DNA of 64,000 bases from Acididesulfobacillus acetoxydans. Lineage in GTDB: Bacteria; Bacillota; Desulfitobacteriia; Desulfitobacteriales; Desulfitobacteriaceae. The stretch is taken from the NCBI RefSeq assembly GCF_902729405.1, contig NZ_LR746496.1, positions 2,666,001 to 2,730,000 on the forward strand, given 5' to 3'. Every line of letters begins with the position of its first letter. Position 1 is the stretch's first letter. Shown one piece after another: positions 1 through 64,000 of the stretch. The position numbers and the translations under genes are program-made. The notes under the pieces were generated by a model. It was not told where the DNA came from. It worked only from the letters and a program-made list of their open reading frames with translations, and ran no database searches.

Positions 1-284
1 GTTCCTGCCGGAGGATGCGGACAGACGGCCTGCATCCGTTGCCGCAGCAGGAATCTTCACAGGAAGTATACGGAAAAAAATAAGAGGAGTAAGCCAGCCT
101 CATTCGGTGTACTATTAAGAAGGGCACTGGAAGCTAATGCCTGAGTTTTCGCCAAGAAGCCCCGGCTTCCGGCGGGGCGCAAATGACAGCAGTTCACTTT
201 CCGGTGTTGAGAGAAGGTTAAGAGCGGGATTCTAGAAAAGCGTTAAAGGCTTGACAGCCTATCTGGGAATTGCAAGGTGATAAG
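1..284. other. Left-edge region without a confident gene
   Basis: No reading frame here can be assigned. Bases 2-53 can fold: an outer TTCCTGC/GCAGGAA stem encloses an inner GGATGC/GCATCC stem. A second GCCCCG/CGGGGC hairpin lies near 158-180. These may be leader RNA structure or terminators of a gene cut off by the window edge. A frame open from base 1 to 143 could be the tail of such a gene, but it has no recognisable motif. Confidence 0.3.
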
Positions 285-1262
285 ATGAGGACAGGGACGA
301 AAAGAGTTCTTCTAATCTGCTCAACTCTGGCTCTGTTGGCGGTCCAGGCCAATTTAGCCTTGGCCCGCGGAGGGGGAGGAGTGGGCGGAAGTTTGGGCGG
401 GGGCAGTTTCGGGGGCGGTGGATTTTCCGGAGGGGGTTTCTCCGGGGGAGGATTCTCCGGCGGGTTTTCCGGCGGCATGGGCGGCTTCAACTTCATGCCC
501 TTTTTCTTGGGGGGCGGCTTTGGCGGAGGCGGTTCCGGCGGGCTTTTCAGCCTGATTTTTCTTTTGGTAGTTCTCTATCTCGTTTTCAAAGCGATGCGCT
601 TGGGCGGGGGAGGCTGGCAAAACCGGCAAAACCGGCCTTATAACCGGGGCAACGGCAATCCTTACAATCGCGGCCCCAGACCGTTGAGACGGGAGGAATC
701 GGCTGAGCCGGTTGATTTGACGGGCCGCCCGATCAGCAACCATGAGGAATTGCAGCGTTTTGCGAAAGCGATTTCGTTTACCCGGGAAAACATGGCGTAT
801 TTTGCTCAGACGTTTCCCCGTTGGGATCGCCCCCTGTTGGTGGCCCGGGTGAGACAGGTCTTCTTCTGGCTGCAGGATGCCTGGAGCCGGGGAGACCTTT
901 CGGACGGTGAGGGTTACTTGGCCCCGAAGTTGACGGCGGACTACCGGGAAAAACTGGCGGCGATGCGGGGACGCGGCGAACGCAACATGATCAAAGAGCC
1001 CATTCTGGAACCCGACGAAGTAGAATTTGTTCACAGCCATTTGGACGAAAACAGCCAGCATTTCATGGCCATGATTTTTGCCAGCCTGATTGACTACACC
1101 ATTGACGCCCAGGGACGCCGGGTTTCGGGCGACGATACCCACCGCTTGTATTTTACCGAGTTCTGGGAATTTTACTGGCAAGATGACAAGTGGGTTCTCG
1201 CGAATATCTACCAGGAAGATGCCCTGGAAGTGGCCAGATTGGCCCGGGGCGACGAACAATAG
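285..1262 (+). CDS. Tim44-like domain protein with signal peptide and Gly-rich region
   Basis: 325-aa protein. I chose the ATG at 285 because AAGGTGA lies 4 bases upstream; an in-frame TTG at 270 has no such site. Residues 1-28 look like a signal peptide (charged start, hydrophobic LLICSTLALLAV, then an ALA-type cleavage region). Residues 30-85 are extremely rich in Gly, Ser and Phe. A membrane segment (about residues 86-105) follows, then an Arg/Asn-rich linker. From about residue 155 to the end the sequence resembles the Tim44-like domain of bacterial membrane-associated proteins. Family knowledge gives only a membrane-linked role of unclear function in bacteria. It stands alone upstream of a repeat-rich spacer and is convergent with the cob operon. 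Confidence 0.8.
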   Translation: MRTGTKRVLLICSTLALLAVQANLALARGGGGVGGSLGGGSFGGGGFSGGGFSGGGFSGGFSGGMGGFNFMPFFLGGGFGGGGSGGLFSLIFLLVVLYLVFKAMRLGGGGWQNRQNRPYNRGNGNPYNRGPRPLRREESAEPVDLTGRPISNHEELQRFAKAISFTRENMAYFAQTFPRWDRPLLVARVRQVFFWLQDAWSRGDLSDGEGYLAPKLTADYREKLAAMRGRGERNMIKEPILEPDEVEFVHSHLDENSQHFMAMIFASLIDYTIDAQGRRVSGDDTHRLYFTEFWEFYWQDDKWVLANIYQEDALEVARLARGDEQ

Positions 1263-1406
1263 ACCCGGAAGACAGCAGACCCGGAAGACAGCGGAGAGAC
1301 AAAGCGGAGAGACAAAGCCCGGAGACAAAGCCCGGAGACAAAACGGAGATGAGTTGCGGAAACAAAGCGCAGAGGCAGGGCAGAGAAACAAAACGGAGAC
1401 AGCAAA
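1263..1406. repeat. Nested purine-rich tandem repeats after the Tim44-like gene
   Basis: The spacer begins with two copies of a 16-bp unit (AGACCCGGAAGACAGC). It continues with several copies of a related 13-bp unit of the form GGAGACAAAGCCC or GGAGAGACAAAGC. The plus strand is almost all purine. ORFs drawn through it on either strand are repeat-driven and not credible genes. Confidence 0.75.
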
Positions 1407-1445
1407 AAGAGATGACTCAGGGAATTTGGCCCTGAGTCATCTCTT
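1407..1445 (-). terminator. Terminator-like hairpin between convergent cobS and Tim44-like genes
   Basis: Perfect 16-bp stem (AAGAGATGACTCAGGG pairing with its complement) with a 7-base loop. On the minus strand it is followed by a T-run (complement of AGCAAAAAG), so it best serves the cobT-cobU-cobS transcript. It could stop plus-strand transcription too. The 160 bases between it and cobS hold no gene. Confidence 0.75.
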
Positions 1446-1604
1446 GTCTCCGGCGCTGTCCCAGTGCGGCAGGCGGTGCCGGCACAGTGGGGGATTGCGG
1501 CAGGCGGGTCCAAACCGTGATTGCGGCAAGCGGGGAGGGGAGAGAGCCGCGCGAGAGGCCGGAGAATCTCCGGACGGCCGCGGTCCCGGTTCTCCGGCCC
1601 CGGG

Positions 1605-2339
1605 CTAGTGCAGGAAGGGAAAAGCGGCAAGCAAGGCAAAAACTTCGGCCAATTCAATGGTGGCCCCATAGATGTCACCGGTGAGGCCCCCCAGGTGCCC
1701 GGAGACCCGCCAGGAAAACAACCCGGCTAAAGCGGAGGCAGCCAAAATGGCCGCCAGCCCCGCCGGACCGAGAAACCAAACGGCGAAGCCCAGGATGATT
1801 AGGCCCTCCGCGGCGAAAACCAGCCAGCGTGAAGCTTCATGAAACCCTTGCCCCAGTCCTTCCTTACGGGCGTAGGGAAAGCCGATGACGCCGATGAGGA
1901 AAGCCCAGCGGGAGATCATGGGCATCAAAAGGAGGATTCCCATGTCCGCCGGTTTGAGGCTGGCCAGCAGGGAGAACTTGAGAAGGAGGAGAGCCGCCAG
2001 GCTGATGGAGGCGTGAGCCCCAACGCGGCTGTCTTTCATAATCTCCAACTTGCGTTCCGGGGTGCGGGCGGATAGAAGGCCGTCCATACTGTCCATAAAA
2101 CCGTCAAGATGGATTCCCCCGGTCAGGGCTAATTCCAGGGCAAGAAGAATCGCTCCCACAACCAGGGGAGGATAGTAGGGGCCGGTAAGGCGCCCGGCCA
2201 GCCAAAGGAAGCCGCCGAGGATTAAGCCGACCAGAGGATAATAGTGCTGACTGTGTTTGAATTCCGCCGCGCTGACATTGCGGGGGGCCGGGAGGGGCAG
2301 GCGGGTTAAGAAAGTCAGGGCTATCAGCAGTCCGCGCAC
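1605..2339 (-). CDS. cobS: Adenosylcobinamide-GDP ribazoletransferase (cobalamin synthase)
   Basis: 244-aa polytopic membrane protein. It joins adenosylcobinamide-GDP to alpha-ribazole (phosphate), the last assembly step of adenosylcobalamin. The N-terminus (MRGLLIALTFLTRLPLP) and the loop around GGIHLDGFMDSMDGLLS, with its Asp-rich metal/substrate motif, are typical of CobS; several hydrophobic segments follow. Length is normal for the family. The start overlaps the end of cobU by 16 bases, indicating translational coupling in the cobT-cobU-cobS operon controlled by the upstream cobalamin riboswitch. Confidence 0.95.
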   Translation of the reverse strand: MRGLLIALTFLTRLPLPAPRNVSAAEFKHSQHYYPLVGLILGGFLWLAGRLTGPYYPPLVVGAILLALELALTGGIHLDGFMDSMDGLLSARTPERKLEIMKDSRVGAHASISLAALLLLKFSLLASLKPADMGILLLMPMISRWAFLIGVIGFPYARKEGLGQGFHEASRWLVFAAEGLIILGFAVWFLGPAGLAAILAASALAGLFSWRVSGHLGGLTGDIYGATIELAEVFALLAAFPFLH

Positions 2340-2959
2340 AGTTTACTCCCAGTATTGGGGCGGGATAGCAAAGTTCTCCCGCTCCTCTTGATTTCCAGGG
2401 CGTACCCGGCTACCACCAGATAGATTTCATCCGCCGCCCGAGCCAGAATCTGGTTGCTCTGACCGGCCAAATCCCGGTAGAGTCTGGACAAGGGTTGATC
2501 GGGAACAATTCCTTGCCCTACCTCATTGGTTACACAGATGAAGCCGGCGGGAAGTTCCCGGGCGACTCCCGCCAGTTCCTCGACTTTCGGCAGGATCTCC
2601 GCCTCCGCCCGTGCCTGGAAGTCCGGAGGCAGGGTGTCCCGACCGCTCACCTCCTCCCCGGGCCAAAGCCGCAGGAGAAGATTGGATAACCAAAGGGTGA
2701 CACAGTCCATCAGGACCACGGCTTCCCGGGTATCTGTCAGCGTGCCCAAAACCCGGGCGGGTTCGTAGGGTTCTTCGATGAGGGACCAGTGGGAGGGCCT
2801 TGCCGAACGGTGCTTTTCTACCCGGCGGGCCATTTCTTCGTCCCTGATTTGAGCTGTGGCCAGGTAAGTGACGGGCAAGCCCGCCTGAGCGGCCAAATCC
2901 TCAGCCAGGCGGCTTTTGCCGCTGCGGGCCCCCCCGGTTACCAGAATAAAACGCGACAT
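2324..2959 (-). CDS. cobU: Adenosylcobinamide kinase / adenosylcobinamide-phosphate guanylyltransferase
   Basis: 211-aa bifunctional enzyme that phosphorylates adenosylcobinamide and then attaches GMP, making the substrate of CobS. The P-loop GGARSGKS is at residues 9-16. The segment DCVTLWLSNLL (about residue 85) and the late NEVGQGIVP motif are characteristic of CobU. The start is only 9 bases after the cobT stop and has a weak ribosome site, so translation probably depends on coupling to cobT. Confidence 0.95.
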   Translation of the reverse strand: MSRFILVTGGARSGKSRLAEDLAAQAGLPVTYLATAQIRDEEMARRVEKHRSARPSHWSLIEEPYEPARVLGTLTDTREAVVLMDCVTLWLSNLLLRLWPGEEVSGRDTLPPDFQARAEAEILPKVEELAGVARELPAGFICVTNEVGQGIVPDQPLSRLYRDLAGQSNQILARAADEIYLVVAGYALEIKRSGRTLLSRPNTGSKLCADC

Positions 2960-2968
2960 CTCAATACA

Positions 2969-4057
2969 TCAACCTTCTTTCTCGCTCACCCCGGCATCCG
3001 CAAAAGTGGCCATCTCGTTCAGGATGTGGAGGGAGGCTTCGAGGAGATAAAAGCTCAAGGCGGCACCGGTACCTTCTCCCAGTCTCATGTTGAGGTTGAG
3101 CATAGGTTCGAAGCCCAGAAAGGCCAGGGCTTTGCGGTGGCCCGGTTCCACCGAACCGTGGGAGGGAAACATGTAGGAAACAGAGAGGGGGGACAAGCGG
3201 GCGGCGATCATGGCGGCGGCAGTGGATATGAAGCCGTCGATGACAATGGCCGTCCGGGCGGCCGCGGCTTGCAGAACGGCCCCCGCTATGGCCGCGATCT
3301 CGAGGCCTCCGACTTTAGTCAGGACATCGAGCGCATCCCCGGGATCGGGTTTATTTACTGCCAGGGCCCGGCCCAGGACTTCCCGTTTTTTGGCCAAAGC
3401 CCCATCATTGATGCCGGTACCGCGGCCCACGACTTCGGCCAAGGGTGCCCCCGTCAACACCGCGACAATGGCCGAACTGGGGGTCGTGTTGCCGATGCCC
3501 ATGTCCCCGGTGGCCAAAAGGCGGTTTCCGGCTTGAATGGCATCCTCCGCCACTTCCGCTCCGACCAAGAGCGCCTGCAAGGCTTCTTGCCGGGTCAAGG
3601 CCGGCCCCATGGCCATATTTCTCGTCCCATTGGCGACCCTGTGGCGCATCAAATCGGCTGGTTCCAGAGGAAAGGCGACCCCGACATCCGTGCAGATCAC
3701 TTGCGCCCCGGCTTGGCGGGCAAGGGCGTTAATGGCTGCGCCCCCTTGCAGGAAATTATACACCATTTGCGGTGTCACTTCCTGGGGAAAGGCACTGACG
3801 CCCTCGGCGACGACGCCATGATCGCCGGCCATGAGCAAAACGGCTTTCCGGGTGATTTGGGGTTGAGCGGTTCCTTGAATTCCACCCAAGCGCGTGGCGA
3901 TTTCCTCCAATTGCCCCAGACTGCCTTGCGGCTTAGTCAGCGAATCGAGACGTTTCCGGATCTGAGCCATGGCCTCCGTGTCCAAAGGCTCGATGCGACG
4001 GAGGAGGGAGTCGAACTTTTCTTCCAGCTGTTCCAAGGGTGGCAGGGATTGGTTCAT
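2969..4057 (-). CDS. cobT: Nicotinate-nucleotide-dimethylbenzimidazole phosphoribosyltransferase
   Basis: 362-aa enzyme that makes alpha-ribazole 5'-phosphate from a lower-ligand base and nicotinate mononucleotide, the third element of the nucleotide-loop pathway. Recognisable motifs are KPQGSLGQLEE near residue 40, GDHGVV near residue 73 and GDMGIGNTTPSSA near residue 170. AAGGAG sits 9 bases before the ATG. It is the first gene of the cob operon. Only the late loop-assembly genes are present here, so this locus could serve either salvage or the end of de novo synthesis. Confidence 0.95.
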   Translation of the reverse strand: MNQSLPPLEQLEEKFDSLLRRIEPLDTEAMAQIRKRLDSLTKPQGSLGQLEEIATRLGGIQGTAQPQITRKAVLLMAGDHGVVAEGVSAFPQEVTPQMVYNFLQGGAAINALARQAGAQVICTDVGVAFPLEPADLMRHRVANGTRNMAMGPALTRQEALQALLVGAEVAEDAIQAGNRLLATGDMGIGNTTPSSAIVAVLTGAPLAEVVGRGTGINDGALAKKREVLGRALAVNKPDPGDALDVLTKVGGLEIAAIAGAVLQAAAARTAIVIDGFISTAAAMIAARLSPLSVSYMFPSHGSVEPGHRKALAFLGFEPMLNLNMRLGEGTGAALSFYLLEASLHILNEMATFADAGVSEKEG

Positions 4058-4139
4058 GTCACATTTCTCCTTTTCATTTTGTGTTGTTTTATTTAATTAA
4101 AGAACCGGCGCAAGATTTATTTTGACTTCTTGATCAGAC

Positions 4140-4179
4140 AAAAATCCCCGCCCACATTATCCTGTGGACGGGGATTTTT
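4140..4179 (-). terminator. Riboswitch-associated intrinsic terminator upstream of cobT
   Basis: Long hairpin with ATCCCCG/CGGGGAT arms plus CCAC/GTGG inner pairing, flanked by A-run and T-run. It ends in TTTTT on the minus strand. It lies between the cobalamin aptamer and cobT, so it is the likely expression platform: B12 binding would favour termination (inference from known cobalamin riboswitches). Confidence 0.85.
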
Positions 4180-4221
4180 CCATCATCTCCGCTGCTCCCC
4201 ACTCCCCGGGGAGTCTTTTAA

Positions 4222-4374
4222 GTTTCAGGCAGGTCTCCTGGCTCTCGAATCTTCACCTCAGCGCGCCTTCCCGGCTCGAAAGACCGGTGGCTTTGCGCAG
4301 GTTCATCGCACACAGTGGTGGGTCCGCGCCGGCTTGAACCGGCTTCCCTATTCTCCCCGAAGGGCACCTGAAAC
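4222..4374 (-). promoter_or_regulatory. Cobalamin (adenosylcobalamin) riboswitch
   Basis: Read on the minus strand, the segment opens with GTTTCAGGTGCCC, contains GGGAAGCCGGT and a conserved GCCACC block near CAAAGCCACCGG. It closes with the B12-box-like GAGCCAGGAGACCTGCCTG and GAAAC. The GTTTCAGG/CCTGAAAC ends pair to close the element. Position (about 165 bases before cobT) and downstream terminator fit OFF-type control of cobT-cobU-cobS. Confidence 0.95.
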
Positions 4375-4400
4375 AGAATCCAGAATATTTACTTGTCCTA

Positions 4401-4429
4401 AGCATAGCACAGATCTTTCCTTGGGACAA
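4401..4429 (-). promoter_or_regulatory. Sigma-A-type promoter for the cob riboswitch leader
   Basis: On the minus strand TTGTCC and TATGCT are separated by exactly 17 bases, ending 27 bases before the riboswitch. It lies just past the phoU stop, so the cob operon starts in the phoU-cobT gap. Confidence 0.6.
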
Positions 4430-4459
4430 CGGGGTTACGCAGTTTTTTTAGCATTCACT

Positions 4460-5119
4460 TCACTGATTCAGGTCGATGCGGCGGCCGCTGACCAGGTAGA
4501 CGACTTCCTCCGCGATATTTGTGCAGTAATCGCCCATGCGTTCAAAGAAACGGGCGACTAAGGTCAAATAGGTCGCTTGCGTGATCGTCTTGGGGTCTTC
4601 CATCATGATGAGGAGAAGTTCGCGGAAAATCTGGCGGTAAAGATGGTCGACGCCATCGTCCATCTGGGACATCTCCCGGGCCATCTTTTCGTCTTCCTGA
4701 CCATAGGCCTCCAAGCCTATTTCAATCATCTTTTGCACCGTATTGCTCATGCGCGGGATATCGATCAGGGGTTTAATCAAGGGTGTTTGCCCGATCCGGT
4801 TGGCCGTCTTGGCCACGTCCACAGCCAGGTCGCCCATGCGTTCCAAGCTGATGGAAATCTTAAAGCCGGAAACGATTTTACGCAGGTCCCGGGCGAAGGG
4901 CTGCTGAGTCGCGATGAGAAACATGCATTTGCCTTCGATTTCGGCCTGCAGATCGTTGATCCGGCTGTCTCCCGTGATGACCGTTTGGGCCAGAGCCAAA
5001 TCTTGCTCTTTCAGCGCTTGGACGGCCAGACCGATTTGACTGTTTACAGACTCCCCCAGTTCTACGATTCTTTGCCGGAGTTCTTCCAAAGCAATGTCGA
5101 ATTGTTGGCGGGTGGTCAA
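4460..5119 (-). CDS. phoU: Phosphate signalling complex protein PhoU
   Basis: 219-aa cytoplasmic helical protein made of two PhoU three-helix repeats (about residues 10-105 and 115-210), with the ERMGDLAVDVAKTANRI and RMGDYCTNIAEEV metal-binding-type motifs. It links the Pst transporter to the PhoR/PhoP two-component system and represses the Pho regulon when phosphate is plentiful. The start is a TTG, placed 8 bases after AGGAGG. It is the last gene of the pst operon, 20 bases after pstB. Confidence 0.95.
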   Translation of the reverse strand: MTTRQQFDIALEELRQRIVELGESVNSQIGLAVQALKEQDLALAQTVITGDSRINDLQAEIEGKCMFLIATQQPFARDLRKIVSGFKISISLERMGDLAVDVAKTANRIGQTPLIKPLIDIPRMSNTVQKMIEIGLEAYGQEDEKMAREMSQMDDGVDHLYRQIFRELLLIMMEDPKTITQATYLTLVARFFERMGDYCTNIAEEVVYLVSGRRIDLNQ

Positions 5120-5139
5120 CTTTAATTCCTCCTATCAGA

Positions 5140-5904
5140 TCAACCGAAGCGCCCGGAGATGTAATCCTCGGTTCTCTTATCAGCCGGGCGTGTGAACAAG
5201 ACCCCGGTGTCGTCCGCTTCGATAAGTTCTCCGTTGAGGAAAAACGCCGTGTGGTCCGAGATCCTGGATGCCTGATGCATGTTGTGCGTGACGATACCGA
5301 TGGTATACTTCTGTTTCAAGACCGTTACTAATTCTTCGATCTTCATAGTGGAGATCGGGTCCAGCGCGGAGGTGGGTTCATCCATCAGGAGAACCTCCGG
5401 CTCCACGGCCAACAGCCTGGCGATACAGAGGCGTTGCTGCTGCCCGCCCGAGAGGCCCAAAGCGGACTTGTGCAGGCGGTCTTTGACTTCATCCCAGAGC
5501 GCCGCGCCGCGCAGGCTCTGTTCGACCGTTTCGTTCAGGCGGTGCTTGCGGACCTCGCCGTGGATACGCGGGCCATAGGCGACGTTTTCAAAAACGGACT
5601 TTGGAAAAGGATTGGGTCTTTGGAATACCATTCCGACCCTCTTGCGTAATTGTACCACATCCATGTCCGGACTATAAATTTCCTGACCGTCAATTAAGAC
5701 GCGGCCCAGAATTTTAACATTAGGCAAAAGATCGTGCATACGGTTCAAGGTGCGCAAGAAAGTCGATTTGCCGCAACCGGACGGTCCGATGAAGGCCGTG
5801 ATGCTTTTCTCCGGCATGACGATGGAGACATCTTTTAAAGCCTGATTGTCACCGTAATATAAGTCGAGGTTTTTTACGACAATTTTATCTTCCATAAGAA
5901 TCAC
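5140..5904 (-). CDS. pstB: Phosphate ABC transporter ATP-binding protein
   Basis: 254-aa ABC ATPase. Walker A is GPSGCGKST, the signature is [19 protein letters not shown] and Walker B is [13 protein letters not shown], all in the PstB pattern. A GTG at 5904 lies 5 bases after AAAGGAG and is my preferred start; an ATG at 5895 is also possible, while more upstream ATGs lack a ribosome site. It energises the PstC-PstA channel and follows pstA with a 61-base gap. Confidence 0.95.
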
Positions 5905-5965
5905 GCCGTCTCCTTTATATGCGCTCATAGATACGTTGCTCCCCAAAAACGGAGCGGACGAAAAC

Positions 5966-6808
5966 CTAGCCTCGTTTTCCGCTTAAACGGTGCTGCAGCC
6001 AGCGGCTGGGCAAAGCCAGGAGCAGGTTGAAGGCCAGAGCCACCAGGACCAGCAGGGCCGCCGTGCCGTTAGCGACGCGGCCGGCGTGGGTCCCCGGCAG
6101 CGGATTGGCTTGGACGGCGTAGAGATGGACGGCCAGAGTCTCGCCGGGCGCCGTCAGGCGCAGATCAAAGAGATGGCGCGACACGCTCATCCCCGCCGTG
6201 AAAATGAGAATGGCGGTTTCCCCCAGGGCTCGTCCGGCTACAAGGGTTGTGCCGGTGACCAGGCCGGGCAAGGCAGTGGGCAGGATGACCTTACGCAGGG
6301 TTTGCCACATGGTGGCGCCCAGAGCCAGGCTGGCTTCCCGGTAGCTGGCCGGAACGTTCCGGAGAGACTCTTCGGTCACCCTGACCAGGACCGGAAGGTT
6401 CAGGAGTGCCAGGGTAGCGGCTCCTCCCAAGATGGTAAAACCGAGTTTGAACACATTGACAAATATGATCATACCAAAAAGTCCGAGCACGATGGAAGGG
6501 ACGGTGGCCAAACTTTCCGTGCTTAAACGCATGACATCCGTGAGCCTGTTCTTCGGAGCGTATTCCGCTAAGTAAATTCCGGCGCCGACACCGACCGGCA
6601 GGGAGAAAACCAAAGAGAGAAAAAGGATGTAGAAAGAATTAAAAAACTGTCCCCCGACCCCGTTCGGGCCTGTAAAGAACTGTGGACCCAGGACCGGCAG
6701 ACCTCGGCCTAAAATAAAAATCAGGAACCAAGCCAGAATTCCTACGATCGCCAGAGCCGCCAACCAAAGGAGGAGAGTCGCAAGGGCATTTGTTTGTTTC
6801 GCTTTCAC
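5966..6808 (-). CDS. pstA: Phosphate ABC transporter permease PstA
   Basis: 280-aa inner-membrane permease with about six transmembrane helices and the EAA-type loop [20 protein letters not shown]. The start is a GTG overlapping the pstC stop in GTGA, with AGGAG just upstream. The longer frame reaching 6907 is only an extension through pstC. It pairs with PstC to form the phosphate channel. Confidence 0.95.
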
Positions 6809-7686
6809 TTGGCTTCTCCTTTCTGTATGCCCAGGCGGACCAGGATGATCAGAGCCAAAGAAATCAAAAGAAGAACCACCGACATCATGAAAAGGGCATC
6901 GTTCCAAGTCGAACCATAGGGAGTATTCCCCATTTCCATGACAATATCGCTGGTGAGGGTGGAGGTGGGTGTGACTAAGGAGTGAGGAAAGAGAGGGGAG
7001 TTACCGATGACCATCTGCACCGCCATGGTTTCGCCGATGGCCCTGGCCATCGCCAGGATGACGGCGGTCAGAATGCCCGGCTTGGCCGCCGGCAGGAGCA
7101 CTCGCCAGATGGTCTGCCAGCGCGTGGCCCCTAAAGCCATAGAGGCCTCCTCATAACTGTCGGGCAGGGCACGCAGGGTATCTTCGGAGATACTGATGAT
7201 GGTCGGCAAAATCATGACGGCCAGAACCAAGCCGGCCGCCAGGAGCCCGAATCCTGTAGCCGAACCTGTCGTCTTGCGGATTATTTTGACGAAGACGACA
7301 ATCCCCACATAACCGTAAACGACCGACGGAATGCCGGCAAACAGTTCCGTCACAGGGCGCAGTAGGGAGCGGAGGGAAGAGGGAGCAATTTTGCCCATAA
7401 ATACGGCACCGGCCAGACCCAAGGGCGCACCGAGAACAATAGCGATAAAGGTTGTCCCAATCGACCCCGCGATAAAAGTGAGGATGCCGTACTGTCCTCG
7501 GTCCGGATTCCACCGGCTGGAGGTGAAGAATTCCAGGGGAGTGACATGGCGGAATGTGGCCAATCCCTGTTGGCCGACGAACCAAAGGATCGAAAGAATG
7601 ACCAGGGAGACAAGTACGGCACAGCCGATAAATAAGTAGCGGGTAAGTTGATCATTGACAGAAGCCCACGATGTTTTCCGAGGCAA
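6805..7686 (-). CDS. pstC: Phosphate ABC transporter permease PstC
   Basis: 293-aa permease with six predicted membrane helices and the cytoplasmic loop EEASMALGATRWQTIWRVLLP that docks to the ATPase. It is the first gene of this operon. AGGTG lies about 7 bases before the ATG. The usual periplasmic/lipoprotein binding subunit gene pstS is not beside it, so PstS must be encoded elsewhere or be replaced (inference). Expression is expected to rise in phosphate starvation because of the PHO box directly upstream. Confidence 0.95.
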   Translation of the reverse strand: MPRKTSWASVNDQLTRYLFIGCAVLVSLVILSILWFVGQQGLATFRHVTPLEFFTSSRWNPDRGQYGILTFIAGSIGTTFIAIVLGAPLGLAGAVFMGKIAPSSLRSLLRPVTELFAGIPSVVYGYVGIVVFVKIIRKTTGSATGFGLLAAGLVLAVMILPTIISISEDTLRALPDSYEEASMALGATRWQTIWRVLLPAAKPGILTAVILAMARAIGETMAVQMVIGNSPLFPHSLVTPTSTLTSDIVMEMGNTPYGSTWNDALFMMSVVLLLISLALIILVRLGIQKGEAK

Positions 7687-7737
7687 AAGAACACCTCCGA
7701 TTTCGCAAAATGCATCAACTTTACCGTAACCTGTCCC

Positions 7738-7776
7738 CGTTAAAATAATGTTAATTCAATGTTAAGTTTGTGTTAA
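7738..7776 (-). promoter_or_regulatory. PHO box: four 11-bp-spaced PhoP half-sites
   Basis: On the minus strand the sequence holds TTAACA, TTAACA, TTAACA and TTAACG at 7771-7776, 7760-7765, 7749-7754 and 7738-7743. Each is separated by exactly 5 bases (11-bp period). This is the arrangement recognised by PhoP in Bacillus-type Pho regulons. It ends about 50 bases before the pstC start, the expected place for activation. Confidence 0.9.
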
Positions 7777-7790
7777 ATATTCACCTTTTA

Positions 7791-9665
7791 TCACACAATC
7801 TCGACTCGGTTTGTCCTCAGCCAAGAGTCCACTTGAATGAGATAAGCAAACATCTGGGGTGTGTCCATGAGCTGTCCGAACCAGGGACGCCCGGAAGGAA
7901 GGGTTGAAGAGATCTCGATCAGGGCCTGCAGGGCGGGCACATTGACCAGGGGTAACAGGGGTGAACTGCGGTCGGCCAGAATCCGGCTCAACCAAAGGCT
8001 GACCGCCTTCAGGTAAGCTGGGTGATGGGTTTTGGGATAGGGGCTTTTCTTGCGCCAAAGGACATCGTCCGGAAGGAGCCCCGCCAACGCCTGGCGCAGG
8101 AGCCCTTTCTCCCGTCCCGCCAGCATTTTGATTGACCAGGGGATATCCCAGACGTACTCGACCAAACGATGATCGCAGAAAGGAACCCGGATTTCCAGCC
8201 CTGTGGCCATGCTCATCCGATCCTTGCGATCGAGCAGAGTCGGCATGAAGCGGGTGAGAGTCAGATAGGAAATTTCGCGCAGCCGCTGTTCCCGGGCTTT
8301 TTCCTCCGGGGTGAGTGTTTTTGTGCTGTCTGCTTCCAGAGCAGGGATCTCGGCCAGTGCCTGGGAATAGCGATATTCCAGATAATCTGCGGGGTGCAGG
8401 AGCTCTAAGAGTTCAGGGGACAGCACCTCCAAGCGATTATCGGTGTGGAGTGACCAAGGAAAGGTGGTGGCTTGGATCGCTTCTGCCCGCTGAAACCAGG
8501 GGTACCCGCCAAAAACCTCGTCTGCGCATTCACCGGATAGGCCGACCGTGATTTGACTTTTGATGTCACGGCAGAAGAGAAGGAGAGATGAGTCGATATC
8601 CGCCATCCCCGGAAGATCCCGAGCCTGGACCGCGGAAATCAAGGCGTCGGCGAGTTCCGGGGTGTCAAAGCAGGAGGGATGATGTTCGGTCCCAAGATGC
8701 CGGACAACGCGCTCAATCCAAGGGGCGTCAGGGTTTGGTTGAAAATCATTGGCTTGGAAATACTTATCATTGTCGACATAGTCCACAGAAAAAGTTTTCA
8801 AGGCGCCTTTTCCTTCTTCAGCCTGTACCTGAGCGGCCACGGCCGTTATGGCGGTGGAATCGAGGCCGCCGGAAAGAAGGGTGCCGATGGGAACGTCTGA
8901 GACTAGCTGGCGTCGGACAGTGTCCAGAAAGAGTTCCCGCACTTTCCGGACGGTCGTTTCCGGGTCATCCCGGTGAACATGATTGGGGAGGACCCAGTAG
9001 GGTTGATCGGTGAGTCCTTGGCGGGAGAAAAAGAGGAGATGGCCGGGTTTTAATTCGTGCATCCCTCGGTAGATCCCCTCGCCCGGAGTTCGCGCCGGAC
9101 CAATGAGAAAGATCTCCGCTAAACCCTGGGCGTTGACGCGTGGCCGAATCTGGGGGTTAGCGAGTAAGGCTTTGATTTCGGAAGCAAAAAGGAAGCTTTT
9201 TCCGTCCTCATAGTAGAAGAGCGGTTTGACGCCCAATCGGTCACGGGCGAGGAACAACCTTTCCTGCCCTTCGTCCCAAATCGCGAAAGCAAAAATCCCG
9301 TTGAAGCGTTCGACACAGGCGGAGCCCCAGGCTAAGTACGCGGTGAGCAGGACTTCGGTGTCCGAGTGTCCCAGGAAACTGTAACCCAAGGCCGACAACT
9401 CGCGGCGCAGATCCTCCGTATTGTAGAGTTCGCCGTTGTAGGCAAGGACGCCGGTGTTTTCTCCTTGCCGCCGGAGCATGGGTTGGCGCCCTCCTTCGGG
9501 GTCTATGACGACCAGGCGTCGGTGCCCGAAGGCCACATGCGGAGAAACCCAGTACCCTTCATCGTCCGGTCCCCTTGGGGTGAGCTTCTGAGTCATCCTG
9601 ACTAACGTTTCTTTCTCCAGCCGGAGATCCCGGTCCCAATCGGCCCAACCCACGATGCCACACAT
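7791..9665 (-). CDS. asnB: Asparagine synthase (glutamine-hydrolysing)
   Basis: 624-aa enzyme that makes asparagine from aspartate, ATP and glutamine. It begins MCGIVGW, so the Cys next to the initiator Met is the glutaminase nucleophile. Residues 1-210 form the class II amidotransferase domain (RGPDDEGY, YNGELYN). The synthetase domain carries the ATP-pyrophosphatase loop SGGLDST near residue 266. AAAGGA is 9 bases before the ATG. It ends within the pst promoter region; no terminator is evident between them, so read-through into pstC is possible. Confidence 0.95.
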   Translation of the reverse strand: MCGIVGWADWDRDLRLEKETLVRMTQKLTPRGPDDEGYWVSPHVAFGHRRLVVIDPEGGRQPMLRRQGENTGVLAYNGELYNTEDLRRELSALGYSFLGHSDTEVLLTAYLAWGSACVERFNGIFAFAIWDEGQERLFLARDRLGVKPLFYYEDGKSFLFASEIKALLANPQIRPRVNAQGLAEIFLIGPARTPGEGIYRGMHELKPGHLLFFSRQGLTDQPYWVLPNHVHRDDPETTVRKVRELFLDTVRRQLVSDVPIGTLLSGGLDSTAITAVAAQVQAEEGKGALKTFSVDYVDNDKYFQANDFQPNPDAPWIERVVRHLGTEHHPSCFDTPELADALISAVQARDLPGMADIDSSLLLFCRDIKSQITVGLSGECADEVFGGYPWFQRAEAIQATTFPWSLHTDNRLEVLSPELLELLHPADYLEYRYSQALAEIPALEADSTKTLTPEEKAREQRLREISYLTLTRFMPTLLDRKDRMSMATGLEIRVPFCDHRLVEYVWDIPWSIKMLAGREKGLLRQALAGLLPDDVLWRKKSPYPKTHHPAYLKAVSLWLSRILADRSSPLLPLVNVPALQALIEISSTLPSGRPWFGQLMDTPQMFAYLIQVDSWLRTNRVEIV

Positions 9666-9901
9666 ATGTTTCCCATCCTTTCACAAAAAGAGCTGGCAGG
9701 TATTCAGCGAATTTCGCTATAGGATATGAGGTGTTTCCCGGGAAGGTGACAGGGAGGATTGCGGCGCGGATGCCAAAAGTTTTTCGTTACGGAAAGTGGG
9801 GAGGTTTTCAGGGCGGACGACACATGGGGGTTTGGGCCAGACGCTAAAGTCAAGTTCAAAAGAGCAAGAGCTCGAGAGAGTGGAGAAAGAGAGGAATTAT
9901 A
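9666..9901. other. Divergent spacer between asnB and the cardiolipin synthase gene
   Basis: 236 bases between divergent genes. I see the asnB ribosome site at its left end and a GAGAGAGTGGAGAAAGAGAGG purine stretch serving as ribosome site region of the right gene. No confident promoter hexamers or RNA structure were found. Confidence 0.4.
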
Positions 9902-11317
9902 ATGTTTTGGATCGGCGGCGGGGTGGCGGTGCTTTTGGCGATCATGGAAGTGGGCCTTGTCTTGTTCCGGGGAAATCGGGATCCGGCCAGGACGATGGCC
10001 TGGATATTGATCTTGGCCCTGTTGCCGGGGGTGGGCTTTTTCGCCTATTTGCTCTTCTCCGCCCAAAGAGCCCGTTTTCGGGATAAGCATTTTAATCTGG
10101 GCAGTCTTGAGGAGATTGTCGGAGCGGCCGCAGCCAGACCGGAGCGTGAGGAGCGGCTGAGCGAGGAAGAAGGGAAGAAATTGGCCCGTCTCCTCCTTAA
10201 CAGTTCTTTGGCCCCCTTAACCGGGGCGAACAGCGTTAAGGTCTATCAGAACGGCCAGGAAAAGTTCAAACATCTCCTTAAAGCCTTGGCCGACGCCAGA
10301 CACCATATCCATCTGGAGTACTATATTTTTCGGGACGATGTCATAGGAGGGCAAATTAAAAAACTCCTCCTGGAAAAGTGTTCACAGGGTGTGGAAGTCC
10401 GCTTTTTGGTGGACGGGATGGGAAGTCACGCACTCTCCCGCGCCTTTTTCGCCGAATTGAGGGCAGGCAAAATAAAAACCGGAGTTTTTGCACCTTTGCG
10501 GTTTCCCGGCTTGCTGCGAAATCTTAACTACCGCAACCATCGCAAGATCGTAGTGATTGACGGGCAAGTGGGCTTCATCGGGGGGTTCAATGTCGGAGAT
10601 GAATATCTTTCCGCTCGGCCGGAGGTGGGATTTTGGCGTGACACACACCTTGAGCTCAGGGGCCGAAGCGTTCATTTCCTTCAGGCGGCTTTTCTCAATG
10701 ATTGGCATTTTGCCACCCGAGAGCGCCTGCAAGCGGAGCCGTATTTTCCTTGCATCAATCAGGCGCGCCATACGAGGGTTCAAATCATTGCCAGCGGGCC
10801 CGACCAGGATTGGAGGCCTTCCCTGCAGCTTTTCTTCACGCTCTTGACCGGGGCCAAGGAGAAGATCTATATCGAGACGCCCTATTTTATTCCCGACGCC
10901 GGCACGTTGATGGCTTTAGAAGCGGCGGCCCTGAGCGGGATCGACGTGCGTTTGATGACCCAGGGGGTGCCGGATCATAAAATAACCTTCTGGGCTTCCC
11001 GTTCCTACTTCGCCGACCTCCTGCGGGCCGGAGTCAAGATTTACGCTTATAAAAAGGGGATCCTGCACAGCAAAGCCGTCCTGATCGACGGTAAATACGG
11101 GGTGGTCGGGTCAACCAACTTCGACATAAGGAGTTTTGAATTGGATTTCGAGATCAATGCCCTCATCTACGAGCGCGAGATTGTAACGAGGCTGGAAGAC
11201 GGATTTGCGCAGGATGTCGAAGACGCGGAAGCGGTAACCCCGGAGGTTTTCGAACAGCGAGGGCTGGGCGCGCGCCTGCGTGAGGCAACGGCCAAACTCT
11301 TGGCCCCCGTTCTTTAG
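9902..11317 (+). CDS. cls: Cardiolipin synthase
   Basis: 471-aa membrane enzyme of the phospholipase D superfamily that condenses two phosphatidylglycerols to cardiolipin. Two N-terminal membrane segments (about residues 3-20 and 32-52) carry the PLD-nuclease N-terminal pattern. Two HKD motifs follow: HRKIVVID (about residue 217) and HSKAVLIDGKYGVVGSTN (about residue 389). GAGAGG lies upstream of the ATG. Single gene with divergent asnB on one side and a small gene downstream. Confidence 0.95.
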   Translation: MFWIGGGVAVLLAIMEVGLVLFRGNRDPARTMAWILILALLPGVGFFAYLLFSAQRARFRDKHFNLGSLEEIVGAAAARPEREERLSEEEGKKLARLLLNSSLAPLTGANSVKVYQNGQEKFKHLLKALADARHHIHLEYYIFRDDVIGGQIKKLLLEKCSQGVEVRFLVDGMGSHALSRAFFAELRAGKIKTGVFAPLRFPGLLRNLNYRNHRKIVVIDGQVGFIGGFNVGDEYLSARPEVGFWRDTHLELRGRSVHFLQAAFLNDWHFATRERLQAEPYFPCINQARHTRVQIIASGPDQDWRPSLQLFFTLLTGAKEKIYIETPYFIPDAGTLMALEAAALSGIDVRLMTQGVPDHKITFWASRSYFADLLRAGVKIYAYKKGILHSKAVLIDGKYGVVGSTNFDIRSFELDFEINALIYEREIVTRLEDGFAQDVEDAEAVTPEVFEQRGLGARLREATAKLLAPVL

Positions 11318-11424
11318 CGCGGCCGGCCGCGCCCTTTAAGCCGCGGTTTCAATCTTGGAGCGAAGGTTTTTGCCGGGGATGAAACGACTGGCCTTGGTTA
11401 CACTAGGAGCGAGGTGATTTAGGT

Positions 11425-11622
11425 ATGCCCAGGAATGATGGCAACAAAATGCGCAAAGAAGAAGTGGCAAAAATCAAACAGACGCAAGAAAATATTAAGA
11501 AAAACGAGAAGTTCCTCTCAGAAAACGCGGGGGAGCTGACTCCTCACCAGCTGAAAGATGTTAAGGAACATTTGGCCTCAAAAAAGAAGTTTCTGGCGGA
11601 GGAAGAAGGAACACTCCCCTGA
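11425..11622 (+). CDS. Small charged helical protein of unknown function
   Basis: 65-aa protein, very rich in Lys and Glu, with no Cys and no membrane segment. The whole chain is predicted helical (KEEVAKIKQTQENIKKNEKF...), suggesting a short coiled coil. AGGAGCGAGGTGA lies about 10 bases before the ATG. I do not recognise a family. The codon use and ribosome site support a real gene. It sits after cls and before the IS605-like repeat patch. Confidence 0.6.
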   Translation: MPRNDGNKMRKEEVAKIKQTQENIKKNEKFLSENAGELTPHQLKDVKEHLASKKKFLAEEEGTLP

Positions 11623-11639
11623 TCCGGTGCCGGGGGCGG

Positions 11640-11960
11640 TGAACCCGTTCAGCGAAACCCTCCCACTTGTAGAAGTGGGAGGGAGTATTTCAGTTTACTG
11701 CTTATTTTTCCGGTTCTGGCTGGAGTCTCACAATTGCAAAAGCGGAGCTGCACTCCCGGGCTACGTCCATTGGACCTCTGAATCTCCGCATGGCTAAAGC
11801 CGGCTAAAGCCAGGGGCATGCGGCTAAGCCCCTCTTGGTCAAGCGTTGGAGTCTCATCATTGCAGAAGCGGAGCGGCCTGCCGCTCGGCCGGTTGTTGCG
11901 GCCGTCCCGCAATTGCGGAAGTGGGAGTCTCACGATAGGAGAAAGGGATATCCTTTCGGA
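11640..11960. repeat. Patch of degenerate IS200/IS605-end-like palindromes
   Basis: The patch starts with the hairpin CCTCCCACTT-GTAG-AAGTGGGAGG (about 11660-11684). A motif of the form GGAGTCTCA, ATTGCnnAAGCGGAG occurs near 11723 and 11850. A third version, ATTGCGGAAGTGGGAGTCTC, lies near 11911. The segment GGCTAAAGCC...GGCTAAGCC is at 11802-11830. These resemble right ends/omega-RNA 3' hairpins of IS200/IS605 elements. No tnpA or tnpB frame remains, so I read them as relics. Confidence 0.55.
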
Positions 11961-11988
11961 CATCCCTTTCCGGTTCCCGGCGCTTTTT

Positions 11989-12195
11989 TTACAGCCGGTT
12001 GCCGTTCTGCAGATTCTGCTCGGCAAACTGGATCATCCTTTTAGTCATCTGGCCGCCAACGGATCCGTTTTCACGGCTGGGACGGTCGCCACCGAGCTGA
12101 ACGCCTAACTGATTGGCAATCTCATACTTGAACTGATCCAAGGCTTGAGAAGCCCCCTGCAATGCGGGTTGGTTTGTGTTTCTTTCTCCTGCCAT
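11989..12195 (-). CDS. Alpha/beta-type small acid-soluble spore protein
   Basis: 68-aa DNA-binding protein that coats spore DNA and protects it from UV. The SASP signatures are KYEIANQLGV (with the germination-protease cleavage context) and GGQMTKRMI. I chose ATG 12195 because AAGGAGGG sits 8 bases upstream; the frame is open to 12306 but the extension lacks SASP similarity. In spores such genes are transcribed by the forespore factor sigma-G (family knowledge). The gene is direct evidence that the organism makes endospores. Confidence 0.95.
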   Translation of the reverse strand: MAGERNTNQPALQGASQALDQFKYEIANQLGVQLGGDRPSRENGSVGGQMTKRMIQFAEQNLQNGNRL

Positions 12196-12404
12196 TCGTG
12201 GTTCCCTCCTTATGTGAATAGTGGATGTATTGGAGACGTTCTTATTATCTGTCGCTGAGTTAAGATTACTCAGGTAATTGTTGTTCATAACCTCATATTT
12301 ATCCAAATGAGGAATAAAAGAGACCCCGTGACTTTTGCGTCATTCATGCTATAATAATAATTTGCGGGAATTTCATAAAGAACCGTTTGAAGGAGACAAA
12401 GAGT

Positions 12405-14063
12405 TTGAAGGCAAGCGATCTAAATGCGGAAAACAGCGGGCGGCCGCCGGAGGACAGGGAGACCGCCAAGCGCCTGGCGGAATTAGGCTGCCAAATCGGT
12501 TCAAGGCGGACCTTCGCCATTATTTCCCACCCGGATGCGGGCAAGACGACCCTGACGGAGAAACTCTTGCTTTTTGGCGGGGCCATTCGTCTGGCGGGTT
12601 CTGTAAAATCGCGTAAAGCGGAACGGTATGCCACCTCGGACTGGATGGAGTTGGAACGGCAGCGCGGCATCTCAATTACGTCCAGTGTGATGCAGTTCGA
12701 ATATCTGGGGCATATCATCAATATTTTGGACACACCCGGTCACCAGGATTTCAGTGAGGACACCTACCGCACCCTGACCGCAGCCGACAGTGCCGTGATG
12801 ATCATTGACGGAGCCAAAGGGGTGGAGGCCCAGACGATCAAATTGTTCCAGGTTTGCCGCAGGCGCGGGATTCCGATTTTCACGTTCATTAACAAGATGG
12901 ATCGCGATGCCAAAAACCCGCTGGACCTGATGGATGAGGTGGAGAAAGTCTTGGGGATTGAAGCCTATGCCATGAATTGGCCCATTGGCATGGGCAGCTA
13001 CTTCAAGGGAATTTACGATCGGGAGAAACGGACAGTCGAGCGTTTCCGCCCCGGAAGCAGCCATAAGACGGCGGAGGCCGCGCTCTCGGGCTCTTTAACA
13101 GATGAGGAGGTACGGGAAGGGATTGGGGCTGATTTGCTCGCGGCTCTGAGGGAAGAGATCGAGCTTTTGGATCTGGCCGGGAACACTTTTGACCGCGAGC
13201 GGGTCAGCCGGGGAGAGGTAACCCCGGTGTTTTTCGGCAGTGCTTTGAATAATTTCGGGGTGCCCCAGTTCCTCAGCGGCTTTTTGGCTTTGGCACCCAG
13301 ACCACAGCCGCGCGAGACCAATTTGGGACGGCTCAAGCCCGATTCCGCGGAATTTGCGGGTTTTGTATTCAAGATTCAGGCTAATATGGATGCTTCGCAT
13401 CGGGACCGGATCGCCTTTATCCGGATCTGCGCGGGCCGTTACGAAAGGGGAATGACGGTGGTTCACACCCGTTCGCACCGGCGCTTGCGCCTCGCGCAGC
13501 CGCAGCAGATTTTTGCCCAGGAGCGCACGATCCTGGACGAAGCTTACGCCGGGGACATCATTGGAGTTCATGATAACGGGACCTTGCGGATCGGCGATGT
13601 CCTGGCGGAGAGGGATGGGTTGGAATTTGAAGCCATGCCCTTTTTCAGTCCCGAGAACTTTGCCCGGGTCAGCATTGCCAATGCCCTTAAACGTAAGCAG
13701 TTTATCAAGGGCATCCGGGAACTTCAGGAGGAAGGAGCGATTCATGTTTTTCGGGATCCGCACCTGGGCGTGGAGGCTCCGATCATTGGCGTGGTCGGGC
13801 AATTGCAGTTCGATGTTTTAGCTTACCGCCTGCGGGAGGAGTACGGTGTTCCCGTCAGCATTAACCATTTGACCTACGGCTTGGTGCGCTGGGTGGCCGC
13901 GGAGGAGCCCAATCTCAAGCTGCTCAAAGATTCCAATATGAGCCTGGTGGTATTGGACAAAGACGACAATCCCGCCGTCCTTCTTCTCGACGAGTGGAAG
14001 GCTGCTTGGATGAGCGAGAGGTACGGTATTAAGTTTTATGCGGAGCCTGCGGTTAACAGGTAG
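12405..14063 (+). CDS. prfC: Peptide chain release factor 3
   Basis: 552-aa GTPase that recycles RF1/RF2 from the ribosome after termination. G1 is HPDAGKTT, G3 DTPGHQD and G4 NKMD, all within the first 150 residues. Translation-factor domain 2 and the RF3-specific C-terminal domain (IGVVGQLQFDVL) follow. I chose TTG 12405 because AAGGAGA lies 8 bases upstream; the upstream in-frame TTG at 12387 overlaps that site. Length is slightly above the usual 525-530 aa. A bidirectional terminator follows. Confidence 0.93.
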   Translation: MKASDLNAENSGRPPEDRETAKRLAELGCQIGSRRTFAIISHPDAGKTTLTEKLLLFGGAIRLAGSVKSRKAERYATSDWMELERQRGISITSSVMQFEYLGHIINILDTPGHQDFSEDTYRTLTAADSAVMIIDGAKGVEAQTIKLFQVCRRRGIPIFTFINKMDRDAKNPLDLMDEVEKVLGIEAYAMNWPIGMGSYFKGIYDREKRTVERFRPGSSHKTAEAALSGSLTDEEVREGIGADLLAALREEIELLDLAGNTFDRERVSRGEVTPVFFGSALNNFGVPQFLSGFLALAPRPQPRETNLGRLKPDSAEFAGFVFKIQANMDASHRDRIAFIRICAGRYERGMTVVHTRSHRRLRLAQPQQIFAQERTILDEAYAGDIIGVHDNGTLRIGDVLAERDGLEFEAMPFFSPENFARVSIANALKRKQFIKGIRELQEEGAIHVFRDPHLGVEAPIIGVVGQLQFDVLAYRLREEYGVPVSINHLTYGLVRWVAAEEPNLKLLKDSNMSLVVLDKDDNPAVLLLDEWKAAWMSERYGIKFYAEPAVNR

Positions 14064-14122
14064 TCGCTGCCGGCCGGCGGTACGCTCGCTCAAGTGTTTG
14101 GGCTGCTCAATCAGGGCTGACA

Positions 14123-14185
14123 CAAGCAAAAAAAACCTTGCTCTCGCGGCTGACTCGCTGAGCAAGGCCTTTTGTGTTTGCTTGG
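14123..14185. terminator. Bidirectional terminator between prfC and the 35-aa gene
   Basis: Core stem CCTTGCTC (14136-14143) / GAGCAAGG (14160-14167) is flanked by an A-run on the left and T-rich sequence on the right. The pairing extends outward as CAAGCAAA/TTTGCTTG. It can end transcripts from both prfC and the convergent small gene. Confidence 0.85.
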
Positions 14186-14209
14186 CTGAGCTTCCCCCTG
14201 TGCCGGATC

Positions 14210-14317
14210 TCAGAAACTGATGCACTGGGTGCAATTATCGCGGTCAGAACACTCTGAACAGGACGGGGGCGGTATGAGGGCATCATGGCTATTGTCCTTC
14301 GGCGCCAAATCAGACAC
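14210..14317 (-). CDS. 35-residue cysteine-rich protein with two CxxC pairs
   Basis: Short frame beginning with GTG at 14317 and ending TGA at 14210. AGGAGGG lies 6 bases before the GTG, and a promoter-like pair lies about 55 bases further up. The protein begins MSDLAPKDNSHDALIPPP and ends with CSECSDRDNCTQCISF: Cys at residues 20, 23, 29 and 32. The spacing CxxC-x5-CxxC fits a small zinc-ribbon or other metal knuckle. I do not recognise a family. Promoter, ribosome site and terminator together make an independent gene likely. Confidence 0.65.
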   Translation of the reverse strand: MSDLAPKDNSHDALIPPPSCSECSDRDNCTQCISF

Positions 14318-14372
14318 ATCAATCCCTCCTCTCCATCATCTTTTATCGACCAGACAACATCTCTTTTCATCT

Positions 14373-14402
14373 ATTATAATACAGACGGAATGGAGGAATC
14401 AA
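14373..14402 (-). promoter_or_regulatory. Sigma-A-like promoter for the 35-aa CxxC gene
   Basis: On the minus strand TTGATT (14402-14397) and TATAAT (14378-14373) are separated by 18 bases, about 55 bases before the GTG start. Confidence 0.55.
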
Positions 14403-14468
14403 CCAGTTCTTACATAAAAGTTACTGATTGTTAGTATAGTTATATAACAGGGCAAAAGATTTTATCAT

Positions 14469-14496
14469 TTGACCTGGGAATCCTAATGGATATAAT
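14469..14496 (+). promoter_or_regulatory. Sigma-A-like promoter for the flavin reductase gene
   Basis: TTGACC and a perfect TATAAT are separated by 16 bases; the gene starts 55 bases downstream. Confidence 0.65.
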
Positions 14497-14550
14497 AGGA
14501 GTCATATACATCCGCATATACATAAGGAACTTAATGGGAAGGAGACGGCA

Positions 14551-15117
14551 ATGATGAACAAGATCCAAATGAAAGCTTCCACGGCGCTTTTTCCGGTTCC
14601 CACGGTCCTCGTCAGTTCCCGCCTGGGCAGCAAGAGCAACATCGTCACCATCGCGTGGACGGGGGTTATGAATTCAGTGCCTCCCATGGTGTACGTCGGG
14701 ATCAATCCAATCCGGTATTCGCACCGGCTGATCAAAGAGTCGGGGGAATATGTCATTAATATCCCGTCGGTGGAGCAAGCGGAAGTCACGGACTATTGCG
14801 GGACGGTGTCAGGCAAGGACGTGGATAAGTTTGCCGAGACCGGTTTAACGGCTCTGCCGGCGACAGAAGTGCAAGCTCCGCTCATTGCCGAATGTCCTGT
14901 CAATATCGAATGCGGGGTTAAACAGATTGTTTCCCTGGGAAGTCATGATGTTTTCATCGCGGAGGTCTTGTCGGTTCACTACAATGAAGATGTCCTTGAC
15001 GCCAACGGAAAGCCCGACTTCCGCAAGATCAAGCCTTACGGATTCTGCGGCAACGAATATTGGGCTTTGCAGGAAAAAGTCGGTATTCACGGCTACAGCA
15101 AACGGCGAGGGAAGTAA
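14551..15117 (+). CDS. Flavin reductase family protein (FMN-binding split barrel)
   Basis: 188-aa cytosolic protein of the flavin-reductase-like split-barrel family. It has the typical N-terminal TVLVSSRLG / NIVTIAWTGVMNSVPPMV strand pattern, followed by YSHRLIKESGEYVIN. Family members bind FMN and either reduce free flavin with NAD(P)H or act as flavoprotein partners; the substrate cannot be told from sequence. AAGGAGA is 6 bases before the ATG. The cupin gene follows on the same strand 130 bases later, before a shared terminator. Confidence 0.88.
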   Translation: MMNKIQMKASTALFPVPTVLVSSRLGSKSNIVTIAWTGVMNSVPPMVYVGINPIRYSHRLIKESGEYVINIPSVEQAEVTDYCGTVSGKDVDKFAETGLTALPATEVQAPLIAECPVNIECGVKQIVSLGSHDVFIAEVLSVHYNEDVLDANGKPDFRKIKPYGFCGNEYWALQEKVGIHGYSKRRGK

Positions 15118-15247
15118 GGCTTCTGGGGATGGGCCCGATGCCCACCTACCGAGCGGGGGGAATTTACGACCGGACAGACTGGGGATGTACGACCGGATAA
15201 GCAGCGGATTTTTTAAAAGCAGGAATATATGGAGAGTGAATGTCGAG

Positions 15248-15610
15248 ATGATCAGAAAAGCCAGTGAGATGCGCCGGGAAGGCGTCAAGGGCCTGCGCGG
15301 GGGCCAAGGGAAGGTGGAAATAACCCACATCCTGGAGGAAGGGAAGGGAGAGTTTGCCGGTAAAGGCCGGCTTTTTGCCAAGAACGTCCTCGAACCGGGA
15401 GCTTCTATCGGATTACACGAGCACATGGGTGACTTCGAAGTCTATTTCATCTTGAGCGGGACGGGGACGATCAATGACAACGGGGTAAAGTCTTCGGTGG
15501 GGACGGGAGACATGGTGCTGACGCGTCACGGGGAAAGCCACGCTTTGGAAAACACCGGGGATACGGATTTAGTCTTACTTTCTTTAATCCTTTTTGACTC
15601 AAAAGCCTAG
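15248..15610 (+). CDS. Cupin domain-containing protein
   Basis: 120-aa single-domain cupin. Cupin motif 1 appears as GLHEHMGDFEVYFILSGTG (about residues 57-75), with His and Glu ligands. Motif 2 appears as GDMVLTRHGESHALENTG (about 88-105). Such proteins bind a metal and a small ligand; no specific function can be given. I chose the ATG at 15248; the frame runs open far upstream inside the flavin reductase gene in another frame, which is a shadow. No strong ribosome site is visible (weak GGAG about 13 bases upstream). Confidence 0.82.
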   Translation: MIRKASEMRREGVKGLRGGQGKVEITHILEEGKGEFAGKGRLFAKNVLEPGASIGLHEHMGDFEVYFILSGTGTINDNGVKSSVGTGDMVLTRHGESHALENTGDTDLVLLSLILFDSKA

Positions 15611-15637
15611 CTTAGGCGCATGCCCCCGGCTTCAGCC
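15610..15637 (-). repeat. Dispersed IS605-end-like motif
   Basis: Minus-strand reading gives GGCTGAAGCC-GGGGGCATGC-GCCTAAGC. The same motif recurs at 11802-11830 and 39319-39346. It overlaps the cupin stop codon. Confidence 0.45.
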
Positions 15638-15650
15638 GGCCTTACGGACA

Positions 15651-15697
15651 TAAGCAAGCCCCCCGCAGCTATCGCCGGCGGGGGGCTTGCTGTTTTT
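15651..15697 (+). terminator. Intrinsic terminator after the cupin gene
   Basis: Strong stem AAGCAAGCCCCCCGC / GCGGGGGGCTTGCT-type pairing followed by GTTTTT on the plus strand. It separates the cupin gene from the convergent P-loop gene. Confidence 0.88.
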
Positions 15698-15728
15698 CGA
15701 ACCTTTCGGTTTTTCCGGGCGGGTCCGC

Positions 15729-16448
15729 TTAGGATAGGCCGCCTTTGCTGTAATAAACTGTTTGGGAGGCACACGGGAGGTAGAAGAAACCGCCCGCGTC
15801 TTTGCCGGAAGCGGCCGGCGACGGAAGATTCCCGGCCAGATTCTGACCGAGGAAGTCATCCACCTCTTGTAAGACGTTGGGAGTCAGGGGATTGATCAGA
15901 ATCAAATGAGCGTGCGGCAACATGCCCTGGGCGGTCAGAGGCAGCTCAGAGAGGCTCGTGAGCACTGTCCAAATGCTGAGCGGCCGGACATCGCCAGTGG
16001 CGATGGATTCACTGACATAGTGCAAGCGGGAGAACTGTTCGACAAAGGCCGCGTCTTTCCAGTAATGTTCCGAGAAGTCAAGAAAGGTTCGCACGGGATG
16101 CGTAATATTTCCTTCTCTCTGACGGGCAAAATTTGCCAGGCATTCCACAAAAGTCGTGGTCCGCGGAACGTAGTTGCAGGAGGCAAAATGGATTCCCGGG
16201 GTGGAGGGTTCGGCGATCCAACCCATGTCGGTGGCGTAAGGATCGATGTGGGTCAGAGGCACCGGGGAGCGAGCCTGGCTTAGGCGCTCTTGAGAATCGG
16301 TCAAAACGATCTGGATCGTGTTCTCATCGCAAAAATGCTCGTCTTCCAAGAGGGACAGGAGCAGCCGGGTTTTGCCGATGCCGGGAGTCCCGATGACCAA
16401 ATGGTTGCCTTGCACGAAGTTTTGAAAGGGTTCGACTTCAAATTCCAC
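15729..16448 (-). CDS. P-loop NTPase-like protein of unknown function
   Basis: 239-aa protein. A clear Walker A loop, GTPGIGKT, lies near residues 20-27, so ATP or GTP binding is likely; a region LILINPL could form a Walker-B-like strand. The remaining sequence (an aromatic-rich centre with LDFSEHYWKDAAFVEQF, a C-terminus with FFYLPCASQTVYYSKG) matches no family I know. The start could be GTG 16448 (AAGG 7 bases upstream) or ATG 16454. It follows the groES terminator, so it is probably transcribed separately. Confidence 0.65.
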   Translation of the reverse strand: MEFEVEPFQNFVQGNHLVIGTPGIGKTRLLLSLLEDEHFCDENTIQIVLTDSQERLSQARSPVPLTHIDPYATDMGWIAEPSTPGIHFASCNYVPRTTTFVECLANFARQREGNITHPVRTFLDFSEHYWKDAAFVEQFSRLHYVSESIATGDVRPLSIWTVLTSLSELPLTAQGMLPHAHLILINPLTPNVLQEVDDFLGQNLAGNLPSPAASGKDAGGFFYLPCASQTVYYSKGGLS

Positions 16449-16593
16449 AGGCATACCTTCTTTCCGCAAATTTTGTCCGCTTTTGTCCGGAGTCGATCGT
16501 TATGCCTTAGTATTCTGCATCGGGTGGAAGTTTCCTCTTCACACGAAAAAAAAGCGTGCGCTGGGGAGGAGGGTTTCCGGTGTCAAGCGAAAA

Positions 16594-16632
16594 AGAAGAG
16601 GAACCCCGGAAAAGACAAAGGGGCTCCTCTTG
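16594..16632 (-). terminator. Intrinsic terminator after groES
   Basis: On the minus strand an AAGAGGAGCCCC arm pairs with GGGGTTCCTCTT and is followed by CTTTTTC. It lies 20 bases after the groES stop and closes the glutaredoxin-groES unit. Confidence 0.8.
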
Positions 16633-16652
16633 CCGATTCTGTTTTCTCAAGC

Positions 16653-16925
16653 TCAACCTTCAATCACAGCCAGGATATCGCTGCGGCTTAGAATCATGTG
16701 GTCGGTGTTCTCAATTTTGATTTCGGTACCGCCGTATTTGGTAAAAAGGACCTTATCGCCTTCTTTGATTTTGCTTTGGAGATCTTCATCCGTGCCGACG
16801 GCGATGACCAGACCTTCTTGGGATTTTTCTTTGGCCGTGTCGGGCAGGTAAATCCCGCTCTGGGTTTTCTCCACCGGATCCACGGGTTTGACCAGGACCC
16901 TGTCGTCTAACGGTTTAATTTTCAA
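16653..16925 (-). CDS. groES: Co-chaperonin GroES
   Basis: 90-aa cytosolic co-chaperonin that caps GroEL. It has the family opening [13 protein letters not shown], the mobile-loop region [19 protein letters not shown] and the end [30 protein letters not shown] at 16925 is 8 bases after GGAGG and gives the canonical N-terminus; the longer frame to 16952 does not. groEL does not follow; a terminator does. It lies 157 bases after a glutaredoxin gene behind a CIRCE-controlled promoter, so it is probably a second, stand-alone groES. Confidence 0.95.
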
Positions 16926-17082
16926 GATAATCGCCTCCCAAAGTTTCATCATTAAGTTCAGTTTTCATGAGCAATCCCTTTCCCGCATTGGGTGTTTCCA
17001 CCCTCTGCCGGTCCGCTGGGCGCCGGGCGTTCGCAGGCGCCGGGAAGCCGGCCGGTACTCCGGTTAGGGGTCCCATATGGGT

Positions 17083-17319
17083 CTAACCGCGTAGGCCGAG
17101 AGCCGAGTTGATCTTCGGTTTGTCAAAGCCGACGATGATTTTACCGTTGATATCGATCACCGGTACACCCTGTTGTCCGGTTTTGCGCACCATATCTGCG
17201 GCAGCTTTGGCATCCCTGGAAATGTCCACGTCGCGAAAAGGAATGTTTCGCTCTTTGAGATAGCGTTTGGCTGCTGTGCAGAATGAGCAGGTTGGGGTAG
17301 AATAAACGGTGACCGCCAT
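17083..17319 (-). CDS. Glutaredoxin / thioredoxin-like small protein
   Basis: 78-aa glutaredoxin-fold protein with the active-site motif CSFC at residues 11-14, cis-Pro in GVPVIDINGKIIVGFD and usual length for the NrdH/YruB-type family. It is expected to reduce disulfides in the cytosol, with electrons from thioredoxin reductase or another donor. AGGAGGG lies about 9 bases before the ATG. Upstream are a sigma-A promoter and a CIRCE operator, so it should be derepressed on heat or protein-folding stress together with groES. Confidence 0.92.
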   Translation of the reverse strand: MAVTVYSTPTCSFCTAAKRYLKERNIPFRDVDISRDAKAAADMVRKTGQQGVPVIDINGKIIVGFDKPKINSALGLRG

Positions 17320-17369
17320 AATCTTTTCCCTCCTTTTCTTCTGGAAATCAGGCTACCCCTCTTAATTTA

Positions 17370-17396
17370 TCAGCACTCTCTTAGATCGAGTGCTAA
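17370..17396 (-). promoter_or_regulatory. CIRCE operator (HrcA binding site)
   Basis: Minus-strand reading gives TTAGCACTC, 9 bases, GAGTGCTGA: an almost perfect match to the CIRCE consensus (one mismatch in the second arm). It lies between the promoter and the glutaredoxin start, where HrcA binding would block transcription. Confidence 0.93.
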
Positions 17397-17406
17397 CTCT
17401 ACTACT

Positions 17407-17435
17407 AATATTAATGAGTAGTTCACTTTTGTCAA
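17407..17435 (-). promoter_or_regulatory. Sigma-A promoter for glutaredoxin-groES
   Basis: On the minus strand TTGACA (17435-17430) and AATATT (17412-17407) are separated by 17 bases. The CIRCE operator begins 11 bases further on, at about the expected transcription start. Confidence 0.7.
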
Positions 17436-17693
17436 GCGGCGTCTTTGGCGGAAAATTTGCCGGCTGATTTTATCAACTATTATTATTGTCGGAAACGGGC
17501 CAAAATATAGCTCTTCCGAGGATATTTTCCGCTTGAGTTAAGAAAACGGAGCGTCAGATGGGGGCGGCAAAAAGCGTCTTTACAGACGGGACTGTGAACC
17601 CCACGTCAGTGGGTCCGGGCCGGCCAGAGAGGATGCGGGCTTCCGGAGAGGTTTTCTAGGGGACGTGAACGCTTAAGGGGAGGTTCCGCCGGA
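17436..17693. other. Divergent spacer before the ECF sigma factor gene
   Basis: About 260 bases between divergent units. It contains the promoter of the left unit at its edge and the GGGGAGG ribosome site of the sigma gene at its right end. No autoregulated ECF promoter could be assigned with confidence. Confidence 0.4.
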
Positions 17694-18194
17694 TTGGAGA
17701 GTCAGCTATCCTTTGATGATATTTATGAGCAATTATTTTCTCCGGTTTACAGGTTTGTTAAGGTGAGAATCCCCGGGCGGGATATTGAAGATGTCGTGGC
17801 CGAGATTATGGCTAAGATTTGGCGGGCTCTGCCGACTTTCCGGGGTCCCAATCTGAAACCTTGGGCTTTACGCATCGCTTACCACCATGTTGCCGACTAT
17901 TATCGCCGCAGTCAGAGAATCCCCGCCCTGGTCCCCTTAGAGGATAATTTGCGGGGGAGTGATCCCTGCGAAGAGACGGCGGCCCTCTTGCATATCGGCC
18001 AGGTCTTGGCCGGACTCCCCCCCAAACACACCGCTGTCATTCAACTGCGTTTGGTTGAAGGGTTGAGTGCCGACGATGTCGCCGGAATTCTGGGCATTAC
18101 CCATGAAGCGGTGGACAGTATGCTCTACCGGGCGAAAAAGGGATTCCGCAAGATCTATCATGATCTTGAGACAGCAGGGGGTGAACAGAAATGA
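17694..18194 (+). CDS. ECF-type RNA polymerase sigma factor
   Basis: 166-aa sigma-70 family factor with region 2 (YEQLFSPVYRFVKVRIPGRDIEDVVAEIMAKIWRAL, residues 8-45) and region 4 (LPPKHTAVIQLRLVEGLSADDVAGILG, about 108-135); region 3 is absent, as in ECF factors. The start is TTG, 10 bases after GGGGAGG. The stop overlaps the next start (ATGA), so it is translationally coupled to a membrane protein that is likely its anti-sigma partner. Confidence 0.92.
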   Translation: MESQLSFDDIYEQLFSPVYRFVKVRIPGRDIEDVVAEIMAKIWRALPTFRGPNLKPWALRIAYHHVADYYRRSQRIPALVPLEDNLRGSDPCEETAALLHIGQVLAGLPPKHTAVIQLRLVEGLSADDVAGILGITHEAVDSMLYRAKKGFRKIYHDLETAGGEQK

Positions 18195-19537
18195 GACGCA
18201 AAGATCCCCTGAAAATATGGAGCGAAGACAGGGGGCTGACTCAAATCAGGAAGTTTTTTGCCAGGGTCGATCCTACCCCCGAAGAGAAAGAACGCATCAA
18301 GGAAAAAGCTTGGGCCAAAATTGCCGCCCAGCCGTCTGCCGCTGCAGCTGCGGGATTAGCGCCGGCGGAGAAACCCAGTGCTGAGAATTCCGCTGGGTCG
18401 GGCGACTCCTATCTCCCTCCGGAGAGGTCGCCGTCGGGGGAAAAACCCGGTGCGGAGAATCTCCCCGCTGCGGCCCTGAACCTGCGTGAACGAGCCGCCC
18501 TTCTCCTTGGCCGCTGGGGCTGGAAAGCGGTTGTGCCGCTGGCGGTCGTGCTGTTGTCTTGGGGCGGCTGGCAAGTGCTTAATCCCCCCCGGCTCGGCGG
18601 CCTGAGCGGTGGGGCGGCGATTTCCTCGGGCGCAGGCGGTTCCGTCGGCACTTCCGCGGCGCGAACGCCGCAAAGTGCCGCGCAGCCCGCCGCCGGAGGT
18701 GCTCCTAAGCACAGTCTGAATTCCTCCTTTGCGCCTAAAACGGCGTCGAATCCTCCCGGCGCTGTTGCTGGAACTCCCGCGGCATCTGCGCCGCTGCCCG
18801 ATACAGCCGGCAAAGGTGAGACGGGAACCGGCCAAAATACTTTTCCCCGTAAAATCACGCAGAACCTCTCTCTTGTCATCCAAGTGGCCCAGGTTCAGAC
18901 GGCGCTGAGTCAGGTCGGCGCGGAAGCGCAAAAACTCGGTGGGTATGTCGTGAACATGGAGCAGACCAATGCGGCCGGCGGCGCCTCAGGTCACATTACA
19001 GTCAAAGTGCCGGACGGGCGGATGCAGGAGATGAAGGGACGGGTCTCGGCCCTGGGCAAGGTTCTGAATGAACAACTGAACAGCAATGATATCACGGACC
19101 AGTATTATGATACGCAAACCCTTTTGGCGAACTGGCAAGCAGAAGAAAAACAGTATCTGAAAATACTGGGGCAGGCTAAGACGGTGGACGAGGTTCTCAA
19201 AGTGGAAAGCGCGCTGAGTAACGTGCGCGGCCAGATTCAACTCCTGGAGGGCAGACTGAAGCTGATGAATAACCAGGTGGATTATGCCACGATCGACTTG
19301 CAGCTTGTTCCCCAGCCGAACCCCAACGTCAAAGTCGGCACGCCCTGGCGGCCGGCGGCCTGGGGTCTGACCTGGCAGGCGGCGGTGGCCGCTTTCAGTA
19401 AAACCCTGACCGGGAGTTGGAACCTGCTTAACTATATCATCATTGGCTTGGGGTATGCCGCACCCTATCTGTTCCTGGGCGTCCTGGGCTGGCTGGGTTA
19501 CCTTCTCCTGAAGAAGTATCGCTCCCGAAAAAAGTGA
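18191..19537 (+). CDS. Membrane protein with DUF4349, probable anti-sigma partner
   Basis: 448-aa protein. Residues 1-45 form a charged cytoplasmic helix region, followed by a Pro/Ala-rich linker, a membrane segment (about residues 114-132), a long Ala/Ser/Pro/Gly-rich extracellular linker, then a DUF4349-type domain (about 220-400) with a coiled-coil core (AQVQTALSQVGAEAQKLGGYV). A C-terminal membrane helix ends in KKYRSRKK. DUF4349 proteins are commonly encoded beside ECF factors. The 4-base overlap with the sigma gene suggests an anti-sigma or signal-receiving role (inference). Confidence 0.82.
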   Translation: MRRKDPLKIWSEDRGLTQIRKFFARVDPTPEEKERIKEKAWAKIAAQPSAAAAAGLAPAEKPSAENSAGSGDSYLPPERSPSGEKPGAENLPAAALNLRERAALLLGRWGWKAVVPLAVVLLSWGGWQVLNPPRLGGLSGGAAISSGAGGSVGTSAARTPQSAAQPAAGGAPKHSLNSSFAPKTASNPPGAVAGTPAASAPLPDTAGKGETGTGQNTFPRKITQNLSLVIQVAQVQTALSQVGAEAQKLGGYVVNMEQTNAAGGASGHITVKVPDGRMQEMKGRVSALGKVLNEQLNSNDITDQYYDTQTLLANWQAEEKQYLKILGQAKTVDEVLKVESALSNVRGQIQLLEGRLKLMNNQVDYATIDLQLVPQPNPNVKVGTPWRPAAWGLTWQAAVAAFSKTLTGSWNLLNYIIIGLGYAAPYLFLGVLGWLGYLLLKKYRSRKK

Positions 19538-19543
19538 CGCGAC

Positions 19544-19572
19544 TGTTGAGGCATGGATTCCATGCCTCAACA
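19544..19572 (+). terminator. Perfect 13-bp stem-loop after the DUF4349 gene
   Basis: TGTTGAGGCATGG pairs with its complement across a 3-base ATT loop, 6 bases after the stop codon. There is no T-run, so it could be a terminator without tract or an mRNA-end stabilising hairpin. Confidence 0.6.
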
Positions 19573-19689
19573 ATGTCGCAGAGAGGACGAAAAAACAGCT
19601 GCCGGGCTGCTCAGGCCCGCGCTCAGCGTACGGAACAGTGGCGGCGGGACCCGCTATGGTGACGAACCTTTTAGCCCTGAAGTCAGAAT

Positions 19690-19718
19690 GTGAGGGCCGC
19701 GCATGTAAGGCCCTCACC
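19690..19718 (+). other. Hairpin upstream of the yitT promoter
   Basis: GTGAGGGCC and GGCCCTCAC pair across a 10-base loop; no T-run follows. It may end residual transcription from the sigma-factor operon. Confidence 0.45.
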
Positions 19719-19734
19719 CCCGGATCCGATCGCG

Positions 19735-19763
19735 TTGAAATAAGGCTTGCCAGGGCTTATAAT
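19735..19763 (+). promoter_or_regulatory. Sigma-A promoter for the YitT-family gene
   Basis: TTGAAA and TATAAT are separated by exactly 17 bases, leaving a leader of roughly 85 bases before the start codon. Confidence 0.75.
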
Positions 19764-19855
19764 GAAGTCCGGCAGTTTCTTCGGCCATATTCGCGCCGCT
19801 GGGTTAACGAGTCGGTGCCGGGTCAACGAGTTCAGGTACGGAAGGTGGAGAGGTT

Positions 19856-20707
19856 TTGAATAAGCGGTGGCGCTCCGTGCGGTTTTGGGCGGAGCTGGCA
19901 GGGATTGCCTTGGGGGCTGGGATCTTCGCCTTCAGCGTGCAGGCGTTTATTGTCCAGGCAGGATTAGGCGGGGGCGGGGTCGGCGGCATTGCCTTGCTGC
20001 TTTTCTACACCCTGGGGCTGCCGATAGGCTTGGTCACCTTGGTATTAAATGTCCCGCTTTTCGTTTTGGGCTGGAAGGAAGTCCATAAGACGTTTGTTTT
20101 CAAGACCCTTTACGGTGTCGTGGTTTATTCTGTCCTGCTGGACCTTTTTAAAGGCATCCACCCCCTGGCTCTGGATGACTTGTTCCTGGGAGCGGTGTAC
20201 GGCGGGGTTGTCGGCGGAATAGGTTCGGGCATCATTTTCCGTCTGGGAGGGAGCCTGGGCGGAACGGACATCGTGGCCAAAGTGCTGCAGCGTAAATTCG
20301 GCTGGGCCATGGGTACGACTTCACTCATGCTCAATATTGTCGTATTGCTGCTCTCGTGGGCCATTCTTGGACCCAAGATTGCGCTTTACACCCTGGTTTC
20401 CATGTTTGCCTACAGCCGCACGGTGGACGTGATCCAAAGCGGGATTCCCGCCAAAGCGGTGACCATCATCTCGGAAAAATCAGCCGAGATGGTTCAGCCC
20501 ATCCTGAGCGATATCGGCCGGGGAGCCACTTTCCTATCCGGCCGGGGGGCTTACTCCGACCGAACCCAGAATATCATTATCTGTGTGATCAGTCTGTCGG
20601 AATTGGGCAATCTCAAGCGCATCGTGCGGGAGGTTGATCCCCAGGCTTTCCTGATCGTGCAAACCGCTTCGGAAGTCGTCGGCAAGGGATTTATGTCCAT
20701 AGAGTAA
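19856..20707 (+). CDS. YitT family membrane protein (DUF161/DUF2179)
   Basis: 283-aa protein of the YitT family: about five transmembrane helices in residues 8-190, with the Gly-rich GLGGGGVGGIALLLFY and RLGGSLGGTDIVAKVL segments. A cytoplasmic DUF2179 domain follows (about 205-283, SGIPAKAVTIISEKSAEM). Function is not established; a transporter or sensor role is often proposed for the family. The start is TTG with GGAGAGG a few bases upstream. Single gene with its own promoter. Confidence 0.9.
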   Translation: MNKRWRSVRFWAELAGIALGAGIFAFSVQAFIVQAGLGGGGVGGIALLLFYTLGLPIGLVTLVLNVPLFVLGWKEVHKTFVFKTLYGVVVYSVLLDLFKGIHPLALDDLFLGAVYGGVVGGIGSGIIFRLGGSLGGTDIVAKVLQRKFGWAMGTTSLMLNIVVLLLSWAILGPKIALYTLVSMFAYSRTVDVIQSGIPAKAVTIISEKSAEMVQPILSDIGRGATFLSGRGAYSDRTQNIIICVISLSELGNLKRIVREVDPQAFLIVQTASEVVGKGFMSIE

Positions 20708-20744
20708 ACGATAACAATTGAACAAGGGGGTTCGGGCAAGTGGA

Positions 20745-21800
20745 TTAAGGCGCTGCCGTCGTTTCCCGTGGGGCTTGTCCGGTGCGCTTAACGGAAATGA
20801 TCTCGGCCAAAATACTAAGGGCTATTTCGGCCGGGGTTTGTGCGCCGATGTCCAAACCCACGGGCGCTCTGAGACGGGCAATGTTTTCAGCCGTGTATCC
20901 TTTGTCCCTGAGGTTTGTCACGATTCGCCGAACCTTTGTTTGGCTCCCCAGCATACCGATGTATTTGGCGGGGTAATTCAGAACTTCGTTCAGGCATTCC
21001 TCGTCTTTTTGGTGACTCCAGGTCGCGATTACGACATAGGTGTCGTTTTGGGGCCGGTAATTTTTAATTCCGTCGACAAATTCCGTGCACAGCACGGATT
21101 GAGCTCCGGGGAAAAATTCAGGCCGGACGCAGGTCACCCGGTCGTCGATGACGCTGACCTCAAAGTCAAGCGGTTTAGCGTAGTAGGCTACTTCCCGTCC
21201 CACATGTCCGGCGCCTAAAATAAGGAGCCGCTCCTTTCTGAGAACCGGTTCGACCAACCAGCTTAAAGCCCTGGTTTCCCAAACCAAGGCTGCTCTGCGT
21301 GCGCGGATTTGCGTCAGATCGAGGGTTGTGACCGCTAAGCCGGCCTGAGGCTCGCCTCCAAGGATGTTTCCCCGGGAGTCCCAGATGGTTTTGGCATACG
21401 GCGGAAAAAGAGCGGTAATCAGGACAATTTCCCGGCCGCTTGCCGCGAGCTCTCCGGCATGCTGCCAAAAGCCGCGGTCCCCTACTTCCTCCAACAAAAC
21501 ATCCAGACTGCCCCCGCAAACCGGCGACAGTTTCGGATTTGCCGTCTGATTGATCCCCAAATGCCGGATTTCGGGCGGAAAGGTCCCGTTTGTGTTTAAG
21601 AGCGCTCTTGCTCCGGCCAGGACCGACTGTTCGGTGCTTCCCCCTCCGATTGTCCCGACTGTTTGGCCGTCTGCGAAAATCAACATGCGCGTGCCGGGTT
21701 CACGCGGGGTTGAGCCTTCCGTGCGGACGATGGTGGCCATAACCGCGTGAACCCGGTTTTTAAAGGTGTCCAAGATGGAGCGAATGAGCGTGTCATCCAA
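20745..21800 (-). CDS. XdhC/CoxI family protein
   Basis: 351-aa protein of the XdhC family, which binds molybdenum cofactor and helps insert (sulfurated) cofactor into molybdenum hydroxylases such as xanthine dehydrogenase. The XdhC_CoxI domain is at residues 10-80 (VRTEGSTPREPGTRMLI, GTIGGGSTE) with CGGSLDVLLE near residue 115. The C-terminal Rossmann domain has LILGAGHVGREVA near residue 193. I chose TTG 21800 (AAAGGAG 8 bases upstream). The longer frame to 22145 runs into the divergent addB gene. No molybdenum hydroxylase gene lies nearby. Confidence 0.9.
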   Translation of the reverse strand: MDDTLIRSILDTFKNRVHAVMATIVRTEGSTPREPGTRMLIFADGQTVGTIGGGSTEQSVLAGARALLNTNGTFPPEIRHLGINQTANPKLSPVCGGSLDVLLEEVGDRGFWQHAGELAASGREIVLITALFPPYAKTIWDSRGNILGGEPQAGLAVTTLDLTQIRARRAALVWETRALSWLVEPVLRKERLLILGAGHVGREVAYYAKPLDFEVSVIDDRVTCVRPEFFPGAQSVLCTEFVDGIKNYRPQNDTYVVIATWSHQKDEECLNEVLNYPAKYIGMLGSQTKVRRIVTNLRDKGYTAENIARLRAPVGLDIGAQTPAEIALSILAEIISVKRTGQAPRETTAAP

Positions 21801-22014
21801 GAAAACCACTCCTTTCACCGGTTGTTCTGGATTTCTATGGCGATTGACGGGGCTGGGCTGTTCCCGGGCTTCTTGTTTGCGCACCCCTTCAACGCTGATT
21901 ATATTGTCTTTCCCTTCTATGTTCAACAAGGCGGCAAATGCGGCCGGTAGAGCACGGCCTTGTCCGCTCGCGTGTGTTATAATCAGAACATAAACGAGAA
22001 GGGGGTACGGGCCT

Positions 22015-25000
22015 TTGGCTTTGCGTTTTGTTTTAGGAAGGGCGGGCAGCGGCAAGAGCCATTTTTGCCTTGAAGAAATCCGTGCCCGAGTGCGGGAAGA
22101 CCCCGGGGGTGCGGGCCTTTTCTTGCTGGTTCCGGAACAAGCCACTTATCAAATGGAACTGCGCTTGGCGGCCACCCCCGATCTGGGGGGAATGCTGAGG
22201 GCTCAGGTTTTAAGCTTTCGCCGTCTGGGCTGGCGGGTGCTTTCCGAGGGCGGGGGCGGACTGGGGGCGGCGCTGGGCGAGTTGGGCAAGCGCATGGTGC
22301 TGCGCCGGATCCTCTTGCAGAAGCAAGGGGAGCTGAGTGTTCTGGCCCCATCCGCCAAACGGCAGGGAATGGCCGACCTTTTGGCGCGCACTATTGCCGG
22401 GTGCAAGGCTTACCGGCTAAAGCCGGAGGACCTGAAGCGGACGGCAGAGGCCGCGGACGGGAAGCTGGCGGAGAAACTCAAAGATCTGGCCTTGATCTTC
22501 GGGGAATACGAACAGATGCTGGGAAGGGGATTAAGGGACCCGGACGATGCCCTGATGCTCATGAGCGCCAGACTCGCGCAAATCCCCAGCCTGTGTCAAG
22601 CCGAGGTCTGGCTGGACGGTTTTAAGGGATTCACTCCCCAAGAACTTGGGGTTATTGAACAGCTGTTGCGGGTGTGTTCCCTGGTGACTGTCAGTCTGCC
22701 CCTGGAGCCGGGATTGCTCGGAAGCGAAGGTCCGGAGCCCGCGCAGGAACTGTTTTTGACACCTTGGCAAACTTATTTGGCTTTGCAGCGGATCGCGTTT
22801 GCCCAGGGTTCGGAAATCCTGACCGGCGTTCATCTCTCCGGTGGGCGCAGGTTCAAGGGTCCGATCTTGAAGCATCTGGAACGGTATTATACCTCTTATC
22901 CCGTTCAGGTTTATGTTCAACCCGACGGGGATCGGGGCCGGAGGGAAATCCGGATCGCGGCTGCTCCCAATCGCCGGGCGGAGGTGGAGGGTACGGCGAG
23001 GGAAGTCCTCCGTTTGGCCCGGGACGAGGGTTTGCATTGGTACGAGATGGCTTTGCTCACTCGGGACATGCCCGGGTATGCCCGTATAATTGAAGATGTT
23101 TTCCGAGAATATAATATTCCGCTTTTTCTCGATCAAAAAAGGAGTGTGGCTCACCATCCGCTGCCGGAGTTTATCCAGAGTGCCTTGGAAACTGTCGCAG
23201 GCGGCTGGAGCTTCGAAGCGGTCTTTCGCTGTCTGAAGACCGGCTTTTTCCCCTTGAGCCGAGATGCGGTGGATTGTTTGGAAAACTATTGTTTGGAACG
23301 GGGTATTTCCGGCAGGCGCTGGTTTGAGGACAGGGAATGGCCGTCATCGCCAACCGGGACGGCCCCGGATGGTCTGGCACAAGTCCAAAAGGTTGAAAAC
23401 GAAGTTTCCGCTCGCATAGCCGGAGCGAGGCAGACGGTCCTGCGCTCTTTGGCCCGGTTCAATGAAGGCCTGAACGGCGGGGAACCTTTGACGGTTCGCC
23501 GGCAGGCGGAAGAAGTCTATGCTTTGCTGGAGGAAATGGAGATTCCCGCGCAGCTGACTCAGCACTCCGCCCTCGCCGAAGCCTGCGGCCGGATTGAGGA
23601 GGGGCGTCTGCAGTTGCAGATGTGGGAGGGAGTGCTCAACGTCCTGGATGAAATGGTTGCCGGCTTGGGCGAAGAGTGCTTGAGTCTGGAGGACTTCGCC
23701 CAGATCTTGGCTTCGGGTACGGAGAACCTGCAACTGGGCTTAATTCCTCCTGCCCTTGATCAGGTTTTGGCGGGGGCTTTGGAACGCTCGCGCAACCCCG
23801 AAGTGAGGGTTCTCTTCCTTTTGGGTGCCAACGAGGGGGTGCTTCCGGCTCGTCCTCAAGAACACGGCATTTTCGTGGAGTCGGAACGAGAGGAACTGGC
23901 ACGGTACGGCTTGGAGCTGGCTCCGTCAGGGCAGGTGCGCTGGGCGGATGAACAGTTTTTTCTCTATTCCGCCTTGACCAGGGCCGGGGAACAAGTTGTG
24001 CTCAGCTACTCTTTGAGTGATGAAGATGGTAAAGGTATGTTAGCCGCCCCCATCGTCAAACGCCTGCGCAGCATGTTCCCGTTTCTCCGTGAAGAACTTT
24101 GGGGGCAAAAAGAGGAAAGTCTCGAGGAAATATGCCGGGCACAGCCGCTGTTTCGGACTTATGCGCTCAAGCTGGGGGAAGCCGGCGGCGAGTTGCCGCC
24201 CTTCTGGCAGGCGGCCCGGCGCTGGTTCCTCTCGCAACCGGAATGGGCGCCTTTGGCAGGGTTGCTGGAAGCGGGGAAGCCGGAAAGGCGGAAGGAGGAA
24301 AACCTTCCGCCGGCTCTGGCCCGCTCCCTCTATGGCCGCAGGCTCAGGCTCAGTGTTTCTCGGCTGGAGATGTTTAACGGCTGTCCCTTTGCCCATTTTG
24401 CCGGTTACGGGCTGCATTTGCGGGAACGGTCGGTTCATCGTTTAGCCGGCCCGGACTTGGGGCTGTTCTTCCATCGCCTGTTACATGACTTTGCCCGGAC
24501 CGTCCGCCGGGAGGGATTGGACTGGGGTCGGCTCAGTCAAGAGGAATCCTGGCAAATACTCAGCCGGTTGACAGATTTGGCGGCCCCGGAGCTCCAACAT
24601 GAAATTCTGCTTAGCAGTGCCCGCTATCGCTTCTTGACTCGGAGACTGCAAAAGACCGTGCATCGGGCCGTCTCTGTCTTGGCGGAACATGCCCGGCGGG
24701 GTTGTTTCGTGCCTGTGAGTTTGGAGTTGCCCTTCGGTGAGTCGGGGTTGCCGACCGCTGAAATTCCTTTATCCGGAGATAACTCGCTGCGTTTGGTGGG
24801 ACAGATTGACCGTGTCGACGCGGCCTGTCTGGAGGGAAAAGTCTACCTGCGGGTCGTCGACTACAAGTCGCACGAGCAGGTTTTGAGTTTGGAGAGAGTC
24901 TACCATGGTTTGAGCGTACAGTTGATTACCTATTTGGATGCCGCTCTCCAAGGCGCAGGAGTGCTTTTACGCCGGACCGCTGAAATTTTGGGGCCGGAAG

Positions 25001-25563
25001 CGGCTCAGGCGGGGGAGGTTTTGCCGGCGGGTTTCCTCTATTTCCCGGTAGTCGACCCCGTGCTTGATCACGAACTGCCGCTGGCGGACGACGAGCTGGA
25101 GGAACGAAGGCTGAAGGCCATTAAAGTTGACGGTTACCTTTTGGCGGATCAGGCGGTATTGCAAGCTATGGACCGACGTCTGGCCGAAGGCGAGTCCGAT
25201 CTCTTGCGCCTGAAAATGAATAAGGACGGTACTCTGAGGCAGGGAGGCAAAGTCTTGAGCAGTGAGGAGTTTGCCCTTTTGCGCACACATCTTGGGCGGG
25301 TTGTCAGAGACGCGGGAGAGCGGATTCTGGCAGGGGAAATCGGGATCCGTCCCTTCAAGCTGGGCCAGGCGACCGCTTGCCGCTATTGTTCGTACCGGCC
25401 GGTGTGCCATTTTGAAGAGGGCTACCGCCATCTGCCCAAGCTCGCGAACGCGGAGATTTGGCAAAGACTGCGGGAGGACGCCGCCGCCGGAAAACCCGCT
25501 CCGGGGCAGCCCGAGGGATCGGATGCCGAAGAACTGTTTTGGTTAGAGGAGACGAGAGAATGA
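22015..25563 (+). CDS. addB: ATP-dependent helicase/nuclease subunit B
   Basis: 1182-aa subunit of the AddAB recombination-repair complex that processes double-strand ends up to Chi. The N-terminal P-loop GRAGSGKS is at residues 8-15. The C-terminal RecB-type nuclease motif VVDYKS lies near residue 948. Four Cys for an Fe-S cluster are visible: one in MFNGCPFAHF (about residue 790) and three in CRYCSYRPVC (1122-1131). The start is TTG with GAAGGGGG upstream. The stop overlaps the addA start by 4 bases (ATGA). Confidence 0.96.
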   Translation: MALRFVLGRAGSGKSHFCLEEIRARVREDPGGAGLFLLVPEQATYQMELRLAATPDLGGMLRAQVLSFRRLGWRVLSEGGGGLGAALGELGKRMVLRRILLQKQGELSVLAPSAKRQGMADLLARTIAGCKAYRLKPEDLKRTAEAADGKLAEKLKDLALIFGEYEQMLGRGLRDPDDALMLMSARLAQIPSLCQAEVWLDGFKGFTPQELGVIEQLLRVCSLVTVSLPLEPGLLGSEGPEPAQELFLTPWQTYLALQRIAFAQGSEILTGVHLSGGRRFKGPILKHLERYYTSYPVQVYVQPDGDRGRREIRIAAAPNRRAEVEGTAREVLRLARDEGLHWYEMALLTRDMPGYARIIEDVFREYNIPLFLDQKRSVAHHPLPEFIQSALETVAGGWSFEAVFRCLKTGFFPLSRDAVDCLENYCLERGISGRRWFEDREWPSSPTGTAPDGLAQVQKVENEVSARIAGARQTVLRSLARFNEGLNGGEPLTVRRQAEEVYALLEEMEIPAQLTQHSALAEACGRIEEGRLQLQMWEGVLNVLDEMVAGLGEECLSLEDFAQILASGTENLQLGLIPPALDQVLAGALERSRNPEVRVLFLLGANEGVLPARPQEHGIFVESEREELARYGLELAPSGQVRWADEQFFLYSALTRAGEQVVLSYSLSDEDGKGMLAAPIVKRLRSMFPFLREELWGQKEESLEEICRAQPLFRTYALKLGEAGGELPPFWQAARRWFLSQPEWAPLAGLLEAGKPERRKEENLPPALARSLYGRRLRLSVSRLEMFNGCPFAHFAGYGLHLRERSVHRLAGPDLGLFFHRLLHDFARTVRREGLDWGRLSQEESWQILSRLTDLAAPELQHEILLSSARYRFLTRRLQKTVHRAVSVLAEHARRGCFVPVSLELPFGESGLPTAEIPLSGDNSLRLVGQIDRVDAACLEGKVYLRVVDYKSHEQVLSLERVYHGLSVQLITYLDAALQGAGVLLRRTAEILGPEAAQAGEVLPAGFLYFPVVDPVLDHELPLADDELEERRLKAIKVDGYLLADQAVLQAMDRRLAEGESDLLRLKMNKDGTLRQGGKVLSSEEFALLRTHLGRVVRDAGERILAGEIGIRPFKLGQATACRYCSYRPVCHFEEGYRHLPKLANAEIWQRLREDAAAGKPAPGQPEGSDAEELFWLEETRE

Positions 25564-28500
25564 GCGAGAAAAAGTGGACGCCGGAACAGGAAGCAGCCAT
25601 CGGGGAGCGGGGTGAAATCCTGGTGGCGGCGGCGGCCGGTTCCGGCAAGACCGCAGTCCTGGTGGAACGGTTGCTGAGGCGTATTTTGGACCGGGCGCAG
25701 GCAGTGGACGTGGACCGGTTTCTGGTGGTAACTTTTACCAAGGCGGCTGCTCAGGAAATGCGCGCCAGAATACGCCAAACTTTGGAAGATCGGCTTTTCG
25801 CCGAGAGTACTCCGGAGGATTCGCAACGCCTGCAGCGTCAATTAAATCTCTTGCCCAGGGCGGAGATTACGAATTTGCACGCTTTCTGCCTTGATCTGAT
25901 CCGTCGCTATTTTTACTTCCTGGAGTTGGATCCCGACCTGAGGGTGGCAGGCGAGGAGGAGATTGGGATCCTGAAGCAAGATGTGTTGGCCGCCGTTTTC
26001 GAGGCCAACTATGAGGCGGGGGACCCCGTCTTTCTCGAGTTGGTCGAAGGGTTTGGCTCAGACCGGGGGGACGAGCCCCTGATGGCGGAAGTGCTGCGTC
26101 TTTACGAGTTCGCCCGCAGTCAGCCTGAGCCGGAGGCTTGGTTGGGCAGCCTGTGCCGGGCCTACTCTTGGGCGGATGAGTTTGCCTTGCTCGGGAGTCC
26201 TTGGGGGCAAAGTGTGAAAGAGGGCATCAGGGACAGGTTAGCGGAGATCATCTCCTTGTTAAGCCAGGCAGAAACTTTGGCCTTGAGGGCGGATGGTCCG
26301 TCCAATTACCGGGAAACCCTGGCGGCAGACCGGGAGCAAATGCGGGAACTTATGCGGATCGTCGCGGAGGAGAAATGGGGGCTTTTTGCTAAGGCGATTG
26401 AGAATGTGCGTTTCGGCCGCCTGCCCGGGCGGCGCGGGAACAAGAATTCCCAACTGACTGAAGAGGTCAAGCATTGGCGTGACGCCGCCAAGAAGAGCTT
26501 TGAGGCTTGGAAAAAGGAGAGGGTTTGGCAACTGTCCGACCAGGTGCGGGGCCTGAATAAAATGGCTCGTCCGGTCGATGGGCTGGTGCGATTGACCGGC
26601 GCTTTTGCCGCGGCTTTGGCCCGGGCTAAACGTCAACGCAACATCATGGATTTCGAGGACTTGGAACACTTTGCCTTGCGTCTCCTGACAGACCGCAACG
26701 GGGTTGCGGAGACTTTGCGGAAGGAATACGCGGAAATCTTGGTCGATGAATATCAGGACATTAATGCGGTCCAGGAAAGGATCATCCGGTGTATCGCCGG
26801 CACCGGGAAAGACCTTTTCCTGGTGGGAGATGTGAAGCAGAGTATTTACCGTTTTCGCATGGCCGATCCGGGCCTTTTTCTGGCCAAATACCGTACTTTT
26901 CCCCATTGGCGCGGTCCGGGCCTGCCGAGGGAGTCTCAGTCTCTGGTCATTGACCTGGCCAAGAATTTTCGCAGCCGGCGGGAAATTGTGGCTGGGGTCA
27001 ACTTTCTTTTTCGTCAGATTATGACAGAGGAAGCGGGAGAGATCGCCTATGATGAACGGGCGGCCTTGCGGTACGGGGCGGCTTATGCCGGGAGCACGCC
27101 GGGCTTAACCACAGCGGAGGGCCCGATCGAGGTTCACTTGCTGTCTCCGCAAAACCCGGCGGCGCAGTCCGGCGGAGGCGGCACTGAGGTAACCGGCGCA
27201 GGGGAACATGAGGCCGCAGATAAAGCAGGCGCAGTGGAAAAGGGTGTCGCAGATAAAGCCGGTGCTGCCGAAACCTCGGCCGGAGGGGACGGGGAACCTC
27301 CCGAAGAGGAAGAAAGGGACTCCAACCGTCAGGAGGCATTCCTGGTGGCACGAAGAATCCGGACCATGGTCGAACAGGGCGGCGAGTTCAAAGTCTATGA
27401 CGCCGAGTTGAAAAGGTACCGGGGGGTGCGCTACAGCGACATCGTCGTCCTGCAGCGTTCTCAGGCCTCAGTCGGACCGCTTTATGTGGAGGAGTTCAAC
27501 CGGGCCGGCGTTCCGGTTTTTGCTGAAACGGGAAGCGGCTATTTCGCGGCCGGCGAAGTGGAAACGGTTATCTCTCTCTTGCGGGTCATCGATAACCCGA
27601 GGCAGGATATTCCGCTGGCAGCGGTGCTCCGGTCGGCTTTCGCGGGCTTCAACGGCAGCGAGCTCGGCAAATTGCGGGCCCTTTGGCCCGAGGGGGACTT
27701 TTACGAACCTTTGACCTTGGCGGCCCGGGCCGGAGAGCTGGAGGGGATCGCCGGACCGGGGACCTTGGAGGCGGGGCAATCCCGGGCAGAGATTGACCGG
27801 GATAACGGCTCCGGGAGGGAGAGATGCCCGGGGCTGGGTGATTATCCCGGAAGGGAAGATGATCTTGGGACAGAGACTTACATTGGGAGGGAAGATGATT
27901 CCGAGATGAGTCACCGGCCCACTTGGCCCGTGCTCTTGGAGCGGGCACACGGCCTGCCCCGGGAGGTTAAGGAGAAAGCGGTTAGATTTTGGCGCCGTCT
28001 TCGGAGTTGGCGTGATTACTCTGTCTACAATTCCTTAGCGGATCTTATCACTCTCATTTACCGGGAAACGGGTTATCCCGCCTACTGCGGGACTCTCCCG
28101 GGCGGGGCCCAGCGCCTGGCTAACCTCGAGGCCCTCTATGATCGGGCTTGCCAATTTGAACAAACGCATTATCGCGGACTGTTCCGCTTTCTGCGTTTCC
28201 TTGAGCGCTTTCGGGAAGAGGGGCAGGACATGGGGCAGGCCAGAAATCTGAGCGAGAAGGAAAACGTCGTGCGGCTCATGACGGTTCACGCCAGCAAAGG
28301 TTTGGAGTTTCCCGTGGTTTTTGTAGTGGGTTTGGGCCGGGCTTTCAATACGATCAACCTGGCGGGGACGGTGCTCATCCATCCAGATCTCGGCTTGGGC
28401 CTTCCGATTCTGGATTTTGAACACCGTGTGCGCTACCCTTCTTTTATCCATCAGGCGCTGCGCCAGCGCTTGAGCAGGGACTTTCTGGCAGAGGAGCTGA

Positions 28501-30041
28501 GGCTCCTTTACGTCGCTCTCACGCGGGCCAAGGAGAAACTCCTTCTTTACGGCAGCATTGCCAATCTTGACCGAACTCTGGCGCAATGGCGCTCCGAGGC
28601 GGGACACGGAGAAGACCCACTGCCGGCCGGCCGGTTGCGCGGAGCCCGCAGATTTTTGGATTGGATCGGGCCGGCTTTGGCCCGGCATCCACAACAGCCT
28701 TTCGGGTCAGCGGCGGGACGCGCCGAAGGCGCGTTTGCCGGGGAGGATTCCGTCTGGCAGGTCTTCATTCACCGGGGCTGCGGGGAAGAGGAACGGGCTT
28801 TGGGCGAAGTGACGGGAGACTCCGCTGTCTTGAGCAAGGATGGAAAGGCCGCTACGGCGGACGCCCGGGAAGGGGATGGTGTGCACGGCAGGCCAGTCCT
28901 CGGGGTCGAGGAAAGACAAGGCGAAGTGACAGCCGGGGAGCAGACGAGAGAGGCGTCGGATGCTCAGGAAGGGGGCGCGGCTCCCGACGGGGCCGTTTAC
29001 GGGTCCGGGAACAGGGCGGAAGAAGGAACGGTTGGGGACGCCGCGCAAAAGCCTGAGCGGGAGTACGCGCAAAAGCCTGAGGACGAGTACGCGCAAAAGC
29101 CTGAGGACGAGTACGCGCAAAAACCTGAGGACGAGTACGCGCAAAAACCTGAGCAGGGGTACGCGGAAAAAGCCGTTAAGGATTATGAGACGGAGATTGC
29201 CAGACGACTGGCTTGGGTCTATCCGTGGCAAAAGGAAGCGGTCGAACCGGCTAAGACGAGTGTCAGTGAATTGAAACGCCGCCAATTTGAGGAATCTGCG
29301 GACGGGGATGGCTTGTCCCCGCATCCGGGAGCGGCTCGGCCGGTCCTGAGACCTAAATTTCTGCAGGGGGAAAAAGAGCCGACAGCCGCCGAACGGGGAA
29401 TTGCCCTGCACAGCGCCATGCAGCACATTCCGCTGGCGCTCTGGGCGGAGCGTTTGGCGGGCAGGCCGACGGGGGCAAGACCATCCGTCCTGGCTCGACT
29501 GGTGGGCGACTACCGGCATTTTTTGGCGGAGAAAGAAATCCTTGAACCCCAACAAGCGGCTTCACTGCCTTGGGGAAGTATCGTGCGTTTCTTCTGCGGC
29601 CCTTTGGGAGAACGTATGCTCACCGCGCAAGAAGTGAGGCGGGAGGTTCCCTTCACCTTGGCGCTGCCGACGGAAGCAGGCGGTTTGCCCCAGTTGGTTC
29701 AAGGGGTAATGGATGCCCTGATCTTTCCGGTGAACCCCGAGCCCGGCTGCGGCAGGCAGAAGGTCGAATTGGTCGATTACAAAACCGATCATTTGCCGGC
29801 AGGCGGACGGAGCCAGACGAGAGCGGTCGGCGATGGAGATGAGAGTTCGGGTCCGGAGGTAAGCGACGAAGTGAGGAAGATCTTGAAGGAACGGTATAGT
29901 CTGCAGATGGCTTATTATCTCGCCGCCGCGGAAAAGCTTCTGCGGGTGGAAGTGGAGCGGGTCACACTCTACGCTTTCGGGCCGGAGCGGGAAGTGGTGC
30001 TTCCCCTTGCTCCCCTGCGGGCTTTGCTCCGGAAAGAGTAA
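25560..30041 (+). CDS. addA: ATP-dependent helicase/nuclease subunit A, enlarged by linkers
   Basis: 1493-aa UvrD-type helicase with C-terminal nuclease. The start at 25560 overlaps the addB stop. Walker A is AAAAGSGKT (residues 23-31); motif II is LVDEYQD (about 395); late helicase motifs include VRLMTVHASKGLEFPVVF (about 905) and LRLLYVALTRAKEKLL. The nuclease motif GVMDALI...VDYKTD is near 1380-1410. Usual AddA proteins are about 1200-1250 aa. The excess lies in low-complexity insertions at about residues 527-590, 731-784 and 1080-1215, the last holding AQKPEDEY-type repeats. Catalytic motifs are intact, so the protein should be active. Confidence 0.95.
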   Translation: MSEKKWTPEQEAAIGERGEILVAAAAGSGKTAVLVERLLRRILDRAQAVDVDRFLVVTFTKAAAQEMRARIRQTLEDRLFAESTPEDSQRLQRQLNLLPRAEITNLHAFCLDLIRRYFYFLELDPDLRVAGEEEIGILKQDVLAAVFEANYEAGDPVFLELVEGFGSDRGDEPLMAEVLRLYEFARSQPEPEAWLGSLCRAYSWADEFALLGSPWGQSVKEGIRDRLAEIISLLSQAETLALRADGPSNYRETLAADREQMRELMRIVAEEKWGLFAKAIENVRFGRLPGRRGNKNSQLTEEVKHWRDAAKKSFEAWKKERVWQLSDQVRGLNKMARPVDGLVRLTGAFAAALARAKRQRNIMDFEDLEHFALRLLTDRNGVAETLRKEYAEILVDEYQDINAVQERIIRCIAGTGKDLFLVGDVKQSIYRFRMADPGLFLAKYRTFPHWRGPGLPRESQSLVIDLAKNFRSRREIVAGVNFLFRQIMTEEAGEIAYDERAALRYGAAYAGSTPGLTTAEGPIEVHLLSPQNPAAQSGGGGTEVTGAGEHEAADKAGAVEKGVADKAGAAETSAGGDGEPPEEEERDSNRQEAFLVARRIRTMVEQGGEFKVYDAELKRYRGVRYSDIVVLQRSQASVGPLYVEEFNRAGVPVFAETGSGYFAAGEVETVISLLRVIDNPRQDIPLAAVLRSAFAGFNGSELGKLRALWPEGDFYEPLTLAARAGELEGIAGPGTLEAGQSRAEIDRDNGSGRERCPGLGDYPGREDDLGTETYIGREDDSEMSHRPTWPVLLERAHGLPREVKEKAVRFWRRLRSWRDYSVYNSLADLITLIYRETGYPAYCGTLPGGAQRLANLEALYDRACQFEQTHYRGLFRFLRFLERFREEGQDMGQARNLSEKENVVRLMTVHASKGLEFPVVFVVGLGRAFNTINLAGTVLIHPDLGLGLPILDFEHRVRYPSFIHQALRQRLSRDFLAEELRLLYVALTRAKEKLLLYGSIANLDRTLAQWRSEAGHGEDPLPAGRLRGARRFLDWIGPALARHPQQPFGSAAGRAEGAFAGEDSVWQVFIHRGCGEEERALGEVTGDSAVLSKDGKAATADAREGDGVHGRPVLGVEERQGEVTAGEQTREASDAQEGGAAPDGAVYGSGNRAEEGTVGDAAQKPEREYAQKPEDEYAQKPEDEYAQKPEDEYAQKPEQGYAEKAVKDYETEIARRLAWVYPWQKEAVEPAKTSVSELKRRQFEESADGDGLSPHPGAARPVLRPKFLQGEKEPTAAERGIALHSAMQHIPLALWAERLAGRPTGARPSVLARLVGDYRHFLAEKEILEPQQAASLPWGSIVRFFCGPLGERMLTAQEVRREVPFTLALPTEAGGLPQLVQGVMDALIFPVNPEPGCGRQKVELVDYKTDHLPAGGRSQTRAVGDGDESSGPEVSDEVRKILKERYSLQMAYYLAAAEKLLRVEVERVTLYAFGPEREVVLPLAPLRALLRKE
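29043..29162 (+). repeat. 24-bp in-frame tandem repeat inside addA
   Basis: Five copies of a 24-bp unit (GCGCAAAAGCCTGAGGACGA plus GTAC) encode AQKPEREY, three AQKPEDEY and AQKPEQGY. Because the unit is a multiple of three, gain or loss of copies would keep the frame. Confidence 0.95.
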
Positions 30042-30067
30042 AAAGAGCAAGGCCTTTGCATAACCCC

Positions 30068-30096
30068 TTAACGTTGACGCAAAATTTTGGTATGAT
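30068..30096 (+). promoter_or_regulatory. Sigma-A-like promoter for the methylmalonyl-CoA operon
   Basis: TTAACG and TATGAT are separated by exactly 17 bases, 27 bases after the addA stop and about 95 bases before the first mutase gene. Confidence 0.55.
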
Positions 30097-30190
30097 AGAA
30101 AAAACAATCTATTGTGTTCTGCGCGGGAAAAAATAGAGGCCGTTTGCAGTTCGGCACAAAGGGCTTGCGACAGTGGGAAGGGGAGGAAAA

Positions 30191-31864
30191 ATGGAAGAAG
30201 GCGGCGGTGGCCTGGCCACAGAGAAGGAGATTTGGGAAAAGCGTCATTTCCGAGGAGGAAAGAACGCAGAACGCCAGGAGACATTCCGGACAGATTCGGA
30301 TCTGTCCATTGCCAGGGTCTATACCCCGTCAGACCTGGAGGGGATGGATTATGCGGAGGATTTGGGCTTTCCGGGGGAGTATCCCTACACGCGGGGAATT
30401 CGCCCGAACATGTACCGGGGCCGGTTCTGGACAATGCGTCAGTATGCCGGCTTCGGTACCGCGGAGGAAACCAACAGTCGGTTCAAATACCTTCTGGCGC
30501 AGGGTCAGACCGGTCTCAGCGTGGCTTTTGACCTCGTGACTCAAATCGGCTATGACTCGGATGACCCTTTGGCAGAGGGAGAAGTGGGCAAAGTCGGGGT
30601 AGCCATAGACTCGTTGGCCGATATGGAGGTTCTCTTCGCCGGGATCCCTCTGGACAAAGTCAGTACGTCGATGACCATCAATGCCCCGGCCGCCGTCCTG
30701 CTGGCTATGTACGTCGCTGTGGCGGAAAAGCGGGGGATTGGGCCAGAGAAACTGGTCGGGACGATTCAGAATGACATTTTGAAAGAGTATATGGCGAGGG
30801 GAACTTATATTTTCCCTCCGGCCCCTTCTATGCGGTTGATCACCGACGTTTTCCAGTATTGCGCTCAAAATCTGCCCAACTGGAACACGATCAGCATCAG
30901 CGGCTATCATATTCGGGAGGCGGGAGCCACGGCAGTGCAGGAAGTCGCTTTTACCCTGGCGGACGGAATCGCCTATGTTCAAGCAGCCATCGACTCCGGA
31001 CTGAAGGTGGATGATTTTGCTCCGCGTCTTTCCTTTTTCTTCGGCGCCCACGCTGATTTTTTCGAAGAGATCGCCAAGTTCCGGGCTGCCCGGCGCATTT
31101 GGGCAAAAATCATGCGCGAACGTTTTGGGGCTGTCGACGCGAAATCCTTGATGCTGCGTTTTCATACCCAAACCGCCGGTTCGACTTTGACTGCCCAGCA
31201 GCCGGAGGTGAACACCGTCCGGGTTGCGTTTCAGGCTCTGAGTGCGATTCTCGGCGGGACACAGTCCCTGCATACCAATGCTTGGGATGAGGCGTTGGCT
31301 CTGCCGACGGAAAGTTCGGCCCTCCTGGCTTTACGCACCCAACAGGTGATTGCCCACGAATTGGGAGTGGCGGACTCCGTGGATCCCCTGGCCGGATCTT
31401 ACCTGCTGGAAAAGTTGACGAACGACCTGGAGGAGGAGGTCTGGCGTAAGCTGGACAAAATCGATGAACTTGGGGGGGCGGTGCGGGCCATCGAGTTGGG
31501 TTTCCAACAAAAGGAGATACAGGCCAGCGCTTATCGCTATCAAATGGAGATCGAGCAGGGAAAAAAGGTGGTCGTCGGGGTCAATAAATTTGCCGGTGAG
31601 GAAACTCCTCCCCAAGGACTTTGGCGAACCGATCCCCAGGTGGAAACTGATCAAAAAGAAAAACTGGCTCTTCTGAAAAAAGGACGGAGTGCGGCTGTGG
31701 TGAAGGCCCATTTGGAGCAGCTGCAGAGGGCGGCGGCAGGGGAAGAGAACCTTATGCCCTATCTGATGGCCGCGGTGCGCGATTATGTTACATTGGGAGA
31801 AATCTGCGGCGTCTTGCGCGAAGTATTCGGTTCCTATGAGAAGGATAGTTTTGTCAGAGGTTAG
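30191..31864 (+). CDS. Methylmalonyl-CoA mutase, large (catalytic) subunit
   Basis: 557-aa catalytic TIM-barrel subunit of the B12-dependent mutase that interconverts succinyl-CoA and (R)-methylmalonyl-CoA. Family motifs seen are [20 protein letters not shown] (about residues 65-84), [20 protein letters not shown] and the substrate-pocket [11 protein letters not shown]. It has no B12 domain; that is supplied by the next gene 11 bases downstream. I chose ATG 30191, just after GGGGAGG. First gene of the six-gene propionate/methylmalonyl-CoA operon. Confidence 0.95.
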
Positions 31865-31875
31865 GGGGGCAGGAG

Positions 31876-32280
31876 ATGGAGGACCAGCGGAGAATTCGGG
31901 TTCTGATCGGCAAAGTGGGATTGGACGGGCACGACCGAGGGGCAAAAGTTATCGCTCAGGCTTTGAGGGATGCGGGAATGGAAGTGATTTACACAGGCTT
32001 GCGCCAGACGCCGGCCCAAATCGTGGAAGCGGCTTTGCAAGAGGACGTGCAGGCGATCGGGATCAGCATTCTATCTGGAGCGCACAAGCACCTTCTTCCG
32101 AAAATAACGGAGTTGTTGGCAGCGGAAGGAGCGGAAGATATCCCGGTCATAGCGGGAGGGGTAATTCCTTATGAAGACCGGGACTTCCTGGAGAAGTCCG
32201 GAATCAGGAGAATATTCAGCCCCGGAACTGTGACTGCTGAAATCGTCCGTTTTGTTCAGCAACTGGCCCGGCAGGGGTGA
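31876..32280 (+). CDS. Methylmalonyl-CoA mutase, B12-binding subunit
   Basis: 134-aa Rossmann-like cobalamin-binding domain. It holds the base-off/His-on motif DGHDRGAK (DxHxxG, residues 17-24), GISILSGAH and the late [11 protein letters not shown]. It forms the active mutase with the preceding subunit. Split mutases of this type are usual in archaea and in anaerobic Clostridia. The cofactor may be finished by the cobTUS products encoded in the same window. Confidence 0.95.
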
Positions 32281-32583
32281 ATTTACCTGCACTACTTATT
32301 TCAGATTATTTCAGATTATTTCAGAAGATTCCCTTAGAGGGAATCTTAGGATGAGTTCAGAAGTTAATTCTAAAGTGAATATTTGGTCTCACCGGCGGCT
32401 CCGGAAAAGCGGTATGAGAGAGCAACTCAATATTGAGATGCATCCAGGCAAATGCCTTCGAGACAGAGATGCATCCGAGCACGGAGACGCATGTGACACA
32501 GAGACGCGTGTGACATGGAGACGCATGCGACCAAAATGTTCCCGAGAAAAGGTCATTGAGTTCCTGAGGGGAGAGGAGTACTT
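32281..32583. repeat. Repeat-bearing spacer inside the operon
   Basis: 303 bases without a gene. TTATTTCAGA is repeated three times without mismatch at 32296-32325. A hairpin AAGATTCCC/GGGAATCTT follows at about 32325-32348. Further on GAGACGCATG-type words recur several times (32455-32525). The hairpin could be an attenuator or RNA-processing site between the mutase genes and the epimerase. Confidence 0.6.
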
Positions 32584-32997
32584 GTGAAAGGTCAGTTCAA
32601 GCCGGATCATCTTGACCATATTGGAATTGCCGTAGCGGATTTGGAGGAAGCCCTTAATCTTTATGAAAGACTGGGTTTGATTTGTGAAGGCCGTGAGGAA
32701 GTACCCGGACAAAAAGTCAATACCGCTGTCCTGCCTCTGGGCCGGACCCGTTTGGAACTTTTGCAGCCGACCCAGGCGGACAGTCCGATAGGGAAGTTTT
32801 TGGCCCAGCGAGGACCGGGGGTGCACCACTTAGCCCTGGCTGTGGAAGACATCGAGGGAAAGCTGAGGGAGTTGAAAGAGCAGGGATTCCGAGTCATTGA
32901 CGAAGAGCCTAGACCGGGAGCCGGCGGGAGCAGGGTTGCTTTTCTGCATCCCAAAGGAACCCTGGGGACTCTGATTGAGCTGGTAGAGCGTTCTTAA
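32584..32997 (+). CDS. mce: Methylmalonyl-CoA epimerase
   Basis: 137-aa glyoxalase/VOC-fold enzyme that interconverts (R)- and (S)-methylmalonyl-CoA, joining the mutase to the carboxylase/decarboxylase. Paired beta-alpha-beta-beta modules begin at LDHIGIAVADLEEAL (His metal ligand) and GVHHLALAVEDIE (second His). The Glu in LGRTRLELLQP and that in GTLIELVE complete the metal site. The start is GTG, 7 bases after GAGGAG. Confidence 0.95.
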   Translation: MKGQFKPDHLDHIGIAVADLEEALNLYERLGLICEGREEVPGQKVNTAVLPLGRTRLELLQPTQADSPIGKFLAQRGPGVHHLALAVEDIEGKLRELKEQGFRVIDEEPRPGAGGSRVAFLHPKGTLGTLIELVERS

Positions 32998-33035
32998 ACC
33001 TGTGCAGCGGGCCGGAGATTATGGAGGGAATACTG

Positions 33036-34583
33036 TTGAGCATTGAAAAGCAATTGCAGGAACTGAATCACTTGCGGGAAGCGGTGAAGCTGGGCGGGGG
33101 ACAGGCGCGCATCAAAAGACAGCACGACAATGGCAAGCTCACGGCCCGGGAGAGGATAGAACTGCTTCTGGACGAAAACAGCTTTGTAGAGACGGATGCT
33201 TTCACGAAGGGGGAGACTGGCGACTTTACCAAACCGGACGTGGAAAATCTGGGAGAAGGAGTTGTAACTGGGTATGGCACGATCGAGGGACGTTTGGTCT
33301 TTCTCTTTTCTCAGGATTTTACGGTGTTTGGAGGGGCGCTCGGCGAACTGCACGCGCGAAAGATCTGTAAAGTCATGGACTTGGCGGTGAAAAACGGGGC
33401 GCCGTTCATCGGCCTGAACGATTCAGGGGGGGCGCGAATTCAGGAAGGGGTAAACGCTCTCTCCGCTTACGGGGATATTTTTTACCGTAATACTCTGGCG
33501 TCAGGGGTGATTCCCCAGATTTCCGTGATCATGGGGCCCTGTGCCGGCGGGGCCGTCTATTCACCGGCCATTACGGATTTTGTGTTCATGGTGGAACAAA
33601 CCAGCCAGATGTTTATTACCGGACCTCAGGTAATCAAGTCGGTCACGGGGGAAGATGTCAGCACTGAAGAACTGGGAGGTGCTTTAGCCCACAACAGGGT
33701 GAGCGGGGTCGCCAGTTTTATGGGGCAAAACGAAGAGGATACCCTGGAAAGGGTCAGGCATCTGCTCAGTTATATTCCTCAAAACAATATGGAGGAGACG
33801 CCCTGGGTGGAACCGGTGGCTTCGGTTGCCCGGGAGGACGAACTCCTCCGCGTCGTACCCCTGGAGCCGACCCGGCAGTACGATGTGCGGGATGTCATCC
33901 GTTTGACGGTGGATGGTGGAGACCTTTTCGAGGTTCACCAGTACTTTGCCCAGAATGTGGTGACTTGTTTTGCCCGTTTAGACGGCATCAGCGTAGGAAT
34001 TGTGGCCAATCAGCCCAAATACCTGGCCGGTTGCCTGGATATCGACGGCTCAGACAAAATCGCCCGCTTTGTCCGCTTTTGCGATTGTTTTAATATTCCC
34101 CTGATTACGCTGGAAGACGTGCCCGGTTTTCTGCCGGGTACGGACCAGGAATACCGGGGGATCATTCGTCACGGCGCCAAAATCCTTTACGCCTATTCCG
34201 AAGCGACCGTTCCCAAAATCACTCTGATCCTGCGCAAGGCGTACGGAGGCGCTTATGTGGCCATGTGCAGCCGTTCCCTGGGAGCCGACGTGGCCCTGGC
34301 CTGGCCAACGGCGGAGATTGCGGTCATGGGTCCGGACGGGGCGGCCAATATTATTTTCCGGGATGAGATCAAGAATGCCGCCGACCCCGCGGCGATGATG
34401 CGGCAAAGGACGGACGAGTACCGGCAGAAGTTCGCCAACCCCTATGTGGCGGCTGCCCGCGGACTGGTGGACGACGTGATCGATCCGCGGGAAACGCGGC
34501 GGCGTTTGATCGACAGCTTGCATATGTCACTGCAAAAGCGGGAAACCCGGCCCAGAAAAAAACATGGCAATATTCCCTTTTAG
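33036..34583 (+). CDS. mmdA: Acyl-CoA carboxyltransferase (methylmalonyl-CoA/propionyl-CoA type)
   Basis: About 515-aa crotonase-fold carboxyltransferase. Oxyanion-hole glycines are seen in GLNDSGGARIQEGV and GPCAGGAVYSPA, and in the C-terminal half KAYGGAYVAM. It moves CO2 between biotin and propionyl-CoA/methylmalonyl-CoA. A TTG at 33036 is 8 bases after GGAGG and fits best; ATG 33021 is the alternative. Because a soluble biotin carboxylase and carrier follow and no membrane MmdB-type subunit is present here, an ATP-dependent propionyl-CoA carboxylase is as likely as a decarboxylase or transcarboxylase part. Confidence 0.92.
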   Translation: MSIEKQLQELNHLREAVKLGGGQARIKRQHDNGKLTARERIELLLDENSFVETDAFTKGETGDFTKPDVENLGEGVVTGYGTIEGRLVFLFSQDFTVFGGALGELHARKICKVMDLAVKNGAPFIGLNDSGGARIQEGVNALSAYGDIFYRNTLASGVIPQISVIMGPCAGGAVYSPAITDFVFMVEQTSQMFITGPQVIKSVTGEDVSTEELGGALAHNRVSGVASFMGQNEEDTLERVRHLLSYIPQNNMEETPWVEPVASVAREDELLRVVPLEPTRQYDVRDVIRLTVDGGDLFEVHQYFAQNVVTCFARLDGISVGIVANQPKYLAGCLDIDGSDKIARFVRFCDCFNIPLITLEDVPGFLPGTDQEYRGIIRHGAKILYAYSEATVPKITLILRKAYGGAYVAMCSRSLGADVALAWPTAEIAVMGPDGAANIIFRDEIKNAADPAAMMRQRTDEYRQKFANPYVAAARGLVDDVIDPRETRRRLIDSLHMSLQKRETRPRKKHGNIPF

Positions 34584-34595
34584 GAGATGAGGCAG

Positions 34596-36110
34596 TTGTT
34601 CAGTAAAATCTTAGTGGCCAACAGGGGGGAGATTTCCGTACGGGTTATCCGGACCTGCCGGGAAATGGGCATAAAGACAGTCGCAGTCTATTCGGAAGTC
34701 GATCAGGCCGCCCTGCACGTGCGGCTGGCCGATGAGGCAGTAAAAGCCCCGGGCGTGCGCGGTTACCTGGACATTGACTTTATGGTGAGTGCCGCCCTGA
34801 AGACCGGAGCCGAGGCCATCCATCCCGGTTACGGTTTTCTGGCGGAAAACCCGCAGTTTGCGGTTGCCTGCCGGGAGGCCGGACTGGTTTTTATCGGGCC
34901 GGAGGCCCAGGCCATGGAGCGGATGGGGGATAAGGCGCGGGCACGGGAAAGCATGCTTGCGGCCGGCGTCCCGGTGACACCGGGCACGCAGGGAGTGCTG
35001 GAAAGCGAAGAGGAAGCGTTCCGCGTGGCCCGCCGGATCGGTTTTCCCGTATTGGTCAAGGCGGTGGCCGGGGGCGCAGGCAGAGGTATGCGCCTGGCCC
35101 GGCAGGAGGGAGAACTCGGAGCGGCCCTGGCAGCGGCCCGTTCGGAGGCCCTGGCCTCCTTTGGCAATCCGCAGCTCTACCTGGAGAAATACCTCGGCGG
35201 TTGCCGGCATATTGAGGTGCAAATCCTGGCTGATAATTACGGTAACGCGGTTCACCTGGGTGAGCGGGAATGCTCCATCCAAAGGCGCAATCAAAAACTG
35301 CTTGAAGAGTCGCCTTCCCCGGCTGTTGACGTCACCTTGAGGGAACAGTTGGGAAGGGTCGCCGTCACGGCTGCCAAAGCGGTGGGCTATCAAGGAGCAG
35401 GGACGATCGAGTTTCTTCTCGACAAGAACCGGAATTTTCATTTTATGGAGATGAATACGCGCATCCAGGTCGAGCACCCGGTGACTGAATTGGTCTCGGG
35501 TCTGGATATGGTCAGGGAGCAAATTCGCATCGCGGCCGGAGAGCCTTTGGGTTACAGTCAGGCGGACATTCGTCTGAACGGCTGGGCCATGGAATGCAGG
35601 GTTAACGCCGAAGACCCGGTAACTTTCCTGCCGTCCCCAGGCGAAATCACTTTCTGCCGTCTGCCGGGCGGGTTTGGCGTACGGGTGGATACTGCTGTCT
35701 TTGGGGGCGAAACGGTGTCCCCCTTTTATGATTCCTTGATCGCTAAAGTCCTGGTTCATGCCGGGACCCGCAACCAAGCCTTGGGCCGGATGAGGCGGGC
35801 GTTAGAGGAATTCGAAGTGCGCGGCGTCAAAACTACGATCCCTTTTCACCTTAAAATATTGCTTCATCCCGATTTCCAAAACGGGGAGTTTGATACCGGC
35901 TTTATTGCCGGGAAAATGACGGAAAACACAGACAATGCCGTTTCGCCGGCGGGGATGAACCCTGAAGTCGTGGCAGCTATCAGCGCGGCTCTGAGAATGT
36001 ATGGGGTGAACAGCGGCGAGGGGTGGGTCCTGAGAAAGATCCGCCCCACAGGCAGGAACTGTTCTTCGTGGCGTCTGGCCGGGCTTTACGAGCGCATGGG
36101 AGGCATTTGA
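34596..36110 (+). CDS. accC: Biotin carboxylase
   Basis: 504-aa ATP-grasp enzyme that carboxylates biotin on the carrier protein. It has the N-terminal [17 protein letters not shown], glycine-rich loop [10 protein letters not shown] (about residue 164), [17 protein letters not shown] and [14 protein letters not shown] (about 287). The C-terminus is some 50 residues longer than usual, with no added domain recognised. AGGAG abuts an upstream ATG (34587), so TTG 34596 at 9 bases spacing is the better start. It lies 12 bases after the carboxyltransferase. Confidence 0.93.
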
Positions 36111-36149
36111 AAAGTGGGGCGGGAAAAATGGGTGGCGGAGGAGAGAGAT

Positions 36150-36485
36150 ATGAAAAAATTCAGGATTAAAGTCAACGGTCAGGAATACGAAGTCGAAGTA
36201 GAAGAAATCGGCCAAGAAAAGCCGAGTCAAGGGCCGTCGCCCAAGTCGTTTTCGTCCCAGCCCTCGGCTGGGAACGGAAACATCGTGGCGCCGATGCCGG
36301 GTGTGGTGACAGCCGTCAAGATCAAGGCGGGAGATTTGGTCCGGAGCGAGCAGCCTCTCCTGACCTTGGAGGCCATGAAAATGGAGAATGAAATTCCGGC
36401 GGACCGGAGCGGTGTGGTCAAAGAAGTCCTGGTGAAAGAGGGGCAGGGCGTTGGGGCCGGGGAACTGCTCGTGGTCATTGTCTGA
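36150..36485 (+). CDS. Biotin carboxyl carrier protein
   Basis: 111-aa carrier with a short N-terminal domain (KFRIKVNGQEYEVEVEEI), a Pro/Ser linker (residues 28-42) and a biotinyl domain ending LLVVIV. The biotinylated Lys lies in EAMKMENEI. GGAGGAG is upstream of ATG 36150; the frame extension to 36114 is not needed. Last gene of the operon. Confidence 0.95.
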   Translation: MKKFRIKVNGQEYEVEVEEIGQEKPSQGPSPKSFSSQPSAGNGNIVAPMPGVVTAVKIKAGDLVRSEQPLLTLEAMKMENEIPADRSGVVKEVLVKEGQGVGAGELLVVIV

Positions 36486-36918
36486 AGATGCAGTCGCAAC
36501 CGGGTTGAAACGGCAGAGAGAAACCTGACTGTAACAAGACCCTGACAGAAGGATGGTTCTTGGTTGCATGTTGAGTCGGATTGTGTTATAAGAAGGCTTG
36601 TGAGGTCGGACCTCCTTATCAGTGCGGCAGCTTTCATAAAGAGGTCCGCTTCCAAGCGGGGAAGGAGTGAAGGCTTTTGCTCAGAGAATACTGGCGAACA
36701 GGCGAAGGGGTGTTTCGACGACGGCGCCAAAGGTATATAAAAGGTATATATAAAGATATATAAAAGATATATAAAGATATATAAAGATATATAAAGATAT
36801 ATAAAGATATATAAAGATATATAAAGATATATAAGGTATATAAAGGTATATAACGCGATGATGTCAGACCCAAGCCGGGGGTAAGGCCCTGATTAATCAC
36901 CGGGAGGTAGAAAATAAT
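36486..36918. other. Spacer with AT-rich 10-bp array before the conserved hypothetical gene
   Basis: 433 bases without a credible gene. The left half is mixed sequence; the right half holds the 10-bp array described separately. The CGGGAGG ribosome site of the next gene is at the right end. Confidence 0.6.
36731..36853. repeat. 10-bp tandem array of GATATATAAA
   Basis: About nine copies of GATATATAAA (mostly exact), bordered by variants GGTATATAAA on both sides. The period equals about one DNA helical turn, so the AT tracts are in phase, and every unit contains a TATAA-like word. It ends about 65 bases before the next start codon. Confidence 0.95.
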
Positions 36919-37671
36919 ATGAAAGCTCTATTTACCCTGACATCCAGTGAGTCCAAACGGTTAATCGCCAAAGGAGTGAAGGCCCTGCCCGCCGTGAAGA
37001 AGGCCTTGGCCGAACATACGATCATTATTGCCGGGGGCACGACGAACGCATTTGTGGCGGAAGAACTTCTCAACCGGAAGGTGCCGGATAAGACCGGTTA
37101 CACGGTGGGAATTGTCACTGAGGGTAAAACCGGTTTGAGTTCCGCTCCCGACCCCACTCATCCTTTTGTCGTGCAGAAAGGCCGGCCTTTGGCCATACAC
37201 TGGAAAGAGTACCTGCCGAACATGCAAGCCGGTGACGTCTTTATTAAGGGAGGAAATGCCCTCGACCACACCGGTTTGGCGGCGGTCATGGTATCCGACT
37301 CCGCCGGCGGGACCATAGGTCTTGCCCAGGGAATCCTCCTGGCCCGGGGAATCCCCTTAATCGTTCCCATCGGCTTGGAAAAAATGGTGCCCGACGTGCG
37401 CACAGCCCTTGAGTTCTTGACTCCGCTCCCGGACGAGGCTTTGGGGCAAAAGGTCGGTCTGATTCCCATGTTGGGCGCGACTGTGGTTACGGAACTCACG
37501 GCTCTCGGTCTCCTCTATGGTCTCGAAGCACGCGCCATTGCCGCCGGCGGCGTAGGGGGATCGGAGGGCGCGGTGACCATAGCGGTCGAAGGGCCGGAGA
37601 ACGAGGTGCGGCGGGCTCTCGGGGACATCAAAAGTTTCAAGGGGGAACCGCCAGTGAGGTACTTAAGTTAG
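36919..37671 (+). CDS. Conserved hypothetical protein
   Basis: 250-aa soluble protein, no signal peptide or membrane segment. Visible features are a Gly-rich turn IIIAGGTTNAFVAEELL near residues 34-50, FIKGGNALDHTG near 110-121, SAGGTIGLAQG near 130, and a Gly-rich stretch AIAAGGVGGSEGAVTIAVEG near 210-230. The pattern suggests a Rossmann-like or kinase-like nucleotide/ligand fold, but I do not recognise a family and assign no function. ATG 36919 has CGGGAGG 11 bases upstream. The promoter region is a 10-bp AT-rich tandem array. Confidence 0.78.
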   Translation: MKALFTLTSSESKRLIAKGVKALPAVKKALAEHTIIIAGGTTNAFVAEELLNRKVPDKTGYTVGIVTEGKTGLSSAPDPTHPFVVQKGRPLAIHWKEYLPNMQAGDVFIKGGNALDHTGLAAVMVSDSAGGTIGLAQGILLARGIPLIVPIGLEKMVPDVRTALEFLTPLPDEALGQKVGLIPMLGATVVTELTALGLLYGLEARAIAAGGVGGSEGAVTIAVEGPENEVRRALGDIKSFKGEPPVRYLS

Positions 37672-37738
37672 AAAGCGGACGGGGGTCAGAGACAAGCCCG
37701 ATGTGGGTGTCGGGGGCATAGGTTAGGAAAGGCGGAAC

Positions 37739-37789
37739 CAGTATCGCCCAGTATCTGCCCAGTATCTGCCCAGTATCTGCCCAGTATCT
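37739..37789. repeat. 11-bp tandem repeat CAGTATCTGCC
   Basis: About four and a half copies of an 11-bp unit, the first shortened to 10 bp. It lies between the conserved hypothetical gene and the convergent methyltransferase gene. Confidence 0.9.
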
Positions 37790-37904
37790 AAGGCAAGCGT
37801 TTGTTGCCCGGCTGCGAACTGCCCCCTGCCGGAGGCTCGGGGGCGGGTGAAGCGGTTCATACAATATCGGGTTACCCCGGGTGCGGCCCGCTTGATCAGG
37901 AAAC

Positions 37905-39092
37905 TCAGTCCAGCTGGGAAGCGGGGGACGACACCTTGCCGGAATCTTGTATACGCCTTGGGCTTGGCGGGCGCGGCCCGAAGAACTGGAAGTAGTGACA
38001 TTCCAAACGCCCGTTGTAGAGCTTGCGGCTTTTGTCCCAACGCTTTCCTATGTATTGTTCGGGCTTTCGCTCAGTGGTCAGAAAGTGCAGGGACCAAGTG
38101 GCGAGATTGCGCCAAACAGTCCCCAGTTCTTGGTAAAGAAGAGCAGCCTCTGATTTTTCCCCCACACGCTCTCCGTAAGGAGGGTTAGTGATCAGGTGAC
38201 CGTAATCAAAACGCGAGCGCACTTGAGCAACCGGCAAACGCTGAAAATGAACCTGTTCCGCGAGCCCGGCTTCTTGAGCGTGAACCCGGGCTAAGCGCAA
38301 GACTTCGGGGTCGATGTCCGAACCGAAGATGCGGAGCGGTAAAGAAGGCTGCCATAGGTCCAATGCTTCCTGCCAGGCCTCCTGCCACAGCTGTTTGGGC
38401 AAGTTGGGCCATTGTTCGCTGACAAAATTCCGTTTTAGGCCCGGGGCCCGGTTTTGAGCTATCAAGGCTGCTTCCAGAGGAATCGTTCCGCTGCCGCAGA
38501 ACGGATCCAGCAAGGGCTGTTCGGGTTGCCAGCGGCTCAAGAGGATCATGGCGGAGGCTAATGTTTCTTTCAAGGGTGCCGGTCCGGCCAACTGACGGTA
38601 GCCGCGTTTGTGCAGGCCGGCGCCGGAAGTGTCAAGGGTGAGGGTGACCGTGTCCTTGAGTAAAGCGACTTCCACCGTGTAGCGGGGGCCGTCCTCGGGA
38701 AACCACTCCAATTTGTAGCTTCTCTTCAGCCTTTCCACAATGGCCTTTTTAACAATGGCCTGACAGTCGGGAACACTGTGAAGTTGAGACTTGATTGATT
38801 TTCCTTCTACGGGGAAAAGCGCATTAGCAGGCAGCCATTCTTCCCAAGGCAGGGCCCTGGTTTGCTGAAACAACTCCTCGAAAGTCCGGGCGGAAAATTC
38901 CCCCACCTGGAGCAAGACTCTTTCGGCAGTGCGCAACCAGAGATTGGAACGGCACAGGCCCAGTTCATCACTCGTAAAGGTAACTCTGCCGTTTTCGGTG
39001 GACAATTGGTCATAACCCAGCTGCCGCAACTCTCGGGCGACGACGGATTCCACCCCGAAAGCCGAGGTGGCGATCAACTTGAGTTTGGACAC
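37905..39092 (-). CDS. THUMP-domain 23S rRNA methyltransferase (RlmL-like)
   Basis: 395-aa class I RNA methyltransferase. Residues 1-60 are ferredoxin-like, followed by a THUMP domain (about 60-155). The SAM-binding region has LLDPFCGSGTIPLEAALIA (about 196) and the catalytic NPPYGERVG (about 305), typical for N2-guanine methylation of 23S rRNA. I chose GTG 39092 (AGAGGTG upstream). The C-terminal 25 residues (PPSPRRIQDSGKVSSPASQLD) look unrelated to the family, so the original stop may have been lost. Confidence 0.9.
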   Translation of the reverse strand: MSKLKLIATSAFGVESVVARELRQLGYDQLSTENGRVTFTSDELGLCRSNLWLRTAERVLLQVGEFSARTFEELFQQTRALPWEEWLPANALFPVEGKSIKSQLHSVPDCQAIVKKAIVERLKRSYKLEWFPEDGPRYTVEVALLKDTVTLTLDTSGAGLHKRGYRQLAGPAPLKETLASAMILLSRWQPEQPLLDPFCGSGTIPLEAALIAQNRAPGLKRNFVSEQWPNLPKQLWQEAWQEALDLWQPSLPLRIFGSDIDPEVLRLARVHAQEAGLAEQVHFQRLPVAQVRSRFDYGHLITNPPYGERVGEKSEAALLYQELGTVWRNLATWSLHFLTTERKPEQYIGKRWDKSRKLYNGRLECHYFQFFGPRPPSPRRIQDSGKVSSPASQLD

Positions 39093-39318
39093 GTGAGAGC
39101 ACCTCTTTTTCGATAACATAACAAACTTGTAAACTGTTTAATTCGTAACTCGTTCCCCTTCAATAACTACTTCTCTCGACTTCTGAGTCATGGGTTTTTC
39201 CCGGCGGGCAGAAAGCCCCTCTTTACCGGCGGGGAGTGAATCATATAGCTTATAGCATATAGGGGATCCTCACCGTTGGCAAGCCGCCCGGACCTGCGCC
39301 GATACAAAATCTCCTTAT

Positions 39319-39346
39319 GGCTGAAGCCGAGGGCATCAGGCTAAGC
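39319..39346 (+). repeat. Dispersed IS605-end-like motif
   Basis: GGCTGAAGCC-GAGGGCATCA-GGCTAAGC; near-copy of motifs at 11802-11830 and 15610-15637. Confidence 0.45.
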
Positions 39347-39398
39347 TCTCTGGTCAGAGGGAGGGCGAAGAATATTGTCACGGCGGCTTGGATACCCC

Positions 39399-39427
39399 TT
39401 GACAATGGGGTTGGGCGGAGAGATAAT
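39399..39427 (+). promoter_or_regulatory. Consensus sigma-A promoter with no gene behind it
   Basis: TTGACA and GATAAT are separated by 17 bases. No start codon with a ribosome site follows within several hundred bases. Confidence 0.65.
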
Positions 39428-39433
39428 AGGCTT

Positions 39434-39855
39434 ACAGATAGTGAAGAAGTCATACAGAACCTTTTCCCGCAAAGTTCCTCCAAGTCAGTCTGTCCTGTGA
39501 CGCGTTCGTTCAATCGTGGGAGATGTCAAAAGTCGGTTAGTCTTCTTCATGGCTCTCGGTGGTTTTTCAATTCAGTAGGAGGAAGCTGTAGAATTAAGCG
39601 AGAGGTCTGTTCAGGTAAGGTTGAGTTAGATCAGCCGATTCTGTCTTGAGGATTTCAACGTCGGCGTCGATACTCCGTTTAGCGGAGCAAGCTTTCAATT
39701 CAGCAATTCAGATTGGCCCCGTTTGGGACTCAGTGGATGATCGTGTAAAAGGTTCCCAAAGGTTCATTTTTCATCTTTCAGTGGTGGAGGAGCTTTGCGG
39801 GATTATATCTTCAGAATCCAGACCGTTTTGCCAGCGCAAAACGGTCTCTGTTTGT
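39434..39855 (+). ncRNA. Candidate non-coding RNA between a promoter and a hairpin
   Basis: Interval of about 420 bases from the expected start of the 39399 promoter to the hairpin at 39820-39847. Frames through it are short or implausible, and I do not recognise tmRNA, RNase P, 6S or SRP RNA signatures. It could equally be a decayed gene. Confidence 0.3.
39820..39847 (+). terminator. Perfect 11-bp hairpin, terminator-like
   Basis: AGACCGTTTTG pairs with CAAAACGGTCT across CCAGCG. The following sequence CTGTTTGTTG is T-rich but not a clean T-run. Confidence 0.55.
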
Positions 39856-40311
39856 TGTGGCTTGTTTCAGGCCTTGGCGGACCATAGGCGAGGGCATTCC
39901 AATCGCTTTATCCCGATACCTCCCGAATCGAAGGACGCCAGTCCTCATCGGCTCCTTTGCGATTTTTTAGCTGACGGTACGGGCCTTCGGAAGGCCGGGG
40001 AGACTTTTCGTTCTGGCCAAGTTGTTTAGACGTATACTCTCATTCGTCTTCGATTGAGGGTATTGTCTTGCCTGTCTTTTTCTGGCGCGCACGACTTTTG
40101 CGATCTGCGGAGGACTTGCACTATTGTTTCTCGGCGTTCTTTACCTTACCCACAGGCGCTTCGGGTTTACAAGCCTAATGTAGTGTACCCTTATACTTAT
40201 CTTACAAGGAGGGTGAGTTCCAGGTGAGACAAAAGTTTCGCAGCCGGTCAGTCGGTCCGTGGCGGAAATTCGCTTATTTTAACTTTGATATCAGAAGGAG
40301 CTGATTTTACT

Positions 40312-41256
40312 ATGATGGTCAAACCGAGAGCGCTTAAAAAAGGGGAAACTGTCGGTCTGGTTGCCCCATCCGGCCCGGTTCCTAAGCCGGAAATAGTTGA
40401 TGCGGCGGTAGCTAAAGTACTGGAATTGGGATTCAACGTAAAGGTGGGGGAAAGTTGCCGCGGGAGTTACGGATACCTGGCCGGCTGCGACGAAGTTAGG
40501 GCTAACGATCTGAATGCGATGTTCGCCGATCCCTTGATTTCCGGTATTATCTCTATGAGAGGTGGTTATGGGGCGCTGAGGATTCTTGATAAACTGGACT
40601 ATAGGACGATCGCGAGGAACCCTAAGGTATTTGTGGGCTACAGTGATATCACCTGCCTTCACCTTGCCTTTAACAAGATGTGCAACCTTGTAACATTTCA
40701 TGGGCCCATGGCAACTACCGATATGCTTCCAGACTTCGACGCTTTCTCAAAGGAGAGTTTTCTGAAAGCAATTACGGCAAATGGACCGCTGGATATGCTG
40801 AATAACCCGTCAGGTGAACCGATTAAATGTCTCACGAAAGGAAAGGCAAGCGGTCCAATCGTCGGTGGCAACCTCTCACTGATTTCGGCATTAATGGGTA
40901 CCCCCTATGAGATAGATACCAAGGACAAGCTTCTGCTTCTTGAAGACATTGATGAGCATCCTTATCGGGTGGATAGAATGCTGACACAGCTTAGATTGGC
41001 TGGGAAATTCGCCCAATGCAGCGGAGTAATTATTGGTGATTGGAATAACTGTGTTCCCGAAGAAGGCAAACCGAGTTTATCCTTAATGGATCTCGTCGAA
41101 GGAATTATTGCCCCTTTTGGGAAACCTGCTATCTATAATTTTAAAGCCGGGCATTCCCAGCCCAAAATAACCGTTCCGTTTGGCGTAGAAGCGGTTCTTG
41201 ATGCTGACAGTTGTACGCTTTCTATCAAGAAGAGTGCGGCCAAGGCGAATATTTAA
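40312..41256 (+). CDS. LD-carboxypeptidase (peptidase S66)
   Basis: 314-aa cytosolic serine peptidase of the S66 family, which removes D-Ala from muropeptide tetrapeptides during wall recycling; some members act on microcin-like inhibitors. Visible are GLVAPSGPVP at the start, ISMRGGYGALRILD (about residue 76) and the nucleophile-Ser motif VGYSDITCLHLAF (about 107). LLLEDIDEHPYRVDRM carries the Glu, and KAGHSQPKIT the His. ATG 40312 has AAGGAG 12 bases upstream. The gene is AT-richer than most of the window and neighbours an aspartokinase in a convergent arrangement. Confidence 0.92.
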   Translation: MMVKPRALKKGETVGLVAPSGPVPKPEIVDAAVAKVLELGFNVKVGESCRGSYGYLAGCDEVRANDLNAMFADPLISGIISMRGGYGALRILDKLDYRTIARNPKVFVGYSDITCLHLAFNKMCNLVTFHGPMATTDMLPDFDAFSKESFLKAITANGPLDMLNNPSGEPIKCLTKGKASGPIVGGNLSLISALMGTPYEIDTKDKLLLLEDIDEHPYRVDRMLTQLRLAGKFAQCSGVIIGDWNNCVPEEGKPSLSLMDLVEGIIAPFGKPAIYNFKAGHSQPKITVPFGVEAVLDADSCTLSIKKSAAKANI

Positions 41257-41329
41257 AGCAAAAGCGAAGCATCTGACAAGAACCCTCTAGAAAACTCCGC
41301 ACAGGCGTATAGCACGGGCGTATAACGAG

Positions 41330-41425
41330 CCGACTGGCGCCGAAGCCTAAGCGCGGGGAGCGAGGCAAGCTTTCTTAATTGAGAAACCCCCAAACCTCCG
41401 GGTTTGAAAGAATTCCTGGGCCCAT
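41330..41425. repeat. Omega-RNA-like IS200/IS605 right-end relic
   Basis: The segment holds GCCTAAGCGCGGGGAGC, then GCAAGCTTTC, TTAATTGAGAAACCCCC and a terminal hairpin AAACC-TCC-GGGTTT. This order (CCTAAGC block, TTAATTGAGAA block, final hairpin) is what I know from right ends/omega RNAs of tnpB elements. No tnpB or tnpA lies beside it. Confidence 0.5.
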
Positions 41426-41442
41426 GGAATGTGCCCGTCGCC

Positions 41443-42669
41443 TTAAACGCGTAAACAAAACTTCTTATGTAGGGTTTGGACCGCCGCTACCATGTCTTCC
41501 TTGCGAACCAACACCCTGATAGAAGTGTGTGAATCCGCTAATTGGAGGACAGTGACCCCCGCTTCGGCGAGCACTTCTACCAGTTGTGATATTATACGGG
41601 GGACGTTAGTAATTCCCGAACCTACAACAGATACTCTGGCACAACTCGTAACGATGTCAGCCTGAAAGCCTAGATTGCTTAGGATGTCGATGGCCTCGGG
41701 GGCCACCTCATCTTGAACCGTATAGAATACGGCGGTAGGTTGTTCACGGACGAAGTCAATGCCAATATCGGCAAGGGCCATCGCTTTAAATATCTTTTGG
41801 CTCATAAGACGATGATCTTTACTGTCTCCTTTCAGGACCCGGAGTTGTACGATATTGGGCGTATGTGCAATTCCTGTAATAGCACGGTCTGAGGTAGTGC
41901 CGGGTCCGGTCTTCCGAGCCGGATACATGTGAGTAAGCAGTGTTCCCGGTCCGTCTGAAAAGGTCGATTTGATTCTCAGCGGGATGTTTCGTTGCATTGC
42001 AATTTCCACAGAACGTGGATGGATGACTTTTGCCCCTTGGTATGCCATTTGACATATTTCATTAAAGGTCACGGTATCTATTGTCTGCGCATCCTCCACA
42101 ATCCGGGGATCCGCCGTCATAATTCCCTCAACATCAGTGTAAATATCTATCGCTGTGGCATTAAGAGCGACTCCCAGGGCCGAAGCGGTAATATCACTCC
42201 CACCTCGTCCAAGAGTTGTAATTTGGCCGTTTTCTGTTATGCCTTGGAAGCCGGTGACGACCACTATTTTGTCTTGAGTCAGTTGTTCCAGGATTTTACC
42301 GGGCTCTACCCGTATGATTCTGGCATCCCCAAACTTGTCATCAGTAATAATCCCTGCTTGCCATCCTGTGAACAGCGTTGCTTTAAATCCCAGACTACTC
42401 AATGTACTTACCAAAATAGCCCCAGAAATCACTTCTCCGCAACTTATTAGAAGGTCGGATTCGCGATTTGATAATTCGGAACAGATGCCTCTTACGATAC
42501 TCAGAAAAGTGTCGGTTGCATATGGATCCCCCGAGCGACCGATTGCAGAGACGACGATAACCGGGGAATATCCGCTGTGAACCGCCTCAGAAACTTTTGA
42601 GGCCACTATGGCTCTTCTTTGCGCCGTAGCCACAGAGGTTCCACCAAATTTTTGTATCAGAATTCGCAA
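41443..42669 (-). CDS. Aspartate kinase
   Basis: 408-aa enzyme that phosphorylates aspartate, first step toward diaminopimelate, lysine, threonine and, in spore formers, dipicolinate. The kinase domain starts IQKFGGTSVA, with GRGGSDITASALG (about residue 150) and DVEGIMTADPRI; two C-terminal ACT domains (about 265-400) provide feedback control. The start is TTG 42669, 8 bases after AAGGGGG; the longer frame to 42717 lacks a ribosome site. Standing alone, it resembles DapG-type isoenzymes. It is AT-richer than most neighbours. Confidence 0.93.
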   Translation of the reverse strand: MRILIQKFGGTSVATAQRRAIVASKVSEAVHSGYSPVIVVSAIGRSGDPYATDTFLSIVRGICSELSNRESDLLISCGEVISGAILVSTLSSLGFKATLFTGWQAGIITDDKFGDARIIRVEPGKILEQLTQDKIVVVTGFQGITENGQITTLGRGGSDITASALGVALNATAIDIYTDVEGIMTADPRIVEDAQTIDTVTFNEICQMAYQGAKVIHPRSVEIAMQRNIPLRIKSTFSDGPGTLLTHMYPARKTGPGTTSDRAITGIAHTPNIVQLRVLKGDSKDHRLMSQKIFKAMALADIGIDFVREQPTAVFYTVQDEVAPEAIDILSNLGFQADIVTSCARVSVVGSGITNVPRIISQLVEVLAEAGVTVLQLADSHTSIRVLVRKEDMVAAVQTLHKKFCLRV

Positions 42670-43280
42670 CTCTTTAACCCCCTTTTCCCGGTTCGATTGT
42701 GAATACTCGCCTGTCATGACACGCCACCCCTGATCCTAAATTTGTACTGCATTTTGCCTATTATTAAAGAGAACCCTTTTCGTTACACAAAAGGGAACTG
42801 TGGAGCGTTATAGGTTGTGAGTTCGAATGGGGCAGTGGTAAGCCCTTTTGGCCATTGTGCGCCAGGATCACTGGTGTCACTTGATCGAGCGTATTCAGAT
42901 ACTGTAGACGCGACCATCATCCCGGGAACGCAAGGAGCGTTTTCGCATCGGCCCTCCGACTATGTAAGCTACCAGCCGTTACTGCCAATAGCTGCTACGT
43001 GAATTCCTTTTGGCTCAGTTGTTTCCGTGTTCTTTCATGGCAGTGTCCCATAGACTACTATCCAGTATATGAGAAGCCGGGGAGAGCAGTTACAGGATAC
43101 ATTTTGTCTGAAGCATCAAGTTGATTGTCAGCCGCAAACAGGGGATTAAGCATATCGCGAGCAGTCATTGGAAGGCGTGGCCGGTAAGCGGTGTAAGGAA
43201 GGATGAAGGTGGCTTGAGTGAAAAAGGCGAGTAGGTGTGGGACAAAGAGGAAAAAATAACAAGGTTTTGGAAGAAACCTC
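42670..43280. other. Gene-poor stretch upstream of aspartokinase
   Basis: About 600 bases with no convincing gene. A hairpin AACCCTTTT/AAAAGGGAA lies at about 42777-42803. Short frames at 42817-43002 (plus) and 43058-43390 (minus) have no ribosome site and match nothing I know; they may be remnants. Confidence 0.45.
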
Positions 43281-43309
43281 TTGCTAAACGGATTCAAGTC
43301 AGATATAAT
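43281..43309 (+). promoter_or_regulatory. Sigma-A promoter of the 43.3-kb micro-operon
   Basis: TTGCTA and a perfect TATAAT are separated by exactly 17 bases, 47 bases before the 33-codon ORF. Confidence 0.72.
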
Positions 43310-43355
43310 ATTACTATTACCGTGAAAGGAATGGTGCAAGAAAGGAGGAAAACGT

Positions 43356-43457
43356 ATGAGCCAAAACGAAAAGAAAATCATTGAGGCCATCTTGGCTTCG
43401 GTCGGCTTAGAACACCTTCAGCCGACAAGAGATGCGCGTTCGGGGAGAAATAATTAA
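43356..43457 (+). CDS. 33-residue small protein of unknown function
   Basis: Short ORF with an excellent ribosome site, AAGGAGG, 7 bases before the ATG. The sequence starts MSQNEKKIIEAILASVGLEH and ends in a basic, polar tail (PTRDARSGRNN). The first 20 residues can form an amphipathic helix. Promoter upstream and terminator downstream frame it as its own transcription unit, together with the 6-codon ORF. No family is recognised; a regulatory or signalling peptide is possible but unproven. Confidence 0.6.
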   Translation: MSQNEKKIIEAILASVGLEHLQPTRDARSGRNN

Positions 43458-43478
43458 TCTGAAGGAGATTATTTTAAA

Positions 43479-43499
43479 ATGAATCCTGAACAATTATGA
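43479..43499 (+). CDS. 6-codon ORF (MNPEQL) abutting the terminator
   Basis: AAGGAG lies 11 bases before ATG; the ORF reads Met-Asn-Pro-Glu-Gln-Leu-stop, and its stop codon touches the terminator stem. Either a translated micro-ORF, the truncated start of a lost gene, or a ribosome-loading site that influences the hairpin. Confidence 0.3.
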   Translation: MNPEQL

Positions 43500-43533
43500 A
43501 AGCGAGTTCCTTGCGTGTGAGGAACTCGCTTTT
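43499..43533 (+). terminator. Intrinsic terminator of the micro-operon
   Basis: AAAGCGAGTTCCT pairs with AGGAACTCGCTTT across a short loop, followed by TTT. Confidence 0.85.
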
Positions 43534-43709
43534 ACATAGGCTCCCGGCTCCGATGCAGTGATATGGGGGATGGCACAATTTTAAGGAGACACCAGCACAA
43601 AGGTATGGCCTTGAGAGAGATTTGAGGCTTAGCGCAGGCGAGCTTTCGTTCTGTGCGGGAGTCAAGAAAATGCGTAACTGTCAGGCCACGAAAGGAGTCG
43701 AGTTGGACA

Positions 43710-44282
43710 ATGACTCATTTGGTTTTGGGGATAGCGGGCAGCCCACGCCAAGGGAGTAACAGCGCTTGGTTGTTGGAACAAGCGATGCAGGAAGCAAGAG
43801 AACGGGGGCACCGGACGGAGACGATTTATCTTTCGAAACTCACCTACTCGCCCTGCCGGGGGTGTGGGGCCTGCGAAAGCGGTGGGGAGTGTGTGATCCG
43901 GGACGATATGCAGGCACTGCAGCAGAAAATCTTGGCGGCCAACCGCATCATCGTAGCCACCCCCATTTTCTTCATGGGTTTAAATGCCCAAACGAAGGCG
44001 ATGATTGACCGGATGCAGCCGTTTTGGGCCCGGAAATACCTGTTACATACCGTGGTCGCGGACCGGGCGGAAAGACGCGGTCTTTTTGTCTCAACCGCCG
44101 GAACAAAGCTGAAAGATGTCTTTGCTTGTGCCCGGAAATCGATTCAGGTATTTTTCAACATGGTTGAGGTAGAGTATGGGGGGGAGTGCCTTTTTCCCGG
44201 CGTTGACAAAGCGGGCGAGATTGTCGGAATACCCGGGGCGGCGGAGAGGGTTCAGGATGCAGTCACGCTTTTACTGAGCTAG
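43710..44282 (+). CDS. NADPH-dependent FMN reductase / flavodoxin-fold protein with Cys motif
   Basis: 190-aa flavodoxin-fold protein. The FMN phosphate loop is GSPRQGSNS (residues 10-18). A CRGCGACESGGEC cluster (about residues 50-62) resembles that of iron-sulfur flavoproteins, and ATPIFFMGLNAQTKAMIDR binds the flavin ring. Such proteins transfer electrons or reduce quinone-like and xenobiotic compounds; the true substrate is unknown. AAAGGAG is 12 bases before ATG 43710; the frame extension to 43653 has no better site. It is followed by a 36-bp tandem repeat. Confidence 0.87.
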   Translation: MTHLVLGIAGSPRQGSNSAWLLEQAMQEARERGHRTETIYLSKLTYSPCRGCGACESGGECVIRDDMQALQQKILAANRIIVATPIFFMGLNAQTKAMIDRMQPFWARKYLLHTVVADRAERRGLFVSTAGTKLKDVFACARKSIQVFFNMVEVEYGGECLFPGVDKAGEIVGIPGAAERVQDAVTLLLS

Positions 44283-44408
44283 AAGCGAAGTCCGCAGAAC
44301 CATGGCTTGTTGGGCCCAAAGCGGGGTCCGCAGAATCACGGCTTGTTGGGCCCAAAGCGAAGTCCGCAGAATCATGGCTTGTTGGGCCCAAAGTGGGATC
44401 CGCAGAAT
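44283..44408. repeat. 36-bp tandem repeat, three and a half copies
   Basis: Three full 36-bp units of the form AAGCGAAGTCCGCAGAATCA + TGGCTTGTTGGGCCCA with one to five changes, then a truncated fourth. The copies are directly adjacent with no spacers, so this is not a CRISPR array. It begins at the stop codon of the FMN reductase gene. Confidence 0.93.
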
Positions 44409-44561
44409 TTTTGTCCCCCCGGCGGTAAGAGAAGGATTGCTCGGACGAAATATGCTATACTGTTGCGGAAAAGCTCTGTTTTGAGCACATCCGCCGTGCT
44501 CGTTTTGCGCCTGTTCTAGAGATGTCCGGCGCGCATAGTTCAGAGAAAGGAGTCGACAAAA

Positions 44562-46322
44562 GTGATTGAGGAGCGCTACCAATTATGGTCTACCGACCCT
44601 TATTTTGACGAGAAGACGCGAGAGGAACTTTTGGCACTCTCAGACCGCGGGGAGATTGAGGACCGCTTTTATACGGATTTGGAGTTTGGAACCGGTGGCT
44701 TGAGGGGCATCATCGGGGCAGGAACCAACCGGATGAACAAGTATGTCATCCGCAAAACGACGCAAGGCTTGGCCGAGTACATAAGCGAGTACGGACCTGA
44801 GGCAAAAGCCCGCGGGGTGGTTATTGCTCACGATTCGCGGCGCTATTCCGCCGAGTTTGCCCTGGAGGCCGCTTTGGTTTTGGCGCGCAACGGGGTTCAT
44901 GTTCATCTCTTTGATGCCCTTCGTCCCACGCCGGAGCTGTCTTTTGCGGTGCGTTTCCTGCATACTGTGGCGGGTATCGTGATTACGGCCAGTCACAACC
45001 CCAAAGAATACAATGGTTACAAGGTGTACTGGGAGGATGGGGGACAGGTGCCCCCCGAACAAGCGGACGCTATCTTGGCCAAGATTGAAGCGCGTGAGAA
45101 TTGGCTGGGCCTGGAGCCCATGGCCGAGGAGGAAGCGCTGGCCCGGGGACTCTTACACTATGTCGGAGCGGAAGTCGACCAGGTTTATCTGGACAAAGTC
45201 AAGGGACTGGCACTTCATCCGGATCTGCTGCGCGAACACGGGCGGGAGCTGAGCATTGTTTACACTCCCTTGCACGGAGCAGGCAATGTGCCCGTGCGGC
45301 GAGCCCTGAGCGAATTGGGGTTGTCAGAGCTCTTTGTGGTTCCGGAGCAAGAAAAACCGGATCCGGAATTCACGACGGTGCCTTACCCCAATCCGGAAAT
45401 CCCCTCGACCTTGGACCTATCCCGCAAGTATGGAGAAGCGCGCCAAGCGGACCTTCTTTTGGCGACAGATCCGGATTCGGATCGCTTGGGTGTGGTTGCG
45501 CGCGAATATCTAGGCGGACCCTACCGGCAGCTGAGCGGCAATCAGGCGGGCGTCTTCCTTACCTACTATTTGCTCTCGGAAAAAAAGAAACTCGGCCTTT
45601 TGCCCGAGAAAGCCCGGATTATTAAGACCGTAGCCTCTACCGATTTGGCGGATGCAGTGGCGGAGGGATTGGGCGTCGGGGTCGAGAATGTCTTGACCGG
45701 CTTTAAGTTTATCGCCGAAAAGGAAAAGGAGATGGAAGAAGGCGGGTGGGGGGTCTTTCAATTCGGTTTTGAAGAAAGCTACGGCTATCTGGCGGGCGAC
45801 TTCGTCCGCGACAAGGATGCGGTCATTGCCGCAGTTCTCTTCTCAGAGGCGGCTCTTTATTACAAGATAAACGGGGAGCGCACGATCTGGCAAGTCCTTC
45901 AGGAAATTTACGCCCGGTTCGGCCATTACAAGGAAGGTCAAGAGTCCTTCCCCTTGCCCGGAAAAGAGGGGCGGGAGGAGATGGCCCGAATCATGCAAAC
46001 TTTGCGGGAAGAGGAGATTCTGACGATTGGCGGCTTGTCGGTAGAGCGGAGGGACGACTACGAACTCAGGCAGGGAAGAGACCTAAAATCCGGGAGAACC
46101 TATCCCTTGGTCTTACCGAAGTCCAACGTTTTGCGTTTTTCGTTCGCAGGCGGCGGGTTTGTCATGGCCAGGCCTTCGGGGACGGAACCGAAGATCAAAT
46201 TCTATTTTTCCGTGAAGAACGAGGATCCCAAGGTCCTTGATGCGAGCTTCGAACGGGTGAGAAGCGAGTGGCTGAAACGGGTGCGGGCGATTCTGGCCCG
46301 GCTGCAAGGCGCACAAGGGTAA
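44562..46322 (+). CDS. Phospho-sugar mutase (phosphoglucomutase/phosphomannomutase family)
   Basis: 586-aa alpha-D-phosphohexomutase that interconverts hexose 1- and 6-phosphates, feeding wall and storage polysaccharide synthesis. The phosphoserine loop is TASHNPKEYNGYKVY (about residues 144-158), the metal loop is DPDSDRLG (about 305), the sugar loop is FEESYGYL (about 404), and the phosphate-binding end is RPSGTEPKIKFYF. GTG start with AAAGGAG 10 bases upstream. Length fits PgcA-type enzymes of Gram-positives. Confidence 0.95.
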   Translation: MIEERYQLWSTDPYFDEKTREELLALSDRGEIEDRFYTDLEFGTGGLRGIIGAGTNRMNKYVIRKTTQGLAEYISEYGPEAKARGVVIAHDSRRYSAEFALEAALVLARNGVHVHLFDALRPTPELSFAVRFLHTVAGIVITASHNPKEYNGYKVYWEDGGQVPPEQADAILAKIEARENWLGLEPMAEEEALARGLLHYVGAEVDQVYLDKVKGLALHPDLLREHGRELSIVYTPLHGAGNVPVRRALSELGLSELFVVPEQEKPDPEFTTVPYPNPEIPSTLDLSRKYGEARQADLLLATDPDSDRLGVVAREYLGGPYRQLSGNQAGVFLTYYLLSEKKKLGLLPEKARIIKTVASTDLADAVAEGLGVGVENVLTGFKFIAEKEKEMEEGGWGVFQFGFEESYGYLAGDFVRDKDAVIAAVLFSEAALYYKINGERTIWQVLQEIYARFGHYKEGQESFPLPGKEGREEMARIMQTLREEEILTIGGLSVERRDDYELRQGRDLKSGRTYPLVLPKSNVLRFSFAGGGFVMARPSGTEPKIKFYFSVKNEDPKVLDASFERVRSEWLKRVRAILARLQGAQG

Positions 46323-46387
46323 GACAGGTCCGAGTTTGCGACGGTGTTTCCAGACTTTCTGCGCTTTAATCATGTTATGGATTTTTT

Positions 46388-46420
46388 GGGGGAAACCTAG
46401 TACGGGTTTCTCCTTTTTCT
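46388..46420 (+). terminator. Intrinsic terminator after the phosphosugar mutase gene
   Basis: GGGGAAACC pairs (one G-U) with GGTTTCTCC across TAGTACG, followed by TTTTTCTTT. Confidence 0.8.
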
Positions 46421-46467
46421 TTGCTCTCTTGTTGAGAAAAATTTTCCTTCAAGATGTCTGACCTTTA

Positions 46468-46496
46468 TTGACCTTAACTCTGTGGGCGGATATAAT
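46468..46496 (+). promoter_or_regulatory. Consensus sigma-A promoter for the J-protein/clpB unit
   Basis: TTGACC and TATAAT are separated by exactly 17 bases, about 50 bases before the J-protein gene. No CIRCE or recognisable CtsR heptad repeat is visible around it. Confidence 0.78.
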
Positions 46497-46548
46497 AACA
46501 GGGTAATAGTGCGGCTTTTTTCGGAATTGAGTTTTAGGGGTGGTTCGT

Positions 46549-47532
46549 ATGGAGTTCAAAGATTATTACGCCATCTTGGGTGTCCCAGCCGATGCGGACG
46601 AAAAGGCGATCAAAAAAGCCTACCACCAATTGGCGAAAAAGTATCACCCGGATGTCAACCCGGGAGACAAGAAAGCGGAAGAAAAGTTTAAGGAAGTGAC
46701 CGAGGCTTACCAGGCCGTGGTCGATCCTCAGAACAGGAAAAAATATGACGAGTTGCGCCAGAATTACCAGCAATGGCAAGCCCGAGGCGGGCGGGGGAAC
46801 TTTGACTGGGATCGCTGGCAGGCCAGGCCGGGGGAAAGGACTTACACCCGCACCATGTCGCCGGAGGAGTTTGCCGAGATTTTCGGGGACCTGGGGGGAC
46901 ACGGTCGTTTTGAAGGTGGGTTCGAGGGAGCGGGATACTCGGATTTCTTCTCCAGTATTTTTGGTATGGGCGGCGCCGAAGGCTTCAGGCCGGGTCCCGG
47001 GGCGAGGCGAAGGCGTCCGTATCAGGCGGGGCAGGATGCCGAGGCCGAAGTCCAGGTCACTTTGGAAGAGGCATATCACGGAACGACTCGGATCATTGAG
47101 ACCGGGAACAAGAGGATTGAGGCCAAGATTCCCAAAGGTGTGCGCACCGGCTCCAAGGTACGCTTGGCCGGGCAGGGGGGAAGCGGGTTGGGCGGTGCCC
47201 CCCGGGGAGACCTGTATCTGATGATCACCGTGCTGCCGCATTCCCTCTTTGAACGGGACGGGGATGACTTGAAGGTCGAATTTCCGGTGGACATGTATAC
47301 CGCGGTGTTGGGGGGGAAGGTTTCTGTGCCGACTTTGAACGGAGAGGTACTCCTGAAAGTCCAGCCTTTATCCCAAAGCGGGCAGAGGTTCCGCCTTAAG
47401 GGGAAAGGGATGCCGAAACTGGAACAGCCCCGACAACACGGCGACCTTTATGCCCAACTTAAGATCGTATTGCCTGAGTTGAGTGAAGAGGAGATTGCAA
47501 CCCTGCGCAAACTTGCGGACAAGCGACACTAA
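46549..47532 (+). CDS. J-domain co-chaperone (CbpA/DnaJ-like, no zinc finger)
   Basis: 327-aa co-chaperone that stimulates DnaK ATPase. The J-domain (residues 3-68) has YHPDVNPGD with the invariant HPD. A Gly/Arg/Phe-rich linker follows (about 75-160). Two C-terminal beta-rich substrate-binding domains follow (from about 168: [51 protein letters not shown]). The CxxCxGxG zinc-finger repeats of true DnaJ are missing. ATG 46549 lies 8 bases after AGGGG. clpB follows 161 bases later without a terminator, so the two are probably co-transcribed. Confidence 0.92.
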
Positions 47533-47693
47533 GGCGTCGGCCGGATCACGGACTGGCCCTCGGGGATTGCGCTGCGAAATCATCCGAGGAACCGTTTCAG
47601 CCGGCTGAAGCCACAAGGCCGGGATTGCCGGCAATCCGCGGGAGTTTGCGAGGCGGCTCTTACACTGCCGGCAGAGAATGAGGAGGTTTGGAA

Positions 47694-50291
47694 ATGGCTT
47701 TTGATACAAACCGTTTTACGCAAAAATCCCAAGAAGCGATCATCAAGGCCCAGAATAGGGCTGAGAGCAACGGTAACAGCCTAGTTGAACCTGAGCACCT
47801 GCTGCTCTCCCTGCTTGAGCAAGGGGACGGGGTGGTTCCCAAAGTTCTGGGCAAGTTGAATATCCAGACCGGGAGCTTGATCGCGAAAGTAAAAAGAGAA
47901 GTGGAGGGTTTCCCCCGCCAGAGCGGTGCCCAACCGCAGCTCGGGGTCTCACCGCGCTTGAGAGAGGTTCTGGTGGGCGCGCATGACGAGATGCTCTCGT
48001 TCGGGGATGAATATGTCAGTACGGAGCACCTGTTGCTGGCTCTGCTGGCCAAAGGCGGCGGGGCGGCGGAGCGTATTCTTAAAGAGAGCGGCTTGAACCG
48101 GGAAAATTTGCTTAAAGCCTTAAAGGAAGTGAGGGGCAGCCAGCGCGTGACCGGGGATAACCCGGAGGGCACCTACAATGCCCTGGAGCAGTACGGTCGT
48201 AACCTGGTCGGGCAAGCCCGCAAGGGACGTCTCGATCCGGTCATCGGCCGCGATGAGGAAATTCGACGGGTGATACAAATTCTTTCCCGCCGCACGAAGA
48301 ACAATCCGGTGCTCATCGGTGAGCCCGGAGTGGGAAAAACCGCTATCGTCGAGGGTTTGGCCCAGCGCATTGTGCGGGGGGATGTGCCGGAGTCCGTCAA
48401 GGATAAACAGGTGATCGCTTTGGATATGGGGGCCCTGGTAGCCGGCGCCAAGTACCGCGGAGAATTTGAGGAACGTCTGAAAGCGGTCCTGAAAGAGATT
48501 CAGGATCGTGAAGACGTGATCCTTTTTATCGACGAACTCCACACCGTAGTGGGGGCGGGGGCGGCCGAAGGAGCGATGGATGCGGGTAACATGCTGAAAC
48601 CCATGCTGGCGCGCGGGGAACTGAGGATGGTGGGGGCCACCACCTTGGACGAATACCGCAAACACATCGAAAAGGACGCGGCCCTGGAACGCCGTTTTCA
48701 ACCCGTGATCGTAGGGGCGCCGACGGTGGAGGATACGATTTCCATCCTGCGCGGCCTCAAGGAACGCTATGAAACCCACCACGGCGTGCGCATTACCGAC
48801 GGTGCCATTATTGCCGCGGCCGTTTTGTCGGACCGCTATATCAGCGACCGTTTTCTCCCGGACAAAGCCATTGATCTGATTGACGAAGCGGCTGCCCGGC
48901 TGAGGATGGAGATTACCTCCGATCCTTATCAACTGGACCAGATCAAACGGCGGGTGATGCAGTTGGAAATTGAGCGGGAAGCGCTGAAAAAGGAAAAAGA
49001 TGAGGCGAGTCGCGAACGGTTAGGAAAAATTGAGCAGGAACTGGCCAATACCAAAGAAGAGCGCAGTGCTCTGGAAGCTCAACTGCAGGGAGAACGCGAG
49101 ATCTTGAACCAAATTCAGCAACTGAAAGAGGAGTTGGATCGCTCGCGCACCCGGATGGAACAAGCTCAGGCCCGCTTGGACTATAATAAAGCCGCCGAAC
49201 TGCAGTACGGGGTGATTCCCAAGCTGGAAAAAGAACTGGGCGAAGCGGAAGGCCGGCTGAGGGAGAAAAAGGATTCCCTGCTCAAGCAGGAAGTTTCGGA
49301 ACAAGACGTGGCCGAAGTCGTGGCTAAGTGGGCCCATGTCCCGGTGACCAAACTGATGGAAAGTGAAATGGAAAAGCTGGTGCGGATGGAAGCACGCATC
49401 CACGAACGGGTGGTCGGTCAGGACGAGGCGGTGCGGGCCGTGGCCGACGCGGTGCGGCGGGCCAGGGCCGGGCTGCAGGATCCGAACAGGCCTCTGGGCT
49501 CGTTCTTGTTCCTGGGTCCGACCGGCGTCGGTAAGACGGAGCTGGCCCGGGCTCTGGCGGAGTTTCTCTTTGATGACGAACAAGCCATGGTGAGAATTGA
49601 TATGTCCGAATATATGGAGAAACATACCGTGGCCCGCCTGATCGGGGCGCCTCCCGGTTATGTCGGGTATGAGGAGGGGGGACAGCTGACCGAAACTGTT
49701 CGCCGCAGACCTTACAGCGTGATTCTTTTCGATGAAGTGGAAAAAGCTCATAGCGATGTCTTCAACGTCCTGCTCCAGCTTCTCGATGACGGCCGTCTTA
49801 CGGACGGGCAAGGCCGGGTGGTAAATTTTAAGAATACGGTGGTCATTTTGACCAGCAATATCGCCAGCCCCGCTATTCAGGAGTTGACTGAAAAAGGCGA
49901 AGCGCAGGACGAAGTGCGCCATCGGGTGCAAGAGGAGTTGAGGCATTATTTCCGCCCGGAATTTCTTAACCGCCTGGATGAGGTGATCATCTTTCATCCC
50001 CTGGGCCCGGAGCATATCGGCAAAATCGTGGAAATTCAACTTAAACTCTTGCGCAAAAGGCTGGCCGAACGCAAGCTGACCCTGGAATTATCGGAGAAAG
50101 CGAAAACGAGCCTCGCCCAAGAGGGGTACGACCCGGTTTACGGCGCCAGACCCTTGAAACGTGTGATTCAGCAGCGTCTGCAGAATCCGCTCGCCCTTAA
50201 GCTTTTGCAAGGAGACTTCCAAGAGGGAGCGCACATACGTGTCGATTTGTCGGCTGACGGATCTTACGAATTCAGTGCGGTCAAGTCTTAG
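47694..50291 (+). CDS. clpB: ATP-dependent disaggregase ClpB
   Basis: 865-aa Hsp100 hexameric AAA+ protein that pulls polypeptides out of aggregates with DnaK. It has two Clp-N repeats (residues 1-145), NBD1 with GEPGVGKT (about 206), the M-domain coiled coil that distinguishes ClpB from ClpC (about 405-525), and NBD2 with [16 protein letters not shown] (about 607). AGGAGG lies 7 bases before ATG 47694. Coupling to a J-protein gene fits a joint role in protein rescue. Confidence 0.96.
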
Positions 50292-50303
50292 TGCCCACGC
50301 TCG

Positions 50304-50404
50304 GCCCGGTTCCGGTACCACTTTTGTATGTCCGACAACAACAGAGAATTGACGCATTGCCTCTTTTCTGCCCGGTTCCGGTACCACTTCTGCGTGTCCG
50401 ACAA
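50304..50404. repeat. 35-bp direct repeat, two copies 66 bp apart
   Basis: GCCCGGTTCCGGTACCACTT plus TTGTATGTCCGACAA at 50304-50338 recurs at 50370-50404 with three changes. GGTTCCGGTACC contains a nested palindrome. It lies between clpB and the LpdD-like gene. Confidence 0.8.
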
Positions 50405-50543
50405 TGGGCAGGCCGGGTTCGGAATAGGGTTTCGCCCCGGCCCTGCTTTCCCTGCCGGAACTGTCCGGGCCGGATGATGGCGGAAGCGTCGGCAAGAGGG
50501 TATAATTAGGTGGAAGGTATCATGAAGCTGAGGAGGGTATCCT

Positions 50544-50930
50544 GTGGCAAACGAATCCACGATTCAGTTGGCGGCCGGCAGCGGGAGATTCCGGATTTCT
50601 CTGCTCCTTCACGATACAGGCTCAGGCTTGCACGGGTTCCTGGGCGGAGGGGATAAAGCGCATGTGGGCGGGGTGGTGTTAGCATTGCCCCGGCCCAGTC
50701 TGAGCGGCCGGGGAGTGGGCGTTGATTCCTATATTATTCCTGTTCCGGGACACAAAGACACAGAGGTGGCTCGCCCTTTAGCGGAAAAACTGGCCCGTGC
50801 CCTCAACCAAGTGGTGGTGATCAGTGCCGGCATTCATTTGGAAAAGCTGACTTCCGACGAATTGGTCCAAATCGAAGAGGGGTGCGGCATGCTGGCAACC
50901 CAAGCCTTGGCGGCGCTCAGGTCGGGCTGA
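50544..50930 (+). CDS. LpdD-like protein (UbiD-associated)
   Basis: 128-aa protein. The pattern GDKAHVGGVVLALPRPSL, SYIIPVPGHKDTEVARPLAEKLARAL and IHLEKLTSDELVQI matches, to my recollection, the small LpdD-type proteins that accompany UbiD-family decarboxylases such as gallate decarboxylase LpdC; the biochemical role is not settled. GTG start 6 bases after GGAGGG. A UbiD gene follows at 51053, supporting the assignment. Confidence 0.72.
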   Translation: MANESTIQLAAGSGRFRISLLLHDTGSGLHGFLGGGDKAHVGGVVLALPRPSLSGRGVGVDSYIIPVPGHKDTEVARPLAEKLARALNQVVVISAGIHLEKLTSDELVQIEEGCGMLATQALAALRSG

Positions 50931-50936
50931 AGTCAG

Positions 50937-51008
50937 CCGGTCTGCGACTTAGCACTCCGGCCGGTCGGCGACTTAGCGTTCCGAGCGGTCTGTGATTTGG
51001 CGTTCCGG
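50937..51008. repeat. 24-bp tandem repeat, three copies
   Basis: Units CCGGTCTGCGACTTAGCACT+CCGG, CCGGTCGGCGACTTAGCGTT+CCGA and GCGGTCTGTGATTTGGCGTT+CCGG follow each other directly in the gap between the LpdD-like and UbiD genes. Confidence 0.9.
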
Positions 51009-51052
51009 GGCGAAATTGAGCGGCTGCGCCGCAGTAAACACGAGGTGAACGG

Positions 51053-52840
51053 ATGTTTCCGGATTTGCGTACTTTCATTCAAAAGCTGCGGCAGGAAAAA
51101 CTCCTGCTGGAAATAGAGGCCGAAGTCGATCCCTATCTGGAACTGGCGGAAATTCACCGCAGGGTGATCGAGTCCGGCGGTCCGGCTTTACTGTTCACTA
51201 AGGTAAAGGGCAGCGATTATCCGGTGGTGACGAATTTGTTTGGCACGCGCCAGAGAGTTGATCTGGCTATGGGTCCGCAACCCGAGCGCCTGTTGGGGCG
51301 GGCGGCAGCCTCCTTGCCCAACCTGCTTTTGCCCAAGCTGCCACGGCTGTGGGCGGAAAGAAAGTGGCTGTTCCCGTTGACCCGGGTGGGCTTGAGAAAT
51401 GTGGCGCCGGTTAAGGCCCCGGTCTTGCAAGTCAAAGAGGACAGGGTCGACTTGCGCCGGCTTCCCGTTCTCACGAGTTGGCCGGGGGATGGGGGGCCTT
51501 TTGTCACTTTGCCCTTGGTTTACACCGAGCACCCCCGGACACATGAACACAATCTGGGCATGTACCGGATACAAATCAAGGATGCGGCCTTGACAGGAAT
51601 GCACTGGCAGATCCACAAAGGGGGCGGGTTTCATTATTATGAGGCAGAGCACCTGGGGGAGGACCTGCCGGTGACGCTTTTCCTGGGAGGGCCGCCTGCC
51701 CTGATTCTGGCTGCGATCGCCCCCTTGCCGGAATTCATACCGGAACTTCTCTTCACGTCGTTCCTCATGGGTGGGAAATTGGAGCGGGTTCGGGTGCAAG
51801 GTTGCCCTCACGCCTTGATTGCCCAGGCGGAATTTGCTATCTGCGGCAGGGTTCCGGCCCGGGTGCGGCAAGCGGAGGGGCCATTTGGGGACCATTACGG
51901 CTACTATTCCCTCCAACATGATTTTCCGGTCTTTCAGGCTGAAAGGGTCTACCATAGAAGAGATGCCGTTTATCCGGCGACGGTGGTAGGTAAGCCGCGC
52001 CAGGAAGACTACTTTATCGGCGAGTACCTGCAGGCACTCCTGGCCCCTCTCTTTCCGCTGGTCATGCCGGGGGTCAAAGCTCTTTGGACCTATGCGGAGA
52101 CAGGATTTCACTCTTTGGCCGCGGCGATTGTGCGGGAAAGTTATGCCCGCGAAGCCTTGACTTCCGCTTTCCGCATCTTGGGGGAGGGGCAGCTGACTCT
52201 GACCAAGTTTTTGCTCCTCACGGATGTTGAACTGGATCTTCGGGATTTTAAGGCGGTGTTAGAACATATCCTGGCGCGCTTCCGGCCGGAAACCGATTTC
52301 ATCCTGATTCCCCATACATCCATGGATACCTTGGATTATACGGGAAGGACGTTTAATCAGGGAAGCAAAGCGGTCATGCTCGGTTTGGGCGAGGCAGAGC
52401 GCCGTTTGGCCAGCGATTATGCGGGCGGACCTATTCCGGGCATTATGAGGGTGGAGTCCTTTTGCGCCGGCTGTCTGCTTTTGCAGGGAGATACTTATGC
52501 AGCGGCGCCGGCTTTGCCGGAGGACCTTCTGGCTTGGCTCGGGCGCAGCCCGGCGGAGCGTTTCAGCGCTTGGCCTTTGTTGGTACTTGTTGATGACTTA
52601 CTCTTGGCTCAGAGTCAAACCGGCTTTCTCTGGCAGGTGTTCACCCGGTTTGACCCGGCCCAGGACATATACGCTCAGACGGAGGTGCGGCAGAGTCTGC
52701 CCGTGCGGCGGGGACCGCTCCTGATCGACGCCCGTATGAAACCCTGGTATCCCGGGGAGGTTGAGGCCGACCCGGAGACCGTCAAGCTGGTCGACCGGCG
52801 CTGGAGAGAATATTCCTTGCCCCATTGGCAGCGGGGTTAG
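51053..52840 (+). CDS. UbiD family decarboxylase
   Basis: 595-aa enzyme of the prenylated-FMN-dependent UbiD family, which (de)carboxylates aromatic or unsaturated acids. Family features are FPDLRTFIQKL at the start, NLGMYRIQIKD and MHWQIHKGGGFHY (about 166-195, flavin/metal site), and AEGPFGDHYGYYS (about 278). The C-terminus shows VDRRWREYSLP. It is longer than UbiD proper (about 490 aa) and nearer to the menaquinone-type group. Substrate unknown. No ubiX-type prenyltransferase gene is in the window. GAGGTGA lies 6 bases before ATG. Confidence 0.9.
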   Translation: MFPDLRTFIQKLRQEKLLLEIEAEVDPYLELAEIHRRVIESGGPALLFTKVKGSDYPVVTNLFGTRQRVDLAMGPQPERLLGRAAASLPNLLLPKLPRLWAERKWLFPLTRVGLRNVAPVKAPVLQVKEDRVDLRRLPVLTSWPGDGGPFVTLPLVYTEHPRTHEHNLGMYRIQIKDAALTGMHWQIHKGGGFHYYEAEHLGEDLPVTLFLGGPPALILAAIAPLPEFIPELLFTSFLMGGKLERVRVQGCPHALIAQAEFAICGRVPARVRQAEGPFGDHYGYYSLQHDFPVFQAERVYHRRDAVYPATVVGKPRQEDYFIGEYLQALLAPLFPLVMPGVKALWTYAETGFHSLAAAIVRESYAREALTSAFRILGEGQLTLTKFLLLTDVELDLRDFKAVLEHILARFRPETDFILIPHTSMDTLDYTGRTFNQGSKAVMLGLGEAERRLASDYAGGPIPGIMRVESFCAGCLLLQGDTYAAAPALPEDLLAWLGRSPAERFSAWPLLVLVDDLLLAQSQTGFLWQVFTRFDPAQDIYAQTEVRQSLPVRRGPLLIDARMKPWYPGEVEADPETVKLVDRRWREYSLPHWQRG

Positions 52841-52962
52841 AGACGAGAGCGTTGGAGTCACCAATGACGACCGTGGGGGCGTATCAAAAAGTTTTCTGCG
52901 GACCGGGAGGTTTTTGGTTTGGGGCTGAAGATTTTTCCGGCGGGGGAAAGGAGCGTGGAGAA

Positions 52963-53493
52963 ATGGTTCAGGAAGCTGGATGGGTCTTGGTTTACGGGGT
53001 TGCCCAGGAGGTCGAGGCGGATATTGTTCTGGGTCTCTTGCAGGAAGAAGGGATTCCCGCTCTCAAACGGTATCCGGGAGCGGGTCAGTTTCTCAAACTG
53101 GCTTACGGGCTGACCAGCGGGGTCGACATCTATGTTCCTGTTTCCCAGGCGGCCAGGGCCAAGCTGCTCCTGGCCGGCGGAATTAAGGAGAACGGATTTC
53201 CTGAGGATGGCCCGGCTGAGAAGGGAAATCCGAAGAGTGGGGTTGCCGCGAGAGGGTTTGCGGAGAACGAGCTTGCGGAGCAGGAGCTTTCGGAGCGGGA
53301 ACTTCCCAAGAACGGGCTTCCGTTGCATGGACCTGCGAAAAGCGTCGTCAGGCGACGGCAAACACCGGCTTCACTTCCGCCAGCCTCCCGGGACGCGAGA
53401 CAGCGAGACGAGCGTTGGAAGTGGGCTATACTGGGAATAGCTGCTTTTTTGGCCCTGGTTTTGCTTGTTTACCGCAACGGCTTTCTTTGGTAA
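52963..53493 (+). CDS. DUF2007-like protein with C-terminal membrane anchor
   Basis: 176-aa protein. Residues 1-75 (WVLVYGVAQEVEADIVLGLL, EEGIPALKRYPGAGQFL, VDIYVPVSQAARAKLLL) match the DUF2007 'putative signal transducing' fold. A repetitive Glu/Leu/Pro/Gly linker (about 78-145, with ELAEQELSERELP) follows, then one membrane helix (about 150-168) ending in a short tail. ATG 52963 is 9 bases after AAAGGAG; the longer frame to 52825 overlaps the UbiD gene. Function unknown; probably co-transcribed with ubiD. Confidence 0.75.
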   Translation: MVQEAGWVLVYGVAQEVEADIVLGLLQEEGIPALKRYPGAGQFLKLAYGLTSGVDIYVPVSQAARAKLLLAGGIKENGFPEDGPAEKGNPKSGVAARGFAENELAEQELSERELPKNGLPLHGPAKSVVRRRQTPASLPPASRDARQRDERWKWAILGIAAFLALVLLVYRNGFLW

Positions 53494-53510
53494 TTATTGC
53501 TCAGCGGTTT

Positions 53511-53540
53511 TTGGACAAAAGGAACGCTTTCCTTTATAAT
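53511..53540 (+). promoter_or_regulatory. Sigma-A-like promoter for the MarR gene
   Basis: TTGGAC and TATAAT are separated by 18 bases, about 65 bases before the start. Confidence 0.55.
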
Positions 53541-53603
53541 CTAAGAGGAGAGTGTATTAAAGAGATGGCCTCAGTCTAGAGCAAAGCAATAGGAAGGAAG
53601 TCC

Positions 53604-54143
53604 ATGGCAATGACAAAAGCGGATGAGCGGCCGGATAAACTAAGCCCTGATCGGCCCGTTCCCGAAATTGCGCAGGATTTGGGACTCGTGTTGGGCGATA
53701 TTCTCAAAGCCATGCATCGTCAATTTAAGAAGGAGTTCAATCGTTTCACGGGGGAAAGCGAGTTGACAGTTCCTCAAATTTTCCTCCTGCGCACGTTGGT
53801 GACCAAAGGTTCAATTTCCATTTCTGAGTTGGCCGAACATCTTAACCTGGCCAACAGTACCGTGTCGGGAATTGTAGACAGATTGGAAAGGGACGGTTTT
53901 GTGACCAGAGTGAGGGACAAGGAGGACCGGCGGATTGTCTATGTGGAACTGACGGAGCATGCGGCCCATTTTAGGGAACAGGTTCCCCGCTTCAACGAAA
54001 AGTTCTTGGGAGAGCTTCTGCGGGGGGTTGACGATCAGACCCTGAGAGAAATGGCGTCTTCATTCAGGCAGCTCTCCGACTTGATCAAGCGGTTCGAAGA
54101 TAAAGATAAAGACGACAAAAACACGGATAATGGACAGAGGTGA
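53604..54143 (+). CDS. MarR family transcriptional regulator
   Basis: 179-aa winged-helix dimeric regulator. The DNA-binding core is ISISELAEHLNLANSTVSGIVDRLERDGFV (about residues 72-101), followed by the wing RVRDKEDRRIVYVELTE. The C-terminal helix is strongly charged (KRFEDKDKDDKNTDNGQR). GGAAGG is 6 bases before the ATG. Ligand and targets are unknown; neighbouring spore-type genes have their own ribosome sites beyond a terminator. Confidence 0.92.
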   Translation: MAMTKADERPDKLSPDRPVPEIAQDLGLVLGDILKAMHRQFKKEFNRFTGESELTVPQIFLLRTLVTKGSISISELAEHLNLANSTVSGIVDRLERDGFVTRVRDKEDRRIVYVELTEHAAHFREQVPRFNEKFLGELLRGVDDQTLREMASSFRQLSDLIKRFEDKDKDDKNTDNGQR

Positions 54144-54297
54144 CGGCCGGTCACTATTCAGACGCGGATCCTCACGCCCCAAAAGTGTCACCGACAGAGC
54201 ATGAAAATAGTTGCCAGGTCACGACGACGACAGGAATGACAGCAACGACGGAGACAAAGGCAAAGGCAAAGATAAAGGCAAAGATAAAGGTGAGAAA

Positions 54298-54324
54298 GGC
54301 CGCGCATAAAACGCGGTCTTTTTG
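54298..54324 (+). terminator. Intrinsic terminator after the MarR gene
   Basis: GGCCGCG pairs with CGCGGTC across a CATAAAA loop, followed by TTTTT. The preceding 120 bases carry AAAGGCAAAGATAAAGG-type low-complexity repeats. Confidence 0.8.
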
Positions 54325-54374
54325 CACATCCTGAAAGTGTAAATTTTACATAAAACGGATAAGGGGGGAATCAC

Positions 54375-54584
54375 ATGCAATTCAACGACACGGAAAAGAA
54401 GAAACTCCTGGATGAAGGGATGCTCACCCGCAGCTTAATCGAAAATGAAGTGGCTATGAAGAAATGCCTGCTCTACAGTGAAATGGCTCAGGATGCCTCC
54501 GTGAAGTCTTTCTTTAAAGAGCAAGCGAAAGGGTTGGAGGACGTCAATAACTATATGAAAAACGGCATGGCGGCCGTTCGCTAA
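54375..54584 (+). CDS. Small CotF-like (spore coat type) helical protein
   Basis: 69-aa helical protein (KKLLDEGMLTRSLIENEVAMKKCLLYSEMAQDASVKSFFKEQ). Its spacing of acidic and hydrophobic residues resembles half of the ferritin-like CotF coat family. AAGGGGGG lies about 8 bases before the ATG. It is followed 12 bases later by a second similar small gene, suggesting a split pair. The spore coat role is inferred from weak likeness only. Confidence 0.65.
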   Translation: MQFNDTEKKKLLDEGMLTRSLIENEVAMKKCLLYSEMAQDASVKSFFKEQAKGLEDVNNYMKNGMAAVR

Positions 54585-54596
54585 GGAGGGTTGGAT

Positions 54597-54794
54597 ATGG
54601 CAAATTTCACAGACTTGGATATGCTCTACGACTACGAAAAGGATGTGGCCAGCGCCGCGACCGGTTTTATGACTTTCGCGACACGTGCCCATCACCGTGA
54701 ATTGCGTGAACGCTACTTGCGCATGGCCAACGAAGCTACGGATGCTCATGCCAAAGTCAGCGAATTGATTTCAAAAGCCGGAGGAATTGCCTAA
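54597..54794 (+). CDS. Small CotF-like helical protein, partner of the preceding gene
   Basis: 65-aa protein containing DLDMLYDYEKDVASAATGFMTFATRAHHRELRERY, a pattern I associate with CotF-type coat proteins (LTDKDMLxDYL...). ATG 54597 is 6 bases after AAGGAGGG. Together with the gene before it, it may make a two-chain version of a four-helix bundle. Followed by a bidirectional terminator. Confidence 0.65.
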   Translation: MANFTDLDMLYDYEKDVASAATGFMTFATRAHHRELRERYLRMANEATDAHAKVSELISKAGGIA

Positions 54795-54844
54795 ACGGGG
54801 TACGGGGACGATAAATTGTAACCCAATATGGCAAATTCCAAATC

Positions 54845-54889
54845 AAAGATGGCGAAAGGCGGAGAAATCTCCGCCTTTCGCCATCTTTT
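54845..54889. terminator. Strong bidirectional terminator
   Basis: AAAGATGGCGAAAGGCGGAG pairs over its full length with its complement across a 4-base loop; TTTTGG follows on plus. It separates the CotF-like pair from the convergent 191-aa gene. Confidence 0.9.
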
Positions 54890-54968
54890 GGTGCGTTCCT
54901 ATCATCTCCGGATTTCCTCGCTGTCTTCTTGTTGTTCCCTTTTGCCTTCGCTGCTTCCGCCACCGCTG

Positions 54969-55544
54969 TTACGGCCACCAGCCCGGTTGCATTTTGTCGG
55001 GCAGGCTGTCGAGCAGAACTTGAGTAGCCTGATTTACCTTGAAATACTCTCCGCCAAAGCGGACGAGGCCGGAGTTGTCGTCATAGGTCAAAGCGAAATC
55101 GGTCGCGGTATGGAAGCGGGAGGAGGCCCGATGTAAAACAAAATGTCGCACCGGATCGTCCGCCGCCATCTGGGGGTTTTGGGCCGCCGGAACCAGGCTC
55201 GCCGCCTCCAAATCCCGCAACAAGTCCTGGGTTAAGGAGAAATTCGCGGTGAAACGCGGATGGGCCGGGTTACCTGCCGGGATATAACCGACCGCCGTGA
55301 AAGCGTGGGGATGCAGGGTCCGATTGGGGATGCCCAGGGTAGAAAAAGGACTTAACCAACTTTCGCGGTAAAGCCAGGGTGAAGCGGTCAGAACCAAAAG
55401 CACTGCAAAAAGGATGAGCAGACTTCCGGGTCTGAGTAATTTCTGCCGCACCGGCTTAAGCACCGCCGGCGGCTTAAGCCGTGCTCGGAAGCGACCTTTG
55501 GTTTTTTCAGTTGGGGGTTGAGGGCCGGATACGGACATGCGCAA
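54969..55544 (-). CDS. Hypothetical one-TM protein
   Basis: 191-aa protein. Residues 1-38 are basic and cytoplasmic. One membrane segment (about 42-56, SLLILFAVLLVLTAS) follows, then an extracellular domain of about 130 residues with no Cys (FTAVGYIPAGNPAHPRFTAN; DFALTYDDNSGLVRFGGEYF). I do not recognise it. TTG 55544 (5 bases after GGAGG) or ATG 55538 may be the start. It follows the SigH-like gene on neither strand partner, with its own spacer. Confidence 0.6.
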   Translation of the reverse strand: MRMSVSGPQPPTEKTKGRFRARLKPPAVLKPVRQKLLRPGSLLILFAVLLVLTASPWLYRESWLSPFSTLGIPNRTLHPHAFTAVGYIPAGNPAHPRFTANFSLTQDLLRDLEAASLVPAAQNPQMAADDPVRHFVLHRASSRFHTATDFALTYDDNSGLVRFGGEYFKVNQATQVLLDSLPDKMQPGWWP

Positions 55545-55728
55545 AAATACCTCCTTCCGTCCGGGTCAACCGTTTAAACAAACAGTCAAGAGCTACGCGT
55601 TCACAGTGTAGGAAACGTTATTTGGGCACGGGTTGTCCAACAAACCATAAAGGGTTGAGCGGTTGGTCAAAAACCATAAAGATATACAGGAAAGACTTAC
55701 AGGCCCGTTCGGGCCGCCAAACCGGTGC

Positions 55729-56349
55729 TTACCCGGCGGCTTGGCGGGAACGGCAGAGAGCCGTTTTGCGCCGGATGCGCTGAATCGCGTTGTCCAGGGA
55801 TTTCGGCGTCAAGCCCAAGCGTCGGGATATTTCACCTTGTCGCATTCCTGCCACGAAGTGGTACTTAAAAACTAGACGTTCAAGATCGGACAGACCCTGA
55901 CTGAGGTCCTTAATCAGGGAACGCGCTTCGTCCATGGCCACAACCGAGACGGCCGGGTCTTCGGCGTGCCCCACGACGTTCAAAAAGCTTTCTTCGTATT
56001 CGTCGGACAGGGAATTATTGAGCGAAAAGGCTTCGTTCAAGTTCAGGTGTTTAAGGCGATTGTGGGCACGTAAACTATCAATCAGTTTGCGTTTGACGAC
56101 CAAACGCAAAAAATGCAAGAAAGGGATCTCCGCCCCGGATTCATAAGACAAAATGGCTTTGTACAAGGCGAGCCTGCCTTCCTGCAACAAATCTTCGTAG
56201 TCTGCCCGGGGCAGGAAGTATTTGCAGGCTATTTTGCGAATCTCGGGCTCATAATAAACGATCAGTTCATTTAAGGCTTCTTCATCGCCGGAGCATGCCG
56301 CCTTCAGCATCGCTTTTTCCTGTTCTTCATTCAACTTTGACGAAGACAT
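55729..56349 (-). CDS. Sigma-70 family factor, SigH (Spo0H)-like
   Basis: 206-aa sigma factor. Region 2 reads DYEDLLQEGRLALYKAILSYE (about residues 50-70) and FLHFLRLVVKRKLIDSLRAHNR. The next segment HLNLNEAFSLNNSLSDEYEE recalls the SigH-specific linker, and region 4 has GMRQGEISRRLGLTPKSLDNAIQR near the C-terminus. ATG 56349 is 9 bases after AAGGAG; the ATG at 56373 is upstream of that site. SigH proper drives early sporulation genes; being slightly divergent, this may be a paralogue. Confidence 0.85.
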   Translation of the reverse strand: MSSSKLNEEQEKAMLKAACSGDEEALNELIVYYEPEIRKIACKYFLPRADYEDLLQEGRLALYKAILSYESGAEIPFLHFLRLVVKRKLIDSLRAHNRLKHLNLNEAFSLNNSLSDEYEESFLNVVGHAEDPAVSVVAMDEARSLIKDLSQGLSDLERLVFKYHFVAGMRQGEISRRLGLTPKSLDNAIQRIRRKTALCRSRQAAG

Positions 56350-56492
56350 AGCGCCCATCTCCTTGTCAAACATAGCCTTCTAGACTATTAGTGTAAATTA
56401 TAACCCAGGGTTAAGACAAGAGACTTTTACTGGACGCAGAGACTTATTAAGGAAAAAGTGGGTGAGCGTGGCACAGAAGGATTTACTGGGTA

Positions 56493-56566
56493 TATCCCTA
56501 ATTGCTTGGAGTATGCCTAATTACTTGGATTATTCCTAACTGCGTGGAGTATCCCTAATTACTTGG
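56493..56566. repeat. 19-bp tandem repeat overlapping the ribH stop codon
   Basis: Four consecutive units of about 19 bp, TATCCCTAATTACTTGGAG and variants. The last unit contains the complement of the ribH stop codon (56559-56561), so the array has grown right up to, or from, the end of ribH. Confidence 0.9.
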
Positions 56567-57035
56567 TATCCGTATTTAATGAACGGTAAAGATTAGCGGT
56601 TTCTATGGCCGTAACGGCGGCGTCAAAACCTTTGTTACCCGCCTTTGTCCCCGCTCGTTCAATAGCTTGTTCGATACTGTCGGTGGTGAGGACCCCGAAG
56701 ATCACGGGCAGGCCGGTTTGCAGGGCCACGTTGGCCACTCCTTTACTCACTTCGCTGCTCACATAGTCAAAATGGGGGGTGGCGCCGCGGATTACGGCAC
56801 CCAAGCAGATGACGGCGTCATAGCGCTGGGCAAGCGCGAGTTTCTGGGCTGTCAAAGGGATCTCAAAAGCCCCGGGCACCCAAATTAAATCAATCCGGTC
56901 CTCCCCGGCGCCATGCCTGCGCAAGGCATCGAGTGCCCCGCTGACGAGTTTATTGGTTATAAATTCATTGAAACGGGCGGCGACAATGGCAAAATTCAAG
57001 CCCTCCGCGAGTAATTGTCCTTCATAAATCTTCAC
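56559..57035 (-). CDS. ribH: 6,7-dimethyl-8-ribityllumazine synthase
   Basis: 158-aa enzyme that condenses dihydroxybutanone phosphate with the ribitylamino-uracil to give lumazine, the penultimate riboflavin step. It usually forms a 60-subunit shell. Motifs: [16 protein letters not shown] (about 20-35), [12 protein letters not shown] (about 52) and [19 protein letters not shown] (about 81-99, catalytic His). Last gene of the operon, separated from ribBA by 213 bases that carry an IS605-like hairpin patch. Confidence 0.96.
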
Positions 57036-57094
57036 GATGACGGTACCCTTCCTTTCTTATCGGTTGGTTATAAGTCTGCTCACACTTCGCCGTC

Positions 57095-57225
57095 GCGACG
57101 CGGCAGCAGTGAACTCGTTCAGCTTAAGCTGAACATCGAGTCTTCGGTGGGGGAGTCTACCCCCACCGAAGGGTACGTGGAACCCACTCCCACTTATACA
57201 AGTGGGAGTCTTACGATTGGATAAA
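57095..57225. repeat. IS200/IS605-end-like palindromes between ribBA and ribH
   Basis: Two strong hairpins in series: CTTCGGTGGGGG-AGTCTA-CCCCCACCGAAG (about 57140-57169) and CACTCCCACTT-ATAC-AAGTGGGAGTC (about 57186-57211), preceded by AGCTTAAGCT. The last reads AAGTGGGAGTCTTACGATTGG, close to AAGTGGGAGTCTCACGATAGG at 11920-11940. Confidence 0.6.
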
Positions 57226-57248
57226 CGGGGAAAATACCCAAGTGGCCG

Positions 57249-58451
57249 TTAGCGCACTTCATAGAGATAGTGTCCTAATTTCAGTTTCTTGGTTTTAAGA
57301 TATTTTGTATTTTCCGGTTTGGCTGGGATCTCGATAGCCACGCGTTCCACCACTTCGAGTCCGTACCCTTCCAGCCCGACAATTTTGCGCGGGTTGTTGG
57401 TCATCAGGCGCACCTTGGAGATGCCAAGATCCGCCAGGATCTGGGCGCCAACGCCGTAGTCCCGCATGTCCGGGGGAAATCCCAATTCCAAATTGGCTTC
57501 TACAGTGTCTTTCCCTTCCTCTTGGAGTTTGTAGGCTTTTAGCTTATTCATAAGGCCGATGCCCCGGCCTTCTTGGCGCATGTAGAGGAGGACTCCCCGG
57601 CCTTCCGCCTCGATCTGCTCCAGGGCGGCGGCGAGTTGATCCCCGCAATCACAGCGCCGGGAGTGAAAGACATCCCCCGTCAGGCATTCGGAATGAACCC
57701 TCACCAACACCGGTTTACCGTTCGCAACATCGCCTTTGACCAGGGCAAGGTGGTCTTTCCGGTCCAAAAGGCTGCGATAACCGACGGCTTGGAAATCTCC
57801 GAAATCCGTGGGCAAATGAACGCTTTCCACCATCTCCACCAGTTTTTCGGTGTGGCGCCGGAAACGGATCAAGTCTTTGATTGTGATGAGCTTGAGCCCA
57901 TGCTTGCGGACAAATTCCATCAAGTCGGGCACTCGGGCCATGGTTCCGTTTTCATTCATGATTTCGCAAATAACGCCTGCCGGTGTCAATCCCGCGGCCC
58001 GCGCCAGATCCACCGCACCCTCGGTGTGTCCGGCGCGGACAAGTACCCCGCCCGGGCGGGCCTGCAGGGGGAAAATGTGTCCGGGACGACGCAAATCCGC
58101 GGGCAGACTTCCGGGGTCGCACAGGACTTTGACGGTGGCTGCCCGCTCAAACGCGGAAATCCCGGTAGTGCTGGTGGCAGCGTCCACACTGATGGTGAAG
58201 GCCGTTCCATGGGGGTCGGTATTTTGGGAGACCATGGGATCCAACTGAAGTGCCTGGATACGTTCTTGCGTTAGGGGCACACAGATCAAGCCGCGGGCAT
58301 GAGTCGCCATGAAGTTAATGGCTTCGGGGGAGACGTGGTCCGCCGCCATGAGAAGATCTCCTTCGTTCTCGCGATCTTCGTCATCGACGACGACGATCAT
58401 TTTTCCCGCCCGAATGTCTTCGATAGCTTCTTCGATCGTGTTAAAAGACAT
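57249..58451 (-). CDS. ribBA: Bifunctional DHBP synthase / GTP cyclohydrolase II
   Basis: 400-aa fusion enzyme. The N-terminal half makes 3,4-dihydroxy-2-butanone 4-phosphate from ribulose 5-phosphate ([34 protein letters not shown]). The C-terminal half opens GTP, starting the pyrimidine branch; zinc-binding Cys are in [17 protein letters not shown], and RQEGRGIGL carries the catalytic region. Both active sites look complete. AAGGAG lies upstream of the ATG. Third gene of the riboflavin operon. Confidence 0.97.
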
Positions 58452-58501
58452 ATTTTACACTCCTTTGCAGATAAGTCCGAACGCGAAAGCGGGCAGCGAT
58501 G

Positions 58502-59227
58502 TCAGAGAAATCCGTGCTCGCTCAGGAAAGCAAGAGAGAGGTCCTTGGCGGGCCGGGTTTCACCGGGCCCCGCCCCGAACCCGGCTTCATTGAGCCCGGC
58601 CTCGCTTGACCTGATGGTCTTGAAGCCGGCTTCCTGGCTTGACAGGAGAAATCTCTCCACGTATTTGCCGATGAGATCCGTCTCTAAATTCACGCGGCTG
58701 CCTACACCTTTTTTGCCCAGGGTGGTCTCTTTCCATGTATGGGGAATGAGAGAAACAGAAAAGTTGCTTTCCCCGACGGCGATGACGGTCAAGGAAATCC
58801 CGTCAACCGCCACGGAACCACGGGGCAATATGTGGCGCGCGAGTGCCGGTTCGGCCGTAATTTCATAAACCCTGGCAATCCCCTTGGATTCAATGCGCGC
58901 AATCAGTCCGGTTCCGTCTATATGGCCGCTGACCAGATGTCCTCCCAGGCGGGACTGAAGCTGCAAAGCCCGCTCCAAGTTCACGTAACTGCTTCGTTTC
59001 AGTTGTGCCAAATCGGTTTGGGCCAAGGTCTCGGCCATAATCTCGACCGTGAAGCCGGCGGTGTTTTGCTCAACGACCGTGAGGCAGACTCCGTTGACTG
59101 CGATGCTGTCGCCAATCCGTGTTCCCTCGAGAACTTTTTGTGCCCGCACGGTTAAGCGAGCCGACTGAGGCAAGACCTTGATCTTTTCGACTTGGCCCAT
59201 TTCTTCCGCAATACCAGTAAACATCAT
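58502..59227 (-). CDS. ribE: Riboflavin synthase, alpha chain
   Basis: 241-aa trimeric enzyme that dismutates two lumazines to riboflavin. It begins [10 protein letters not shown] and has two lumazine-binding repeats (about 1-97 and 98-195). Each carries the VNGVCLTV / VDGISLTV type motif, and [13 protein letters not shown] joins them. The C-terminal 40 residues ([20 protein letters not shown]) are extra compared with usual 200-215 aa proteins and look like low-complexity extension. GAGGTG lies before the ATG. Confidence 0.96.
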
Positions 59228-59238
59228 TCACACCTCGT

Positions 59239-60387
59239 TCAGAAGAGTGGGTTTCCCGGCGGGAAGTGTTCGCGCCGGTTGGAAACGTATCCCGTAACGT
59301 GGATGTCGCCCGTTTCCCTGCTCACTTCGATCCCGGTGAGGTGAACGGCGTCACTCATCCGGGCCGCCGTGAATCCGGAGAAAGGGGAAGGGCCGTTGCC
59401 GCCGACGAATTTGGGGGCGAGAAAAAACTCAATCTTATCCAGCAAGCCGCCTGTCAAGAGCTGCCCTGCCAATCCGCCCCCTCCTTCGAGCAAAACCGCC
59501 GTCCAACCACGCGCTGCGAGGTCCCGCAGCAGGGTTTCCAAGGGGACGTAACGGGAGGTTTCGTATAGCCAGACTTCGACAGCCCGGAGGCGGCGCAGGC
59601 GTTCCGCCTTGTCACGACTGGCCGCGGCAGTGGTGGCGATAATGCAGGGGGCAGATGGGGATGAGGAAAGAACTTGGGCATCTTCCGGCAAGCTCAGGGT
59701 ACCGTCGACGACCAGGCGGACAGGGTCCCTGCCGCCGGGAAGGCGACAGGTCAAGCGAGGGTTGTCCTGCCGCACTGTTCCGCTCCCGACCATAATAACA
59801 TCGGCAAGGTTGCGCAAGCGCTGCGAGGCTTCGCGGGATTGGGGGGAACTGACCCAGCGTGAGTCTCCGCTTTCGGTGGAAATCCGTCCATCCAGTGTAA
59901 GGGCTGATTTGTACGTCACGAACGGCAACCCGGTCACGATGGACTTGAGAAAGACTTCGTTGAGCCGCCCGGCTTCATCGGCCATAAGTCCGACCTTGAC
60001 ATCCAGGCCGGCCTCGAGCAAGCGTTCGATGCCGCGGCCGGCGACGAGAGGATTAGGGTCAGGCATAGCAATAACGACTTTTTGCAGACCGGCCCGAATC
60101 AGGGCGTCTGCACAGGGGGGAGTGCGGCCATAATGTGAGCACGGTTCCAAAGTGACGTAAGCGGTGGCCCCCTGAGCACGGTTTTCCGCGGCTGCCAGGG
60201 CGTGGAGTTCGGCGTGGGGTGTTCCCGCTTTGTGGTGAAATCCTTCGCCGACAATTTCGCCGTCACGCACGATGACACAGCCTACCATGGGGTTGGGGCC
60301 GGTCCTCCCTTCGGCCTGCCGGGCCAAGCGCAACGCCCTTTGCATATACTCGCGGTCTGATGGTGTAAAGACTGTTTCTTCGTTCAT
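59239..60387 (-). CDS. ribD: Bifunctional riboflavin deaminase/reductase
   Basis: 382-aa fusion. The N-terminal deaminase domain has zinc motifs HAELHAL and PCSHYGRTPPCADAL (about residues 53-90). The C-terminal reductase (from about 150) has YKSALTLDGRIST and LLEGGGGLAGQLL, binding NADPH. I chose ATG 60387 (GGGAGAAG 10 bases upstream). The longer frame to 60663 runs into the group II intron's domains V/VI and is not coding. First protein gene of the operon; its natural leader is interrupted by the intron. Confidence 0.96.
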   Translation of the reverse strand: MNEETVFTPSDREYMQRALRLARQAEGRTGPNPMVGCVIVRDGEIVGEGFHHKAGTPHAELHALAAAENRAQGATAYVTLEPCSHYGRTPPCADALIRAGLQKVVIAMPDPNPLVAGRGIERLLEAGLDVKVGLMADEAGRLNEVFLKSIVTGLPFVTYKSALTLDGRISTESGDSRWVSSPQSREASQRLRNLADVIMVGSGTVRQDNPRLTCRLPGGRDPVRLVVDGTLSLPEDAQVLSSSPSAPCIIATTAAASRDKAERLRRLRAVEVWLYETSRYVPLETLLRDLAARGWTAVLLEGGGGLAGQLLTGGLLDKIEFFLAPKFVGGNGPSPFSGFTAARMSDAVHLTGIEVSRETGDIHVTGYVSNRREHFPPGNPLF

Positions 60388-60582
60388 CGTGATGTCACTT
60401 CTCCCGTTTTTCTCAGTTCGGCCGGAGCCGGTGCAGTACCGTCTCCGGCCCGCCTGTGAAGGCTGCAACCCGGCAACCTCTGAGATTGCCCGGATCGGGG
60501 GAGGACCCGGGATATGCGGGTACCGTGGCCCCTGCGGCCGGCGAGCGAGAACAACCTGCGCCGACAGTCGACCCCCGCGGCG
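60388..60582 (-). other. ribD 5' leader, 3' exon side of the intron
   Basis: 195 bases between the intron 3' end and ribD. After splicing it would be joined directly to the riboswitch terminator. It is GC-rich and can fold locally; no other gene. Confidence 0.6.
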
Positions 60583-60627
60583 ATCGGGTAGGAGGCTGGT
60601 CATTAATTGGCCAGCCGACCTCCCACA

Positions 60628-60657
60628 GCACCGTACGTACCGTTCGGTATACGGCGC
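60628..60657 (-). ncRNA. Group II intron domain V
   Basis: Minus strand GCGCCGTATACCGAACGGTA followed by CGTACGGTGC: the two arms pair with a short ACC-GAAC-GGT apical stem and an internal bulge, as in the catalytic domain V. Confidence 0.88.
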
Positions 60658-60673
60658 CTCCAAAGTTTACACG

Positions 60674-62083
60674 TTATTTGGCAGAGTAGCATTGACTAAA
60701 ACTGGGGTATCCTGCGCGTTCGATGCGTTTGTTGGATAAGGACATTGTCAAAATGTGGCTATGGGCTACTCGCCAATAGCCCTTTCTTGTGTTTGCCCAC
60801 ATCCATGCTTGCTCCTTCTTGATGCCAAGCTTCTGCAAGTTCGCGTATCGTGTGCGTACTCTCTTCCATCGTTTCCATGTGATCATCCGAATTCGACTTC
60901 GTAGCCATTCGTCCATTTTTCCGAGTAACGCTTTGGCGTCTGCCAGTTTAAAGTAATTGGTCCATCCTCGGATGATGTAATTGAGTTTTGCCTTTCTCTC
61001 CTCGATTCCCATCCCGTTGCTCCGTCCGGTGACTTTCCGGATCTTGTCCTTTAGCTTCAGGATGCTTTTCGGGTGGATTCTCAGTCGTCCTCTTCCTTTG
61101 TGGATGTAGAAGCCGTATCCCAGATACTTGACTTTCCTCACGTGTGCCACGCTTGTTTTCTCCTTATTGACTCTGAGGAATAGTTTCCCTTCGATATAAG
61201 GAACAATATGGTCTAGCGTTCGCCGGGCCGCTTTCTCGCTTTTGCAGAAAATCATCATGTCATCCGCGTAGCGTACGAAGCGATGCCCACGCTTTTCTAG
61301 CTCGTGGTCACAAACGTTTAGCATGACGTTTCCAAGTAAGGGACTAAGGGGCCCCCCTTGGGGTACGCCTTCCGGACTTTCTTCAAATAGTCCGTCCACC
61401 ATAATCCCTGCTCTGAGGAATTTATGGATTAGGGATATGACTCGTCCATCTTTGATGGTGTCTGAGAGGATTTGGATGAGTTTGCTTTGGTTGACCGTGT
61501 CAAAGTATTTCTCCAAGTCCATGTCCACGACGTAGACAAAGCCTTCTGTGATATGCCTTTGACATGCTCTTAGCGCGTCGTGAGCGCTTCGTTGAGGTCG
61601 GAACCCATAGCTGTTGTCTGAGAATTGCCTTTCGAAGATTGGCGAAAGGACCTGGGTTATGGCCTGTTGGATCAGTCTGTCCACGACGGTAGGGATTCCC
61701 AGCTTTCTCATTTTCCCGTTCTCTTTGGGTATTTCTACCCTCCGTACGGGTTTCGGACGGTATTTCCCGTCCCAGAGGGCTTGCAAAAGTTCATCCTTGT
61801 GTCCTTTCAGGTAGGGTAGAAGTTCGTCCACCTGCATACCGTCGATTCCACCCGCGCCTTTGTTCCCCTTCACTCTGTAGTAGGCTCGATTAAGGTTCTC
61901 GGCGCTGAGAATTTCCTCTAGCAGTTTCTCTGTCTGCTCGTCTGTGTTGGTGTTGTCGGTTTTGGTCATCCTGGGTGGCACGCACACTTCTGCATACTCT
62001 CTCTGTTCCGCAGATGACCTTTGCAGATAGTCTTTAAAGCAAAGTTGTCTGTGTTTTAAATTACCACCTTCGGTAACTTTCAT
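60674..62083 (-). CDS. ltrA: Group II intron reverse transcriptase/maturase
   Basis: 469-aa protein that helps its intron RNA fold, splice and re-insert. The reverse transcriptase domain has GIPTVVDRLIQQAI, YGFRPQRSAHDAL, GVPQGGPLSPLLGNVML and catalytic YADDMMIF (about residue 250). A maturase (X) domain follows (KLNYIIRGWTNYF; WMWANTRKGYWR). The chain ends shortly after, without the HNH endonuclease found in LtrA-type proteins. ATG 62083 lies 10 bases after AAAGGAGGTG. No frameshift or stop is seen. Confidence 0.96.
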   Translation of the reverse strand: MKVTEGGNLKHRQLCFKDYLQRSSAEQREYAEVCVPPRMTKTDNTNTDEQTEKLLEEILSAENLNRAYYRVKGNKGAGGIDGMQVDELLPYLKGHKDELLQALWDGKYRPKPVRRVEIPKENGKMRKLGIPTVVDRLIQQAITQVLSPIFERQFSDNSYGFRPQRSAHDALRACQRHITEGFVYVVDMDLEKYFDTVNQSKLIQILSDTIKDGRVISLIHKFLRAGIMVDGLFEESPEGVPQGGPLSPLLGNVMLNVCDHELEKRGHRFVRYADDMMIFCKSEKAARRTLDHIVPYIEGKLFLRVNKEKTSVAHVRKVKYLGYGFYIHKGRGRLRIHPKSILKLKDKIRKVTGRSNGMGIEERKAKLNYIIRGWTNYFKLADAKALLGKMDEWLRSRIRMITWKRWKRVRTRYANLQKLGIKKEQAWMWANTRKGYWRVAHSHILTMSLSNKRIERAGYPSFSQCYSAK

Positions 62084-62488
62084 TGACCCACACCTCCTTT
62101 GGTTCCGCCCTTCCGTCGGTGTCCGGGACACCTCTGTACTATGGCTTCTGCTGACTCCTCACGACAAATCTTGTTTCAACCGGGCTTCTTACTCCGTTTC
62201 CACCCGTCCGTGAGGCCTCCCACGGTAAGACGATTCACTTTCATTCCATGTCCCCGCAACATTTACGCTGACGTGTCCGTGTAGCTTTTGGGCTTCAACT
62301 TGTATGGCAGTCTTACCCCACATTTCGCGCCTAATATTGTTCGTGTTCCTCGGGGCGGAACTTTGCCGCCGGCTTCCTTCAGATTCCATCTCGCAATGGA
62401 CACCCTTGCCTTGAGCTAATGGTTGGTCGCTACATACCCCCATAACGGACTTTCACCGTCAAGTTAATCGTCATGCGTGGCGCACCAG

Positions 62489-62516
62489 AAAAGGCACCCG
62501 AAATCCTCCGGGTGCC
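62489..62516 (-). terminator. FMN riboswitch intrinsic terminator, intron target
   Basis: GGCACCCG pairs with CGGGTGCC across GAGGATTT, followed by TTTT on the minus strand, then CTG and the first base of the intron. Confidence 0.9.
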
Positions 62517-62555
62517 GCAACGCAAGCAGGAAAACAAAGCCAACTGCTAAGCCGG

Positions 62556-62672
62556 CCTTCCCTCTTCCCATCCAGACTGTAACTGTCGGCTCCGGAATCA
62601 CACCGGATCTGCCAAAACGGCTCGCGGGCTTTACCGCCGGTAAGGATTTTCACCTATCCCCAGAGGAGCAAA
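62556..62672 (-). promoter_or_regulatory. FMN riboswitch (RFN element)
   Basis: Minus-strand reading shows the full conserved order: CTCTGGGGATAGGTGAAAAT, CCTTACCGGCGGTAAAGCCC, GCGAGCC, GATCCGGTGTGATTCCGGAG, CCGACAGTTACAGTCTGGAT and GGGAAGAGG. It controls ribD-ribE-ribBA-ribH; FMN binding should favour the terminator at 62489-62516. Confidence 0.97.
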
Positions 62673-62773
62673 ACACATATGCGGTTGATGGCTGAATGAT
62701 TTGTGTTTGAAAGGTGTCGATGAAATCAGGCTCGTAACCGCTCGGTACTTGACTGAACATTCATGTCGGCTTT

Positions 62774-62802
62774 ATCTTAGATCACTTTTGGTTTTTTGGC
62801 AA
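62774..62802 (-). promoter_or_regulatory. Sigma-A-like promoter for the riboflavin operon
   Basis: On the minus strand TTGCCA (62802-62797) and TAAGAT (62779-62774) are separated by 17 bases, about 100 bases before the riboswitch. Confidence 0.6.
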
Positions 62803-62877
62803 GCCCCATGCTCAAGAGTCTTGGGTGTAGTGGCTATGGACTAAGGCTACACGCAGCTCAAAAGTCTCAAGATCTGC

Positions 62878-63471
62878 TCAAGAGTTCTGTTCCCCAGGTA
62901 TCCCGCCCGCGGCAAGATCGGGATGGTCGGCAAAGAAGTCCTTTTGCAACATCCCCAGAAGAACCGCATCACGGTATTGTCCTAAAACGTAACGTGCCTC
63001 GCGCAGGCGGCCTTCAATCCGAAATCCCACTTTTTGATAAGCTTTCAGGGCCCGGACATTTCCGTCCCAAGTGTCAAGTTGCAAGCGATAAAAGTTCCAT
63101 TGACGAAAGAGATACTGGGCCAAGGTGAAGAGGGCGTCCGAACCATAGCCCCGGCTCCAGTAAGCTTTGTCCCCAATCGTAATGAATAAGGTGGCCGAAC
63201 GGGCAGGAATGTTCATCTGACGGAAACCGGTGTAGCCAATCATTTTTTTGTCATCCGTGAGGATGGCATAACGGTATTCGTCTTTCAACCCTGCCCCGGC
63301 CTCTCCGGATTGAAAAATGCGTTCGGCCAAGGCATCCTTGTTGAACATCGTAGAGAGTGGCCAAGCCGCGTTGGCCCAAAAGTTAACTTCCTGGTCATTG
63401 TACCAGGCCTGAAGCACTTCCAGATCCGTTTCCTCCAGCGGACGCAGGGACGTCTTTTTGCCTTGCAGCAT
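62878..63471 (-). CDS. GNAT family N-acetyltransferase (RimJ/RimL-like)
   Basis: 197-aa acyl-CoA-dependent acetyltransferase. It opens TSLRPLEETDLEVLQAWYND, as in RimJ/RimL-type proteins; the acetyl-CoA loop is near residue 110 (YWSRGYGSDALFTLAQYLF), followed by LDTWDGNVRALKAYQKVGFRIEGRLREA. Such enzymes acetylate protein N-termini, polyamines or amino acids; the substrate is unknown. GGGGGTAAGG is upstream of the ATG. It lies between tRNA-Pro and the riboflavin operon on the same strand. Confidence 0.9.
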   Translation of the reverse strand: MLQGKKTSLRPLEETDLEVLQAWYNDQEVNFWANAAWPLSTMFNKDALAERIFQSGEAGAGLKDEYRYAILTDDKKMIGYTGFRQMNIPARSATLFITIGDKAYWSRGYGSDALFTLAQYLFRQWNFYRLQLDTWDGNVRALKAYQKVGFRIEGRLREARYVLGQYRDAVLLGMLQKDFFADHPDLAAGGIPGEQNS

Positions 63472-63710
63472 TTTGCCTTACCCCCAACAGGAAAATAACG
63501 TGGCGACTCGAAAAAGCCCTTTAATTTCTGACTCTCGGGCTCTTGCAGACGCCTGCCCCCCAAAAAAGAACATGCTCTGTTAGATAAAACCATAAAAGAG
63601 GGCCCATAAAGAGGTCAAGAGAAAGTCAAAAGAGGGTCATAACTTTAATATTGCCTGACTCACAGAAACTTGTCCAAACTCTGTCCAAACCTCAAAAATG
63701 ATAAAAATTA
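63472..63710. other. Spacer between GNAT gene and tRNA terminator
   Basis: About 240 AT-rich bases. No gene or clear promoter hexamers; repeated AGAG/GTCA-type words (AAGAGAGTCAAAAGAGGGTC-like) near 63590-63650. Confidence 0.4.
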
Positions 63711-63727
63711 AAAGGGCTCAAGCCCCG
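63702..63727 (-). terminator. Terminator after tRNA-Pro
   Basis: On the minus strand GGGGCT-TG-AGCCC is followed by TTTTAATTTTT, about 31 bases after the tRNA end. Confidence 0.75.
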
Positions 63728-63757
63728 GCTGCAACTGCATTTGAGTGGTATTAGAGA

Positions 63758-63834
63758 TGGTCGGGGCGACAGGATTCGAACCTGCGGCCTCTTGGTCCCG
63801 AACCAAGCGCGCTACCAAACTGCGCCACGCCCCG
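63758..63834 (-). tRNA. tRNA-Pro (anticodon CGG)
   Basis: 77-nt cloverleaf on the minus strand. The acceptor stem CGGGGCG pairs with CGCCCCG, with encoded ACCA end. The D-arm is GCGCAGTTTGGTAGCGC, the anticodon arm CTTGG-TTCGGGA-CCAAG gives anticodon CGG for codon CCG, and the T-arm contains GGTTCGAATCC. Confidence 0.97.
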
Positions 63835-63852
63835 TCAAACCGAACGAGTATT

Positions 63853-63881
63853 ATATTACCAAAGCGGAACAAGGGTGTCAA
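63853..63881 (-). promoter_or_regulatory. Sigma-A promoter for tRNA-Pro
   Basis: On the minus strand a perfect TTGACA (63881-63876) and TAATAT (63858-63853) are separated by 17 bases, ending about 18 bases before the tRNA. Confidence 0.8.
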
Positions 63882-64000
63882 GGCTTCTGCCCGTCCTTTA
63901 AGGGCTGAGCTGAATATTTCTTTAGGCTCCCCGAAGATTCCCTGAGCACCCTGCGGAGTGTTTAAGACCCTTGCGGCTCTTCGGGCGCCTCGCATCTTTT

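Follow-up and report, generated by a model that had tools for sequence, protein, structure and literature searches.

A conserved microprotein gene of Acididesulfobacillus acetoxydans with a second tiny reading frame that ends on its terminator

Three kinds of described system come closest to the small transcription unit considered here. The dual-function small RNAs SgrS/SgrT, SR1/SR1P and VcdRP (PMC8672173) are short, independent RNAs with their own promoter and intrinsic terminator, which encode a small protein, a few tens of residues long. In translation-sensitive terminators, including that of the pyrBI leader, a stop codon adjoins or overlaps the terminator stem and the E. coli ribosome represses termination; where the terminator lies a few bases past the stop codon, repression by the translating ribosome is almost complete (PMC4824070). 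Small proteins have also been found in RNAs regarded as ‘noncoding’, where a conserved peptide had been missed by annotation (PMC5521070). The unit shares the promoter, terminator and small protein of the first, the stop-codon placement of the second and the overlooked conserved peptide of the third, and departs from each group. Unlike the first, it carries a second cistron, which ends on the terminator; unlike the pyrBI type, it has neither an arrest motif nor a downstream gene that is fixed family-wide, and its host belongs to the Bacillota; and unlike the third, it represents a new family that is bicistronic in one order.

The window, a 64,000-nucleotide stretch, spans positions 2,666,001–2,730,000 of the 4.52-Mb single-contig genome. 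Every element of the micro-operon named in the original prediction was located, to the single base, between window positions 43281 and 43533. All lie on the forward strand. The sigma-A-type promoter (TTGCTA-17-TATAAT, 43281–43309, 10/12 match) has its −35 box at 43281–43286 and its −10 box at 43304–43309. An imperfect dyad without strand assignment (CAAGGTTT...AAACCTCTTG, 43260–43283) overlaps the −35 box and is a candidate operator. The ribosome binding site AAGGAGG (43342–43348), predicted to be unpaired with a probability of 0.98, precedes ORF1, which encodes a 33-residue microprotein (MSQNEKKIIEAILASVGLEHLQPTRDARSGRNN) from the ATG at 43356 to a TAA ending at 43457. A further site, AAGGAG (43462–43467), precedes ORF2, which encodes the six-residue peptide MNPEQL between the ATG at 43479 and a TGA ending at 43499. 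The intrinsic terminator (AAAGCGAGTTCCTTGCGTGTGAGGAACTCGCTTTT, 43499–43533) consists of a 13-pair hairpin (43499–43532) followed by a T tract, and the first base of its stem is also the final base of ORF2's stop codon. As had been noted, the block is AT-richer than its surroundings, with a GC content of 40% versus 55% for the whole window.

Comparison with a relative from the same genus, Peptococcaceae bacterium CEB3, sets this unit apart from its flanks. The promoter (29/29), the ORF2 segment (21/21) and the terminator (35/35) are identical in the two genomes, ORF1 is 96% identical (98/102), and the dyad is kept save for one central base. Outside the unit, identity falls to 77% in the downstream gap, to 78% where the next gene begins and to 32–60% in the upstream region. 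The promoter ranked first of nine found between 41000 and 46000, where 3.5 were expected from shuffling.

ORF1 has relatives well beyond this genus. Of 61 related genomes searched with the single sequence (E <= 1), 38 contained a match, and a profile detected relatives in 49 of the order's 74 genomes. The sister family within the class lacks them. When 398 genomes sampled from the phylum were searched, weaker relatives (E from 1e-6 to 1e-3 per genome) turned up in 16 additional genomes belonging to other classes. These sequences are very short, and their small scores are backed by context: nearly all are tiny open reading frames, for example (M)DKKLIDEILKSIGLEHIEEEEKPAQH, preceded by a strong ribosome site and followed at once by a terminator. 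The core motif is E-x-x-[IM]-I-E-x-I-L-x-[SED]-[VI]-G-L-E-x-[LI]. Membership of this ‘IEAILxSVGLE’ family was defined by [EDK]xx[LIM]I-x-x-IL-x-x-[VI]GLE-x-[LI], beginning no more than about 12 residues from the initial methionine in a frame of fewer than about 70 codons; ORF1 carries the motif in this form, and almost all family matches lie in open frames of less than 70 codons. Searches of Pfam, NCBIfam and PHROGs with 14 members returned no significant family, phage and plasmid collections gave no match, and no description of the family was found in the literature. A Pfam hit of one member only to Abp2 (ARS binding protein 2; E 0.004) and the best PDB profile match, to a segment of a retron reverse transcriptase (E 0.045), were both judged to be chance.

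The pattern of substitution is that of a protein-coding gene. Among 28 Desulfosporosinus-type sequences of the orthologous group A, which come from one genus and are hence non-independent, pN/pS is 0.28 overall and 0.13 in codons 2–22. The synonymous bias looked for in relatives is thus present, and comparison shows ORF1 to be a gene of an unnamed family with its N-terminal ~22 residues under strong purifying selection. By the same sequence-based measure, it has the small protein that characterises dual-function sRNAs. Since this family of tiny proteins spans many strictly anaerobic Bacillota, ORF1 is, on comparative grounds, a real and overlooked gene rather than a chance pattern. The alternative that the arrangement is accidental, or the decayed remnant of a larger gene, could draw on its position in an AT-richer, gene-poor stretch; it is refuted by conservation of a short frame across genera, by purifying selection and by matches almost all of which lie in open frames below 70 codons, and its probability is negligible.

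Group A loci are syntenic in at least six genera. The gene order, with names read from the sequences, is GNAT acetyltransferase, micro-operon, FMN reductase, DegV, phosphoglucomutase, DnaJ and ClpB; individual genes are missing from some loci, and the acetyltransferase is absent in this genus. Two paralogous groups exist besides A. ORF2 is missing from group B (MTAQEK..IIETILADVGLEPL). Group C (LSKKQINIIEEILASVGLESLKASEPKNVLKKIS) occurs in nearly identical form in genomes of two families (loci L090, L091, L095, L096, L097, L098, L102, L104, L108 and L109) among unrelated neighbours, a pattern suggestive of the horizontal transfer of some 200 bp as one unit; the group C micro-operon was absent from the phage and plasmid collections searched. 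A promoter of comparable type lies upstream in 25 of 29 group A copies and 8 of 10 group C copies. With its own promoter, a strong ribosome site, a last stop codon that touches the terminator, and free-standing paralogues among unrelated neighbours, the micro-operon is self-contained, as first described. A second, diverged microprotein core (MEEIIEEILASAGLESLE...) occurs in the same genome behind GAAAGGAG (locus L117, G000:C1:1141221–1141274, reverse strand), and in its CEB3 counterpart (L118) the reading frame ends inside a GGGCGGGTTCCTG hairpin.

Almost all related genera of the order have a distinct ORF of 6–22 codons between ORF1 and the terminator, with its own ribosome site. This site is recognisable across genera as AAAGG(G/A), whereas the ORF2 sequence is wholly different between them: MNPEQL here (genus g1), MSYDLDEQRKYTP in g2, MI(Y/N)DET in g3, MSVTQQTMxNLDxFCAxR in g4, MACDSKSMKN and MFTTSVSKCE in g5 (the latter, like the ORF2 equivalent of locus L082, identified by eye), MTQILILNCNLI..(K)SQI in g6, MPLTQANTNERFFRE in g7, MLITYFSKL in g8 and MMLISYSQTLSE in group C. 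TTG, GTG and ATG starts interchange. In g6, the frame is open in 28 of 28 sequences, with exchange of TTG and GTG starts, and length varies by whole codons through 3-base indels. There, the ORF2 frame has a pN/pS of 0.65 (0.70 for the 20 sequences of equal length), the two shifted frames give 1.59 and 1.04, and in group C the ORF2 value is 0.14, calculated from few changes. These values point to weak selection on the ORF2 peptide. Readthrough of the ORF1 stop codon into ORF2, which is in frame here, was dropped as an explanation; other copies are out of frame. A conserved hairpin masking the ORF2 ribosome site, which would couple its translation to that of ORF1, is suggestive at this locus, where the site is predicted to be 0.38 unpaired and 0.77 once the end of ORF1 is deleted, but inconsistent across genera.

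The ORF2 stop codon sits on the terminator in g1 to g8 and in g11. ORF2 was, however, picked among possible reading frames, and the unbiased test of this contact is therefore provided by copies that lack it. In 26 such copies, some of them near-identical and with 8 further copies without a recognised terminator left out, the distance from the ORF1 stop codon to the stem ranges from −3 to +11 nt and is within 5 nt in 24. For ordinary genes at the same loci, the median distance from stop to stem is 32 nt, with 5 nt or less in 14 of 87. Because of this difference, placement of the last stop codon on the terminator is taken, from sequence comparison, to be a property of the family. Comparison further shows that in this order a second tiny cistron separates ORF1 from the terminator and preserves the contact.

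Taken as a whole, the unit is probably an autonomous, sigma-A-driven microprotein gene, in which ORF1 would act in trans through its helix and ORF2 would be a lineage-specific last cistron that places a ribosome on the terminator. A helix is predicted for ORF1 residues 3–15 (pLDDT > 90), followed by a loose tail; in the sequence, I8, I9, I12, L13, V16 and L18 form a single hydrophobic face. Conservation is concentrated at the N-terminus, and the C-termini of both ORF1 and ORF2 differ freely among genera. Given the single hydrophobic face and the variable C-termini, the simplest reading of the predicted structure is a soluble amphipathic-helix peptide that would dock in trans on a conserved cytosolic partner, even if a 33-residue helix tells little of function. 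The regulatory peptide first suggested is compatible with ORF1 as a microprotein under purifying selection. An alternative is a peptide docking on bacterial microcompartment shells, akin to a stand-alone encapsulation peptide, and encapsulation peptides do have an amphipathic N-terminal helix of similar general style. The present genome also contains a shell-protein locus with five BMC-domain matches (G000:C1:2150901–2157223). Even so, this idea is very improbable and was rejected on distribution, as many genomes with the microprotein, including G007, G016, G005 and all five of g11, have no BMC shell protein.

Translation of ORF2 would follow that of ORF1. A ribosome reaching the end of ORF2 would then cover the 5' side of the terminator stem, and translation of the unit may in this way tune the amount of transcription passing the terminator; in group A, readthrough would supply the FMN reductase, DegV and phosphoglucomutase genes. 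In a rival reading, the micro-operon would be a leader or attenuator forming the 5' part of that operon, with the position of a ribosome on ORF1 or ORF2 choosing between termination and readthrough. In every group A locus compared, this one included, the following genes share the strand of the unit, no promoter was found in the gap downstream of the terminator in the window, and the overlap of the final stop with the stem has a known effect in E. coli (PMC4824070). Readthrough into the reductase is plausible because in several Desulfosporosinus loci its start lies only about 30–60 nt past the terminator without a recognisable promoter. The original suggestion of a leader left without its gene is wrong as worded, with the reductase and phosphoglucomutase genes following on the same strand here and in orthologues. 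Nevertheless, the attenuator is unlikely: copies of groups B and C and of other classes have unrelated or opposite-strand neighbours, and g4 retains a TATAAT-like box past the terminator. A conserved gene directly downstream is seen in group A but not in groups B and C. ORF1 is conserved at its N-terminus, and no C-terminal arrest motif is conserved in ORF1 or ORF2 across genera. Copies that stand alone indicate that the peptide is not just a leader. The free-standing copies of groups B and C and the lack of a conserved arrest motif lead us to treat the microprotein's function in trans as primary and ribosome gating of termination as secondary. Also counting against gating are the weak selection on ORF2, its dissimilarity between genera, and the pointlessness of readthrough in group C, where mostly convergent genes lie downstream. 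Tight coupling of transcription and translation in Bacillota is itself doubtful.

The transcript folds better than 200 of 200 shuffles (z −4.1), mostly owing to the terminator. A dual-function RNA, which would encode ORF1 and use a 3' part with the conserved stem to base-pair with other mRNAs, has precedents such as VcdRP with its 29-residue protein (PMC8672173). The spacer, ORF2 and terminator are conserved above the level of the neighbouring gene, and the stem sequence AARCGAGTTCCT, found once in this genome, recurs behind homologous micro-ORFs across genera and in groups A and C, although pairing alone would be needed. Against this, Rfam searches of the window and 16 relatives gave only hairpin-driven, sub-threshold matches at the micro-operon, covariation lends essentially no support to a consensus structure beyond the terminator, the 3' region largely reads as a conserved ORF, and copies in other classes have unrelated terminators. 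This explanation is quite improbable as a whole, and an RNA role of the 3' part is possible but unproven.

The autonomous microprotein gene adds a widespread, unannotated family to anaerobes that include sulfate reducers and probably organohalide respirers. A tentative and rather doubtful extension is a gene class in which a final micro-ORF parks the terminating ribosome on the terminator, its sequence free while its ribosome site and stop position are fixed, and in which translation of the microprotein transcript would set readthrough or RNA stability. The natural series of copies in which ORF2 is present, absent or replaced suits testing the stop codon on the terminator as a regulatory device in Bacillota.

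Two other features were observed in the window. Between the reductase and phosphoglucomutase genes (44284–44405), a ~43-bp unit (...GCTTGTTGGGCCCAAAGCGGGGTCCGCAGAATCA...) is repeated in tandem about three times. On the reverse strand, the region 60583–62671 contains group II intron domains near an FMN riboswitch (62556–62671), and an intron is possibly inserted just 3' of the riboswitch.
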